Shown here in pieces: positions 1 to 38,607 of a DNA stretch of 38,607 nt (positions within the stretch are counted from its first letter, which is position 1; the number at the start of each line of letters is the position of its first letter). The DNA is from a virus. Under the pieces are notes generated by a model. It was not told where the DNA came from and did no database searches. It saw only the letters and a program-made list of their open reading frames with translations. The position numbers and the translations under genes were made by a program. The stretch spans positions 1 to 38,607 of IMG/VR virus record IMGVR_UViG_3300017744_000040, one strand, 5' to 3'.

Positions 1-63
1 ACATCAAAAAAAAATTCAGATGGTGACACCATGGGGGAGGTGAACGAACCAGGGGTATGGTAA
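1..63 (+). CDS. C-terminal end of a gene entering from the left edge (partial)
   Basis: Frame 1 is open from the first base to a TAA at 61-63 and would give the last 20 residues of a protein (hydrophilic, ending GEVNEPGVW). There is no start in the window. An internal ATG at 31 would give only 10 residues. It is the only open frame at this edge that ends just before a hairpin. No family can be assigned, and it may be chance. Confidence 0.3.
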   Translation, partial: TSKKNSDGDTMGEVNEPGVW

Positions 64-74
64 TAAAATACCCT
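52..74 (+). terminator. Hairpin over the stop codon, possible terminator or 3' stabiliser
   Basis: GGGGTAT at 52-58 pairs with ATACCCT at 68-74 (one G-T wobble), with a 9-nt loop that contains the TAA of the partial gene. No U-tract follows, so intrinsic termination is doubtful; an RNA 3'-end stabiliser is an alternative. Confidence 0.3.
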
Positions 75-192
75 AGGTGCAACGGCAAACACACATCACC
101 TACAAGATCAGCACAGCAAACTGACCACCCCCCAGTGTTTCTGAGATTGAAAAATTTTGCACAGCACTATTGTAACACAGCACATAACCGGT

Positions 193-200
193 CTTAAATA
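193..200 (+). promoter_or_regulatory. T4-type late promoter (CTTAAATA), leaderless
   Basis: CTTAAATA matches the T4 late consensus TATAAATA at 6 of 8 positions and ends 6 nt before the ATG at 207. A T4-like start about 6 nt after the element would put +1 at the AUG. A weak TTGTAA lies 18 nt upstream of the TTAAAT hexamer. Confidence 0.6.
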
Positions 201-206
201 CTGCAT

Positions 207-401
207 ATGCAAACTGATCATCCAGCCAGGGGACTACACACAGCCATTGTGAAGGGCACACTGTGGCACATCACCTGCGACAACATCAAGTGTGCTAGAA
301 CATGGTACATGGATGAACCAGAAGCCACAATCAGCACCACTCGTTATCAATGCCCCTATTGTGGACATCCTGCTCACTGCATGATCATCACTAGCAAATA
401 G
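207..401 (+). CDS. Small zinc-ribbon protein (64 aa)
   Basis: A 64-residue protein with a CDNIKC knuckle (C-x4-C) near residue 24 and a CPYC knuckle near residue 49, the layout of a four-cysteine zinc ribbon. Aromatic and threonine-rich residues lie between. No other domain is visible. The start is fixed by a late-type promoter ending 6 nt before the ATG; no Shine-Dalgarno could fit. It belongs to a run of small plus-strand genes, each with its own promoter. Zinc binding is inferred from cysteine spacing. Possible roles are transcription or translation modulation, but nothing in the sequence decides. Confidence 0.75.
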   Translation: MQTDHPARGLHTAIVKGTLWHITCDNIKCARTWYMDEPEATISTTRYQCPYCGHPAHCMIITSK

Positions 402-429
402 CACAAAATCTGCCATCTACAACACCAGT

Positions 430-437
430 CTTAAATA
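430..437 (+). promoter_or_regulatory. T4-type late promoter (CTTAAATA), leaderless
   Basis: Identical octamer to 193-200, with the same 6-nt gap to the ATG at 444. No -35 hexamer is visible (408-413 does not resemble TTGACA), as expected for a T4-like late promoter. Confidence 0.65.
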
Positions 438-443
438 CTTGAT

Positions 444-662
444 ATGCTTTTGAGACTACTCCAGCGGTTCTGTGGCTTCCTTGCCTGTGTCATGTGCATA
501 TTCATACTTGGTCCCATTGCCATGATCATTGAGTGCATACGCATTGTGCGTAGTTGGGTCATGATGATGCCCCATGACTACACCAACTTTCAAGCAGTAT
601 ATCCCATGTTCATCACATTTGCAGTGCTGATCTTCATCGTGGTGGCTGTTTCTCAGATCTAA
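444..662 (+). CDS. Small two-helix membrane protein (72 aa)
   Basis: 72 residues with two hydrophobic helices (about residues 8-30 and 53-71), joined by a short hydrophilic stretch with MMMPHDY. An arginine near the N-terminus and the IRIVRS segment between the helices suggest a hairpin topology with both ends on the same side. Size and topology would fit a holin or a membrane-modifying phage protein, but no holin family is recognised. The start is fixed by the CTTAAATA element 6 nt upstream. The gene ends in the octamer CAGATCTA, shared with two neighbours. Confidence 0.7.
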   Translation: MLLRLLQRFCGFLACVMCIFILGPIAMIIECIRIVRSWVMMMPHDYTNFQAVYPMFITFAVLIFIVVAVSQI

Positions 663-691
663 AAAATTTGCACAGCAAAAAAACACACTGT

Positions 692-699
692 TATAAATA
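692..699 (+). promoter_or_regulatory. Perfect T4 late promoter TATAAATA, leaderless
   Basis: Exact TATAAATA, ending 5 nt before the ATG at 705. TTGCAC lies 18 nt upstream of TATAAA, so host sigma70 use is also conceivable. Confidence 0.75.
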
Positions 700-704
700 C
701 CGAC

Positions 705-878
705 ATGCACCCATACACAGACCTAGAAATGAAGTGGCTTGAACCTCGAACACACCTTAGAAAATCCAACACCAACAGATCAAGAACAGTGCCTGCTCCA
801 CGGCCCACTGTCAATGCCCCAATCTCACACACAGTGACCATCGACGGTCGAGAGTTTGTGGTGCCCATGCAGATCTAG
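705..878 (+). CDS. Small basic protein (57 aa), unknown
   Basis: An open frame of 57 residues beginning MHPYTDLEMKW and ending PMQI. The middle is rich in Arg, Thr, Pro and Asn (a basic, probably flexible stretch), and the C-terminus has a short VTIDGREFVVP segment that could form a beta hairpin. No family is recognised. Support comes from the exact TATAAATA 5 nt before its ATG and codon use like its neighbours. It terminates in the CAGATCTA octamer at 870-877. Confidence 0.6.
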   Translation: MHPYTDLEMKWLEPRTHLRKSNTNRSRTVPAPRPTVNAPISHTVTIDGREFVVPMQI

Positions 879-887
879 GCTCAACTG

Positions 888-895
888 CATACATA
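888..895 (+). promoter_or_regulatory. Weak late-promoter-like element (CATACATA)
   Basis: The octamer CATACATA, followed by C and ending 5 nt before the ATG at 901, sits exactly where its neighbours have TATAAATA-type elements. It is a poorer match, so position is the main support. Confidence 0.35.
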
Positions 896-900
896 CTTGT

Positions 901-1008
901 ATGTGGAAATTCATTGAACGACTCCTACTGGTCTCAGCAGTGATCCTGTTGACTCTGGTGGCTGTGCAGTTGATCTACAACATCTCAGTGTACGGTTGGA
1001 TGTACTAG
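901..1008 (+). CDS. Single-span membrane micro-protein (35 aa)
   Basis: A 35-residue frame starting MWKFIERLLL, with one continuous hydrophobic helix (about residues 7-27) followed by a short aromatic tail with YGWMY. It is the same kind of micro-protein as those at 2899-3201. The start matches the conserved distance from a late-like element. No function can be read. Membrane insertion is a safe inference from hydrophobicity alone. Confidence 0.55.
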   Translation: MWKFIERLLLVSAVILLTLVAVQLIYNISVYGWMY

Positions 1009-1025
1009 ACAGCCAATTACCACTG

Positions 1026-1053
1026 TTGACACACAGCACACAGGCAGTATAAT
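1026..1053 (+). promoter_or_regulatory. Consensus sigma70 promoter TTGACA-N16-TATAAT, leaderless
   Basis: Perfect TTGACA (1026-1031) and TATAAT (1048-1053), with a 16-nt spacer. The ATG at 1060 is 6 nt after the -10, where +1 is expected. Confidence 0.75.
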
Positions 1054-1059
1054 AACTGC

Positions 1060-1404
1060 ATGACACCCCGACGACAGACCCGACCACTGCTGTTGACTGT
1101 GGAACATGAGCCCAGCAAACCTGTAAATAACTTCATGCGGAGTTTTATTGTTGCTCTATGCCTGTTCCTGGTGGTCACTCTCATGATCAATATCCGTGTG
1201 CAGGTAATTGAGTATCAAGACGATGAGGGACATCGAGTCACCAGATGGGTGTATCCACCACCCGAACCCTTTGTACTGCCCCAAGCAAAACCCACAATGC
1301 CAGTTGATCCCGGCATCAGTGTGCAGGCTCAAGAACCCCAAGAACGCAAACGCTACATGACAGTGTGGCGTGTGCTGAGATTTCTTTTTCAGATCTACAA
1401 TTGA
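1060..1404 (+). CDS. Single-pass membrane protein with Pro-rich tail (114 aa)
   Basis: 114 residues. A basic N-terminus (TPRRQTRP) is followed by a hydrophobic helix at about residues 27-46 and then a mostly hydrophilic, proline-rich region with PPPEPF. A second short hydrophobic patch lies near the C-terminus (VLRFLFQIYN). The topology suggests a membrane anchor with an extended exposed segment. No family is recognised. The start is placed by a consensus sigma70 promoter whose -10 ends 6 nt before the ATG. The gene ends within the next promoter region. Confidence 0.7.
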   Translation: MTPRRQTRPLLLTVEHEPSKPVNNFMRSFIVALCLFLVVTLMINIRVQVIEYQDDEGHRVTRWVYPPPEPFVLPQAKPTMPVDPGISVQAQEPQERKRYMTVWRVLRFLFQIYN

Positions 1405-1412
1405 TTTAAATA
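1405..1412 (+). promoter_or_regulatory. Late promoter (TTTAAATA), leaderless
   Basis: TTTAAATA begins next to the TGA of the upstream gene (1402-1404) and ends 4 nt before the ATG at 1417, or 7 nt before a second ATG at 1420. Confidence 0.55.
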
Positions 1413-1416
1413 TCAC

Positions 1417-2019
1417 ATGATGTGGCAACACTTTGACAGCCTTGATGACTACTGTGCAACTGATTCCTATCGGCAGTGGCTGGCCACGTGGCACGAGCCC
1501 TCATGGCCCGTGGACACATGGATTGATTCAGAACAACAGCAGTGGCAATGGACTCCCCGACAGCATGGTCTCACAAGATGGAGCACCAGACTGGCTCATC
1601 ATCTGTTGGCAAGCATTGCAGTGCAAGATCATGCCACTGTGGACATAGGTTGCGGAGAGAACCTGTTTGCCTCGGCCTACAGCACTGTCACTGGTGTGGA
1701 TCCCAGATTCACAGCAGATGCCCAGTTAACTGACTCATGGTGGCAACACAATCAGGGTGTGTGGCCCAGAGCCTATGCACTGAACAGTCTGCACTTTGTT
1801 ACTGAACCCCAACATCTTGAAGGTCAACTGCAACGTGTGATCAGCACATTGGCTAGTCAAGGTCGTGCCTTGGTCACTGTCAACAGAAACATGATACCCC
1901 AAGCAGATCAGTTGTGGCAGTTGGTGCCCCAATGGTCGGGCATTGAGAGAGCAGTATGGATTGACACACCCAGCAACGCACCCGTGGATGGCAACTGTTG
2001 GTTCTGGTTGAAACGCTAA
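1417..2019 (+). CDS. Class I SAM-dependent methyltransferase
   Basis: 200 residues, short for a stand-alone class I methyltransferase but with a clear motif I, VDIGCGENLF, at about residues 75-84. The acidic post-I position lies in TGVDPRF. A long N-terminal segment very rich in Trp, Gln and His precedes the fold. The substrate cannot be read; small-molecule, protein and nucleic-acid methylation are all possible. Either ATG at 1417 or 1420 works, and both sit at +1 of the upstream late promoter. Its base composition is about half GC, clearly richer than the replication genes to the right. The stop overlaps the converging gene by 4 bp. Confidence 0.8.
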   Translation: MMWQHFDSLDDYCATDSYRQWLATWHEPSWPVDTWIDSEQQQWQWTPRQHGLTRWSTRLAHHLLASIAVQDHATVDIGCGENLFASAYSTVTGVDPRFTADAQLTDSWWQHNQGVWPRAYALNSLHFVTEPQHLEGQLQRVISTLASQGRALVTVNRNMIPQADQLWQLVPQWSGIERAVWIDTPSNAPVDGNCWFWLKR

Positions 2020-2645
2020 ACGAAATATTTTTTACGCTTGTCTGACATTAGGAACAGATTCAATGAGATTCTGTTGGTGTGTTCATCACTTTGGAACTTG
2101 TGCCATGTGACGCCTTTTTGGCCGCAGAATATGAATGAGTTGTTGGGTCGCCATTCTGCTTCTGCCACGAATGCGGACTCGTCCCTCTTGGTGTACATCT
2201 TTGTGCCAACGTTGACTTCTGGTGCCACATAGGTCACCGAAGACCAGATCTTGTCCATGGCCTCTTCGTGTATGTTGAATGTGTCCGCGGGCATGGGTGG
2301 CACAACGGCAATATGGGCATACACAGTGAGAGAATTGTACCATCTAGGATTGCTGTACACACCAGTGAGTCTTTTGGCATTGTGCAGTATGGCAGTTGCA
2401 ACATCTTGCAGTTCATCATATAGGTCAATGCCATGCTGTGAGAACTGCTCCGGAAATATGTACATCCTATCGCTTTTGACATCTCCCATGTGGGATTGCA
2501 CATCTGTGTGCAGGAATTGTTTACACTGCTGTTGTAGTCTTGCAAACATTGCCGTTGGCAAAGAATCCTGTACAATCTGATGTTGCCATGGATCTTTTTG
2601 AACTGTTGTGTTCAATACTTTGTCAACAAAATATTGGTCTGCCAT
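2016..2645 (-). CDS. 2OG-Fe(II) oxygenase-like protein (209 aa)
   Basis: 209 residues with the C-terminal order of a double-stranded beta-helix dioxygenase: a metal motif written HEE (HxE rather than the usual HxD) near residue 126, then TYVAPEVNVGTKMY, then NNSFIFCGQKG and a distal His/Arg pair in WHKFQSDEHTNRISL. This is how phage prolyl-hydroxylase-like 2OG oxygenases look. Oxygenase function is inferred. The HxE metal motif is unusual but occurs in the superfamily. The likely role is hydroxylation of a protein, nucleoside or small molecule. The start is set by a late promoter 5 nt upstream. It converges on the methyltransferase. Confidence 0.65.
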   Translation of the reverse strand: MADQYFVDKVLNTTVQKDPWQHQIVQDSLPTAMFARLQQQCKQFLHTDVQSHMGDVKSDRMYIFPEQFSQHGIDLYDELQDVATAILHNAKRLTGVYSNPRWYNSLTVYAHIAVVPPMPADTFNIHEEAMDKIWSSVTYVAPEVNVGTKMYTKRDESAFVAEAEWRPNNSFIFCGQKGVTWHKFQSDEHTNRISLNLFLMSDKRKKYFV

Positions 2646-2650
2646 ACAGA

Positions 2651-2658
2651 TATTTAAC
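2651..2658 (-). promoter_or_regulatory. Late promoter (GTTAAATA), leaderless
   Basis: On the minus strand, GTTAAATA ends 5 nt before the ATG at 2645-2643. No space for a Shine-Dalgarno. Confidence 0.65.
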
Positions 2659-2667
2659 GTGATTATT

Positions 2668-2874
2668 CTATTGCAATTTGAAGTTCATGTCAACACAACC
2701 AACCTTGATCATGTCAAACTGTGGAAAGTTTTTGATGCTGTCATGTAGATTGTAGGCCAACTCTTGTGCATGTTGATCACACACTGCCAGTGTTGGATAT
2801 GCGGCTAGGTCTTCTGTTATGAACGGGAAACAATTTCCGCTCATGGTACAGACAACAGCGAGTATTTTGAACAT
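2668..2874 (-). CDS. Small Cys-containing protein (68 aa), MFKIL family
   Basis: 68 residues starting MFKILAVVCTM. The hydrophobic start may be a signal or anchor segment. A conserved-looking pattern follows: Pro, then CDQHAQEL, then a C-terminal VGC. The protein at 6759-7073 starts MFKILILAYM and has CKQEL and AGC in the same order, so the two look like distant paralogues. A TTG two codons upstream is a possible longer start, but the ATG at 2874 fits the promoter better (7 nt after TATAAGTA). Exported and disulfide-linked is a reasonable guess, not shown. Confidence 0.55.
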   Translation of the reverse strand: MFKILAVVCTMSGNCFPFITEDLAAYPTLAVCDQHAQELAYNLHDSIKNFPQFDMIKVGCVDMNFKLQ

Positions 2875-2881
2875 ATACAAC

Positions 2882-2893
2882 TACTTATAAGTA
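2882..2893. promoter_or_regulatory. Palindromic bidirectional late promoter
   Basis: TACTTATAAGTA is a perfect 12-bp palindrome. Read on either strand it supplies TATAAGTA (one mismatch to TATAAATA). The plus copy (2886-2893) ends 5 nt before the ATG at 2899; the minus copy (2889-2882) ends 7 nt before the ATG at 2874. One site could therefore serve two divergent leaderless genes. Confidence 0.6.
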
Positions 2894-2898
2894 CTAGC

Positions 2899-2988
2899 AT
2901 GAGAGATCACTTCAAACAGTGGGGATTAACCTATGCAATACTCACAACTCTAACCATAGTTTTTCTATGGGGATGGGGCATAATTTAA
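2899..2988 (+). CDS. Membrane micro-protein (29 aa)
   Basis: A 29-residue frame starting MRDHFKQWG, followed by one hydrophobic helix (LTYAILTTLTIVFLWGWGI). It is the first of three tiny plus-strand genes behind the palindromic promoter. Its stop TAA shares a base with the next ATG (TAATG), typical of translational coupling and the best sign that it is real. Function unknown. Confidence 0.5.
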   Translation: MRDHFKQWGLTYAILTTLTIVFLWGWGII

Positions 2989-3077
2989 TGCAACATCTGG
3001 AACTTTGGATACTGTTGGGCCTGCTTTGCTTGTTGGCTATAGACGGTCTACTGTTGAAATTCTTTCCTATAATGTAA
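2988..3077 (+). CDS. Membrane micro-protein (29 aa)
   Basis: 29 residues starting MQHLELWILLGLL. A single Leu-rich transmembrane segment is broken by an Asp (AIDG) near its end, and the tail is KFFPIM. It is coupled to the previous gene by TAATG and followed 1 nt later by the next ATG. A charged residue inside so short a helix suggests helix-helix association, but this is speculation. Confidence 0.5.
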   Translation: MQHLELWILLGLLCLLAIDGLLLKFFPIM

Positions 3078-3078
3078 T

Positions 3079-3201
3079 ATGCAGAATTGGATACTAGGCG
3101 CAATACTTTTAATATACCTCAGTCAATTTCTACACAGAAGTTGGATCTTTTGGTTGGCAGTTATCGCTTTTGCCTGCTATGCCGGTCTAAATATTTGGTA
3201 G
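3079..3201 (+). CDS. Membrane micro-protein (40 aa)
   Basis: 40 residues starting MQNWILGAILL, with two short hydrophobic segments separated by LHRSW, and ending LNIW. It is the last of the three-gene micro-operon. The 3' end overlaps the converging gene by about 41 bp. No family is recognised. The size and hairpin-like layout resemble small phage membrane proteins in general. Confidence 0.5.
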   Translation: MQNWILGAILLIYLSQFLHRSWIFWLAVIAFACYAGLNIW

Positions 3202-3346
3202 GCACATACTGAATCACTACTGCAAAAAATTGAGCAACTAGGGCCACAATCAAACATCTTGTAATAGCATCAGCACTCCAAGCCACACTCCAACCCAAGG
3301 CAAATGTTGTGGCCACAATGGCTATCCATATTGCAATCTTATGCAT
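3161..3346 (-). CDS. Two-helix membrane protein (61 aa)
   Basis: With the ATG at 3346, which overlaps the stop of the upstream gene by a few bases, the product starts MHKIAIWIAIVATTF. It has two transmembrane helices (about residues 4-20 and 30-47) and a basic tail (LDRHSRQKR). A longer form from an ATG at 3367 is possible, but it would overlap the upstream gene further. The two leftward genes here form a coupled pair. Function unknown. Confidence 0.55.
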   Translation of the reverse strand: MHKIAIWIAIVATTFALGWSVAWSADAITRCLIVALVAQFFAVVIQYVPTKYLDRHSRQKR

Positions 3347-3584
3347 CAGGATCCCAATCTGAATCATCCAGCCAACGTTGATTGATCTTGTCCATCAACC
3401 ATATCACAACAGGTATCATGAGAACAAAAGTTATTTCACCTGCTCGTTGGGTGCCATGACCGTTGTTCATCAAGTACCAACTGACCAATGTTGGTGGACA
3501 CACTCCCACAGCAAACATGATTGGTAAACGATAAGGCCAAGCAGGTCTGTAATGATGAATGTAATACCAAATTAATTTTAACAT
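3339..3584 (-). CDS. Membrane protein (81 aa)
   Basis: From the ATG at 3584 the product starts MLKLIWYYIHHYRPAW. It carries two hydrophobic stretches (around PIMFAVGVCPPTLVSWYLM and ITFVLMIPVVIWLM) and an acidic end (DDSDWDPDA). The frame stays open upstream to 3716, but that part runs antisense through the structured RNA and its promoter, so the shorter start is preferred. No good promoter or Shine-Dalgarno is evident at 3584, so the start is uncertain. Function unknown. Confidence 0.5.
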   Translation of the reverse strand: MLKLIWYYIHHYRPAWPYRLPIMFAVGVCPPTLVSWYLMNNGHGTQRAGEITFVLMIPVVIWLMDKINQRWLDDSDWDPDA

Positions 3585-3599
3585 ACACTTTGTAGTTAG

Positions 3600-3628
3600 T
3601 TGACTTATTCTATATCTGCCCATATAAT
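3600..3628 (+). promoter_or_regulatory. Sigma70 promoter TTGACT-N17-TATAAT
   Basis: TTGACT (3600-3605) and a perfect TATAAT (3623-3628), with a 17-nt spacer. The predicted start near 3635 leads straight into the structured RNA before clpP. Confidence 0.7.
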
Positions 3629-3634
3629 TACAAG

Positions 3635-3786
3635 CACTGAGGTGGTGGAATAATACACAATGCGGTTTCGACCGCATGTCGCGAGAGTGGCTTACAAGCG
3701 TTGGTCTTCGGATCATAATCTTGTCCTCAGCACCTGAAGTGGCTGTAGACCCACCCGGATTCCTCTACAGGGGGTCCGGGTTAAAA
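3635..3786 (+). ncRNA. Structured leader RNA with H-type pseudoknot upstream of clpP
   Basis: About 150 nt without a convincing plus-strand gene. CTGAGG (3637-3642) pairs with CCTCAG (3725-3730), enclosing two UUCG-tetraloop hairpins: ATGCGGT/ACCGCAT (3660-3677, 7 bp) and TGGTC/GATCA (3691-3704 region). Next comes a CAGCAC/GTGGCTG stem (3728-3745 region). Then TGTAGA pairs with TCTACA, while ACCCGGA from its loop pairs with TCCGGGT just downstream, giving an H-type pseudoknot at about 3744-3781. The same bases can also make one 10-bp hairpin, so two states are possible. It starts at a good promoter and ends before the clpP promoter, so it could be a free sRNA or a cis-regulatory leader. It matches no RNA family I know. 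Confidence 0.55.
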
Positions 3787-3790
3787 ACAG

Positions 3791-3819
3791 TTGACACAAT
3801 TTGATATTAAAAGTATAAT
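3791..3819 (+). promoter_or_regulatory. Perfect sigma70 promoter TTGACA-N17-TATAAT, leaderless clpP
   Basis: TTGACA (3791-3796), 17-nt spacer, TATAAT (3814-3819): full consensus. The clpP ATG at 3827 lies 7 nt after the -10, at the expected +1. Confidence 0.8.
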
Positions 3820-3826
3820 AAGTGAT

Positions 3827-4426
3827 ATGCCATTAACACCAGTTGTAATAGAACAGTCAAGCAAAGGCGAAAGAAGTTATGACATTTTTAGTAGACTTCT
3901 CAAAGACAGAATCATTGTGATGGATTCAACAGTTGAAGATCACATGGCGTCAGTGTTGTGTGCTCAATTGTTGTTTGCAGAATCACAAGATCCCAAAAAA
4001 GAAATTACAATGTACATCAACAGCAGAGGTGGACTTGTTACAGCAGGCATGGCCATATATGACACCATGCAGTACATCAAGTGTGACATCAGAACCATTG
4101 TGATGGGACAAGCATGTTCAATGGCAAGTCTGTTAGCATCAGCAGGCACTCCAGGCAAACGAATGATGTTGCCACATGCTAGACACATGATACACCAACC
4201 ATTAGGAGGTGCATCAGGCCAAGCCACAGATGTACAAATACAGGCCAATGAACTGTTGCGTTGGAAAAAAGAACTTACAGAAATTTATGTTAAAACCACA
4301 GGCAAGCCTTTTGAACAACTGACAGAAGACATGGAAAGAGACAAGTTCATGACGTCACAGGAATCAGTAGCATATGGACTAGCAGACGAAGTGATAACCA
4401 ACAGAGATAAAGATGGCAAAGAATAA
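3827..4426 (+). CDS. clpP: ClpP serine protease
   Basis: 199 residues, the normal ClpP length. The subunit forms a barrel-shaped peptidase that degrades unfolded proteins fed by a Clp/Hsp100 ATPase. The triad is present: Ser98 in GQACSMA, His123 in MIHQPLGG and Asp172 in MERDKFM. The N-terminal region ([23 protein letters not shown]) matches bacterial ClpP from its first residues. The frame could start at a TTG at 3791, but that TTG is the -35 box of a perfect promoter and the ATG at 3827 gives the canonical N-terminus. No ATPase partner is in the window, so it probably uses host ClpX/ClpA or processes phage proteins. It overlaps the bL33-like gene by 14 bp. Confidence 0.95.
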
Positions 4427-4628
4427 AACCAAAACTAAAAAGCCCTACCTCAAAGTAATGATGGTTCCTGAAGATTCAAAAATGAAGAACCATGGTTATT
4501 TCTACTATGCAAAGAAACCCACTAAAGGCGAAAAGAAAAACGACAAACTAAAACAAAGGAAATACGATCCTATTACACAAAAACACATTTGGTGGGTAGA
4601 GAAAAAATTACCACCACATTCAAAATAA
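4413..4628 (+). CDS. rpmG: bL33-like ribosomal protein
   Basis: 71 residues, very basic. After about 27 extra N-terminal residues comes a bL33-like core: GYFYYAKK, Lys-rich loop, then [18 protein letters not shown]. This lines up with the GYFYTTTKN...KKYDPVVRKHVxYKExKL pattern of bacterial L33. L33 sits in the large subunit near the E site. The usual length is 50-55, so the N-terminal extension is unusual. It may be incorporated into host ribosomes during infection; other ribosomal proteins are known from marine phages. The start overlaps clpP, suggesting co-translation. Confidence is limited by shortness and divergence. Confidence 0.7.
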
Positions 4629-4631
4629 ATA
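4624..4631 (+). promoter_or_regulatory. Late promoter (AATAAATA), leaderless
   Basis: AATAAATA overlaps the stop codon of the bL33 gene and ends 5 nt before the ATG at 4637. Confidence 0.7.
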
Positions 4632-4636
4632 GAAGT

Positions 4637-4840
4637 ATGAAAGAAAAAATAATAGAAGCATTAATTAAACACGCAGAAGGCCACATATCAAAGCACAAGG
4701 CCAATGTTGAAATTCTAATGAACAACAACGTTGGAGTTGCAGAACATCCTGATACATTGGAAACAATTGAAAAAGAATTGGCAATAATTGCAGAGTATGA
4801 TGACCAAATTGAAGTGCTTAAAAAATATTTCGCATCGTAA
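4637..4840 (+). CDS. Conserved small phage protein (67 aa)
   Basis: 67 residues starting MKEKIIEALIKHAEGHI, predicted almost wholly helical with an acidic second half (DTLETIEKELAIIAEYDDQ). Its look recalls a small hypothetical protein I associate with T4-like marine phages; that is memory, not a search. The frame is open upstream to 4589, but the AATAAATA element 5 nt before 4637 and the overlap with the bL33 gene favour the shorter start. Function unknown; a helical hairpin that oligomerises is plausible. Confidence 0.7.
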   Translation: MKEKIIEALIKHAEGHISKHKANVEILMNNNVGVAEHPDTLETIEKELAIIAEYDDQIEVLKKYFAS

Positions 4841-4849
4841 CCAAATAGA

Positions 4850-4878
4850 TAGACATTGTTGACGAGACCAAATATAAT
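4850..4878 (+). promoter_or_regulatory. Sigma70 promoter TAGACA-N17-TATAAT, leaderless
   Basis: TAGACA (4850-4855, one mismatch), 17-nt spacer, perfect TATAAT (4873-4878). The ATG at 4885 is 6 nt after the -10. Confidence 0.7.
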
Positions 4879-4884
4879 ACTGTT

Positions 4885-5694
4885 ATGAAAAGATTGGGTA
4901 TTATTGGACATGGCTTTGTGGGATCTGCTATCAATCAAGGCTTTACCAAAGACGTACAGAAATACATTGTTGATCCTAACAAGTTCAGCGGCAACACAAT
5001 ACAACAACTGATCAAATTCAAACCAAATGCAGTTTTTGTTTCTGTTCCAACTCCACAACTGGAAACAGGCGAGTGCAACACAGAAATACTTGATTCCGTT
5101 TTACAAGAATTAAATCAAGCAAAAGACTTACTGGTCATTATAAAGTCTACAGTGCCTGCCTACAAACTTCAATCGATTAAAGAACAATGCATCAATCTTA
5201 GAATAGTGTACAATCCAGAATTCCTAACAGAAAAAAATTACATAAATGATTTTAAAAATCCACCCATGCATGTGTTTGGTGGCGCAATTACAGATACAGA
5301 AACAGTAGAACAATTATATTTGGAACATTCTGCATGTAAAAAATGTCCTGTATTCCATACTGACATAGTGTCTGCATCATTGGTGAAGTACTGCATAAAC
5401 AGTTTCCTAGCAACCAAAGTTACTTTTATGAATGAGATGTATGATGTACTTCGAGTCGCAGGTGGAACTGAATGGAATGAATTTGTAAAAATGATCAACT
5501 CAGATCCAAGAATAGGCAAAACACATATGCGAGTGCCTGGCAATGATGGAGTTAGAGGTTATGCCGGATCATGCTTTCCTAAGGATACAGCCGCACTGGC
5601 ATACTTTGCAAGAGAGATCCTGAACACGCCGTTCACTCAATTAGAAACAAGTATAGATATTAACGATAAGTTAAGAAAAAAGAATCACTCATAA
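4885..5694 (+). CDS. UDP-glucose/GDP-mannose dehydrogenase family, short form
   Basis: 269 residues. The N-terminal Rossmann motif GIIGHGFVGSA binds NAD, STVP and NPEFL follow, and the catalytic cysteine is in GSCFPKD near residue 229. The family oxidises a nucleotide-sugar C6 alcohol to the uronic acid. Normal members have about 430 residues; this one ends soon after the catalytic Cys motif, so most of the C-terminal nucleotide-sugar-binding domain is missing. That leaves substrate and activity uncertain. It sits with epimerase and glycosyltransferase genes, fitting a glycan pathway. The transcript is predicted leaderless. The stop overlaps a converging lipoprotein gene by 6 bp. Confidence 0.8.
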   Translation: MKRLGIIGHGFVGSAINQGFTKDVQKYIVDPNKFSGNTIQQLIKFKPNAVFVSVPTPQLETGECNTEILDSVLQELNQAKDLLVIIKSTVPAYKLQSIKEQCINLRIVYNPEFLTEKNYINDFKNPPMHVFGGAITDTETVEQLYLEHSACKKCPVFHTDIVSASLVKYCINSFLATKVTFMNEMYDVLRVAGGTEWNEFVKMINSDPRIGKTHMRVPGNDGVRGYAGSCFPKDTAALAYFAREILNTPFTQLETSIDINDKLRKKNHS

Positions 5695-5847
5695 TTTTTC
5701 AATCACTACAGGCTCAACCGGATATGAATCATGTACCTGTCTTTCTTCTGGATGGGTTTCTACTGTTGGAAGGATAAAAGAGTTTTGTTGACTAGCAGAA
5801 CTACATCCACTAGCCAACACAAATATTACAAGTAATTTTTGGAACAT
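5689..5847 (-). CDS. Small lipoprotein (52 aa)
   Basis: 52 residues starting MFQKLLVIFVLASGCSS: a hydrophobic signal followed by a lipobox-like ASGC, then a short mature part rich in Glu, Pro and Val. Lipidation is inferred from the signal; the box is slightly atypical. Size and proline content resemble outer-membrane spanin subunits (Rz1-like), but no inner partner is evident. The ATG shares a base with the stop of the upstream gene (TAATG), so translation is likely coupled. Confidence 0.6.
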   Translation of the reverse strand: MFQKLLVIFVLASGCSSASQQNSFILPTVETHPEERQVHDSYPVEPVVIEKL

Positions 5848-5978
5848 TATTTTTTTTGAAGTCTTTTTACTTTCTTAAACTTCTTTTTGACCTTTACTTC
5901 CTTTGTAAGAACTAAAGGTTTTTCTGGCATGTATCCAGCCACAATGTTTTGCCAAAGTTTTTTTACTGCCGTAATCAT
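5847..5978 (-). CDS. Small basic protein (43 aa)
   Basis: 43 residues starting MITAVKKLWQNIVAGY. The N-terminal half is amphipathic and the C-terminal half is very basic (KEVKVKKKFKKVKRL), suggesting nucleic-acid or membrane-phosphate contact. The start is 1 nt beyond the stop of the upstream micro-gene (TAAAATG) and the stop overlaps the lipoprotein ATG. It is the middle gene of a three-gene unit. No family recognised. Confidence 0.55.
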   Translation of the reverse strand: MITAVKKLWQNIVAGYMPEKPLVLTKEVKVKKKFKKVKRLQKK

Positions 5979-5979
5979 T

Positions 5980-6090
5980 TTACTTTTTCCAAAACATGGC
6001 TTTACTTGCCACTGCTTTTAAATCGTCGTATTTTTCATTTGCATACCATCCAGCCGCAAAGCCGATGATAAATCCGATTGTGGTAAACAT
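5980..6090 (-). CDS. Membrane-anchored micro-protein (36 aa)
   Basis: 36 residues starting MFTTIGFIIGFAAGWYANEKY: one glycine-zipper-like helix (G-x3-G-x3-G) and a Lys-rich tail. Such helices pack tightly in membranes. A strong Shine-Dalgarno (GGAGG) lies 7 nt before the ATG, fixing the start. Unlike many genes here, it has a real leader from a GATAAATA late promoter. It leads a coupled three-gene unit with 5847-5978 and 5689-5847. Confidence 0.6.
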   Translation of the reverse strand: MFTTIGFIIGFAAGWYANEKYDDLKAVASKAMFWKK

Positions 6091-6120
6091 AGGTATTCCT
6101 CCGTTTGTTTTACTTGATCA

Positions 6121-6128
6121 TATTTATC
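6121..6128 (-). promoter_or_regulatory. Late promoter (GATAAATA) with a true leader
   Basis: Minus-strand GATAAATA, with predicted +1 near 6115 and a leader of about 25 nt carrying GGAGG before the ATG at 6090. It contrasts with the leaderless promoters elsewhere. Confidence 0.6.
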
Positions 6129-6133
6129 TTATT

Positions 6134-6508
6134 TTAGAAGCCAAAAAGTAACTCTCTAACCTGCGGATCAATTGATTCTTGTGTCCAGGGTGGAGTCATT
6201 GTGATTCTAGTGTGACATTTTTTTATGCCGGGTATGCTTTCTACTGCTAACTGTATGTCTTTAGGTATAATGTCTGCCGCAGGACAAAATGCACTTGTCA
6301 ATGTGTGTAACACAAAGCAGTGTCCGGCCTCGGTAACTTTAATGTCATACACCAGTCCCAATTGATAGATGTCAATTGGCAGTTCAGGATCATATACAGT
6401 TTTAAGTTTATCTTTGATTGCTTCGATGTATTCCAGTCGAGTTGACTCATGATCTTCAATGTCGTTGAGATTTAAATTAAGTCCTGCTGTGTCTTTTGTG
6501 CTTGACAT
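6134..6508 (-). CDS. DUF59/MIP18-family Fe-S assembly protein (SufT/PaaD-like)
   Basis: 124 residues. The family signature is clear: VYDPELPIDIYQLGLVYDI, then TSAFCPAADIIPKDI with the conserved Cys, then a C-terminal TPPWTQESI. DUF59 proteins help mature Fe-S proteins. The frame opens at 6556, but the ATG at 6508 is chosen because it begins the hydrophilic N-terminus and lies 6 nt after a TATAAT. It may support phage or host Fe-S enzymes; this window encodes a ferredoxin, two radical SAM proteins and endonuclease III, all Fe-S proteins. Confidence 0.85.
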   Translation of the reverse strand: MSSTKDTAGLNLNLNDIEDHESTRLEYIEAIKDKLKTVYDPELPIDIYQLGLVYDIKVTEAGHCFVLHTLTSAFCPAADIIPKDIQLAVESIPGIKKCHTRITMTPPWTQESIDPQVRELLFGF

Positions 6509-6532
6509 AATATTATTATATGCTATTATAAT
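6502..6532 (+). promoter_or_regulatory. Possible sigma70 promoter for the lipoprotein genes
   Basis: TTGACA (6502-6507) and TATAAT (6527-6532), but with a long 19-nt spacer. Predicted +1 is near 6539, giving a leader of about 22 nt with a weak AGAAG before the ATG at 6562. It overlaps the divergent DUF59 promoter. Confidence 0.4.
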
Positions 6533-6543
6533 GATAACTACAA
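6515..6543 (-). promoter_or_regulatory. Leaderless promoter of the DUF59 gene
   Basis: TTGTAG (6543-6538), 17-nt spacer, perfect TATAAT (6520-6515). The ATG at 6508 is 6 nt after the -10. Confidence 0.55.
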
Positions 6544-6561
6544 TAGAAGAAAACAAAACTT

Positions 6562-6759
6562 ATGAAAAAACTATTATTAATCGCACTTTTAGGCTTATTT
6601 TTAACAGCATGTTCAAAAGTCACAGACGCAGTTACCATTGGTAAAAAATGTGTAGTGAAAGATGACAAAGTTGTTTACAGTTATGTTTGGTTATACAACA
6701 AGGCTTCAGGTCTTAATGCAGACGCAGAACAGTGTAAACAGATTGCAGAAAAAAAATAA
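6562..6759 (+). CDS. Small lipoprotein (65 aa)
   Basis: 65 residues starting MKKLLLIALLGLFLTACSK: a textbook signal peptide with lipobox LTAC, leaving about 48 mature residues. The mature part has two further cysteines (KKCVV and EQCKQ) that could form a disulfide. Likely anchored in the host envelope. Function is unknown; superinfection immunity or lysis are typical jobs for phage lipoproteins. The stop overlaps the next ATG (TAATG). Confidence 0.75.
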   Translation: MKKLLLIALLGLFLTACSKVTDAVTIGKKCVVKDDKVVYSYVWLYNKASGLNADAEQCKQIAEKK

Positions 6760-7073
6760 TGTTTAAAATTTTGATTTTGGCCTACATGATAGGCCAGGAT
6801 CCTATCATCACCCAACAGACTTTCCAAATGCAAAAACAATTTGCTACAATGGAAGAGTGCAAACAAGAACTGTTACTTCAAACTCGAAACAACGGCACAT
6901 ACGATGTGTTGTGGGACTTTGTTAACAAAGGTCAGTTTGAGTGGGACTGGCTTGTAGCAGGTTGCAAAAATGATAAGACGGGCGAAGAATTTAGATTAGA
7001 GCCCACATATCCCAAAGGCAAACCTTTAGAACTAGAAGGTTTAGACTTCACTGAAGAAAGACTAGAAGTCTAA
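6759..7073 (+). CDS. Small MFKIL-family protein (104 aa)
   Basis: 104 residues starting MFKILILAYMIGQDP. A short hydrophobic start is followed by MEECKQELL and, later, WLVAGCKND, then an acidic tail. The order of motifs (MFKIL, Cys-x-Gln-x-x, x-G-Cys) matches the protein at 2668-2874, though the rest differs. Cysteines at both ends of the core suggest an exported, disulfide-bonded fold. It is coupled to the lipoprotein gene by TAATG, so the two may work together. Its stop abuts the stop of the converging glycosyltransferase. Confidence 0.65.
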   Translation: MFKILILAYMIGQDPIITQQTFQMQKQFATMEECKQELLLQTRNNGTYDVLWDFVNKGQFEWDWLVAGCKNDKTGEEFRLEPTYPKGKPLELEGLDFTEERLEV

Positions 7074-7814
7074 TTACAATTTAAAATTATCTATAAAATT
7101 TTTCAAAGTGGCAACATCACTTTGCAAATGACGTTGGCATGACTTCCATGCCCAATCATCACGATTTCTAATGTTCATGTGTGTTCGAACTTGGGTTGCA
7201 GTGTCGTCTTCCATTTTCTTTACTCTGAATTTTATATCCCTAACAAAAACACATCGACCAACTTGTCTTGCTACCTTTTGTGTGTAACTGTCAACATAGA
7301 AGTGCCAAAACTGATAAGGACACATATAACCTAGAGCCTTGATCCAATTTTTATGAACAACAAAATGAGGACTAGGTAGTGTCTCTTTAGGGCTCGGCCA
7401 ATAATTATTTTTTAGACTTTTTAATTGTTTTTGTGTGTATCCTCTTAATCTATCTGTATTTGGTACTACCATTAAAATTTTATCATTGTAACGATTAAAC
7501 ATATCATAAATTTGTTTTTCCCATGCAGGAGTTTCTATCTGCACATCATCACCAATCAAGCAGACAAGATCGTGTTTGGCATTTGTCGCCAGTTGGTTCC
7601 AACTAAACGATGTGCTTTGGTGTGGACCCATATCTATTCTAACGTGTTTACATTTTCTAAACAGATTTAAATATTCAGCACGTGTTGGATCATCCTCATT
7701 GAGGTACAAGTAAACTTCAACATGATCTTTTTTAGAAGCAAATTTCATTGCTTTGTCATACATTCTTTTAGCAAGTGTAGGACGTCCTCTAGAGGGGCAA
7801 CATAAAGTTATCAT
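7074..7814 (-). CDS. GT-A-type glycosyltransferase-like protein
   Basis: 246 residues from the ATG at 7814. The start motif ITLCCPSRGRP and the metal-binding-like GDDVQ near residue 90 are typical of GT-A (family 2-like) enzymes that use nucleotide sugars. The C-terminal half has aromatic-rich YQFWHFYVDSY. A longer start at 7832 exists, but 7814 makes the ATGA overlap with the upstream epimerase stop. Sugar and acceptor are unknown. The neighbouring epimerase and FkbM genes suggest decoration of a glycan. Confidence 0.75.
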   Translation of the reverse strand: MITLCCPSRGRPTLAKRMYDKAMKFASKKDHVEVYLYLNEDDPTRAEYLNLFRKCKHVRIDMGPHQSTSFSWNQLATNAKHDLVCLIGDDVQIETPAWEKQIYDMFNRYNDKILMVVPNTDRLRGYTQKQLKSLKNNYWPSPKETLPSPHFVVHKNWIKALGYMCPYQFWHFYVDSYTQKVARQVGRCVFVRDIKFRVKKMEDDTATQVRTHMNIRNRDDWAWKSCQRHLQSDVATLKNFIDNFKL

Positions 7815-8815
7815 ATCAGTTTGTTCTTCCATGTATCAGGTGTGATGTCGTTTATTATTTCTAAAGGTAAATGATATTGAAATTTTTTGGTACCTCTTGT
7901 TCTAATATATTCTGCGGTCTTTTTTACAGACTGCCTTAGATTATTTGAGGTGCTGTATCCTAATATTTTTCTTGCCTTGTCTGATGAACACACAGCCAAC
8001 TTAACTTCTTTGGGCCTGTCTTTGTGATGTATGGGATCTAGATTTAATCCAGTTTCATTTGCACACATTTCTGCAAGTTCATTGATAGTGATTGGTTCTT
8101 CATCTGGTCCTATGTTTATTACTTCGCCCACAACATTGTCTTGAAATGCAAGTTGTTTCAAACAAAACAAACAGTCGTCAATGTCACTGAAACATCTTTG
8201 TTGTTTGCCATCTCCGTATATAATTGGTTGCTTCCCTTGTAACATTCTGTTCAACATAATGCTCATTACATTTCTATAAGGATCGTCATATTTTTGTCTA
8301 GGTCCTACTATGTTGTGCGGAACGGCAATAACATATTCAACTCCGTGTGTTTCACATAAGTTTTTTAAAACATCTTCGCCTGCCTTCTTTGCGATACCAT
8401 ACGGGTCCTGAGGGACACACTGATATGATTCTTTGTATGGCATCTGATCGTGATGACCATATCTAGCCATACTTGAACAATACACAATACGTTTTACTTT
8501 ATTTCTAATCGCGGCTGTTATTGTCGTAACCGATGCTTCAAATATATTTCTTGTTACTAACACAGGACTGAATACAGACAAGCCTTCATAGGCTGTCGCC
8601 GCAGTGTGATACACAATGTCACAACCTTCCATGGCTTTGGTTAAATTTTCTAAATCGCAACAGTCAACTTGATGGAATTCAACACCCTGTGGCACATTGT
8701 CCGAGTACCCACCAATCATGTTGTCGTTGCCAGCAACTGTGTGTCCCTCTGACAGCATTAGATCAGCAAGATGTGATCCTAGAAATCCTGCTACACCTGT
8801 TACAAAAATTTTCAT
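7811..8815 (-). CDS. NAD-dependent epimerase/dehydratase (extended SDR)
   Basis: 334 residues, normal for the family. The N-terminal GVAGFLGS motif binds NAD(P), VYHTAA follows, and the active-site YGIAK (YxxxK) with its upstream serine in VYCSSMARYG is intact. The C-terminal half has the usual substrate region (NIVGPRQ, YGDGKQQRCF). It probably acts as a nucleotide-sugar 4-epimerase or 4,6-dehydratase; which one cannot be read. It lies between FkbM and glycosyltransferase genes on the minus strand and ends in an ATGA overlap with the latter. Confidence 0.9.
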   Translation of the reverse strand: MKIFVTGVAGFLGSHLADLMLSEGHTVAGNDNMIGGYSDNVPQGVEFHQVDCCDLENLTKAMEGCDIVYHTAATAYEGLSVFSPVLVTRNIFEASVTTITAAIRNKVKRIVYCSSMARYGHHDQMPYKESYQCVPQDPYGIAKKAGEDVLKNLCETHGVEYVIAVPHNIVGPRQKYDDPYRNVMSIMLNRMLQGKQPIIYGDGKQQRCFSDIDDCLFCLKQLAFQDNVVGEVINIGPDEEPITINELAEMCANETGLNLDPIHHKDRPKEVKLAVCSSDKARKILGYSTSNNLRQSVKKTAEYIRTRGTKKFQYHLPLEIINDITPDTWKNKLI

Positions 8816-8816
8816 A

Positions 8817-9452
8817 TTAATGATTATTTACGAACACAACGTCAGGCCAGGTTTTTATTAACACACTGAATCCTTTTTGTTTTAAGTACTTGGTAATTTG
8901 ATCATTGCTAGATCCGTACTTTTTTGAATTGTTGTTAAGTTCAATCATCACATATGTGCATTGAGTCAATGCATCGTTGGCTCCTTTAAGCACTTCCATT
9001 TCGTAGCCTTCAACATCAATTTTTATTAAGTCTATGTCTTCAATAGCAAAACTATCAATAGTTGTCATTAAGATATCACCATCAGGAACAACACGTTTGC
9101 CTTGTGTAAAATTTTCTTGTTCTGTCTTTAAAGACACCTGTTGTTTTTCAGATCCAACAGCACAATGATGTGCAATAACATTATCCTTGATATTTTTTAT
9201 TAAACAGTCATAGTGTATTTGGTCTGGTTCAAATGCATGAATCAAGTTTGCATACTTGCTGATAGTATTGCTCCATGTGCCACACCAAGCACCAACGTCT
9301 AACACATTGTTAAATTTCAAATGTTTACGATCTAGATATTCAACAAACTGTTTTACACCTTTGTTCTGCGTAAATGGTTCGCCCGTTTTCCATTTTTTCA
9401 TATGGATATCGTTTGCTGGCACCCAGTAGCCGTTTACATATTCAATGTTCAT
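8817..9452 (-). CDS. FkbM-family methyltransferase
   Basis: 211 residues. NVLDVGAWCGTWS is the SAM-binding motif I (about residues 49-61). The FkbM signature IDLIKIDVEGYEMEVLKGA lies near residue 140. FkbM enzymes O-methylate sugars and other small hydroxyls. The start is set by a TCTAAATA late element 6 nt upstream, which overlaps the stop of the upstream lipoprotein gene. Only 1 nt separates it from the epimerase. It probably methylates a sugar made by this cluster. It is distinct from the second FkbM at 21997. Confidence 0.85.
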   Translation of the reverse strand: MNIEYVNGYWVPANDIHMKKWKTGEPFTQNKGVKQFVEYLDRKHLKFNNVLDVGAWCGTWSNTISKYANLIHAFEPDQIHYDCLIKNIKDNVIAHHCAVGSEKQQVSLKTEQENFTQGKRVVPDGDILMTTIDSFAIEDIDLIKIDVEGYEMEVLKGANDALTQCTYVMIELNNNSKKYGSSNDQITKYLKQKGFSVLIKTWPDVVFVNNH

Positions 9453-9457
9453 TAAAA

Positions 9458-9694
9458 CTATTTAGACGTATCTAGTTCCTTGTCAACGTTTTCCCATTCT
9501 TTTTGTTCGAGAGTCTCTTGACATAATTTTGGAGCAACCATACAACCCAGCAGTTTTCCTATGGTTTGTGATTGTTCAACCACAACCTCTAGCGGTCCTG
9601 GCTCGTATTCTTTTTGAGGTTTTGCACATGCGGCCAAACTGATTAGAATGATCACTAGCAAAACTATAATGTATTTTTCTAATCTATTGTTCAT
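9458..9694 (-). CDS. Lipoprotein (78 aa)
   Basis: 78 residues starting MNNRLEKYIIVLLVIILISLAACAK: a long hydrophobic signal and a clear LAAC lipobox at about residue 20-23. The mature part is acidic, with two more cysteines (LLGCMV and KLCQE). Likely outer- or inner-membrane anchored. Function unknown. AATAAATA lies 5 nt before its ATG, so the mRNA is predicted leaderless. The 3' end carries the promoter for the FkbM gene. Confidence 0.75.
   Translation of the reverse strand: MNNRLEKYIIVLLVIILISLAACAKPQKEYEPGPLEVVVEQSQTIGKLLGCMVAPKLCQETLEQKEWENVDKELDTSK
9459..9466 (-). promoter_or_regulatory. Late promoter (TCTAAATA) inside the end of the lipoprotein gene
   Basis: Minus-strand TCTAAATA, whose last bases belong to the TAG stop at 9460-9458, ends 6 nt before the FkbM ATG at 9452. 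Confidence 0.55.
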
Positions 9695-9699
9695 GAAGA

Positions 9700-9707
9700 T
9701 ATTTATT
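9700..9707 (-). promoter_or_regulatory. Late promoter (AATAAATA), leaderless
   Basis: Minus-strand AATAAATA ends 5 nt before the lipoprotein ATG at 9694. Same octamer and gap as 4624-4631. Confidence 0.7.
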
Positions 9708-9719
9708 GGGTAGGTTGCA

Positions 9720-9745
9720 TAGGGTAATATAGGTATACTACCCTA
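9720..9745 (-). terminator. Hairpin after the 9754-9954 gene
   Basis: TAGGGTA (9720-9726) and TACCCTA (9739-9745) make a 7-bp stem with a 12-nt loop just downstream of the minus-strand gene. No long U-tract follows, so it may be a weak or factor-dependent terminator. Confidence 0.4.
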
Positions 9746-9753
9746 ATACAGTT

Positions 9754-9954
9754 TTAGATTTCTTTTTTGTTTACTTTTATATGGTTTAATACTTTACCAG
9801 CATTTGGTCCTTCTTTAACCATGTAGCCAGTGGTACCGTTACCATATGCTTCAACACTGTCCTTGTTTCTTTGTAGGACTTTTATTTTTTTTTGTTTTTC
9901 TTGTTCACTTGCGTATGACTTTAGCATACGTGTGTGTCTATCTGTGTTGTCCAT
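9754..9954 (-). CDS. Small hydrophilic phage protein (66 aa)
   Basis: 66 residues starting MDNTDRHTRMLKSYASEQEKQ. The N-terminal half is a charged helix; the second half (YGNGTTGYMVKEGPNAGKVLNHI) looks like a small beta domain. A strong Shine-Dalgarno (GGAGG) lies 7 nt before the ATG, at the end of a leader of about 75 nt with two direct repeats. No family can be named. The long leader suggests early expression and possible post-transcriptional control. Confidence 0.65.
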   Translation of the reverse strand: MDNTDRHTRMLKSYASEQEKQKKIKVLQRNKDSVEAYGNGTTGYMVKEGPNAGKVLNHIKVNKKEI

Positions 9955-9979
9955 AAGTCGCCTCCTTTTACTTTAGTTG

Positions 9980-10014
9980 GCCACTTTTAACTGATGTGGA
10001 TCAGCCACTTTTAA
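9980..10014 (-). repeat. Direct repeat in the leader of the 9754-9954 gene
   Basis: GCCACTTTTAA occurs at 9980-9990 and 10004-10014 (24-nt period), with flanking similarity (ATGTGGA versus ATGTGAA). In the minus-strand mRNA this puts two TTAAAAGTGGC copies ahead of the Shine-Dalgarno. Could be a binding site for a repressor; inference only. Confidence 0.45.
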
Positions 10015-10035
10015 ACCATGTGAATGGTATTCTTT

Positions 10036-10063
10036 AGTGTAACAAATATTTAGTATATGTCAA
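10036..10063 (-). promoter_or_regulatory. Sigma70 promoter TTGACA-N16-TACACT
   Basis: Perfect TTGACA (10063-10058), 16-nt spacer, TACACT (10041-10036). Predicted +1 near 10029, giving the long leader of the 9754-9954 gene. Confidence 0.55.
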
Positions 10064-10128
10064 CTGGATCAAGTGTATATGTTTATATTTTACCACCGTT
10101 GTAAAGCGTTCTGTGTGCGTTTAAACGG

Positions 10129-10157
10129 TAGACTAGAACAGTTTTATATAGTATAAT
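10129..10157 (+). promoter_or_regulatory. Sigma70 promoter TAGACT-N17-TATAAT for the tRNA operon
   Basis: TAGACT (10129-10134), 17-nt spacer, perfect TATAAT (10152-10157). Predicted +1 near 10164, a few nt before tRNA-Thr. Confidence 0.65.
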
Positions 10158-10168
10158 TTAAACATGAT

Positions 10169-10242
10169 GCTCCCATAGTTAAATGGTATAACATCTCCAT
10201 GGTAAGGAGGCGTTCTAAGTTCGATTCTTGGTGGGAGCACCA
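10169..10242 (+). tRNA. tRNA-Thr (anticodon GGT)
   Basis: Complete cloverleaf: acceptor GCTCCCA/TGGGAGC, D-stem GTTA/TAAC, anticodon stem TCTCC/GGAGG (one T-G pair) with loop ATGGTAA giving anticodon GGT, T-arm CTAAG-TTCGATT-CTTGG. Discriminator A and an encoded CCA (10240-10242). It reads ACC and ACT codons. First of two tRNAs behind a sigma70 promoter and probably cotranscribed with the downstream genes. Confidence 0.95.
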
Positions 10243-10319
10243 TCCAAATGCAAAACAAAAGACTCAACAACTTATTTGGTTCTTTTGGTGAATTTGGTGA
10301 ATTTGGTAATACAAAAGTA

Positions 10320-10394
10320 GGTCCCATCGTCTATCGGTTAGGACACGTGGTTTTCATCCTCGAAAGAGGGGTTCGATTCCCCTTGGGACCGCCA
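10320..10394 (+). tRNA. tRNA-Glu (anticodon TTC) with a T-T mismatch in the anticodon stem
   Basis: Acceptor GGTCCCA/TGGGACC, D-arm GTCT...AGGAC, T-arm AGGGG-TTCGATT-CCCCT, discriminator G and encoded CCA (10392-10394). Loop TTTTCAT gives anticodon TTC. The anticodon stem CGTGG/CCTCG has a central T-T mismatch; CCACG would restore it. The rest looks functional. The 77-nt spacer from tRNA-Thr contains GGTGAATTT twice in tandem. Confidence 0.93.
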
Positions 10395-10418
10395 AGCAGA
10401 AGCGATAATTATAAAAAA

Positions 10419-10985
10419 ATGGATAACAAACAATTAAATTTTAATCATATCATTCCGATAGAAGTGTTCCATGAAAGCGATGATGTTGAAGTAGAAATAT
10501 TGATCAATGATCAATCTAAGTTTAAAAAGGTATTCACTGCGGCAGTAGTTCACAAACAATCTGTTGCATTTGATCATTTGTACGAATCGGGACAAAGGAA
10601 CAAACTTAAATTTATATTCAGCGGCAAGTCCGAGGCAAAAACAAGATATCTTAAATTGAATTCGATAAACATCAACAGCCAAAATTTAAATGTCTTCAAT
10701 GCAAATTATGTACCTACTATTAATCAAGAATGGTGGGATAGTTTGTCAGGGGACGACAAAGAAAAATATCTTGAAGTTATCTATGGAAAGAATGGTGCTA
10801 CCTACGGATGGTATGGGACTGTCGACTTAGAATACATCACAGTGGTAGACCAAAAAGGTTACTTACAAAAACGATTATCAAAAGAAACAAACGACATTGA
10901 AGTAGAAGAAATTATATCACGAAAACTTGACAAAATATTTTTGTTTCAAGAAAATGTATTACCCTGGAACAATCAAAATGATTAA
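10419..10985 (+). CDS. Hypothetical protein (188 aa)
   Basis: 188 residues starting MDNKQLNFNHIIPIEVF. Rich in beta-prone, charged residues, with NINSQNLNVF and a Trp/Tyr-rich EWWDSL...GWYGTVDLEY region; no signal peptide or membrane span. No family recognised. The frame stays open back through tRNA-Glu, so the ATG at 10419, first after the tRNA, is taken as the start. It probably comes from processing of the tRNA transcript. The stop overlaps the amidinotransferase ATG, so the two proteins may be functionally linked. Confidence 0.65.
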   Translation: MDNKQLNFNHIIPIEVFHESDDVEVEILINDQSKFKKVFTAAVVHKQSVAFDHLYESGQRNKLKFIFSGKSEAKTRYLKLNSININSQNLNVFNANYVPTINQEWWDSLSGDDKEKYLEVIYGKNGATYGWYGTVDLEYITVVDQKGYLQKRLSKETNDIEVEEIISRKLDKIFLFQENVLPWNNQND

Positions 10986-11988
10986 TTGTTATAATTCATT
11001 CGACACACTTAAAGAAGTAATAATCGGCAGAGTTGATCCTGCAGTAATAAAACTGTGTGATCCTAGTCAAGAAAAACGTTTACAATATATTTTTAGCAAA
11101 ACTGAAAAAGAGTTAAACAATATACAAAAAGTTTTAGAGCAACACGAGGTCAAAGTACACAGGCCGCAATTAATAACAAACACAAACATTAAGACTCCTT
11201 TTTGGAACGGCTCCGGAATAAAGATACCATTGACACCAAGAGATGTATTTCTTGTGATGGGCAATACTGTTATTGAATGTAGTAGTTGGGATAGTAGTTG
11301 TCTGTTTCAACCTTATTACTTTAGGAACGTGCTTTTAGATTGTTTGAATAGAAAAGCCAAATGGATTCAAATGCCTATGCCAAGACACAATTATGAAGGA
11401 TATGAATTGTCATACGATGAAGAAGTTATAAATCAAGACCCTGTGCTAGACGGTGCGGCAGTAATGAGATATGGCAAGGATATTTTCTTTAGCGGAGCAG
11501 GCAGTCATAATGAACTTGGAGAGAAATGGCTTATGAATTTATTTCCTCACTATACGTATCATAAGTTAGATCCAAAAGTATTCAAAGGTCATCTCGACAG
11601 TCATTTAACAATACTGAGACCAGGATTACTGTTGACGTATCACAAGAGAGATGAACTGCCCGAGTACTTTAAAGATTGGGAAGTAATTCATGTTGATCCC
11701 AAACACGATCAATCGATCAGTAACAAACAAGAATTAGTTGATAGCAAAATACAAGATGATGACTTTGCAAACACAGTGTTAGCAGTAAACTGTTTAAGTT
11801 TGAGTCCAAACAAAGTAATGATGTTTGATCATTACAAAGATAACAATTATCTTTTAGATCAGTTTGCCAAACACAAAATTGAAATAGTATTTGTTCCTTT
11901 TACGTATTCACACTTTTTCAATCAAGGTATGACATGTATAAGTTTTGATCTAGTAAGAGAAACAAAAGAACTAGAGGATTACAAATGA
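10978..11988 (+). CDS. Amidinotransferase (glycine amidinotransferase-like)
   Basis: 336 residues from the ATG at 10978. The arginine:glycine amidinotransferase/arginine deiminase fold is shown by TPRDVFLVMGNTVIE, the Asp in LDGAAVMRYGKDIFFSG (Asp158), the His in GHLDSHLTILRPGLLL (His205) and the catalytic Cys in GMTCISFDL (Cys320). This Asp-His-Cys order matches the enzymes that move an amidino group from arginine to an amine such as glycine. The acceptor here is unknown. It overlaps its neighbours on both sides and is followed by an SGNH hydrolase gene. It could feed a guanidino compound into a modified metabolite, or consume host arginine. Confidence 0.88.
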   Translation: MINCYNSFDTLKEVIIGRVDPAVIKLCDPSQEKRLQYIFSKTEKELNNIQKVLEQHEVKVHRPQLITNTNIKTPFWNGSGIKIPLTPRDVFLVMGNTVIECSSWDSSCLFQPYYFRNVLLDCLNRKAKWIQMPMPRHNYEGYELSYDEEVINQDPVLDGAAVMRYGKDIFFSGAGSHNELGEKWLMNLFPHYTYHKLDPKVFKGHLDSHLTILRPGLLLTYHKRDELPEYFKDWEVIHVDPKHDQSISNKQELVDSKIQDDDFANTVLAVNCLSLSPNKVMMFDHYKDNNYLLDQFAKHKIEIVFVPFTYSHFFNQGMTCISFDLVRETKELEDYK

Positions 11989-12716
11989 AATTTGGATATT
12001 ATTCAGACAAAGAAATACCAGAGAGCATAGCCAAAGATAAAAAGCCTATATCCGATTACAAAACAAACAGTCATGGTTATAGATGTCCTGAATGGCATCC
12101 ATTGCCTTTAGGCAAAAAGAATGTTGTGGTGCTTGGATGCAGTCATACCTTTGGTGAAGGACTAGAAGACGGCGAAGTTTGGATTGATCAATTGTACAAC
12201 AAAGTAGATCAAAATCGTTTACGTTTTTGGAATTTAGGCCAACCAGGAGCAAGTCCAGATAAGGTTGTGCGTATATTGTATGGTTGTGAGAAAATTATTT
12301 TTCCACAACACATAATTGTTTGTTGGCCTTTTTGGAGTCGCAGAGAAAGATTAGACACATATCCAAAAAGTCTAATGAGTTACGACGACTTATTAAAAAA
12401 AGAAAACGAACACACAGACAAAAACAATTTCTTAAAAAACGTATTCTTTGTAGAGAAGTTCGCTGAAAAGGTTGGAGCGTCTACATTCCATTGTTTTGCA
12501 CAAGACGTTTATGACATACCAGATGTTGCAAATGTGTATTCTGAAACCTCAGTAAAACTTTGTTGGCCGCATTGGTCTAAACAAAAAAGTGACTCAGCAA
12601 ATAGAATCTTAACAACAGAACCTAGTTTGGCCAAAGATGGTATGCACTATGGAGTCGAGCATCATAAACGTTTTGCTGAACTTCTCTACGGTAAGTTTGG
12701 CTCGAGATTAAAATAA
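11985..12716 (+). CDS. SGNH/GDSL hydrolase-like protein
   Basis: 243 residues. Block I reads VVVLGCSHTFGEGL, with the nucleophile Ser in a GCSH rather than GDS context. The block II Gly is in NLGQPGAS, and block V with the catalytic Asp and His is DGMHYGVEHH. The block III Asn is not obvious. SGNH enzymes usually cleave or transfer acyl groups on lipids or carbohydrates. Its ATG overlaps the amidinotransferase stop by 4 bp. The 3' end overlaps the converging radical SAM gene by 31 bp. A second SGNH-like protein lies at 20843. Confidence 0.75.
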   Translation: MKFGYYSDKEIPESIAKDKKPISDYKTNSHGYRCPEWHPLPLGKKNVVVLGCSHTFGEGLEDGEVWIDQLYNKVDQNRLRFWNLGQPGASPDKVVRILYGCEKIIFPQHIIVCWPFWSRRERLDTYPKSLMSYDDLLKKENEHTDKNNFLKNVFFVEKFAEKVGASTFHCFAQDVYDIPDVANVYSETSVKLCWPHWSKQKSDSANRILTTEPSLAKDGMHYGVEHHKRFAELLYGKFGSRLK

Positions 12717-13702
12717 TCACTTATTTTTATTTTGCGTATATAATCTTGTTTCATTATATATAGATCAAGATCGTTTTGATTGTTCTTAGATGTGGCCACG
12801 TGTCCTAATATATTTTTATTTTTCAATATTTTTTTTGCACGTTTTGTAAACTTGTTGACATACTTAACGTTAAGCACATTTGGTTCGTTTAGATAGGCCC
12901 AGTGATGGTCGATGTTGTTTTTATCGGCAAACTCTATGATGTTGTCAAAGTCACAAACATTTAAGGCGCTGACTGTTGTCCAAAAATTAAGTTTAAACAA
13001 TTTGTATTTTTTTTTAAGTTCTATATATTTTTGTAAAGTTTTTTTATAGTTCTGAAATTTAATTGGCCATCTCACATAGTCGTGAACATTGTCAGTTCCG
13101 TCAAAACTCATTGTAACAATAACCATTATCTTTTGTTTGAGTAGTTCCTCTACTTCTGGAATAAGTCTTGAACCGTTGGTGTTTATTCTAACAATTTTTA
13201 CAGTATTTCGTAGACCACCCAACATCTCTCTATAATTTTTACTCGCAGTGGGTTCGCCTCCATTAATATCAACTTCAACTATTCTATCATGTGGCAGTTT
13301 CCAAAATTGATTGATATTGTTGATTCGTAAATACTTTTTATTAGTAAGACTACCTATCTTAGTGCTTAAGGTTGCGTTGCAGGTTTGACACGCACTATTA
13401 CAAATATTATCCAACACACCACCAACCACTAGGTATTCTTTATGTTTTGGATACAATATCTTGTGTCTTTTTATACTTTTTAAACGTATGCTGTCACCCA
13501 TGGCCTTTTCTGTTTGTTCACAACGAGTGCATTCGTTTGGCCAAATGTTTTTGTCCATTTTGTTTTCAATATCTTTTATCCAATTACTAGATTCAAGTTG
13601 TGTCAGTGAATTAAACTCCTTGGCATTGACCATGTGACCACACTTGCCAATTTTACCACTGGCCTGCAATCTAATAAAATGTTTTAATCTAGGACAATGC
13701 AT
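12686..13702 (-). CDS. Radical SAM protein, twitch type
   Basis: 338 residues. The 4Fe-4S motif is CNSACQTC (Cys101, 105, 108; C-x3-C-x2-C), followed by NGGEPTAS and a barrel-like series of strands (VRINTNGSR, VTMSFDGTD). N-terminal cysteines (residues 3 and 21, and ECTRCE near 58-61) suggest an extra cluster domain. This matches a twitch radical SAM family known from T4-like marine phages, whose substrate is not established. Its ATG overlaps the sulfotransferase-like gene. It may modify a peptide or metabolite together with its neighbours. Confidence 0.88.
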   Translation of the reverse strand: MHCPRLKHFIRLQASGKIGKCGHMVNAKEFNSLTQLESSNWIKDIENKMDKNIWPNECTRCEQTEKAMGDSIRLKSIKRHKILYPKHKEYLVVGGVLDNICNSACQTCNATLSTKIGSLTNKKYLRINNINQFWKLPHDRIVEVDINGGEPTASKNYREMLGGLRNTVKIVRINTNGSRLIPEVEELLKQKIMVIVTMSFDGTDNVHDYVRWPIKFQNYKKTLQKYIELKKKYKLFKLNFWTTVSALNVCDFDNIIEFADKNNIDHHWAYLNEPNVLNVKYVNKFTKRAKKILKNKNILGHVATSKNNQNDLDLYIMKQDYIRKIKISDYFNLEPNLP

Positions 13703-14246
13703 CTTTGAATTCCTGTATTACGTTTTGCAAATTCACTGTTTTATTTAAAAAGTTATCTACAAGTTTTGTATCTATTTCGAAATTATATCTTATAGATTCA
13801 ATTTGCTTTTTAGTGCCGTCAGTCAATTTGCTGACAGGGGGATTGTTATGATTTGGTATAAAAATATTTACATCTGTGTAATCATGAAAAGTTACAGGAC
13901 CTTTGTAGTATCTATATAAATTAAATAACCAGTACACCTGTGGACAAAAATGTAAATTTAATATTTGTTTTGTCTCGATTTTTTCTTTTAAGACAGTATC
14001 TAGTTGTACATTTTCTAGAGATAAAAAACTGTTAACACCAGATACAAATCTTTTTTTTGGATCACGTAACAGAATGTTTACATGTTCTAGACTTTCTACT
14101 TCTTGGTCAATATAAATTTTAGCATCTGTAATTTTATGATATTTTTCTAAACTTGTGTATGCGTTTTTAAATATCATAAAAACATTTTTGTTGTGTAATG
14201 TTTTTAAAACTTTTACAGGAGATGTAAGAATTTTTTCTAGTTGCAT
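13689..14246 (-). CDS. Sulfotransferase-like protein
   Basis: 185 residues. The N-terminal VFMIFKNAYTSL resembles the 5'-phosphosulfate loop of PAPS-dependent sulfotransferases (xxPKxGxTSL), and LLRDPKKRFVSGVNSFL matches the 3'-phosphate motif (LRDPxxRFVSxY). The protein is shorter than typical enzymes, and a catalytic His is not certain. It would transfer a sulfuryl group to a carbohydrate or other hydroxyl. It overlaps the genes on both sides (1 bp with SDR, 14 bp with radical SAM), so it is part of one operon. Confidence 0.7.
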   Translation of the reverse strand: MQLEKILTSPVKVLKTLHNKNVFMIFKNAYTSLEKYHKITDAKIYIDQEVESLEHVNILLRDPKKRFVSGVNSFLSLENVQLDTVLKEKIETKQILNLHFCPQVYWLFNLYRYYKGPVTFHDYTDVNIFIPNHNNPPVSKLTDGTKKQIESIRYNFEIDTKLVDNFLNKTVNLQNVIQEFKDALS

Positions 14247-14776
14247 TATATAGGAATCCGTTGATCAATCGGTCCTATAGATAATTCAGTGATGTGTATT
14301 TCTTTGTCTGTGTTAAAAGCGTTTAACACACTCTTAACCCAAACATCAACATCTGCCCCGCCTCGTCCTTGTGTATTGATGTGTCCAGGACGTATAACAG
14401 TGATCTTAGGCCAACTGCTTAAATTTTGTAATTGTTTCGATGACTCATCAAGAGCGACTTTTTGTATTCTATACTCTGCTTGTTCTTCCGGCACCTTTGG
14501 AAGTATGCTTACAATAGATCCTATGTTCCATATCCATTTGCGTTGCCCTTTCCATCTTTGCCAAACTTCAAAAAATAATTCTGTTTGAGCATATTGACTG
14601 ATTGCATTGTTTATAAAAAGATCACAGGATTCAATTAAACCGGCAGTGTGTTTAACTCTTCTAATGTTTTCTCCCTCACTTCTTGATATTCCAACTATGG
14701 TATGACCGCGTTGTTCTAGTTGTTTGGCAAACGCTTGACCTATGCCTTTTTTGTGTCCTGTGATTGCAATTTTCAT
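14246..14776 (-). CDS. Short-chain dehydrogenase/reductase (short form)
   Basis: 176 residues, shorter than the usual 240-260. The nucleotide motif TGHKKGIG is at residues 6-13, FINNA follows, then the active-site pair: Ser in NIGSIVS and YRIQK (YxxxK). The C-terminus with RPGHINTQG is retained, while the segment between the first strands is shortened. It probably acts as an NAD(P)-dependent oxidoreductase on a sugar or keto substrate. A TTTAAATA element ends 6 nt before its ATG inside the end of the upstream gene. Confidence 0.82.
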   Translation of the reverse strand: MKIAITGHKKGIGQAFAKQLEQRGHTIVGISRSEGENIRRVKHTAGLIESCDLFINNAISQYAQTELFFEVWQRWKGQRKWIWNIGSIVSILPKVPEEQAEYRIQKVALDESSKQLQNLSSWPKITVIRPGHINTQGRGGADVDVWVKSVLNAFNTDKEIHITELSIGPIDQRIPI

Positions 14777-14777
14777 T

Positions 14778-15809
14778 TTAAATATTTAAAGTCGGAGCCT
14801 CCACTATTGGTGCCTTTCCGGTAAAGCCAAGTCGTGGTTTTATTTTTTGTAATTGTTTTTTGTAGTCATTATGCAACGGATGTGTAGCATTAAAAATATT
14901 CACCTCTTTGAAGTCACTGTAAACATTCCAGTCTTCTATTTTATTCAACCATACCCTGTCTGCATTGTAGTCTTTTCCTAGTTGAATTATATCTTCCATT
15001 TCGTGATAGTTGTCTTTTTGCACAACAAAGTGTAATATGAATCTAAAATTATATTTTTCTTTTAGGTCAGACATGCATTTCAGGTTCTCATTTATTTTGT
15101 CCCATCTACCTCCCAATCTCAACTTTTCGTACGTTTCTTTGGAAGCACCGTCAATACTGACTCCTAACTCCTTTAAGTTTTCAATTACCCAGGGAACCTT
15201 GTTATGAAAATCTTTGAACATCAAGCCGTTTGTAAGCAAACTGTATTTTATATTTTCTTTTATAGGAGTGTTCTCCATGAAGTGTCTATAAACATGCGAA
15301 GCAAAAGGATCACCGTCTGATCCTATATGCACCTGCATTGGATCAACACAATCCTCCAACCATTCATTGATCTTGTTGGCAAGTCTTACGCCAAGATCAT
15401 AAGCGGAACCTTCTTTGTGAAAAATTAAAGATTTCCTACAACTTGGACATCTCAAATTACAACTGTCATCTATTGCAAGACGTAGATGTTTTATTTTAGG
15501 TACTGCACCTTGTCCTACTTTGCCTAATCTTATATAGGAGCATTGATGTTCATTGCAGTATCTATAAGTTCCGTCACTGACACTAGATTGTAAATATTTT
15601 CTAAGTTTACTATTATCGATAATATCTTTGAGAGATTGTATCTGCAGATTGCCTATACTTTGGGGTAACCAGGACTGACATTCACAAGCATAACATGATC
15701 CCATTTTGTCTATTAAAATAGTGTCATATGGTCTACTACAAACATTTTTGATCTGCAAATTTTTTGTAATGTCTATGTTATATCTATTGAACAGTCTCTC
15801 GTTAATCAT
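14778..15809 (-). CDS. Radical SAM protein with N-terminal SPASM-like cluster region
   Basis: 343 residues. The radical SAM motif is CNLRCPSC (Cys117, 121, 124). Before it comes a cysteine-rich region, RPYDTILIDKMGSCYACEC then SIGNLQIQSLKDI, that looks like a SPASM domain; SPASM normally lies C-terminal, so the order is permuted. Strand motifs LLTNGLM and VSIDGASKETYEKLR follow. SPASM proteins often modify peptides, but the substrate is open. A late promoter ATTAAATA ends 5 nt before the ATG. It ends with the promoter of the SDR gene. Confidence 0.88.
   Translation of the reverse strand: MINERLFNRYNIDITKNLQIKNVCSRPYDTILIDKMGSCYACECQSWLPQSIGNLQIQSLKDIIDNSKLRKYLQSSVSDGTYRYCNEHQCSYIRLGKVGQGAVPKIKHLRLAIDDSCNLRCPSCRKSLIFHKEGSAYDLGVRLANKINEWLEDCVDPMQVHIGSDGDPFASHVYRHFMENTPIKENIKYSLLTNGLMFKDFHNKVPWVIENLKELGVSIDGASKETYEKLRLGGRWDKINENLKCMSDLKEKYNFRFILHFVVQKDNYHEMEDIIQLGKDYNADRVWLNKIEDWNVYSDFKEVNIFNATHPLHNDYKKQLQKIKPRLGFTGKAPIVEAPTLNI
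14783..14790 (-). promoter_or_regulatory. Late promoter (TTTAAATA) within the end of the radical SAM gene
   Basis: Minus-strand TTTAAATA ends 6 nt before the SDR ATG at 14776. It overlaps the last codons of the upstream gene. Confidence 0.55.
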
Positions 15810-15814
15810 ATTGG

Positions 15815-15822
15815 TATTTAAT
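15815..15822 (-). promoter_or_regulatory. Late promoter (ATTAAATA), leaderless
   Basis: Minus-strand ATTAAATA ends 5 nt before the radical SAM ATG at 15809. Confidence 0.65.
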
Positions 15823-15830
15823 TTTATAAA

Positions 15831-16907
15831 CTAACCAAGATATCTTTTGTTGGTCAACCAACCATGCACTTTGTACTGTTCTACAAACTTTGGATGTTGG
15901 TTCAAATATCCAATTACGTGTGCTAGATTGTAGTAGGAATCTGTCTGCTTCCAGTTAGGAAAATGATTTGCAAAATAACTGTTACCCCATGTGCTGTTGT
16001 AGTGTTGGCTAAAATATTTGTCCTCGACTGTTTCACCAAAACAATTTTTTGTATAAAAAAATTTATCCATACTTTGTCTTCCAAAACTGCTATTGAGATT
16101 CCAAAACGTATCTGTGTTTTGACTTTTGTATATTTTGTTTGTGTCAGTCATGTTGTTTTTGCTCAACCATTGTTTTGCCAAGTGACACTGTTTGATTTGT
16201 AAAGTAGGATTCTCGCCTTGCCAAAACATTTCTAATACAGGCTGTCCCCAATTCTCATCGTCGTAATCAACGTGTTGCATGTAGAATCCTTTTTGGTCCT
16301 TGTACACATAAGGTTTATTTGATCCTGTGATGATACAACCATTTTGTAGCACTTTGCGATACACATCTGGATATCTAGTTTTTAAATTTAGTTCGTGTCC
16401 GATGTGGTGGAAACGCAGTTGCCAATTTGTGTTAATGATGTTGTGTTCAAAGTTATAGATACTGTTGCCTTCGTTGTGATCTAGTTTTTCTGCAAACAAC
16501 AGTTCTGCCCCAAGCAGTTTGTCTTTGTTTGCTTGTAGATGTTGCATGGCTAATTGCACATCTTTGTTATAATGTGCATCTTTGTCTTTGGTGTACCAAA
16601 CACAGATGTAATCTATTTTAATTTTATTGTCAATGAATCTTTGCAAAACAGTGTTGCTGTCTACACCACCACTGTAACATAAAACCAATGTGTCATATTT
16701 TTTACGTAGATGTTCACAGTGTTTACTTTCAAGATCGATTATGCTGTCCTTTGGTTCATGGCTCCAGTCTGTCGCTTCCCAACTGTCATCTCTCAAATAC
16801 GCTTTGTAAGGATACTGCGGATTGTGTATGGCATATCGGATTGCTAACCATTTGTTGCTGAAAAACTTATCGCCAACTTGCCAACCTGTTCGTTTATCGT
16901 AGTTCAT
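15831..16907 (-). CDS. PP-loop ATPase (asparagine synthetase-like / N-type ATP pyrophosphatase)
   Basis: 358 residues. The pyrophosphate loop LCYSGGVDSNTVL (SGGVDS at residues 79-84) is the hallmark of enzymes that adenylate a carboxyl or carbonyl before amide or thio transfer (AsnB, tRNA thiolases, QueC). No glutaminase domain precedes it. The C-terminal 200 residues are aromatic-rich and not recognised. The gene overlaps tctA by 14 bp. Adjacent to radical SAM genes, it could catalyse amide formation in a modified metabolite. tRNA modification is an alternative. Confidence 0.8.
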   Translation of the reverse strand: MNYDKRTGWQVGDKFFSNKWLAIRYAIHNPQYPYKAYLRDDSWEATDWSHEPKDSIIDLESKHCEHLRKKYDTLVLCYSGGVDSNTVLQRFIDNKIKIDYICVWYTKDKDAHYNKDVQLAMQHLQANKDKLLGAELLFAEKLDHNEGNSIYNFEHNIINTNWQLRFHHIGHELNLKTRYPDVYRKVLQNGCIITGSNKPYVYKDQKGFYMQHVDYDDENWGQPVLEMFWQGENPTLQIKQCHLAKQWLSKNNMTDTNKIYKSQNTDTFWNLNSSFGRQSMDKFFYTKNCFGETVEDKYFSQHYNSTWGNSYFANHFPNWKQTDSYYNLAHVIGYLNQHPKFVEQYKVHGWLTNKRYLG

Positions 16908-18207
16908 ATATTTGTAAAAAAGTGTAAAAGTTTTCTAACCATATGTGTCCTATTACCATCCAAAAAATAAAAGGAAGAAAGTTTACCTTTGGAAATTTAT
17001 ATGCAATCGTTGTTGCAACCAAGTACACAATCAAATTAAAGACGCCATAGCCAGTCTGCTGTTCTCCTACTGCAAAAACCACAACAGCAAGTATCAGAAA
17101 GATTGTTATTTTTAAAATAGAATTATTTTTAGGAATGATCTTAACAAAATGTTTTGCAAATTTAATTGCTAAGGTCAACATAATCAAGTTTACAAAAAGT
17201 AACAACCACCAATTGTTTGCCAGTAGTTCTAAAGGTTGTGTGCTAGAGCCTTCCCAACCTTTTATGTCCAGCAGTTGAAATAGAATTGCTTCACTGCCCG
17301 TAATGGGTATGCCAAACATCAACAAAGGAAACAGTTGTGTAATACTACCACTGTTGTTGGCAGTCTCACTGCTTGTAAGACAAAATGTATTTCCTTTCTT
17401 GTATGTGCTTTGTTGAATTTTTTTCTCTGCAATATAGGCCAAATGACTTGCACTAATTGTGGTCAGTCCTGGCAACATTCCTCCTACACTGCCAATTAAG
17501 GATCCTCTCACAACAGCATATTTGTGTTTAATCAGTTCTTTGATTTTATCAAATTGTTCTACAATAACAATCTTTTGTTTTGTTGTATCTTTTACTGTCA
17601 TGACTTCCTTCATACATAAAAGTCCAGCGGCCAATGAAAAGTAACTGATACCCTGACTTAAAAACAAAAAGTTAAAATTGTACAAAGGAACATTTGAATT
17701 GATACTGACTCCTATGTGGCATAAAGCAAGAGCCAACACAATCAGACCAAGGTCCAACCATAGTTTATTTTTTGTCGTTAATATCAAACTGAGACCAACT
17801 GCCATGAACAAAAGCATTCTTTCTAGACTTGTCAGTGTCAATTGCATACTTGATGTGGCCAACACTGTAATGAAAAGTAATCCAAACATTGTGCCTACAA
17901 AACTGCCTACGCCTGTGAGAAATATGGAACGTTGTCCACTTCCTTGTTTTGAAAGACTGTATCCTTCTACCACTGCAGGAAAACTGCTGGCCTCACCTGC
18001 TATGCCAAGATATATTGCTGTGATACTTCCAAAGTATTGAGCACTGCATACCATACAGGTATAGAACATCAAAAGTTCTACAGGTTGTAGTCCCAACAAG
18101 ATAGGATACAACATGGCAATGGCAACCAACATACCCACTCCAGGAATCAAACCACAAAGTATGCCAACAGCACCACCAAATAATGCAATTTGTATTAGAT
18201 CAAACAT
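16894..18207 (-). CDS. tctA: Tripartite tricarboxylate transporter, TctA-like large membrane subunit
   Basis: 437 residues with about ten hydrophobic helices. The N-terminal signature is GILCGLIPGVGMLVAIAM, followed by QYFGSITAIYLGIAGEASSF and GYSLSKQGSG, matching TctA (G-x-LPGIG, YGGS-TAI-LNIPGEASS). A second repeat carries GGMLPGLTT and FGIPITGSEA. TctA is normally about 500 residues, so this form is shortened. It would conduct di/tricarboxylate uptake with a periplasmic binding protein. tctC lies just upstream (TAATG overlap), but the small TctB subunit is absent. A phage-borne transporter of this class is unusual. Confidence 0.9.
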   Translation of the reverse strand: MFDLIQIALFGGAVGILCGLIPGVGMLVAIAMLYPILLGLQPVELLMFYTCMVCSAQYFGSITAIYLGIAGEASSFPAVVEGYSLSKQGSGQRSIFLTGVGSFVGTMFGLLFITVLATSSMQLTLTSLERMLLFMAVGLSLILTTKNKLWLDLGLIVLALALCHIGVSINSNVPLYNFNFLFLSQGISYFSLAAGLLCMKEVMTVKDTTKQKIVIVEQFDKIKELIKHKYAVVRGSLIGSVGGMLPGLTTISASHLAYIAEKKIQQSTYKKGNTFCLTSSETANNSGSITQLFPLLMFGIPITGSEAILFQLLDIKGWEGSSTQPLELLANNWWLLLFVNLIMLTLAIKFAKHFVKIIPKNNSILKITIFLILAVVVFAVGEQQTGYGVFNLIVYLVATTIAYKFPKVNFLPFIFWMVIGHIWLENFYTFLQIYELR

Positions 18208-19112
18208 TAGCCGTTAGGCTCTGAACTGTACTGGCCCCAACTTAAAGTTTTTTCCATATCAACCTGTGTCTGTTGGTCAAAAAACAGAATCAATTTTTTG
18301 TTGTTGGCATAAGTTCCAAATTCGCCTGTGTTGTTTTTGAAATCTTGTTCTAGGCTCTGCGAAATAATTTTTGCTATGTTGTCTTTGTCATTGAACACAT
18401 ACCACGTGCCAAGAAATGCTCTTGTTAATTTTTTGTTGTCAAAATGTTGTGCAAGTATTGGGGCGTCAACATCAAGTTCGGGTAGTGTTCGTAACAGAAT
18501 TTTGTATTGGTCTTTTTGTTTTGTCAATCGCAAATAGTGACTGTACGTGGTCCATACAGCATCAACTTCTCCAGATGCTATGCCGGCTCTCATCTTTGAA
18601 CTGCCATTGTAACCAACAAACACGTGATTGTTTCCAAATGCCTTGTTCAATTGATTGTGCCAGCCTTTCTCCACATCACTGCTACCGCTGTAACCTATCT
18701 TTAATTTGGTGTTGCTGAACTTGTCAAGTTCAGTGCCTTGACCGTTTGTGTTCACGACCAAATACAAGCCTTGTACTTTTGACACAATGGGTTTTGCATT
18801 TTCAAAACTTACATAAGGACATGCAGGGTCATTTTTCATTTTGGACACCAACTGATAATAATTTTCATAGTGTGTCACAAAGGTGTTGCCGTTTTGTTGT
18901 TTGACCAAAGCAAAACCTTTACAGGCGTTGCCTGGAGCAATTGCATTCAATTTTATTCCGTTGAACTTGCCTGACTGACTGTCTTTGGCAATCAACTGTG
19001 CTATGGCGTTTGTGGATCCTTTTGTTGATCCTGTAACAATTATGTTGATCTGTTCTGCAAACACTGTGTTTGACATCAAGAACAATACAACTGCTGTTAA
19101 AATGTTTTTCAT
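18207..19112 (-). CDS. tctC: TctC-like periplasmic solute-binding protein
   Basis: 301 residues, close to the family norm (about 320). A cleavable signal peptide MKNILTAVVLFLMSNTVFA precedes the mature two-lobe protein. Family-like segments are INIIVTGSTKGSTNAIAQLI, GYSGSSDVEKGWHNQL and AGIASGEVDAVWTTYSHY, although the consensus is weaker than for TctA. An AGGAG Shine-Dalgarno lies about 6-7 nt before the ATG. It is followed directly by tctA, so the pair is coupled. The ligand is presumed an organic anion; it cannot be read from sequence. Confidence 0.82.
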   Translation of the reverse strand: MKNILTAVVLFLMSNTVFAEQINIIVTGSTKGSTNAIAQLIAKDSQSGKFNGIKLNAIAPGNACKGFALVKQQNGNTFVTHYENYYQLVSKMKNDPACPYVSFENAKPIVSKVQGLYLVVNTNGQGTELDKFSNTKLKIGYSGSSDVEKGWHNQLNKAFGNNHVFVGYNGSSKMRAGIASGEVDAVWTTYSHYLRLTKQKDQYKILLRTLPELDVDAPILAQHFDNKKLTRAFLGTWYVFNDKDNIAKIISQSLEQDFKNNTGEFGTYANNKKLILFFDQQTQVDMEKTLSWGQYSSEPNG

Positions 19113-19138
19113 GTGTGCTCCTACTTTAATATTTTAAA

Positions 19139-19792
19139 TTAACCCTTTTGTTTTGTCAATAGTTTTATTTTTCTGTTTGCAATGGGTTTGCCTCTGACTG
19201 CCGCTACCCAACGTTCCTCGGGTCCACAGTTGACTGCACCATGTGGTGTTGTCAGCACATTAATTTTGTAACAGTCTCCGCTTTTCCAATCTGTGATTGC
19301 GTCCTTGCCCCACATGACCACTTGTCCTGGTGCCCAGTCATTGAGGAATACTAGATACTTCTCCCAGTCCTCGTCTGCCATGAAGTCATAGTGCATCCAC
19401 AACATGTCTCCCGGCATTTGCCTATTGATTTTGACCAAACTGTAATCTGTGTTCTCATACTGTTTGGGCATGTGCAATCCTAGGTCAGCAATCATTTTTT
19501 CAAATGGAGCGTAAGGCTTTTTGCATATTTCTGTTGGCAGTTCACTGTACAATGTCTGCTGTTTGTTGACATATTGAGTGCTTTCGTTTTTGGGAAACGG
19601 TGATTGCTCTCTTTGTTCTTTGACTCTCCAGTTCCACACAAACCAATCTGCTCTTACCCAATCATGATCTTTTAAATCTGATCGTATGGTTTCAAAATCC
19701 ACTTGCAGTCTTCCTATGTATTCGTAGTCAGATTGTATTGGCAGTTTGTCCAATCCTCTGAGCGTACGAGCATGATCCCAACGGTTATCCAT
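19139..19792 (-). CDS. 2OG-Fe(II) oxygenase/JmjC-like protein
   Basis: 217 residues with cupin-like metal motifs: MLWMHYDFMADEDW (HxD), then GQVVMWGKDAITDWKSGDCYKI, and the distal TPHGAVNCGPEERWVAAV with His and Arg. The order fits a dioxygenase using 2-oxoglutarate. A Trp/Asp-rich N-terminal half precedes it. An AGGA Shine-Dalgarno lies before the ATG, and a TTGACA promoter is found about 60 nt upstream. It is first in a unit continuing to tctC-tctA and the PP-loop gene. Hydroxylation of a protein or metabolite is inferred. Confidence 0.72.
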   Translation of the reverse strand: MDNRWDHARTLRGLDKLPIQSDYEYIGRLQVDFETIRSDLKDHDWVRADWFVWNWRVKEQREQSPFPKNESTQYVNKQQTLYSELPTEICKKPYAPFEKMIADLGLHMPKQYENTDYSLVKINRQMPGDMLWMHYDFMADEDWEKYLVFLNDWAPGQVVMWGKDAITDWKSGDCYKINVLTTPHGAVNCGPEERWVAAVRGKPIANRKIKLLTKQKG

Positions 19793-19821
19793 ATTTTTTT
19801 CCTATTAATACTAGATACAGA

Positions 19822-19851
19822 ATTGTATCATACGGAAGGGCGTTCTGTCAA
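19822..19851 (-). promoter_or_regulatory. Sigma70 promoter TTGACA-N18-TACAAT
   Basis: Perfect TTGACA (19851-19846), 18-nt spacer, TACAAT (19827-19822). Predicted +1 near 19815, giving a leader of about 23 nt with AGGA before the ATG at 19792. It probably drives the oxygenase-tctC-tctA-PP-loop unit. Confidence 0.6.
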
Positions 19852-19919
19852 GCAGTAAAGAGCAGTTGCTCAAGCGTCCTAGTTACTCCGACGTCACTGT
19901 TGTGGCGTTGTAGAAATAT

Positions 19920-20846
19920 TTACCAGTTGGCTTGTCCGCTGATGCTTACAATGGTTCTTGGTTGTGCAGTGTCATTGACCACAGCATGAACGTGTTTATC
20001 TGTGTTGAGCCATAGACCTCGATCAGTGTTCATGGGCACCAATCCCACTGTGGCAAATTTAAAATACACTTGATCACTTGGGTCTAAATTAAAATAGATT
20101 TTTTTACGTGGCAATCTATCACGATGCCCGTCCATGTGTATGCCTATGTGTCCACCTGGGGCCAATGTGTTGCAACTGACACTGACAATGTCAGTGAACT
20201 TTTTTTGTTCAGCAATGTCTGCCAATGGGTCAAGACCCACGTGTCGCAACTGTGCCACAGAAGGATTTTTTAGGTTACGCATGGTCCATCCTTGATTGGT
20301 ATCACCGCCTGGTTGATCCTCTTCAAATAGTGTGTGATCAATTTGTCTAAGTTGGTCAATGTTCACGGCTGTGTCATAGAACCAAGCACTGGCAGTGTTC
20401 CATCTGGCAATCCAATGAGCACCCATGTCACGTGCAAAATAGTCTCGAATGTGCAGGGGTTGATCTGTTTCAAATGTGACACTGTGATCAATTGCAAATT
20501 CGTGGTGATCATAGATTTGTTCACCGTACCAACCGTTGGTCAACTGTTGACTCACTGTGCTTCTGAATTCGCTGTAACTGTGATGCACGGGCATGAACAC
20601 TTGATGATCTTTGATCACTGTGCCATGTGTGCATTTGCGGTTTTGATCATGCATTATAAATTTAAGATGCTGTATGCTGATACCATTCAGTTCAATGTCA
20701 CTGATCTGCAACCAGTCATGATCAGTTTCAAAACAAATAACTTGCCAACCCTTACTTTCAAAATAGATCACTTCGTGATCTTTAATTGAGTAGGTGTCTC
20801 CATTGATTCGACACTGACCCTGTTTTTGTTCAAAAATTATTTTCAT
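19920..20846 (-). CDS. Aspartyl-hydroxylase-like 2OG-Fe(II) oxygenase
   Basis: 308 residues, His/Asp/Gln-rich. The C-terminal 110 residues carry the oxygenase core: GGHIGIHMDGHRDR (HxD), KIYFNLDP, then GLWLNTDKHVHAVVNDTAQPRTIVSI with the distal His and Arg. The N-terminal 190 residues are not recognised. The ATG overlaps the stop of the upstream SGNH gene (ATGA). A spacer of about 128 nt follows its stop. Substrate unknown; a capsule or receptor sugar-linked residue or a nucleoside would be plausible. Confidence 0.68.
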   Translation of the reverse strand: MKIIFEQKQGQCRINGDTYSIKDHEVIYFESKGWQVICFETDHDWLQISDIELNGISIQHLKFIMHDQNRKCTHGTVIKDHQVFMPVHHSYSEFRSTVSQQLTNGWYGEQIYDHHEFAIDHSVTFETDQPLHIRDYFARDMGAHWIARWNTASAWFYDTAVNIDQLRQIDHTLFEEDQPGGDTNQGWTMRNLKNPSVAQLRHVGLDPLADIAEQKKFTDIVSVSCNTLAPGGHIGIHMDGHRDRLPRKKIYFNLDPSDQVYFKFATVGLVPMNTDRGLWLNTDKHVHAVVNDTAQPRTIVSISGQANW

Positions 20847-21616
20847 GTGATCAGATTATTTTTGTCAATAAATTCTTTCAACAGTCTCGCCCATCCATGG
20901 TGTCCTCTTTTGTTTGGATGTGCATCGTTCAGACTCTTGGTCCAACCATTCTTGGCGCAGTACTCAAAATGACTCTGCACATAGTCTTTGTTGGGCACTG
21001 TGACTTTGAACATACTTTTCATACGATTGTAGATGCTCATGTTTTCCTTTGCATGTTTGCTGGGTGTGAAATTCATAAATTGTGTCTGATCAACTGCGTT
21101 GTACAGCACATCTAGGTCGCCTTCTGTGGGTAGGTCATTTGTCAATGCCCAATACATCACATAGGGTATTTTGTGCAGTTTGAAAAAGTTCTGTAAGGTC
21201 AATATGTTGTTGTACAATTTTAATGCACTACTGGCATCTATGTCACAGTCTTGGTCACGGCTGATCCAATCATCTTCCCATGTACGCCATGAGGCCCATT
21301 GTCTCGAGAACTTGGCTATTTCATACTTGTAGCCTCTTATGCCTCTGTCAATAAATTCCTGTGTTTTAAGTTTGTGTACATAGTCCCATCTATGACCACT
21401 GCTCCAACCTATGCTGACAAAGGTATCCTTCATGCGTTCAGGATTTTTTAAGAACCAATGGATAGTGGTCTGCACACATCGATCATTGCCTCTGCCACCT
21501 TTTGCAAGGTTCATAGTAGGACCAATGTCTAAAAGTTCGCCCAGTTTTTGATGGCAACTTAAAAACTTTTTCTTGGTACTAAAACTGCAACCGTTACTGA
21601 GGTGATGTTTAATCAT
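20843..21616 (-). CDS. SGNH hydrolase-like protein (second copy)
   Basis: 257 residues. LSNGCSFSTKKK (block I with the Ser nucleophile), NLAKGGRGND (block II) and the C-terminal DAHPNKRGHHGWARLL (block V, Asp and His) outline an SGNH fold; VSIGWSSGHRW may be block III. It has the same order as 11985-12716 but little identity, and here the start is very short before block I. A late promoter ATTAAATA ends 6 nt before the ATG. It is coupled to the downstream oxygenase by ATGA. Possible esterase on a glycan. Confidence 0.7.
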   Translation of the reverse strand: MIKHHLSNGCSFSTKKKFLSCHQKLGELLDIGPTMNLAKGGRGNDRCVQTTIHWFLKNPERMKDTFVSIGWSSGHRWDYVHKLKTQEFIDRGIRGYKYEIAKFSRQWASWRTWEDDWISRDQDCDIDASSALKLYNNILTLQNFFKLHKIPYVMYWALTNDLPTEGDLDVLYNAVDQTQFMNFTPSKHAKENMSIYNRMKSMFKVTVPNKDYVQSHFEYCAKNGWTKSLNDAHPNKRGHHGWARLLKEFIDKNNLIT

Positions 21617-21622
21617 GTGTTA

Positions 21623-21630
21623 TATTTAAT
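21623..21630 (-). promoter_or_regulatory. Late promoter (ATTAAATA), leaderless
   Basis: Minus-strand ATTAAATA ends 6 nt before the SGNH ATG at 21616. Same octamer as 15815-15822. Confidence 0.65.
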
Positions 21631-21650
21631 TTCAAAGATCCTTCTTACGC

Positions 21651-21685
21651 AAATTTACGCTAACGCTTTTTCTAAAATTTACGCT
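21651..21685. repeat. AAATTTACGCT direct repeat and TACGC cluster
   Basis: AAATTTACGCT at 21651-21661 and 21675-21685, with further TTACGC/TAACGC/TTCGCT units between 21645 and 21695. It fills the spacer between the ferredoxin stop and the SGNH promoter. Confidence 0.5.
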
Positions 21686-21698
21686 TCGCTTCGCTCTA

Positions 21699-22013
21699 TT
21701 ATTTCCCTTTGAAATACTTGGTAATTTTATCGTCTTCATCTTTGTATTTTTCATGATCGGGTAATGGATCTTTTGTTTTTGTAATCTGAGGCCATTGTTC
21801 TGCGTATTTTTTATTGAAGTCAACAAGTTCTCCGCTGTCCATTGGTTCTATGGCATCAACAGGACACTCAGGTTCACAGACCCCACAGTCAATACATTCA
21901 TCAGGATTAATCACAAGCATATTTTCACCTTCGTAAAAACAGTCGACCGGGCACACCTCAACGCAACTAGTATGTTTACAAAGTACACATTTTTGATTAA
22001 CTACGTAAGCCAT
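21699..22013 (-). CDS. fdxA: 7Fe-8S/2[4Fe-4S] ferredoxin, FdxA type
   Basis: 104 residues. The N-terminal half has the cysteine pattern [17 protein letters not shown] and the second [15 protein letters not shown], as in bacterial 7Fe-8S ferredoxins (FdxA). The C-terminal tail is charged and extended ([16 protein letters not shown]), also as in alphaproteobacterial FdxA. It is a soluble low-potential electron carrier, which could reduce radical SAM or oxygenase partners encoded nearby; that link is inference. A GGAGAG Shine-Dalgarno precedes the ATG, and the gene overlaps the FkbM gene by 17 bp. Confidence 0.93.
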
Positions 22014-22569
22014 TACTCTCCATTATGTAATCATTCTGCCATTTGTCAACTATTTTGTAATTTAGACTTGATAGATAATCTATTGCTTCATTAGGTTTAC
22101 CTTTTTTCCATAGCACTGCTGAACCATTTTCTTCCACAACAATTAATGGATTGTATGTTTTAATAGTGTTTGTGGCTCCTTGTAATACTTTTAGTTCGTG
22201 TCCTTCTACATCTATTTTTATATAATCAACATCTTCAAAAACAAAACTGTCTAGTGTTTTTTGTTGAACTAGCACTTCAGGCTTTTTCCTATTGCCCTGT
22301 TGCTCTAATATTACACCACCAAAACTTCTTACGAGATCAACTTTGTCACCTAATGCAGTTTCAAAATATTGTGTATTAGTGGGAAGTCTTTTAATTAGGT
22401 TGCTTTTTATTCTGTAATCAAATGCTTTTACACTTGCAAAATGTTTTGATAAAGGTATTGTAAAGTCTCCGTCTCTACAACCAACGTCAACAGCGGTTCT
22501 AAAGTTTTTTATATGAGGTTTTGATGCATTGAAAATGTCCAAACAATTTTCTGCGTTTAAATTGGTCAT
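21997..22569 (-). CDS. FkbM-family methyltransferase (second copy)
   Basis: 190 residues. [16 protein letters not shown] is motif I (about residues 25-40), and [19 protein letters not shown] is the FkbM signature near residue 116. It has the same architecture as 8817-9452 but is divergent, so the two are not a recent duplication. It probably O-methylates a sugar. The mRNA start is marked by ATAAAATA 4 nt before the ATG. The gene overlaps the ferredoxin gene and lies just after the polymerase. Confidence 0.85.
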
Positions 22570-22573
22570 ACTG

Positions 22574-22581
22574 TATTTTAT
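22574..22581 (-). promoter_or_regulatory. Late-type promoter (ATAAAATA), leaderless
   Basis: Minus-strand ATAAAATA ends 4 nt before the FkbM ATG at 22569. One base longer in A-run than consensus; moderate support. Confidence 0.45.
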
Positions 22582-22586
22582 TACAT

Positions 22587-24272
22587 CTAACGGAATTTTT
22601 CAAGTGTGAATCCTTTAGAATCATAGCACTGTACAAATTCTGAATTGTTTGAATACCGCACTGTGCCTTGACCCCACACAACATCATGATCATGATACGA
22701 AAACGGTCTTGGTATTGTAACATCGATGTATTGTCCATTGCCAACTCCTAGGGTCAAGAAAGTTACGTATTTGCCTTTGTCTCCTCTAAACACTCTGCCG
22801 TTAGCAATCATGCCTGCAAATTCAATCTTGTCCATGTATAATTCTTTCACATACATACCAGGCATAAAATCTTTGTTTGACCACCAACCGTACTTTCTGT
22901 ATTGAAATTGTGGAGTGTCCCATTGATCAGAATTAGATGGGGTCACAACATTTATGCCCACACGTTTGGCCTCTGTTCTGTATACCCAACGTCTATATGA
23001 TCCATGACAGTGTTTCAAACAGGCTTGCCAAAATTTTTCTGGGTTGTGTGCTTTCTGATAGGCCAATGCCCAAATTAATCTGCCCAAGTTTACTGCATGA
23101 GCTCTGCACAAACCAAACCCCGACAAACTCTGTAACATTTCTATAATTGCATTTTTCTTAGGATGTTTGCCTAATCTAGTTGTAAATTCAAATATTTTTT
23201 CTTCGTTCTTTTTGGCAAATGCTCTACGATACATATCTGCTTCATACTTGTCTATCTTCAAAACTTCTGCTATTCTGTCGATAGCATCGTCTTCGTATAC
23301 TATTGTGTCTTCCATTTTTTCTTGGCTCCAGTCATGAAACATGGTTGCTTTTTTTCTACCTGACACTGCTACTGGTCTTACTAGTGCAGTCGCAAACACA
23401 CAGTCTTTCATTGACTTGGGTTGTATTGCTCTAAACAATCTTCTCATAGCCGGAGACTCTGCTTGAGTAACTCCTAACACATCACCTCTGCACAGTAAAT
23501 CAGATGTGGCTTTGTCTTCCACAGGATAGTCTGTTAATCTTGTACAAGGATCAACTTCTAATAACTGACTAAGTCCTCTGTTAGCCAGTATGTCAACTTT
23601 TAGGTGTTCTAAATCTTCAACTTCATTTTTGTCCAGCAGGATTTGATTTTCCGCTGTGAATAAACTTTTTGGTAATTGTCTTCCAAACATTATTATGCCT
23701 CCGCAGTGTTTTGATATACATCTTTTTTTGCCCATCAATTTGCGTTCAATCCGTTTTGCTTCTACGGGATCAACACCAACTGATTCGTATGTGAATCTGC
23801 GAGGGAGTCTACCTTTTGCACCCAAACGTTTAGCCGCTTCACGCTTAGCCGACTTATCCTTATAAAGCACGTAGTTTGATATACGAGCCGAGCGTCCGGG
23901 CCACTGTTTGAATATTCTATTCATGACTTCTCCCTGACGATAATGGGGGAAATCAATATCAACATCAGGTAAGTCATCTCTGGTAGGATTTAAGAATCGT
24001 GCAATGGGTATGCCCCACTTCACAGGATCCACATCTGTTATGCCAAGTAGGTAACAGACCAAAGACGAACCAGCCGAACCACGAGTCATATGGGTGATAT
24101 CTCTCGTAATTGCTAGTATGTCACATATTTGGATGAAGTAGTCTACGAAACGTAGTTGAAGGATGATGCGAGTTTCATCAGCAAGCCTTTGCGTGTATTC
24201 TTCTGTGCCTGGACATTGCCTAATAAATCTATCGTATAGCCTTGTTATGTCGTTTAGTTCTTTGTCTTTCAT
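22587..24272 (-). CDS. dnaE: C-family (DnaE-type) DNA polymerase lacking the PHP domain
   Basis: 561 residues, half of normal DnaE (about 1,100). It begins in the palm: YFIQICDIL, RGSAGSSLVCYLLGITDVDP (residues 64-83), ERF-like ARFLNP, then LPDVDIDFPHYR with catalytic Asp103 and Asp105. The third catalytic Asp is in LKVDILANRGL (Asp227). The thumb/fingers follow, including GFGLCRAHAVNLG in place of the common NKSHAVAYA. A C-terminal OB-like segment is FAGMIANGRVFRGDKGKYVTF. The N-terminal PHP exonuclease-like domain is absent. It lies downstream of helicase and primase genes, so it is probably the replicative polymerase. No B-family gp43 appears in the window. Its leader has three AGGCAAA repeats. 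Confidence 0.93.
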   Translation of the reverse strand: MKDKELNDITRLYDRFIRQCPGTEEYTQRLADETRIILQLRFVDYFIQICDILAITRDITHMTRGSAGSSLVCYLLGITDVDPVKWGIPIARFLNPTRDDLPDVDIDFPHYRQGEVMNRIFKQWPGRSARISNYVLYKDKSAKREAAKRLGAKGRLPRRFTYESVGVDPVEAKRIERKLMGKKRCISKHCGGIIMFGRQLPKSLFTAENQILLDKNEVEDLEHLKVDILANRGLSQLLEVDPCTRLTDYPVEDKATSDLLCRGDVLGVTQAESPAMRRLFRAIQPKSMKDCVFATALVRPVAVSGRKKATMFHDWSQEKMEDTIVYEDDAIDRIAEVLKIDKYEADMYRRAFAKKNEEKIFEFTTRLGKHPKKNAIIEMLQSLSGFGLCRAHAVNLGRLIWALAYQKAHNPEKFWQACLKHCHGSYRRWVYRTEAKRVGINVVTPSNSDQWDTPQFQYRKYGWWSNKDFMPGMYVKELYMDKIEFAGMIANGRVFRGDKGKYVTFLTLGVGNGQYIDVTIPRPFSYHDHDVVWGQGTVRYSNNSEFVQCYDSKGFTLEKFR

Positions 24273-24308
24273 TTGCCTATGTTTTTTTTAGTTTGCCTGT
24301 TTTTGCCT
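24272..24308 (-). repeat. Triple AGGCAAA in the polymerase mRNA leader
   Basis: AGGCAAA occurs three times on the minus strand (24308-24302, 24298-24292, 24278-24272); the last runs into the ATG. The position fits a translational operator or multiple ribosome-docking sites. T4 gp43 and RegA act on such leaders, but this sequence is not theirs. Confidence 0.5.
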
Positions 24309-24336
24309 TGAGCAATACTAATTATCTAACTTAGGA

Positions 24337-24365
24337 ATTATAGTGGGGTTTTTTGGTATTGTCTT
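24337..24365 (-). promoter_or_regulatory. Sigma70 promoter AAGACA-N17-TATAAT inside the nth 3' end
   Basis: AAGACA (24365-24360), 17-nt spacer, perfect TATAAT (24342-24337), overlapping the nth stop. Predicted +1 near 24330, giving a polymerase leader of about 58 nt. Confidence 0.55.
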
Positions 24366-25024
24366 AATTTACTTTTTGGCACATCAACATCACGATGATC
24401 GCACACTGCTTTAATTACACAGTCGTCACATCCAGGCGAACTAGATCTGCATACCAACTTGGCGTGTGTTATTAACCACATATGAGCACCGTATTTGTAT
24501 TTGTCGGGCGTGGTGTTGTTTACAGTTATACTTGCTTTTGCTTCATTAAGATTGTCTGCCCAACCCAGTCTCCATAATAATCTAAAAACGTGTGTATCAA
24601 CTGCTATGTGTGGTTGCCCCCAAACAAATCTCATTACAATGTCAGAACTTTTCCTACCAACTCCCGGCAGTGTCATTAATTCTTTTTGTGTTTGTGGCAC
24701 ACGTCCATTAAAATTTTCTAACAACATTTTGCTTGTGGCAAGAATATTTTTGCTTTTAGCATTGTGAAGTCCTGCAGGTCGAATTGCTTCAATAACGTCT
24801 TCTTGAGATATTTTAATCATATCTTCTGGAGTGTCAGCAAGAGCAAACAGTTGTCTACAAGCCACAGCCGTTCTCTTATCTTGACTCTGTGCAGACAACA
24901 TAACACCAATTAAACTAGTGTAGGCTTTGCTGTAAATTTTTGCTTTAGGTTTTTTGTTTGTGTATTGTGGATATGTTGTACTTAATTTTTCGTACAGATA
25001 TTGTATGTCATTACTGTTCTTCAT
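24338..25024 (-). CDS. nth: Endonuclease III (Nth), DNA glycosylase/AP lyase
   Basis: 228 residues from the ATG at 25024 (a 25039 start is also open). The helix-hairpin-helix LPGVGRKSSDIV has the catalytic Lys, and AVDTHVFRL has the catalytic Asp. The 4Fe-4S loop C-x6-C-x2-C-x5-C is intact (CRSSSPGCDDC...C). The enzyme removes oxidised pyrimidines. In T4 a different glycosylase (DenV) does repair, so Nth in a helicase-polymerase operon is notable; a link to base-modified phage DNA or host-DNA breakdown is possible. It overlaps the helicase gene by 14 bp. Confidence 0.95.
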   Translation of the reverse strand: MKNSNDIQYLYEKLSTTYPQYTNKKPKAKIYSKAYTSLIGVMLSAQSQDKRTAVACRQLFALADTPEDMIKISQEDVIEAIRPAGLHNAKSKNILATSKMLLENFNGRVPQTQKELMTLPGVGRKSSDIVMRFVWGQPHIAVDTHVFRLLWRLGWADNLNEAKASITVNNTTPDKYKYGAHMWLITHAKLVCRSSSPGCDDCVIKAVCDHRDVDVPKSKLRQYQKTPL

Positions 25025-26432
25025 CCGAGTGCAATTCATTTAACAGTTGTCTTAGTTTTCCACCTTCTACTGTGGCTTTTACTTTGCCCACGTCGTCGCC
25101 TTTTCTAGGATCTATTTCTTTGGGTTTGTCTGGAGACACTTTGCTTTTTTGTTTCAATGAATCATATATAGTTGATGATTGTTTTTTGAACTGTTGATAA
25201 TCTGCATCTTCAGCCAAGTCTCTAATTCTCAATGTATCAATATCAAATTCTAAATCTATTTTTTGTCCTACTCCCGAACTTGATCTTGTTTTCATAAACT
25301 GTATTTGATATCTGCCACGTTCTTTCATTGCTCTTGATGTGAATATACCAAACACGTTGTCTGCTGTTTGTATTTTACTTAGACCGCCACTAATGTGAGA
25401 ATGATCAAATTCAATTTCTTCAACACTAGCTCTGTTCAACTGAGATGCTGTACACATCAGCATGTTGCTTTCTGCCGCTAAATTTCTTAGTTCTTCTGAT
25501 ACATACTTGTCTTTGATAAACAAGTCTGCTGGACTTATTCTTTTTGACTTAGGCATCATGAGATCCAAATAGTCAATCAAAACACAATCAATTTTCTTTT
25601 TATTTTTTAATTCTAATTCTTTAATATAAGATTTAACGTCCAACACTGTGCTTCCACTTGACAGATATTTGATTTGTAAGTTACCTGACTTCTTCGCTAA
25701 CATCTTGACTTTCATTTCAACATTATCAATTTCAGGGAAAACTTTTCTTGTGGGTATACCTGTAATCATAGCATCAATTCTCATGGCTGTTAATGCTTCA
25801 CTTAATTCAAAACTTATGTACAATGTGTTCAAGCCAGCAGTGGCCCAATTCACAGCAAGATTCTGCAAGAACAAACTTTTACCTGCACCTGATCCGCCTG
25901 CAAAAATATTAAGTTCTCCTCGGTTAAATCCACCAAACAGTTTCTTGTCCAAATTGGCCCACCCTGTACTAACTTGACCGTTGGAGTTTTTTAAGTTCTC
26001 CAATCTACCTTTTGGATCTTCAAAGTAGTCTGTACCCATGTCACGAGTCAATCCAATGTTGACTGCGTCTTTGACCTTGTCTTCAACAGGAGCATAATCA
26101 CCTTTTTCTAATAAGTCTGCTGATTCAAGTATTGCACGTTCTAGTGCTTTGTGTCGGGAAAATTGTTCAAACTCATCTAGTAACCAATTGAAGTGACTTG
26201 GATCTAGATCTTTTGCTGTCTTTAATTTAATGTCATGTTTAGCATTGACTTGTTCAACCTCTGGCAACACTTTATATTCATCTACATAATCTTTTATAAA
26301 TGTTGCAATTGGTTGTAATTTTCTATCAAAAGATTTAGGATCAAATATATTCTGAGCTCTAGCATATGATTCAGCATCTGCCATCATCATTTCTAAATAT
26401 AATTTTTGTACATCAAAAGTATAATCAGCCAT
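25011..26432 (-). CDS. 41: Replicative DNA helicase, DnaB/T4 gp41-like
   Basis: 473 residues, the T4 gp41 size. Walker A is GGSGAGKS (residues 179-186), followed by TLYISFELSEALTAMRID. Walker B is CVLIDYLDLMMP, and TASQLNRASVEEIE and SGGLSKIQTAD resemble motifs H3/H4. It would form a hexamer that unwinds the fork and binds the primase encoded just upstream. The ATG overlaps the primase stop by 8 bp, as in a coupled pair. The acidic C-terminal tail (ELHSDEEQ) is free for partner binding. Function well supported. Confidence 0.95.
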   Translation of the reverse strand: MADYTFDVQKLYLEMMMADAESYARAQNIFDPKSFDRKLQPIATFIKDYVDEYKVLPEVEQVNAKHDIKLKTAKDLDPSHFNWLLDEFEQFSRHKALERAILESADLLEKGDYAPVEDKVKDAVNIGLTRDMGTDYFEDPKGRLENLKNSNGQVSTGWANLDKKLFGGFNRGELNIFAGGSGAGKSLFLQNLAVNWATAGLNTLYISFELSEALTAMRIDAMITGIPTRKVFPEIDNVEMKVKMLAKKSGNLQIKYLSSGSTVLDVKSYIKELELKNKKKIDCVLIDYLDLMMPKSKRISPADLFIKDKYVSEELRNLAAESNMLMCTASQLNRASVEEIEFDHSHISGGLSKIQTADNVFGIFTSRAMKERGRYQIQFMKTRSSSGVGQKIDLEFDIDTLRIRDLAEDADYQQFKKQSSTIYDSLKQKSKVSPDKPKEIDPRKGDDVGKVKATVEGGKLRQLLNELHSDEEQ

Positions 26433-27432
26433 ACATCTTTCTCTTTAAGTCTATTTTAAGTTTACTACTTTCTGTTGTTTTAAGTATCGATTGTATAGTA
26501 AACAGTCTACCATATTTTAACACAGCCTCCGCTACATCTCCAACCGTTTTATCCCATTCTGGAAAAGCAACACTCCATCCAAATTCTATTGCTTGATTTA
26601 CAAGTTTTTGTCCAGGTGCGTCTCTGTCTGGTACAACAATTACCTGTCTGTTTAATCCATTAATAAGATCTCGCTGTGTATCATTTATCTCTGAACCAAG
26701 TATGCTAACACCAGAAATGGTAATTGCATCAAATGGTCCTTCTGTCACTAATACAAACTTTCTTGACCAATCTTGTGCGTCCATGTTGAAAACATAACCA
26801 GGTTGAACATCAGTAAAATATTTAACTTTTTCTAATGGCTCAAATAATCTGCCGGTGAAGCCTACAACATCACCACGCCAATAAAATGGAATTAATAATC
26901 TTTTGTTAACATCAAAATAATTATTCGAAGAATACATAAAGTCATACCAATCAGGACCAATACCTCTGCTTGTAAGATAATTCAACAAACTGTCAATATT
27001 TTTTTGTTCAGTGGCTGTCAGTGTTGTGTATTGTGTAAGCCAAGTTTCTAATTTTTTTGTTTGATTTGGCAATTCTTTTTTGTTAAATGACACAAATTTT
27101 TTCTTTTCATATTTAATATCACCTTCTTCATATCTCATTGCCTCTATTGCCAATTTACGAATTGTGTCGTCGGCAATTCCTATGTAGCTCATAAACAAAC
27201 GCATTTTTTGTGAAAGTCTTCTGCCAATTTGATAACTGGCTTTGAAACCACAATTGAAACAGTGATAAGACACTGTGCCGTCAGCACTTGTCATTAGGCC
27301 TCCACGTTTTTTCTTGTCTTGAGTTTCTCCGTTGTGTATGCAACAAGGTGCATTGAAGGCAATCCAACCAGATGGTGTTTTTTTACGGCCAGCAGGCAAC
27401 GATGTTAGAATAGTAGACTGGATCAGGTTCAT
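26425..27432 (-). CDS. 61: DNA primase, T4 gp61-like
   Basis: 335 residues. An N-terminal zinc-binding region CCIHNGETQ...YHCFNCGF (four Cys/His) recognises template, and the TOPRIM core has VTEGPFDAIT (catalytic Glu) and VVPDRDAPGQK (DxD). Together these give a gp61/DnaG-type primase making RNA primers for the lagging strand. It is followed by the overlapping helicase gene, matching T4 61-41. A GTAAAATA element 6 nt before the ATG could start a leaderless message within the end of the BppU-like gene. Confidence 0.95.
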   Translation of the reverse strand: MNLIQSTILTSLPAGRKKTPSGWIAFNAPCCIHNGETQDKKKRGGLMTSADGTVSYHCFNCGFKASYQIGRRLSQKMRLFMSYIGIADDTIRKLAIEAMRYEEGDIKYEKKKFVSFNKKELPNQTKKLETWLTQYTTLTATEQKNIDSLLNYLTSRGIGPDWYDFMYSSNNYFDVNKRLLIPFYWRGDVVGFTGRLFEPLEKVKYFTDVQPGYVFNMDAQDWSRKFVLVTEGPFDAITISGVSILGSEINDTQRDLINGLNRQVIVVPDRDAPGQKLVNQAIEFGWSVAFPEWDKTVGDVAEAVLKYGRLFTIQSILKTTESSKLKIDLKRKMYG

Positions 27433-27438
27433 AGTCTA

Positions 27439-27446
27439 TATTTTAC
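27439..27446 (-). promoter_or_regulatory. Late-type promoter (GTAAAATA), leaderless
   Basis: Minus-strand GTAAAATA overlaps the TAA stop of the upstream gene and ends 6 nt before the primase ATG at 27432. Confidence 0.45.
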
Positions 27447-28249
27447 TGTCTGTATAAGATTTTGTCAATGGTGCCGGTATTACCACTAGCGTTGTCCCAA
27501 CTAAATTTAATAAATTGGTAAACACCGTTGAAGTTGTAGTATTTGACACCTGTGCTTGGTAAGTCTGTAATTGTATTAATTGTGAAGAAGTCTGTCGCCG
27601 CAGGAGATGTTGTCATACTTCCTAACACTTTTAAGGTGCCAGTAAATCCGGCAGTGTAAACAGCAATGGTATGTAGTGCATCATTGTTGTTTTGTCCTGG
27701 ATACCCTTGTATTGTTTCGTTGGAAACATATTTTAAAGGATAAGGATTGTTGCTGGTATTTGCTGAGAAGGATTCTGCAGTTTGACTTGCAACAAATTGC
27801 GGAAAGCCACCGTCTAGTATTTCTACTGAACCAGCAGAATTATATCCTGTATCAGCATAGGTTACTTGATATGAAGTGCTTGAACCATCAGTTAGTATTT
27901 CTCGCACAGAATAATTATAAAATTTGCTATCAAGACCTAGTAAATCACCATCTGATATGGTCACTGATGCTGTGCCTTTTGTTGCAGTAGATGAACCGTC
28001 ATCTAAAATGCTTAATGTACGTGTTAAAACTGCTTTTTTGCTTTCAGTATCGATGAGAGCAAACTCAAATGTCTTGCTTGTAACGTCCTGTGCTTTTTGA
28101 TCTTCGTTCTTAAAGGTGAAAGTGACAGGGTTTGAAACTCCTCTGAATATTTTTAATCTTCTGTCGTACACTTTAGAATTTCTCCCGTGATAACCATTTA
28201 TATAGGCTATTACCAAATTTGTAAGTAAATACCTTGATACTGTTTGCAT
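27443..28249 (-). CDS. BppU-N-like virion/baseplate protein
   Basis: 268 residues, no cysteine, rich in Ser, Thr, Gly and Asn. Residues about 30-120 (IFRGVSNPVTFTFKNEDQKAQDVTSKTFEF...TVTISDGDLLGLDSKFYNYSV) have the beta-sandwich layout of the BppU N-terminal baseplate domain (a linear-strand pattern with Gly-x-Tyr near the end). The C-terminal 130 residues are Asn/Ser-rich and could be a fibre-like or receptor-binding region. The virion role is inferred. It has a strong late promoter, GTTAAATA, 6 nt before the ATG, as expected for a structural gene. Confidence 0.6.
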   Translation of the reverse strand: MQTVSRYLLTNLVIAYINGYHGRNSKVYDRRLKIFRGVSNPVTFTFKNEDQKAQDVTSKTFEFALIDTESKKAVLTRTLSILDDGSSTATKGTASVTISDGDLLGLDSKFYNYSVREILTDGSSTSYQVTYADTGYNSAGSVEILDGGFPQFVASQTAESFSANTSNNPYPLKYVSNETIQGYPGQNNNDALHTIAVYTAGFTGTLKVLGSMTTSPAATDFFTINTITDLPSTGVKYYNFNGVYQFIKFSWDNASGNTGTIDKILYRQ

Positions 28250-28255
28250 ATAGCA

Positions 28256-28263
28256 TATTTAAC
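28256..28263 (-). promoter_or_regulatory. Late promoter (GTTAAATA), leaderless
   Basis: Minus-strand GTTAAATA ends 6 nt before the ATG at 28249. Same octamer as 2651-2658. Confidence 0.65.
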
Positions 28264-28280
28264 AGTATTTATTGAATAGC

Positions 28281-28655
28281 ATGAATGAAGTTTTTGAAAC
28301 ATTAGGAAAGAAATTTCCCTTTTTATCACTGATACGCAAGGCAGACCTTGAGTTTATTGGAATCATATCTAATCAAGATAGTCAAGTAACTAGTTTCTAT
28401 GATTACGGTAGAATACTATTGCCCGAGGACAAAATGAAATATTTAAAACTTGGTGAAACTTGGTGGTGGGAGTCCAACAGAAAAATACCAATTAATATAT
28501 TTTTAAAAGGTGATTGGAAGTATTTTAGATCAACGCTTATAGCAATTTCTACTAAAGATGCAGAAATCGTTCACGGCCCGTGTGTGCGGTTAAGTGATAT
28601 TGCCAAGAAGAGAGTCAAGAGAAGAACTATCCAACTAGTGAGAAGACCTATTTAA
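28281..28655 (+). CDS. Hypothetical protein (124 aa)
   Basis: 124 residues starting MNEVFETLGKKFPFLSLI. Mixed alpha/beta with WWWESN and a basic tail (KKRVKRRTIQLVRRP). It is the only plus-strand gene between 12.7 and 35.6 kb. An earlier TTG at 28272 is possible, but the ATG at 28281 is preferred. No family recognised; the basic C-terminus suggests nucleic-acid contact. It overlaps the converging gene by 8 bp at the stop. Confidence 0.65.
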   Translation: MNEVFETLGKKFPFLSLIRKADLEFIGIISNQDSQVTSFYDYGRILLPEDKMKYLKLGETWWWESNRKIPINIFLKGDWKYFRSTLIAISTKDAEIVHGPCVRLSDIAKKRVKRRTIQLVRRPI

Positions 28656-28929
28656 TATAACGCAAAAAAAAAGCACGATATCCACCGTGCCATTTTATTT
28701 CAACATTTTTCTTTTCCCAAATGGTTTGCCATTCGGGTAAACATTCGCGAACCCATGATTTTATTTCAAATGTTTTGGTCACAGTCAACTTGGAAGGTCT
28801 TTTTGTTTTTTTTACTAGATCAAGTTGTCTGGCTAATTCAACGCCATAGTTCCAATCATCAGGTAGTTCTACTGTTGGGAGTTTGTATTTTTTAGTGAGA
28901 TGTTTTTTCCGGTTGTACACTAAAAGCAT
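28648..28929 (-). CDS. Hypothetical protein (93 aa)
   Basis: 93 residues, basic, with helical N-terminus (RKKHLTKKYKLP) and a Trp-rich C-terminal region (SWVRECLPEWQTIWEKKN). No family recognised. It overlaps the mini-DnaE gene by 38 bp, the last gene of a ten-gene overlapping operon. Proteins encoded here may assist the mini-DnaE or act on DNA, but this is guesswork. Confidence 0.6.
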   Translation of the reverse strand: MLLVYNRKKHLTKKYKLPTVELPDDWNYGVELARQLDLVKKTKRPSKLTVTKTFEIKSWVRECLPEWQTIWEKKNVEIKWHGGYRAFFLRYIK

Positions 28930-29491
28930 ATTTACCTTTTGTAATTAAATTCATCTGAACTACAATAGCCTGTGCATATGCAACTGCATGTGATTTTTTA
29001 AAGAAGTAACTGCCATCTGTTGGTTTAACCCAAACTTCTTGCATTATGTCATTCCAATTTTTATGCATTAGGCTTCTTTTGGCTGGCCTTATTATAGCCA
29101 ACACAGCCGCAAGTTGTTCTATATTTTTTGGTTGCAGTTTTGAGACTATACTGAAATGTCCGTTAAGATGAAACAGTTCATCTACAAAACATTGTTCATT
29201 AAGCATTTTCCAGTCTGGTTCTTGAATCATAAGTTCAACTAGTTCTTGCTCATTTTTTACATCTTTGTAGATGCTTACATTCAAACAGTCAATTTTAAAA
29301 TATCCTCTTTCTTCTGCTTTTTTGTAATCTATACTAGAATACCCTGTGACAGGTTCTTTGGGTATGTTGTGAAAGTATACACCTGTTTTGTGTTTTTCTA
29401 TCTTATCCTCTTTAATGATAGATGCAGGAGTATGTTTAAACAATTTTAATACTTCGTCTCGATCAATAAAATCTATATCTACATCAGGCAT
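28892..29491 (-). CDS. Miniature DnaE-like protein (second C-family polymerase relic)
   Basis: 199 residues. It starts directly with MPDVDIDFIDRDEV, the two-Asp palm motif of C-family polymerases (Asp3, Asp5). HKTGVYFHNIPKEPVTGY matches the region before the third Asp, then GYFKIDCLNV carries it (Asp68). Later KPKNIEQLAAVLAIIRPA-like and FFKKSHAVAYAQAI follow DnaE fingers. So the active-site order is kept while most of the fingers and OB parts are deleted. Either a tiny polymerase-like or regulatory protein, or a decaying copy. It is distinct from 22587-24272 and starts in a TAATG overlap with the upstream gene. Confidence 0.75.
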   Translation of the reverse strand: MPDVDIDFIDRDEVLKLFKHTPASIIKEDKIEKHKTGVYFHNIPKEPVTGYSSIDYKKAEERGYFKIDCLNVSIYKDVKNEQELVELMIQEPDWKMLNEQCFVDELFHLNGHFSIVSKLQPKNIEQLAAVLAIIRPAKRSLMHKNWNDIMQEVWVKPTDGSYFFKKSHAVAYAQAIVVQMNLITKGKYAFSVQPEKTSH

Positions 29492-29715
29492 TAGTGTAAT
29501 TTCTTTTTGTTGTGTTTTATAAAATCTTCTTTTGTTCCTGGTTTTAGGATTTCTAAAACTTGTAACATTTTTCTGTAACCGGCAGTGTGCTGTGTTTCGT
29601 TTGTCATCTCAGGTAGTATAACTTTTCCAATTGATCCATCTTTCTTTATTACTATTACGCTATCTCCAACTTCCATGTCTAAATGATCATCTATCTCAAT
29701 ATTAAATTTACTCAA
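29491..29715 (-). CDS. Small acidic protein (74 aa)
   Basis: 74 residues. The first half (MEVGDSVIVIKKDGSIGKVIL) looks like a small beta-barrel, and the second half is a helix ending in Lys-rich HNKKKLH. No family recognised. It overlaps genes on both sides within the ten-gene operon. It is the sort of small protein that often binds a larger operon partner. Confidence 0.6.
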   Translation of the reverse strand: MSKFNIEIDDHLDMEVGDSVIVIKKDGSIGKVILPEMTNETQHTAGYRKMLQVLEILKPGTKEDFIKHNKKKLH

Positions 29716-30388
29716 TGTGTGCCTCCTTGGCTGTTTCTTTTACAAACAAAATATCTGCTGGATAATTTTTAAATTTGTTACTCCAAAATTTTGGATCTAT
29801 GTAAGTTTGTATCATTTGTAATTGTTCGTCGCTTAATGATTTTAGCATCTTCTTGCCAGCATCACAACCTAGTACCAACCACGGTGATATCTTTCCTGAT
29901 TGGATATGTTGTACTGCACGACTGGTGTTTACTAATCTAAAATAATCAGACCACTGTACATTTTGTTCTTGTGCCCAATCCATCATAGTGGCTATGGATC
30001 TCCTTAGTGCCGCTTCTACAGGTTCAGTTTTTAATGTGTCTTTGAGATATTGTTCATACAAATCATCTCTGCTCCAATGATCCAATTTTATTTTTGACAA
30101 TATAACATAGTCAATGTATTTTTCAGGATACAACGGGTTGGTATGCATCATGTAACGACCAAATTTAACAAATGCATTGTAGTAAGAACTTTCACAAAAT
30201 TGGTCATACGTTTTTGATTTTGTTGTTCTTTGGTGTATCTCGTAAAATCTTTGGAAAACAATAAATCCATTCTGTACCCATTTCTCCGATTTTTGTAAGT
30301 GTCTTCTTTTAGGTTCACACATATGCACTTGTAGTGTTCGTTCTCTTTGAAAACTTTTATTACAATATGGACAAGTAAAACTATTCAT
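29708..30388 (-). CDS. C2H2 zinc-finger protein (226 aa)
   Basis: 226 residues. The N-terminus is a zinc finger, CPYCNKSFQRERTLQVHMC (C-x2-C...H-x-C), resembling a C2H2 finger. The rest is helical and charged (HQRTTKSKTYDQFCESSYY), with no other motif. It resembles hypothetical proteins of T4-like marine phages, from memory only. It may bind DNA or RNA. It overlaps upstream and downstream genes by 8 bp each. Confidence 0.7.
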   Translation of the reverse strand: MNSFTCPYCNKSFQRERTLQVHMCEPKRRHLQKSEKWVQNGFIVFQRFYEIHQRTTKSKTYDQFCESSYYNAFVKFGRYMMHTNPLYPEKYIDYVILSKIKLDHWSRDDLYEQYLKDTLKTEPVEAALRRSIATMMDWAQEQNVQWSDYFRLVNTSRAVQHIQSGKISPWLVLGCDAGKKMLKSLSDEQLQMIQTYIDPKFWSNKFKNYPADILFVKETAKEAHIE

Positions 30389-31592
30389 TCTCTAATTCTT
30401 TTTTTACTCTTCCTAATCCATGAAAATTTTGTAATAAATTTTTATTATGTTTTAGTATTGGCATCATTTCATTATACATCATTTTTAACTCATTAACATC
30501 TTTTTTATGCAACTCCTCTATTATGTCTGCAATTTTTTTTATTTTAGTGTGTGAATTATCATTGTCATATGATTCGTCCCACCATTTATCAAAGGTCTTA
30601 AAACCCATAATTTTTAAATAGGCCAATGAGCCATTGTCACCATTTATCACAAAAGGATTGCCATATGCAATAGCCTTGTATGTTTTTTCTGTAATAAAAA
30701 TACCGCTGTGTTCTTTTTTGGTCTCATTTGACACCCATAAAAAACTATGATCAAATATATGAGTTTCGTCAAAAGTTTTGTCAAAATGAGAATTTATTTT
30801 ATTGTCAAAATTTATTGGCAGTAGTGATATAAATTTATTTTTATTCTTTTTGAAGTCTTGGAATTGGTCCATGTAAGTGTCAGTATTGACATCATCGTCA
30901 ATCCAATTTGACTTTTTAGATTCTACAACGTTTTCATAATTTGTGCAACTTATCATGCCCTTGTCTAATAAATTTCTTCTTTGTAGTTCATAGATCATGC
31001 CTAGTCTATGATGTGCAACTCTTTTACTTTGGCATAAACATGCAAATGATTTATCAAACTTTTTATTAATCATATGATTCTTAGTGTGTTCTGCTATCTG
31101 ATGCATAAAGAAATCAAATCCTATGAAGTTGCATTTAACACTGTAACCTTTTTGTTGCAAACTCTTTATCTGAACTGCTTCATTGAATACATGCGGCACC
31201 AACCAAGTGATGTTTTCTTCCGCAACACCTCGTTGTGTAAAGTTTCTTATCACCCTGGAGTAAGGTATATCTTTGAAGTCGGGGGTTATATTAAATTTGT
31301 TTTCTTGCCAAGCATATGTGTTAAACAAATCCCATTGTTCGGTAACCATTGATATTAATGGCTTAATTTTGGATTGTTGCATTAGCAAGTAAACATCATT
31401 TGGAATTTTTTCTAAAACTGGATCAATAGTAAATGGGGTTCTAATAAAAATTGGAAGATATGTAATTTTGTTAGGATCTAACTTTTTGTAGTTTACTCTT
31501 GGAATGTCGCTCCAAACATACTGTGAAGCATCTATTAGCTCAGACAGTGAATCAACTAAATTTAAATCAATAAAATTAATTTTTGATTCCAT
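30381..31592 (-). CDS. Glycosyltransferase-like phage protein (403 aa)
   Basis: 403 residues. The most telling stretch is HSGIFITEKTYKAIAYGNPFVINGD, then GSLAYLKIMGFKTFDKWW. This ITEKT-x-A/P-I-x-x-GxPFI pattern is common to phage GT-B-like or TPR-type glycosyltransferases. No N-terminal signature is recognised. A sugar-transferring role is inferred only from this stretch. It lies among replication genes, so DNA-base glucosylation (as in T4) is a possibility worth testing. Overlaps neighbours on both sides. Confidence 0.6.
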   Translation of the reverse strand: MESKINFIDLNLVDSLSELIDASQYVWSDIPRVNYKKLDPNKITYLPIFIRTPFTIDPVLEKIPNDVYLLMQQSKIKPLISMVTEQWDLFNTYAWQENKFNITPDFKDIPYSRVIRNFTQRGVAEENITWLVPHVFNEAVQIKSLQQKGYSVKCNFIGFDFFMHQIAEHTKNHMINKKFDKSFACLCQSKRVAHHRLGMIYELQRRNLLDKGMISCTNYENVVESKKSNWIDDDVNTDTYMDQFQDFKKNKNKFISLLPINFDNKINSHFDKTFDETHIFDHSFLWVSNETKKEHSGIFITEKTYKAIAYGNPFVINGDNGSLAYLKIMGFKTFDKWWDESYDNDNSHTKIKKIADIIEELHKKDVNELKMMYNEMMPILKHNKNLLQNFHGLGRVKKELENE

Positions 31593-32040
31593 GTGCCTCT
31601 AATAATTCTTCTAGTTCTCGATCTGTAATTATTTTATCAAGTGTTTCTAAATCTGTTTCTTTAGCATTAGGAAAAAGTGTTTGCAGTTGTTTTAAACTTT
31701 TGTTTGGCACACGTTTCATCGGTTTTATCCACGGATGAAATTGTTGTTTTAATCCTCCACACATGGCTGTTAATATCCAGCACAACTTTTTATGTTTACT
31801 AGACAATGTGAATAGATGTTTGTTAACACACTCGTTGATCATTTCAACATAGTGTTCTTGATAAAATTTGTCTCCGGTCACACTAGATGCATATCTCATT
31901 ATCATGTAAGGACTGTATAACGATCTTTCTTTATCATCGATCCTATCAAAATAATCTTTGTTTCTGTAGTCAACGGCTTTGAGTCCATTACGCAGTTCGA
32001 AAAATTTTCTAGTAGTAGTTTTTGGTTTTGGTTTCTTCAT
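31576..32040 (-). CDS. 62: Clamp-loader small subunit, gp62-like
   Basis: 154 residues. DRIDDKERSLYSPYMIMRYASS, then VNKHLFTL, then LCWILTAMCGGLKQQFHPWIKP resembles the clamp-loader subunit gp62 of marine T4-like phages, which complexes with gp44 to load the gp45 clamp. gp44 and gp45 are not in the window. The start overlaps the 91-aa gene by 32 bp. If correct, the T4-type clamp loader coexists with a C-family polymerase, which would be an unusual pairing. Confidence 0.65.
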   Translation of the reverse strand: MKKPKPKTTTRKFFELRNGLKAVDYRNKDYFDRIDDKERSLYSPYMIMRYASSVTGDKFYQEHYVEMINECVNKHLFTLSSKHKKLCWILTAMCGGLKQQFHPWIKPMKRVPNKSLKQLQTLFPNAKETDLETLDKIITDRELEELLEAHGIKN

Positions 32041-32284
32041 ATATCAGTCTAAATTTTGTTGCATGTTTGTAGTCTTTAAATTGTATTTTTACATATTGGT
32101 GTAAAAACTGTATTCCTCTTAATTCAATATTATACTCTTTGATCAAATCAAGCAAGTTTGGAAAAAAGTCTTTAACCATCCACACAGGTTCTTTTTTGTT
32201 TTGATTACCAACTGGCATCATCATGACAGGTGCTTTTATTTTTACAAAACTACTGTTTATTTTTTTTTTAGAAGCATTGGCCAT
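32009..32284 (-). CDS. Small basic protein (91 aa)
   Basis: 91 residues, Lys-rich N-terminus (NASKKKINSSFVKIKAP), then a predicted alpha/beta part (LLDLIKEYNIELRGIQFLHQYVKIQFKDYKHATKF). No family recognised. It overlaps both neighbours in the operon. The close packing with gp62 suggests a replication accessory role, by position only. Confidence 0.6.
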   Translation of the reverse strand: MANASKKKINSSFVKIKAPVMMMPVGNQNKKEPVWMVKDFFPNLLDLIKEYNIELRGIQFLHQYVKIQFKDYKHATKFRLIYEETKTKNYY

Positions 32285-32771
32285 AATCTAATTGTTCGCA
32301 TTGTCTAGATATGTCTTTAACAAAATATGCACACTGTGGATTCTTTCCATCAGTTAAAGGAATCGCTAGTAGTTGACCTGATTTTATTTTTGGAAAATAC
32401 CATTTTACTTCTGTATAGATATCTACGATGTCTATTTGTGCAAACTCAGGCATTCCGCCTGTAAGTGGATTAAAAAGAAAAGCATCAAAGCCTCGATCAT
32501 TTAAACTTGTTATAGGCATTACGTGTAGTTCTCCTTGTTCTGCTTCTCCTATAACCATTTTCCAATCTAGTGGAACATTGACTTTGTAGTTCCCTATTTG
32601 CAATACTGCCGCTGGTGCGTTGAAACTTTCTAAAAATATTAATGGTATGTAAAAATAATCTGGATTGGTTGGATCTGAATTGTCCAATACAGCAAACCTC
32701 ATTTTTTCATCTACAAACTCGGGTATTTTTTCTAGTTTGTATGTTTCATTATCAAGTGAAAGAATTTTCAT
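32268..32771 (-). CDS. Conserved phage protein (167 aa)
   Basis: 167 residues starting MKILSLDNETYKLEKIPEF. A beta-rich protein with IPLIFLESFNAPAAVLQIG and TSLNDRGFDAFLFNPL. I associate this family with T4-like marine phages near the clamp-loader genes; the function is not known to me. Overlaps both neighbours (17-20 bp). Intact length and codon use argue it is expressed. Confidence 0.65.
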   Translation of the reverse strand: MKILSLDNETYKLEKIPEFVDEKMRFAVLDNSDPTNPDYFYIPLIFLESFNAPAAVLQIGNYKVNVPLDWKMVIGEAEQGELHVMPITSLNDRGFDAFLFNPLTGGMPEFAQIDIVDIYTEVKWYFPKIKSGQLLAIPLTDGKNPQCAYFVKDISRQCEQLDYGQCF

Positions 32772-34215
32772 AATTTATCTTTTCTATATTATACGGGTAA
32801 TTTGCCTCTTTGTAAAACTTTTTTCTTTGTGTTAAATGCCTTTTGGCAAATTTACAACTACTTGTGATATCCCATATTTCTACGTGATCTTTGTCTTTTG
32901 CCTTCCTAATCCCTCTGCCGATTGATTGTATCACTCTCACAAATGATTTTCCTGCTTCTATGAGAACAAGATTAAAAATCCTAGGAATATTAATGCCAAC
33001 ACTGGCAACTCCATATGTGGCAATAATAACTTTATTTTTTGAAAGTTTAACTTCATCATATTGTTCCTTTCTATCTAAGTTTTTTGTTGATCCTGATATA
33101 AAAACTGATCCGGTTATTTTCTTATTAAGTATTTCACCTGCACTTATTCTGTCTACAAGTATTAGAGTGTTTCCGGAACTTGCAATAGTGTTTATCGTTT
33201 TAGCCACATAGGTCATACGTTTGTCGTCTGTGGTTAACCATTTAAGTTCTTCTGGATAATTGCTAAACTGTTTTGTTTCCAAAGTCTGTAAAATATTCAC
33301 ATTACAATTTGCTAACACACCTTTGTCTTGCAAGGTGCTAGCCGCTATTTTGTTTACAACTTCTCCAATGGAACATTTGATTCCCATAAATTCATATTCT
33401 GCTTTTGGCACAGTCCCAGTCAATCCCCAACGTATGCCACAGTGTGCAAAAGGACCGGTCAACAATCTTTTTAAAACATCTGCTTTGGCCATGTGTACTT
33501 CGTCAATTATAATTGTGTTGATGCCTTGTATGGCTTCTTTGAATTCTGCCGAATGTTCGTCCTTGCTTCTTTTTTCTAGTATGTTCAATGATTGCCAGGT
33601 GGCTATTGTGTTGTATCTGCCAACTTCTTTTCTGTCACCGTAGTAGACTCCTGTATCCAAATTACAAGCCAAGAAATCTTCTTCAGTCTGTGTTACTAGA
33701 CTTTTGTTTGGAACTATTGTCAGTGTTCTGCCGTATGGTTCGACCAGTTGGCACAGTGCCGCAGTAATAATGGTCTTACCTGCACCAGTGGCGATCTCTT
33801 GTATGCATTGTGGGTTTTCTATAAACTTGTTTATAGTTTCCACTTGATAATCTCTCAATACAATTGGTTGTCCTGCACAAGGATGTCCTGCAGGCCAGTT
33901 GATATCACTTAGATAATTTTTATCAATTGACTTAAACTCAAAATTATGAGGTTGTCTTTGATCTTCAAAGTCAACATACACCCCACCTTCTTCTAAAATA
34001 GGTAAAACTTTATCAACCATGCTCAAGTAAGTTGTGCCACCCAAACCAAAAAAAGCAATTTTGCCGTCCCATCTTCCAAGTTTTACTGCTGGCAAATGTC
34101 TGGCATATGGAATTTCATATTTGAATTTATTGTGTAGACGTTGTCGCCATTTGAGATCCAAATTTTCAAATTTAACGTTTACTTCGTCTTTTATTATTAG
34201 TTTACATGAACTCAT
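32752..34215 (-). CDS. uvsW: UvsW-like superfamily 2 helicase
   Basis: 487 residues from the ATG at 34215. Walker A is ATGAGKT (residues 142-148), the DEVH box is at residues 238-241 (UvsW is likewise DEVH), TGTVPK is motif III, and QSIGRGIRKAKD is motif VI. UvsW unwinds R-loops and branched DNA and helps switch T4 from origin to recombination replication. The N-terminal 110 residues correspond to a DNA-binding region. The start makes the ATGA overlap with the stop of the 454-aa gene; a longer start at 34242 is less likely. Confidence 0.93.
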   Translation of the reverse strand: MSSCKLIIKDEVNVKFENLDLKWRQRLHNKFKYEIPYARHLPAVKLGRWDGKIAFFGLGGTTYLSMVDKVLPILEEGGVYVDFEDQRQPHNFEFKSIDKNYLSDINWPAGHPCAGQPIVLRDYQVETINKFIENPQCIQEIATGAGKTIITAALCQLVEPYGRTLTIVPNKSLVTQTEEDFLACNLDTGVYYGDRKEVGRYNTIATWQSLNILEKRSKDEHSAEFKEAIQGINTIIIDEVHMAKADVLKRLLTGPFAHCGIRWGLTGTVPKAEYEFMGIKCSIGEVVNKIAASTLQDKGVLANCNVNILQTLETKQFSNYPEELKWLTTDDKRMTYVAKTINTIASSGNTLILVDRISAGEILNKKITGSVFISGSTKNLDRKEQYDEVKLSKNKVIIATYGVASVGINIPRIFNLVLIEAGKSFVRVIQSIGRGIRKAKDKDHVEIWDITSSCKFAKRHLTQRKKFYKEANYPYNIEKINYENSFT

Positions 34216-35576
34216 AGTTTTTTTATAGCCCGACTCTGCCACTCATAACTTGTCGGTTGTGCATCACTATAATACAACTTTTTTGGTAGTTTATCAAGTA
34301 GTCTTTTGATATTTTCTCCACCAGTGGCATAGTAACCACCACCAATTGCAACTACTCCACAGCCAAATTTTATATTTGCTCTCATTAATGATCTGGGAAG
34401 TCTATTTCTAACAAAATAAACCATTGTGTTTTTATCTATGTGTTTGAAATTTTTGCTTTCTTGATACAAGTCGTATGCTCTTTGGAAATCTTCTACTGAA
34501 AATTTAGGAGTTCGGTCAAAATTACGCAACCATTTTTCATCAGGATTCATGTCTTTAAATTCTTTTGGCTCTTTTAGTTCAAATCCCCAACTTATGTTTT
34601 TATGCCTGTCTATTCCTTGTCGTTCGAACGCCTTTATCCAATCTTTTAAATCGTTGACTTCGTCACAATTGTCAGTGATTTCTCCAGTTACTGGCATTAG
34701 TATTGGAAAGCAGTCTAATTCCTTTAATCCAATTAACAACTCATCTTTGTTGAAACTTGCTTTGTCTACCCAAAAACTTGTATTGTGGTTATGGGCAATA
34801 CGTTTTCCTACTTCGCTGTATGCTTTTACTTTTAATTTTTTTTGATTAATTGCAAAGTTTTTAAGTTTATCTAATTGTACAAGCAGTTTTTTGTTTGTAA
34901 TATTTTTTTGCCAATAATTAAGAAACGACTCAGAAACATTTTTAAAGGTCATATTTTCTTTATGTATGTAGGCAGATGGCTGTTTAGTTTGACACTTTAT
35001 TTTTTTAATTTCTTCATATTCATCTAGTAATTGTTCTGATGCAAAACTAAAATTATATCTAATGGCTATCATTGTCATGTAGTAAGTTGTTACTTCTGTT
35101 TTTTTAATCGTCCAAATCTTACTTTCCCCTGAGAACAACATATATCCTTGAGGCAATCTTTTTTTGTCTTTACAACATCTTATTAGTTTTACAATTTTTT
35201 CAATAAAAGGAAACTTCATTGTAATGATTTCTTCACTTTGTCCGTCTTCAAATATCTCTTCACCTATTTCAATAATTTTTTCTGCATGTATAATTCTAAA
35301 AGGGTTTTCATAAACAGGATTTGTTATAAGGTCTCTTACTTTCAATCCATATTTCTCAAATTTTGTACTATATCTTTTACAAATACTCAAGGCTAAATTT
35401 GCTTGTTTCTCAGTCCATGCATATTGAGATTCAGCAAGTGAAACTACTGTGCTTCTATCTTTTGGATGATGTAAATGCTTAATGCCATCTACTCCTATCC
35501 AAGCCCATTCATTATATGCTAATATTTTCATTAGTTCATCTATTGTTTTAGGTTGTTTTATGGGTGTATTTGACAT
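34212..35576 (-). CDS. Large unknown protein heading the replication operon (454 aa)
   Basis: 454 residues starting MSNTPIKQPKTIDELMK. Helical, charged, many Lys and aromatic residues; no Walker, HNH, RNase or zinc motif seen. Landmarks are AYNEWAWIGVDG near the start, DCFPILMPVTGEI around residue 290 and CGVVAIGGGYYATGGENI near the C-terminus. It is the first gene after a strong sigma70 promoter, so it is probably made early. Position before UvsW and gp62 suggests a replication or recombination role. I cannot name a family. Confidence 0.75.
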   Translation of the reverse strand: MSNTPIKQPKTIDELMKILAYNEWAWIGVDGIKHLHHPKDRSTVVSLAESQYAWTEKQANLALSICKRYSTKFEKYGLKVRDLITNPVYENPFRIIHAEKIIEIGEEIFEDGQSEEIITMKFPFIEKIVKLIRCCKDKKRLPQGYMLFSGESKIWTIKKTEVTTYYMTMIAIRYNFSFASEQLLDEYEEIKKIKCQTKQPSAYIHKENMTFKNVSESFLNYWQKNITNKKLLVQLDKLKNFAINQKKLKVKAYSEVGKRIAHNHNTSFWVDKASFNKDELLIGLKELDCFPILMPVTGEITDNCDEVNDLKDWIKAFERQGIDRHKNISWGFELKEPKEFKDMNPDEKWLRNFDRTPKFSVEDFQRAYDLYQESKNFKHIDKNTMVYFVRNRLPRSLMRANIKFGCGVVAIGGGYYATGGENIKRLLDKLPKKLYYSDAQPTSYEWQSRAIKKL

Positions 35577-35617
35577 ATTCTACAGTTATATTAAACTCCG
35601 TTATTTTGATAATTATT

Positions 35618-35645
35618 AGTATAGCACAATTGGTAAATTTGTCAA
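35618..35645 (-). promoter_or_regulatory. Sigma70 promoter TTGACA-N16-TATACT for the ten-gene operon
   Basis: TTGACA (35645-35640), 16-nt spacer, TATACT (35623-35618). Predicted +1 near 35611 gives a leader of about 35 nt with CGGAG some 18 nt before the ATG at 35576. The only clear promoter for the genes from 35576 down to 28648. Confidence 0.7.
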
Positions 35646-35650
35646 TAGAT

Positions 35651-36118
35651 ATGAAAAAAAAGATTAAAAATACACGCAAGTCAATCAGATTAAGGGTAAA
35701 AAATGCCCTCAAAAGACGGCAACACATAAAGGTGTACAGACCAACTTTACCAGTGACACAGAGCTGGTTTAGAACCCTTAACAGAGGTCTTTTCAATGGT
35801 AGACTAGTTGAACCTGATATGTATGTTAAGAGACTAGTAGGTGATTGGGGTAGATGCATAGCAAATTGGGACAATAGAAAATGCAGAGCAGGCACCTACG
35901 ATCAAAATGTAATACCATATCAAAAAGTTGATATTGAATATAAAATAGAACTGCATTGTATTTTTCCTAAATGGAAAGATTTTATTGAGACACTAGCACA
36001 TGAAATGGTGCACTTGTATCAAATGCAAATTATGGAAGATCCATATTCAAATCATAATAATAACTTTTACAGTTTTAGGACCAAGTTTAAGACTTACGGT
36101 CTAACACTTTACCGTTAA
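35651..36118 (+). CDS. SprT-like zinc metallopeptidase
   Basis: 155 residues from the ATG at 35651. After a very basic N-terminus (KKKIKNTRKSIRLRVKN) comes the SprT-like start (LNRGLFNGRLVEP) and the zinc site HEMVH in ETLAHEMVHLYQ (residues about 115-119). A later His in SNHNNNFYSFR is a candidate third ligand. SprT/Spartan proteins cleave DNA-bound proteins, and the basic N-terminus fits DNA binding. The frame opens further upstream at 35564, but that part would be hydrophobic and overlap the opposing promoter. Convergent overlap of 32 bp with the next gene. Confidence 0.85.
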   Translation: MKKKIKNTRKSIRLRVKNALKRRQHIKVYRPTLPVTQSWFRTLNRGLFNGRLVEPDMYVKRLVGDWGRCIANWDNRKCRAGTYDQNVIPYQKVDIEYKIELHCIFPKWKDFIETLAHEMVHLYQMQIMEDPYSNHNNNFYSFRTKFKTYGLTLYR

Positions 36119-36809
36119 ATTCTTTATAACTCATTAGTGTAGTATTTTTAAGATCAACACCGGTCTGTAAATTGTGTAGATATTCGGGTGGATTGTCATG
36201 CACAATGGTAAAATTGCAATAAGGTCGTTTTTTTATTATGTGTCTTAATTGTGTTAGCCATACATCAAAAATTTGATCGCTATGTCTTTCACCATAGTTC
36301 TCAGAATCTTGATAGATGTTATTCAATTGATTCTTTCCGTATTCTCTAAAATCAAATCCTATAAGATAAATTTGTTTGTGCCCGTGTACAGTGGCAGTCC
36401 AAATTGCTTGATTGCCTGATATGTATCCAGGATTGTTTGGTATAAGATTAAGTCCCTTATTTCTGTTAACTTCTAGACTTGGTGCATAACACACACAGTC
36501 TTTCCACATTTCGCTTTTAGATATTTCACGTGAGATGTTGGCGTCTACACTAAAAATAAAGTTAGGAGTAAAATCTCTGTACAAGGCATTACAACCATAT
36601 GTTTGGCCTGTGGCATTCAACGTTGACAAGTCAAAATGTTTTCTACTGGGACCGTTGCCAATGATGTATGCATTACCTTTTGCTACTGCGTTAACTTTAT
36701 CTTTGTAGTATTCTTTTTCAACAATTCTTTTGCCTTTACGAATAGTGATTTTTTTTATAATAGTTTCTCCTGTGTATGGTGTCCAATCTATTGGTTTAAT
36801 TTCTGTCAT
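36087..36809 (-). CDS. DUF115/GNGPS-type phage protein (glycan-related)
   Basis: 240 residues. AYIIGNGPSRKHFDLS is the nucleotide-binding-like GNGPS loop near residue 50, followed by FIFSVDANI and HGHKQIYLIGFDFREYG. This is how DUF115/motility-accessory-like glycosyltransferases look; in phages the function is not settled. It lies 1 nt behind the 2OG oxygenase gene in a leftward cluster with glycosyltransferase-like genes, so a glycan role is likely. Confidence 0.65.
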   Translation of the reverse strand: MTEIKPIDWTPYTGETIIKKITIRKGKRIVEKEYYKDKVNAVAKGNAYIIGNGPSRKHFDLSTLNATGQTYGCNALYRDFTPNFIFSVDANISREISKSEMWKDCVCYAPSLEVNRNKGLNLIPNNPGYISGNQAIWTATVHGHKQIYLIGFDFREYGKNQLNNIYQDSENYGERHSDQIFDVWLTQLRHIIKKRPYCNFTIVHDNPPEYLHNLQTGVDLKNTTLMSYKEFNGKVLDRKS

Positions 36810-36810
36810 G

Positions 36811-37314
36811 CTATTCTTTAGGTATATAATTTAAATTTAACACTGCTCTGTAAGGTTGTTTACAAGAGTTAGTTGTGCCGGCGTGTGGCATTGTGGCATC
36901 AAACAGCACTAGTCTATTTGCAACACTTGTGATTTTTTCTCCACTTTCAAATTTAGTATAGCCGTTATTTGTATTCAAATATAAAACTGCTGTTTTACTT
37001 TTATCAGCAGGTTTTTCTATATCTATGTGCATTCCATGTTCTTGTATTTTTTCTGTCCTATATAATAAATTAAATTTTGCTCTTACAATCTCTTTTATGT
37101 TCAATTTATCTTTAAAGATATCTAGTCCTCCTAATGTAAAAGAACTTTGAAATTTTTTATCTTTGTACATCAGATGGGTAAACTGTACATAGCCATCGCC
37201 GGCATAACTTACACTATGATTTAAATACCATGGAAACTGTCCCCATTTTAAAACTATGTATTCTAGATCACTAAAGTCGTCTTTACTTAAAAAATTATCT
37301 TTAATTTCTAACAT
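36811..37314 (-). CDS. 2OG-Fe(II) oxygenase (167 aa)
   Basis: 167 residues, the compact prolyl-hydroxylase-like type. Metal ligands are in HGMHIDIEKP (HxD), followed by AVLYLNTNNGYTKFES and the distal MPHAGTTNSCKQPYRAVLN with His and 2OG-binding Arg. All three metal ligands and the Arg are present. It overlaps the downstream end of the GT-B-like gene by 14 bp. Fourth oxygenase of this kind in the window. Confidence 0.78.
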   Translation of the reverse strand: MLEIKDNFLSKDDFSDLEYIVLKWGQFPWYLNHSVSYAGDGYVQFTHLMYKDKKFQSSFTLGGLDIFKDKLNIKEIVRAKFNLLYRTEKIQEHGMHIDIEKPADKSKTAVLYLNTNNGYTKFESGEKITSVANRLVLFDATMPHAGTTNSCKQPYRAVLNLNYIPKE

Positions 37315-38173
37315 TATATTTTTTTACCAGTTGGTTTCTAATTCTCTCCCAAGGAACTCCTTGTTTTATTTCGTCAATCCACCATTCGGTGTGACACAGT
37401 TTGTGAGCCCACTCTTCTCGATTTGGCGTTTTTGGGTTTGTCATATTTGTGTAATTATTATTAGCCACATCATAACTTAGACTTGACGGAGACGTAAAAA
37501 CAGGAATGCCATTAAACACAGCCTCCATTGCTGGATTACTACTATGATTTACAACTGCAAATGCATTATCTAATTGTTTAACAAAATCTGTATCGTCATA
37601 GGTATTTGGATTTCTTCTAGGAATTTGTGTTTGTACCCCTGCCATTTTTACACTAATCATATTACGTGGATGAGGTCTAATTATTATGTTTTTGTCAGTG
37701 TGTTTTTTTATTTGTGCTACTTGTTCTAATAACCAAGCATTCATGTCTGGAAGATTTTTCCATTGTTCACTGCTGTCATGTTGTCCACAAACAATTATAT
37801 TTTTTCCAGTGCGTTTCCATGGCTTTAGTTTAATATCAAATTTTTTCCATCTGTCAAGACTGTATTCGTCATTGGCAAAATCAGCGTCTCTGTTAATTCC
37901 GTTGATACCTATTTTCCAAGTGGTGTTTCTTTTAATGCCACCAACTTCTAAAACTACCACTGGTTTTTTAAGTGCTTGAAATTCTTTCCAAACTTTTAAA
38001 TTATTACGCATACGTCCTTGCCATAACACTGACCAAATTACAGCAACATCTGTATCGTGGTCCCACTTATCGATTTGGAAATTTTCTTTTTTGTTTTTAA
38101 GATGTTCAATTAAAGCATCAAAGACTGGCTTTGAATTCAAACTGCCGTAGGATGGAAATACACTTATTTTCAT
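37301..38173 (-). CDS. GT-B/CDP-glycerol glycerophosphotransferase-like protein
   Basis: 290 residues. IIIRPHPR near residue 165 and AVVNHSSNPAMEAVFNGIPVFTSP near residue 210 match the C-terminal nucleotide-binding half of capsule (KpsS/CDP-glycerol transferase-like) enzymes. The N-terminal half is shortened. It probably transfers a sugar or polyol phosphate to a glycan. It overlaps the oxygenase gene and follows the partial gene by 5 nt, so one operon is likely. Confidence 0.72.
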   Translation of the reverse strand: MKISVFPSYGSLNSKPVFDALIEHLKNKKENFQIDKWDHDTDVAVIWSVLWQGRMRNNLKVWKEFQALKKPVVVLEVGGIKRNTTWKIGINGINRDADFANDEYSLDRWKKFDIKLKPWKRTGKNIIVCGQHDSSEQWKNLPDMNAWLLEQVAQIKKHTDKNIIIRPHPRNMISVKMAGVQTQIPRRNPNTYDDTDFVKQLDNAFAVVNHSSNPAMEAVFNGIPVFTSPSSLSYDVANNNYTNMTNPKTPNREEWAHKLCHTEWWIDEIKQGVPWERIRNQLVKKYNVRN

Positions 38174-38178
38174 CTTGA

Positions 38179-38607
38179 TTAATTTCCTTGTTTGCCCTTT
38201 GCAACTTTGTTTACAATGTCTTCTGCTTGTTTTGGATCAAATTTTATGCCACCAAACGGATCATAATTTTCTACGTTTTTCCAGTAGTCTTGCTTTCTTT
38301 CAGTGCGTAAATCTGTACTCGAACTCTTTCCTTTAATTTTTCTTTTGCCTTTCATGTGATCAATATATTCTCCTAGAACACTGTTTATAAAAATATGATG
38401 TCCTTTGGCTCCAGCACCTTTGCCAATATCAACACCATCATTAGGTGCAATTCTTTTTAATATTTGCCAAAATAGATAACTGTCATGCCATTCTAGTTCA
38501 TTAAAAATAGTATCTTTATTGTATAAATCTGTCCATGCTTTCATGAAGTCTGTTATTTTTGGATGCTTTTTATTGTAACACACCCAACCACACTCTGGAT
38601 ATTTTTC
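38179..38607 (-). CDS. Nucleotide-sugar-transferase-like protein, cut by the window (partial)
   Basis: 142 codons to the right edge with no start; a GTG at 38583 is unlikely to be it, because the upstream codons (EKYPECGWV) are in frame and continue the protein. Motifs CGWVCYNKKHPKITDF and EWHDSYLFWQIL recall the C-terminal part of a phage nucleotide-sugar (GT-A-like) transferase. The tail is basic and ends KVAKGKQGN. Full length cannot be judged. Confidence 0.6.
   Translation of the reverse strand, partial: EKYPECGWVCYNKKHPKITDFMKAWTDLYNKDTIFNELEWHDSYLFWQILKRIAPNDGVDIGKGAGAKGHHIFINSVLGEYIDHMKGKRKIKGKSSSTDLRTERKQDYWKNVENYDPFGGIKFDPKQAEDIVNKVAKGKQGN

Follow-up and report, generated by a model that had tools for sequence, protein, structure and literature searches.

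What is the RNA that appears to be encoded just ahead of clpP in this virus? The window (the whole stretch analysed, a 38.6-kb virus record; all coordinates are positions in it) had been described in a sequence-only reading as carrying, at this locus, an H-type pseudoknot, two UUCG hairpins and another stem, together with a pair of consensus promoters, and we found all of these at the positions claimed (Table 1).

A structured RNA and its promoter ahead of clpP

Promoter-like sites exceed the chance level (four observed, 1.4 expected in shuffles), and the RNA region folds with an energy of -63.5 kcal/mol versus -45.5 ± 3.8 in 200 shuffles, none of which did as well (z = -4.7). As had been proposed, clpP behind the second, perfect promoter is leaderless or nearly so: its ATG (3827-3829) begins 7 nt past TATAAT. 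An ORF within the RNA was considered and rejected: five of the six reading frames across it are interrupted by stops, the sole open plus-strand frame meets a TGA four codons past its ATG in L001 (the other member of the window's lineage, see below), substitutions track pairing, and no reading frame is conserved. A minus-strand ORF that overlaps the RNA (3716-3339) has, in L001, a shorter start that lies outside it.

Rfam and ARAGORN left the RNA region of the window unreported, even at permissive Rfam thresholds (chance matches only); the two ordinary tRNAs that they found, Thr at 10169 and Glu at 10320, both lie elsewhere. The proposal of a structured RNA that has its own promoter and escapes both programs is thereby upheld, and the compensatory changes that it led one to seek among homologues are present in the stems and the pseudoknot. 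Given the strong GC hairpin ahead of clpP, one might suppose an ordinary intrinsic terminator or a chance intergenic fold. However, a scan of the plus strand detected no intrinsic terminator after the RNA (an A-rich tail, and no U run, stands behind the GC hairpin), the z value is far from chance, and the covariance-model homologues, the pairing kept across lineages and the covariation of the 3' domain refute this explanation as a full account; we give it next to no credence.

Table 1. Features of the RNA locus and adjoining genes, in window coordinates
Feature	Position	Strand	Basis or remark
Promoter of RNA, TTGACT-N17-TATAAT	3600..3628	+	11/12 consensus match; -35/-10 with 17-nt spacer in 8/8 homologous records
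tRNA-Leu-like domain	3636..3735	+	Topology; covariance-model homology to L031, L021, L174, L028 and tRNA-Leu genes
Acceptor stem 5' strand, ACTGAGG	3636..3642	+	Pairs with 3725-3731; first pair A:C non-standard
D arm, GTG-GAATAATA-CAC	3645..3658	+	Phage tRNA-Leu counterpart GTGGAATGGTAGACAC
Anticodon-arm position, AUGCGGU UUCG ACCGCAU	3660..3677	+	7-bp stem capped by UUCG; no anticodon
Variable-arm position, GUCGC GAGA GUGGC	3678..3691	+	5-bp stem, GAGA loop
T-arm position	3694..3724	+	5-bp stem ACAAG/CTTGT abuts acceptor strand; UUCG hairpin 3703-3714 replaces T loop
Acceptor 3' strand CCTCAGC, discriminator A3732, then CCT	3725..3735	+	A73 in 5/5 lineages
P1 5' strand, CTGTAGA	3743..3749	+	Pairs with 3764-3770 (pseudoknot); covariation
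P2 5' strand, ACCCGGA	3753..3759	+	Pairs with 3775-3781 (UCCGGGU); covariation
P3 5' strand, TTCC	3760..3763	+	Pairs with 3771-3774 (GGGG); competes with P1; covariation
3' strands of P1 (3764-3770), P3 (3771-3774) and P2 (3775-3781)	3764..3781	+	Covariation
Promoter of clpP, TTGACA-N17-TATAAT	3791..3819	+	12/12 consensus match
clpP (leaderless), Pfam CLP_protease	3827..4426	+	Pfam 2.8e-79
bL33-like ribosomal protein gene	4413..4628	+	PF00471; overlaps clpP end; adjoins clpP also in L001 and L031

The 5' domain as a derivative of tRNA-Leu

The sequence-only reading also held that the RNA matches no tRNA pattern, and this did not survive comparison. Its first ~100 nt have class-II tRNA topology, with the elements in tRNA order from 5' to 3' (acceptor strand, UG at positions 8 and 9, D stem, one base, anticodon-, variable- and T-arm positions, acceptor 3' strand), and one homologue, L028, scores 35.2 bits against Rfam tRNA (gathering threshold 29), which the window copy does not reach. 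The complementary strands CTGAGG (3637-3642) and CCTCAG (3725-3730) had been correctly noticed but misread as closing the UUCG hairpins: they form an acceptor stem that encloses a capped anticodon arm and a modified T arm. A rival closing helix, CACUGAGGUG/CACCUGAAGUG, belongs to the minimum-free-energy fold of the window; it was dropped in favour of the acceptor stem CUGAGG/CCUCAG, as L174, L021, L031 and L028 do not conserve it.

With phage-encoded tRNA-Leu (RF00005) the RNA shares the acceptor stem, U8G9, a 3-bp D stem (GYGGAA...CRC; the D arm reads GTGGAATAATACAC in the window), the variable-arm position, a T stem that abuts the acceptor strand, and A73. Unlike tRNA-Leu, it has no anticodon loop: the hallmark of a decoding tRNA, a 7-nt anticodon loop on a 5-bp stem, is missing from 3660-3677. 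The window copy also lacks the T loop and G18G19, and thus the elbow between D-loop G18G19 and T-loop UUC, and has CCT where tRNA has CCA, which is encoded only in L028 and L031. Further departures from tRNA-Leu are a transcript that apparently starts at nucleotide 1 and an extra 3' pseudoknot domain. Sequence comparison shows descent of the 5' domain from tRNA-Leu, and because the anticodon has been lost, an RNA of this sequence cannot decode.

Homologues in five lineages

The family comprises eight records in five lineages: the window and L001; L174 and L175, identical over the stretch read; L021 and L020; L031; and L028. A covariance model built from the window and L001 only (R1) detects L031 (28.5 bits, E 1e-6), L021 and L020, and also two further contigs, L174 and L175 (43.4 bits). 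A second model (R2), built from six sequences with L028 not among them, detects the unseen L028 (31.2 bits). The other strong matches of R2 (E below 1e-4 in 100 contigs) are five tRNA-Leu genes (anticodon UAA in three, CAA and UAG in one each) and one tRNA-His; these contigs hold many other tRNAs, yet the strong matches from outside the family are mostly tRNA-Leu, which places the RNA closer to tRNA-Leu than to other tRNAs.

Upstream of clpP, the regions of L028 and L031 are more plainly tRNA than that of the window. L028 has GCGGTTT/AAACCGT, the T arm ACAGGTTCAAATCCTGT, ACCA and a 5-nt loop on the anticodon arm; L031 has the T arm AAGGGTTCAACCCCCTT, ACCA and an enlarged anticodon arm, the loop of this arm being enlarged in the homologues other than L028. 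The T loop is canonical in L028 and L031 (UUCAAAU and UUCAACC, respectively), UGCAAGA in L021 and L174, and gone in the window pair. The D loops of L028 (about 2819-2841) and L031 (about 2776-2801) each hold a 3-bp hairpin insertion; its loop, GGGAGACT, is the same in both, and its stem shows compensatory changes (GTG/CAT against CTA/TAG). In L031, at about 2806-2866, the enlarged anticodon arm is readable as a 20-codon ORF (ATGGGTTGCTGGCACGAA...ACGTAA) that is unseen in the other lineages and likely due to chance.

Pairing is kept throughout the family. L001 is 83% identical to the window over 244 bases with no pair broken, and the changes between the two in the tRNA-like part are three compensatory and five one-sided. 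Among 184 pairs assigned by hand across the five lineages, 183 form; when partners are swapped between lineages, only 51-54% form for the acceptor and T stems, and 58-63% for P1, P2 and P3 of the 3' domain. Pairing in the anticodon arm, assigned sequence by sequence, is looser (36% swapped) and the D stem barely varies (90% swapped), so neither weighs much. All eight records carry TTGNNN-17-TATAAT, followed by 6-7 nt and then by nucleotide 1 of the acceptor stem. This is the usual start spacing of a sigma-70 polymerase, and the transcript should therefore begin at or beside that nucleotide. Between the window and L001, identity is 89% in the RNA and 97.8% in its 3' domain, compared with 81% in clpP, 89% in the bL33 gene, 65% in the clpP spacer and 64% in the promoter stretch.

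Could these copies be the stages of a decaying, functionless tRNA-Leu gene? The stepwise loss of anticodon, elbow and CCA fits such a history, as does a patchy distribution: no family member was detected in some ninety further related contigs, although many of these are fragments. But compensatory changes in the helices already disfavour decay, a conserved 3' domain absent from ordinary tRNAs has been added, the consensus promoter is constant, and the RNA changes more slowly than clpP; we regard decay as very improbable.

Beyond these eight records, a search for DNA relatives among 50,697 phage records returned just one 24-base promoter-like match. L083 and L084, retrieved with the DNA pattern TGGCGGAANTNGGGAGACT, were rejected as chance matches inside coding sequence. 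Two IMG/VR matches to a 3'-domain pattern (L275, L276) do not match the covariance model and were taken as chance; the sole match in the prokaryote genome collection (L278), likewise without a model match, looks like a plain hairpin in a tmRNA gene, on the opposite strand. Rfam, at gathering and permissive thresholds, gave nothing beyond chance matches in L031, L021 and L174 and none in L029. The last of these contigs has, upstream of clpP (about 1000-1240), tRNA-Leu-like pieces (TTGGTGGCGGAAC...TAACGCAC, an arm CTAAA-TTCT-TTTAG, and GGTTCGAG) in a region that R2 also does not detect; it is possibly a sixth, heavily expanded lineage.

A pseudoknot and a competing hairpin in the 3' domain

Behind the tRNA-like part, the order of strands is that of an H-type pseudoknot: P1 5' strand, a 3-nt loop (CCC or ACC; AA in L028), P2 5' strand, a 3-5 nt loop, P1 3' strand, a further 3-5 nt loop and P2 3' strand. 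The P1 strands read CUGUAGA/UCUACAG in both the window and L174, CUGAAGA/UCUUCAG in L021, CCAA(A)GA/UCUUGG in L031 and UAUUGG/CCAAUA in L028, and the interleaved helices P1 and P2 both covary over the lineages. Another feature of this domain is that its two short loops are mutually complementary in every lineage: UUCC/GGGG in the window, AUCU/AGGU in L174, GUUG/CAAU in L021, GUCG/UGAC in L031 and GUG/CAC in L028. This loop pairing (P3) would lengthen P2 into a hairpin of 8-12 bp across the lineages. In our judgement P1 and P3 are mutually exclusive, because no loop would remain to cross P1.

In an alignment of five sequences from four lineages, 7 of the 18 pairs of the 3' domain are changed on both sides. 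The covariation score is 0.43 versus 0.19 in shuffles, with none of 500 shuffles reaching it and the signal abolished by sliding 1-3 columns; this is a strong signal, albeit from few and related sequences and not a formal R-scape result. Within the 46-nt 3' domain the window and L001 differ solely by G3774A, which replaces a U-G pair of P3 with U-A. Furthermore, a descriptor scan of both strands of the window found no other pseudoknot whose second stem is GC-rich and whose loops are complementary, and the same scan of 2.68 Mb of related contigs gave 117 loose pseudoknot matches, among which only this RNA family combines both properties.

Two-state switching had been suggested from the window alone, and it is strengthened by these comparisons: since covariation keeps both P1 of the pseudoknot and P3, the hairpin extension that competes with it, the RNA probably switches between two states. 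The alternative hairpin, described earlier as 10 bp, in fact has 11-12 bp. P3 is worth about 7-8.5 kcal/mol to the hairpin and P1 4-7.6 before any pseudoknot penalty, so that at equilibrium the hairpin should prevail; ongoing transcription, or the binding of something, may allow the pseudoknot to form.

Downstream genes and the possibility of a cis-acting leader

In 8/8 records clpP is found downstream of the RNA, on the same strand and at a distance of 0 to ~4 kb. The gene directly 3' of it is clpP in the window, L001, L031 and L028; in L021 and L174 this gene encodes proteins that are dissimilar and of unknown family. One gene without a Pfam family separates RNA and clpP in L021 and L020, with about 10 nt from the 3' domain to its start codon, and in the L174 and L175 contigs about 3.9 kb with other genes intervenes. 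The RNA thus keeps its place upstream of clpP, whereas the gene immediately next to it varies, and the idea of a dedicated clpP leader is not borne out, given the intervening genes in these two lineages. The bL33-like gene behind clpP has company, ribosomal proteins encoded by phages being already known (PMC6375957).

Two other parts of the window drew our attention. Tripartite tricarboxylate transporter genes are unusual phage cargo, and at 16894-19112 TctA (Pfam 4.5e-67) stands beside a protein that resembles a TctC-type binding protein. At 22587-24272 there is a DNA polymerase III alpha-like protein that has only 561 aa; about 5 kb away, a second protein, of 199 aa (28892-29491), falls in a phage DNA polymerase family (phrog_11778), and the two are possibly a split polymerase.

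A more general cis leader is a serious contender, if one that we would not call probable: as a tRNA-like 5' UTR fold, the RNA would raise or gate translation of whichever gene comes next, with the P1/P3 switch as its expression platform. It has precedents in the yjdF riboswitch, a tRNA-like leader that controls translation, and in tRNAs that raised translation 2- to 6.3-fold when put in front of an ORF (PMC9142559). The yjdF riboswitch resembles our RNA in having a tRNA-like fold upstream of an ORF plus an alternative pairing; it differs in being tRNA-Lys-like, with a switch that pairs the T loop with the Shine-Dalgarno sequence, whereas the RNA here is tRNA-Leu-like, phage-borne and switches between a 3' pseudoknot and a hairpin. 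The yjdF Rfam family gave no match to the window RNA at E up to 10. A leader would also agree with an RNA that is always upstream of the next gene, on the same strand and with no terminator between, and with the start codon of L021, too close to the 3' domain for an intervening promoter. On the other hand, in the four genomes in which clpP is directly next it is leaderless, with a promoter of its own immediately behind the RNA; both the identity of the downstream gene and how far away it lies vary among lineages, and we saw no Shine-Dalgarno sequence that the element could mask.

A possible role in trans

The reading that we prefer, though tentatively, is that the RNA acts in trans as a tRNA mimic, a free phage noncoding RNA of about 150 nt that arose from a tRNA-Leu gene. 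Sequence alone could not decide between this and a cis leader, its main rival. The promoter geometry suggests that host RNA polymerase would start the RNA at nucleotide 1 of the acceptor stem, in which case no 5' trimming by RNase P would be needed. The acceptor stem, discriminator A73, 3-bp D stem and stack of acceptor and T stems have been retained and the anticodon given up, while the 3' domain, folded as pseudoknot (P1 and P2) or long hairpin (P2 and P3), would set the 3' end, stability or activity of the RNA. We infer that such a mimic would engage a tRNA-binding host factor, which might be leucyl-tRNA synthetase, a tRNA-cutting or other tRNA-directed defence enzyme, EF-Tu or the ribosome.

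The constancy of the promoter geometry in all eight records argues for action in trans, as does the higher conservation of the RNA, and above all of its 3' domain, relative to clpP; the directly downstream gene varies, which favours an independent RNA. Against it, with no plus-strand terminator behind the RNA, co-transcription with the next gene is possible; many tRNA-binding proteins might no longer recognise a window copy that is devoid of T loop, G18G19 and CCA; and the family has just five known lineages. A more elaborate version, which we consider rather unlikely, is a phage riboregulator in which a tRNA-binding factor would toggle the anticodon-less tRNA-Leu derivative between pseudoknot and hairpin, either to block a host enzyme (a synthetase or a tRNA-directed defence) or to time clpP-bL33 expression.

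A charged but non-decoding Leu-tRNA analogue, serving as amino-acid donor (for example in N-terminal leucylation that feeds ClpAP), seems to us improbable. It would draw on A73 in all lineages, the CCA encoded in L028 and L031, clpP as a neighbour, and the fact that the anticodon is dispensable for E. coli LeuRS. But the window copy has neither the D/T-loop elbow nor an encoded CCA, and no leucyl/phenylalanyl-transferase gene was found in the eight records, for which reason the N-degron idea was rejected, although the host could supply one.

Comparison with known RNAs

Bacterial Y RNAs such as YrlA are tRNA-mimicking noncoding RNAs, and the window RNA resembles them in being noncoding with a tRNA-like module; the difference is that we saw no Ro60/Rsr-binding stem in it, and the Rfam family of YrlA and Y RNAs gave no match to it at E up to 10. 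With tmRNA it shares a tRNA-like domain plus a pseudoknot, and clpP encodes the peptidase of the pathway that tmRNA feeds. The difference is that tmRNA has a tag reading frame; the RNA here has none, its tRNA topology is uninterrupted with the pseudoknot downstream of it, and the window RNA was negative for tmRNA in ARAGORN and Rfam. We located no report of this RNA in the open-licence literature, and no described family matched it. It is a new RNA family, but its general kind is not new, RNAs derived from or mimicking tRNA being already known.

Numerous tRNA genes are carried by phages, and the usual explanations are codon supply or resistance to tRNA-cutting defences. Here a tRNA scaffold has been kept, its decoding part dropped and a conserved two-state tail gained, which suggests that a phage tRNA can be converted to another use: probably this former tRNA-Leu has been re-used as a regulator or decoy, and not as a tRNA. 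It follows, too, that tRNA finders miss some structured regions of phage genomes that are former tRNAs.
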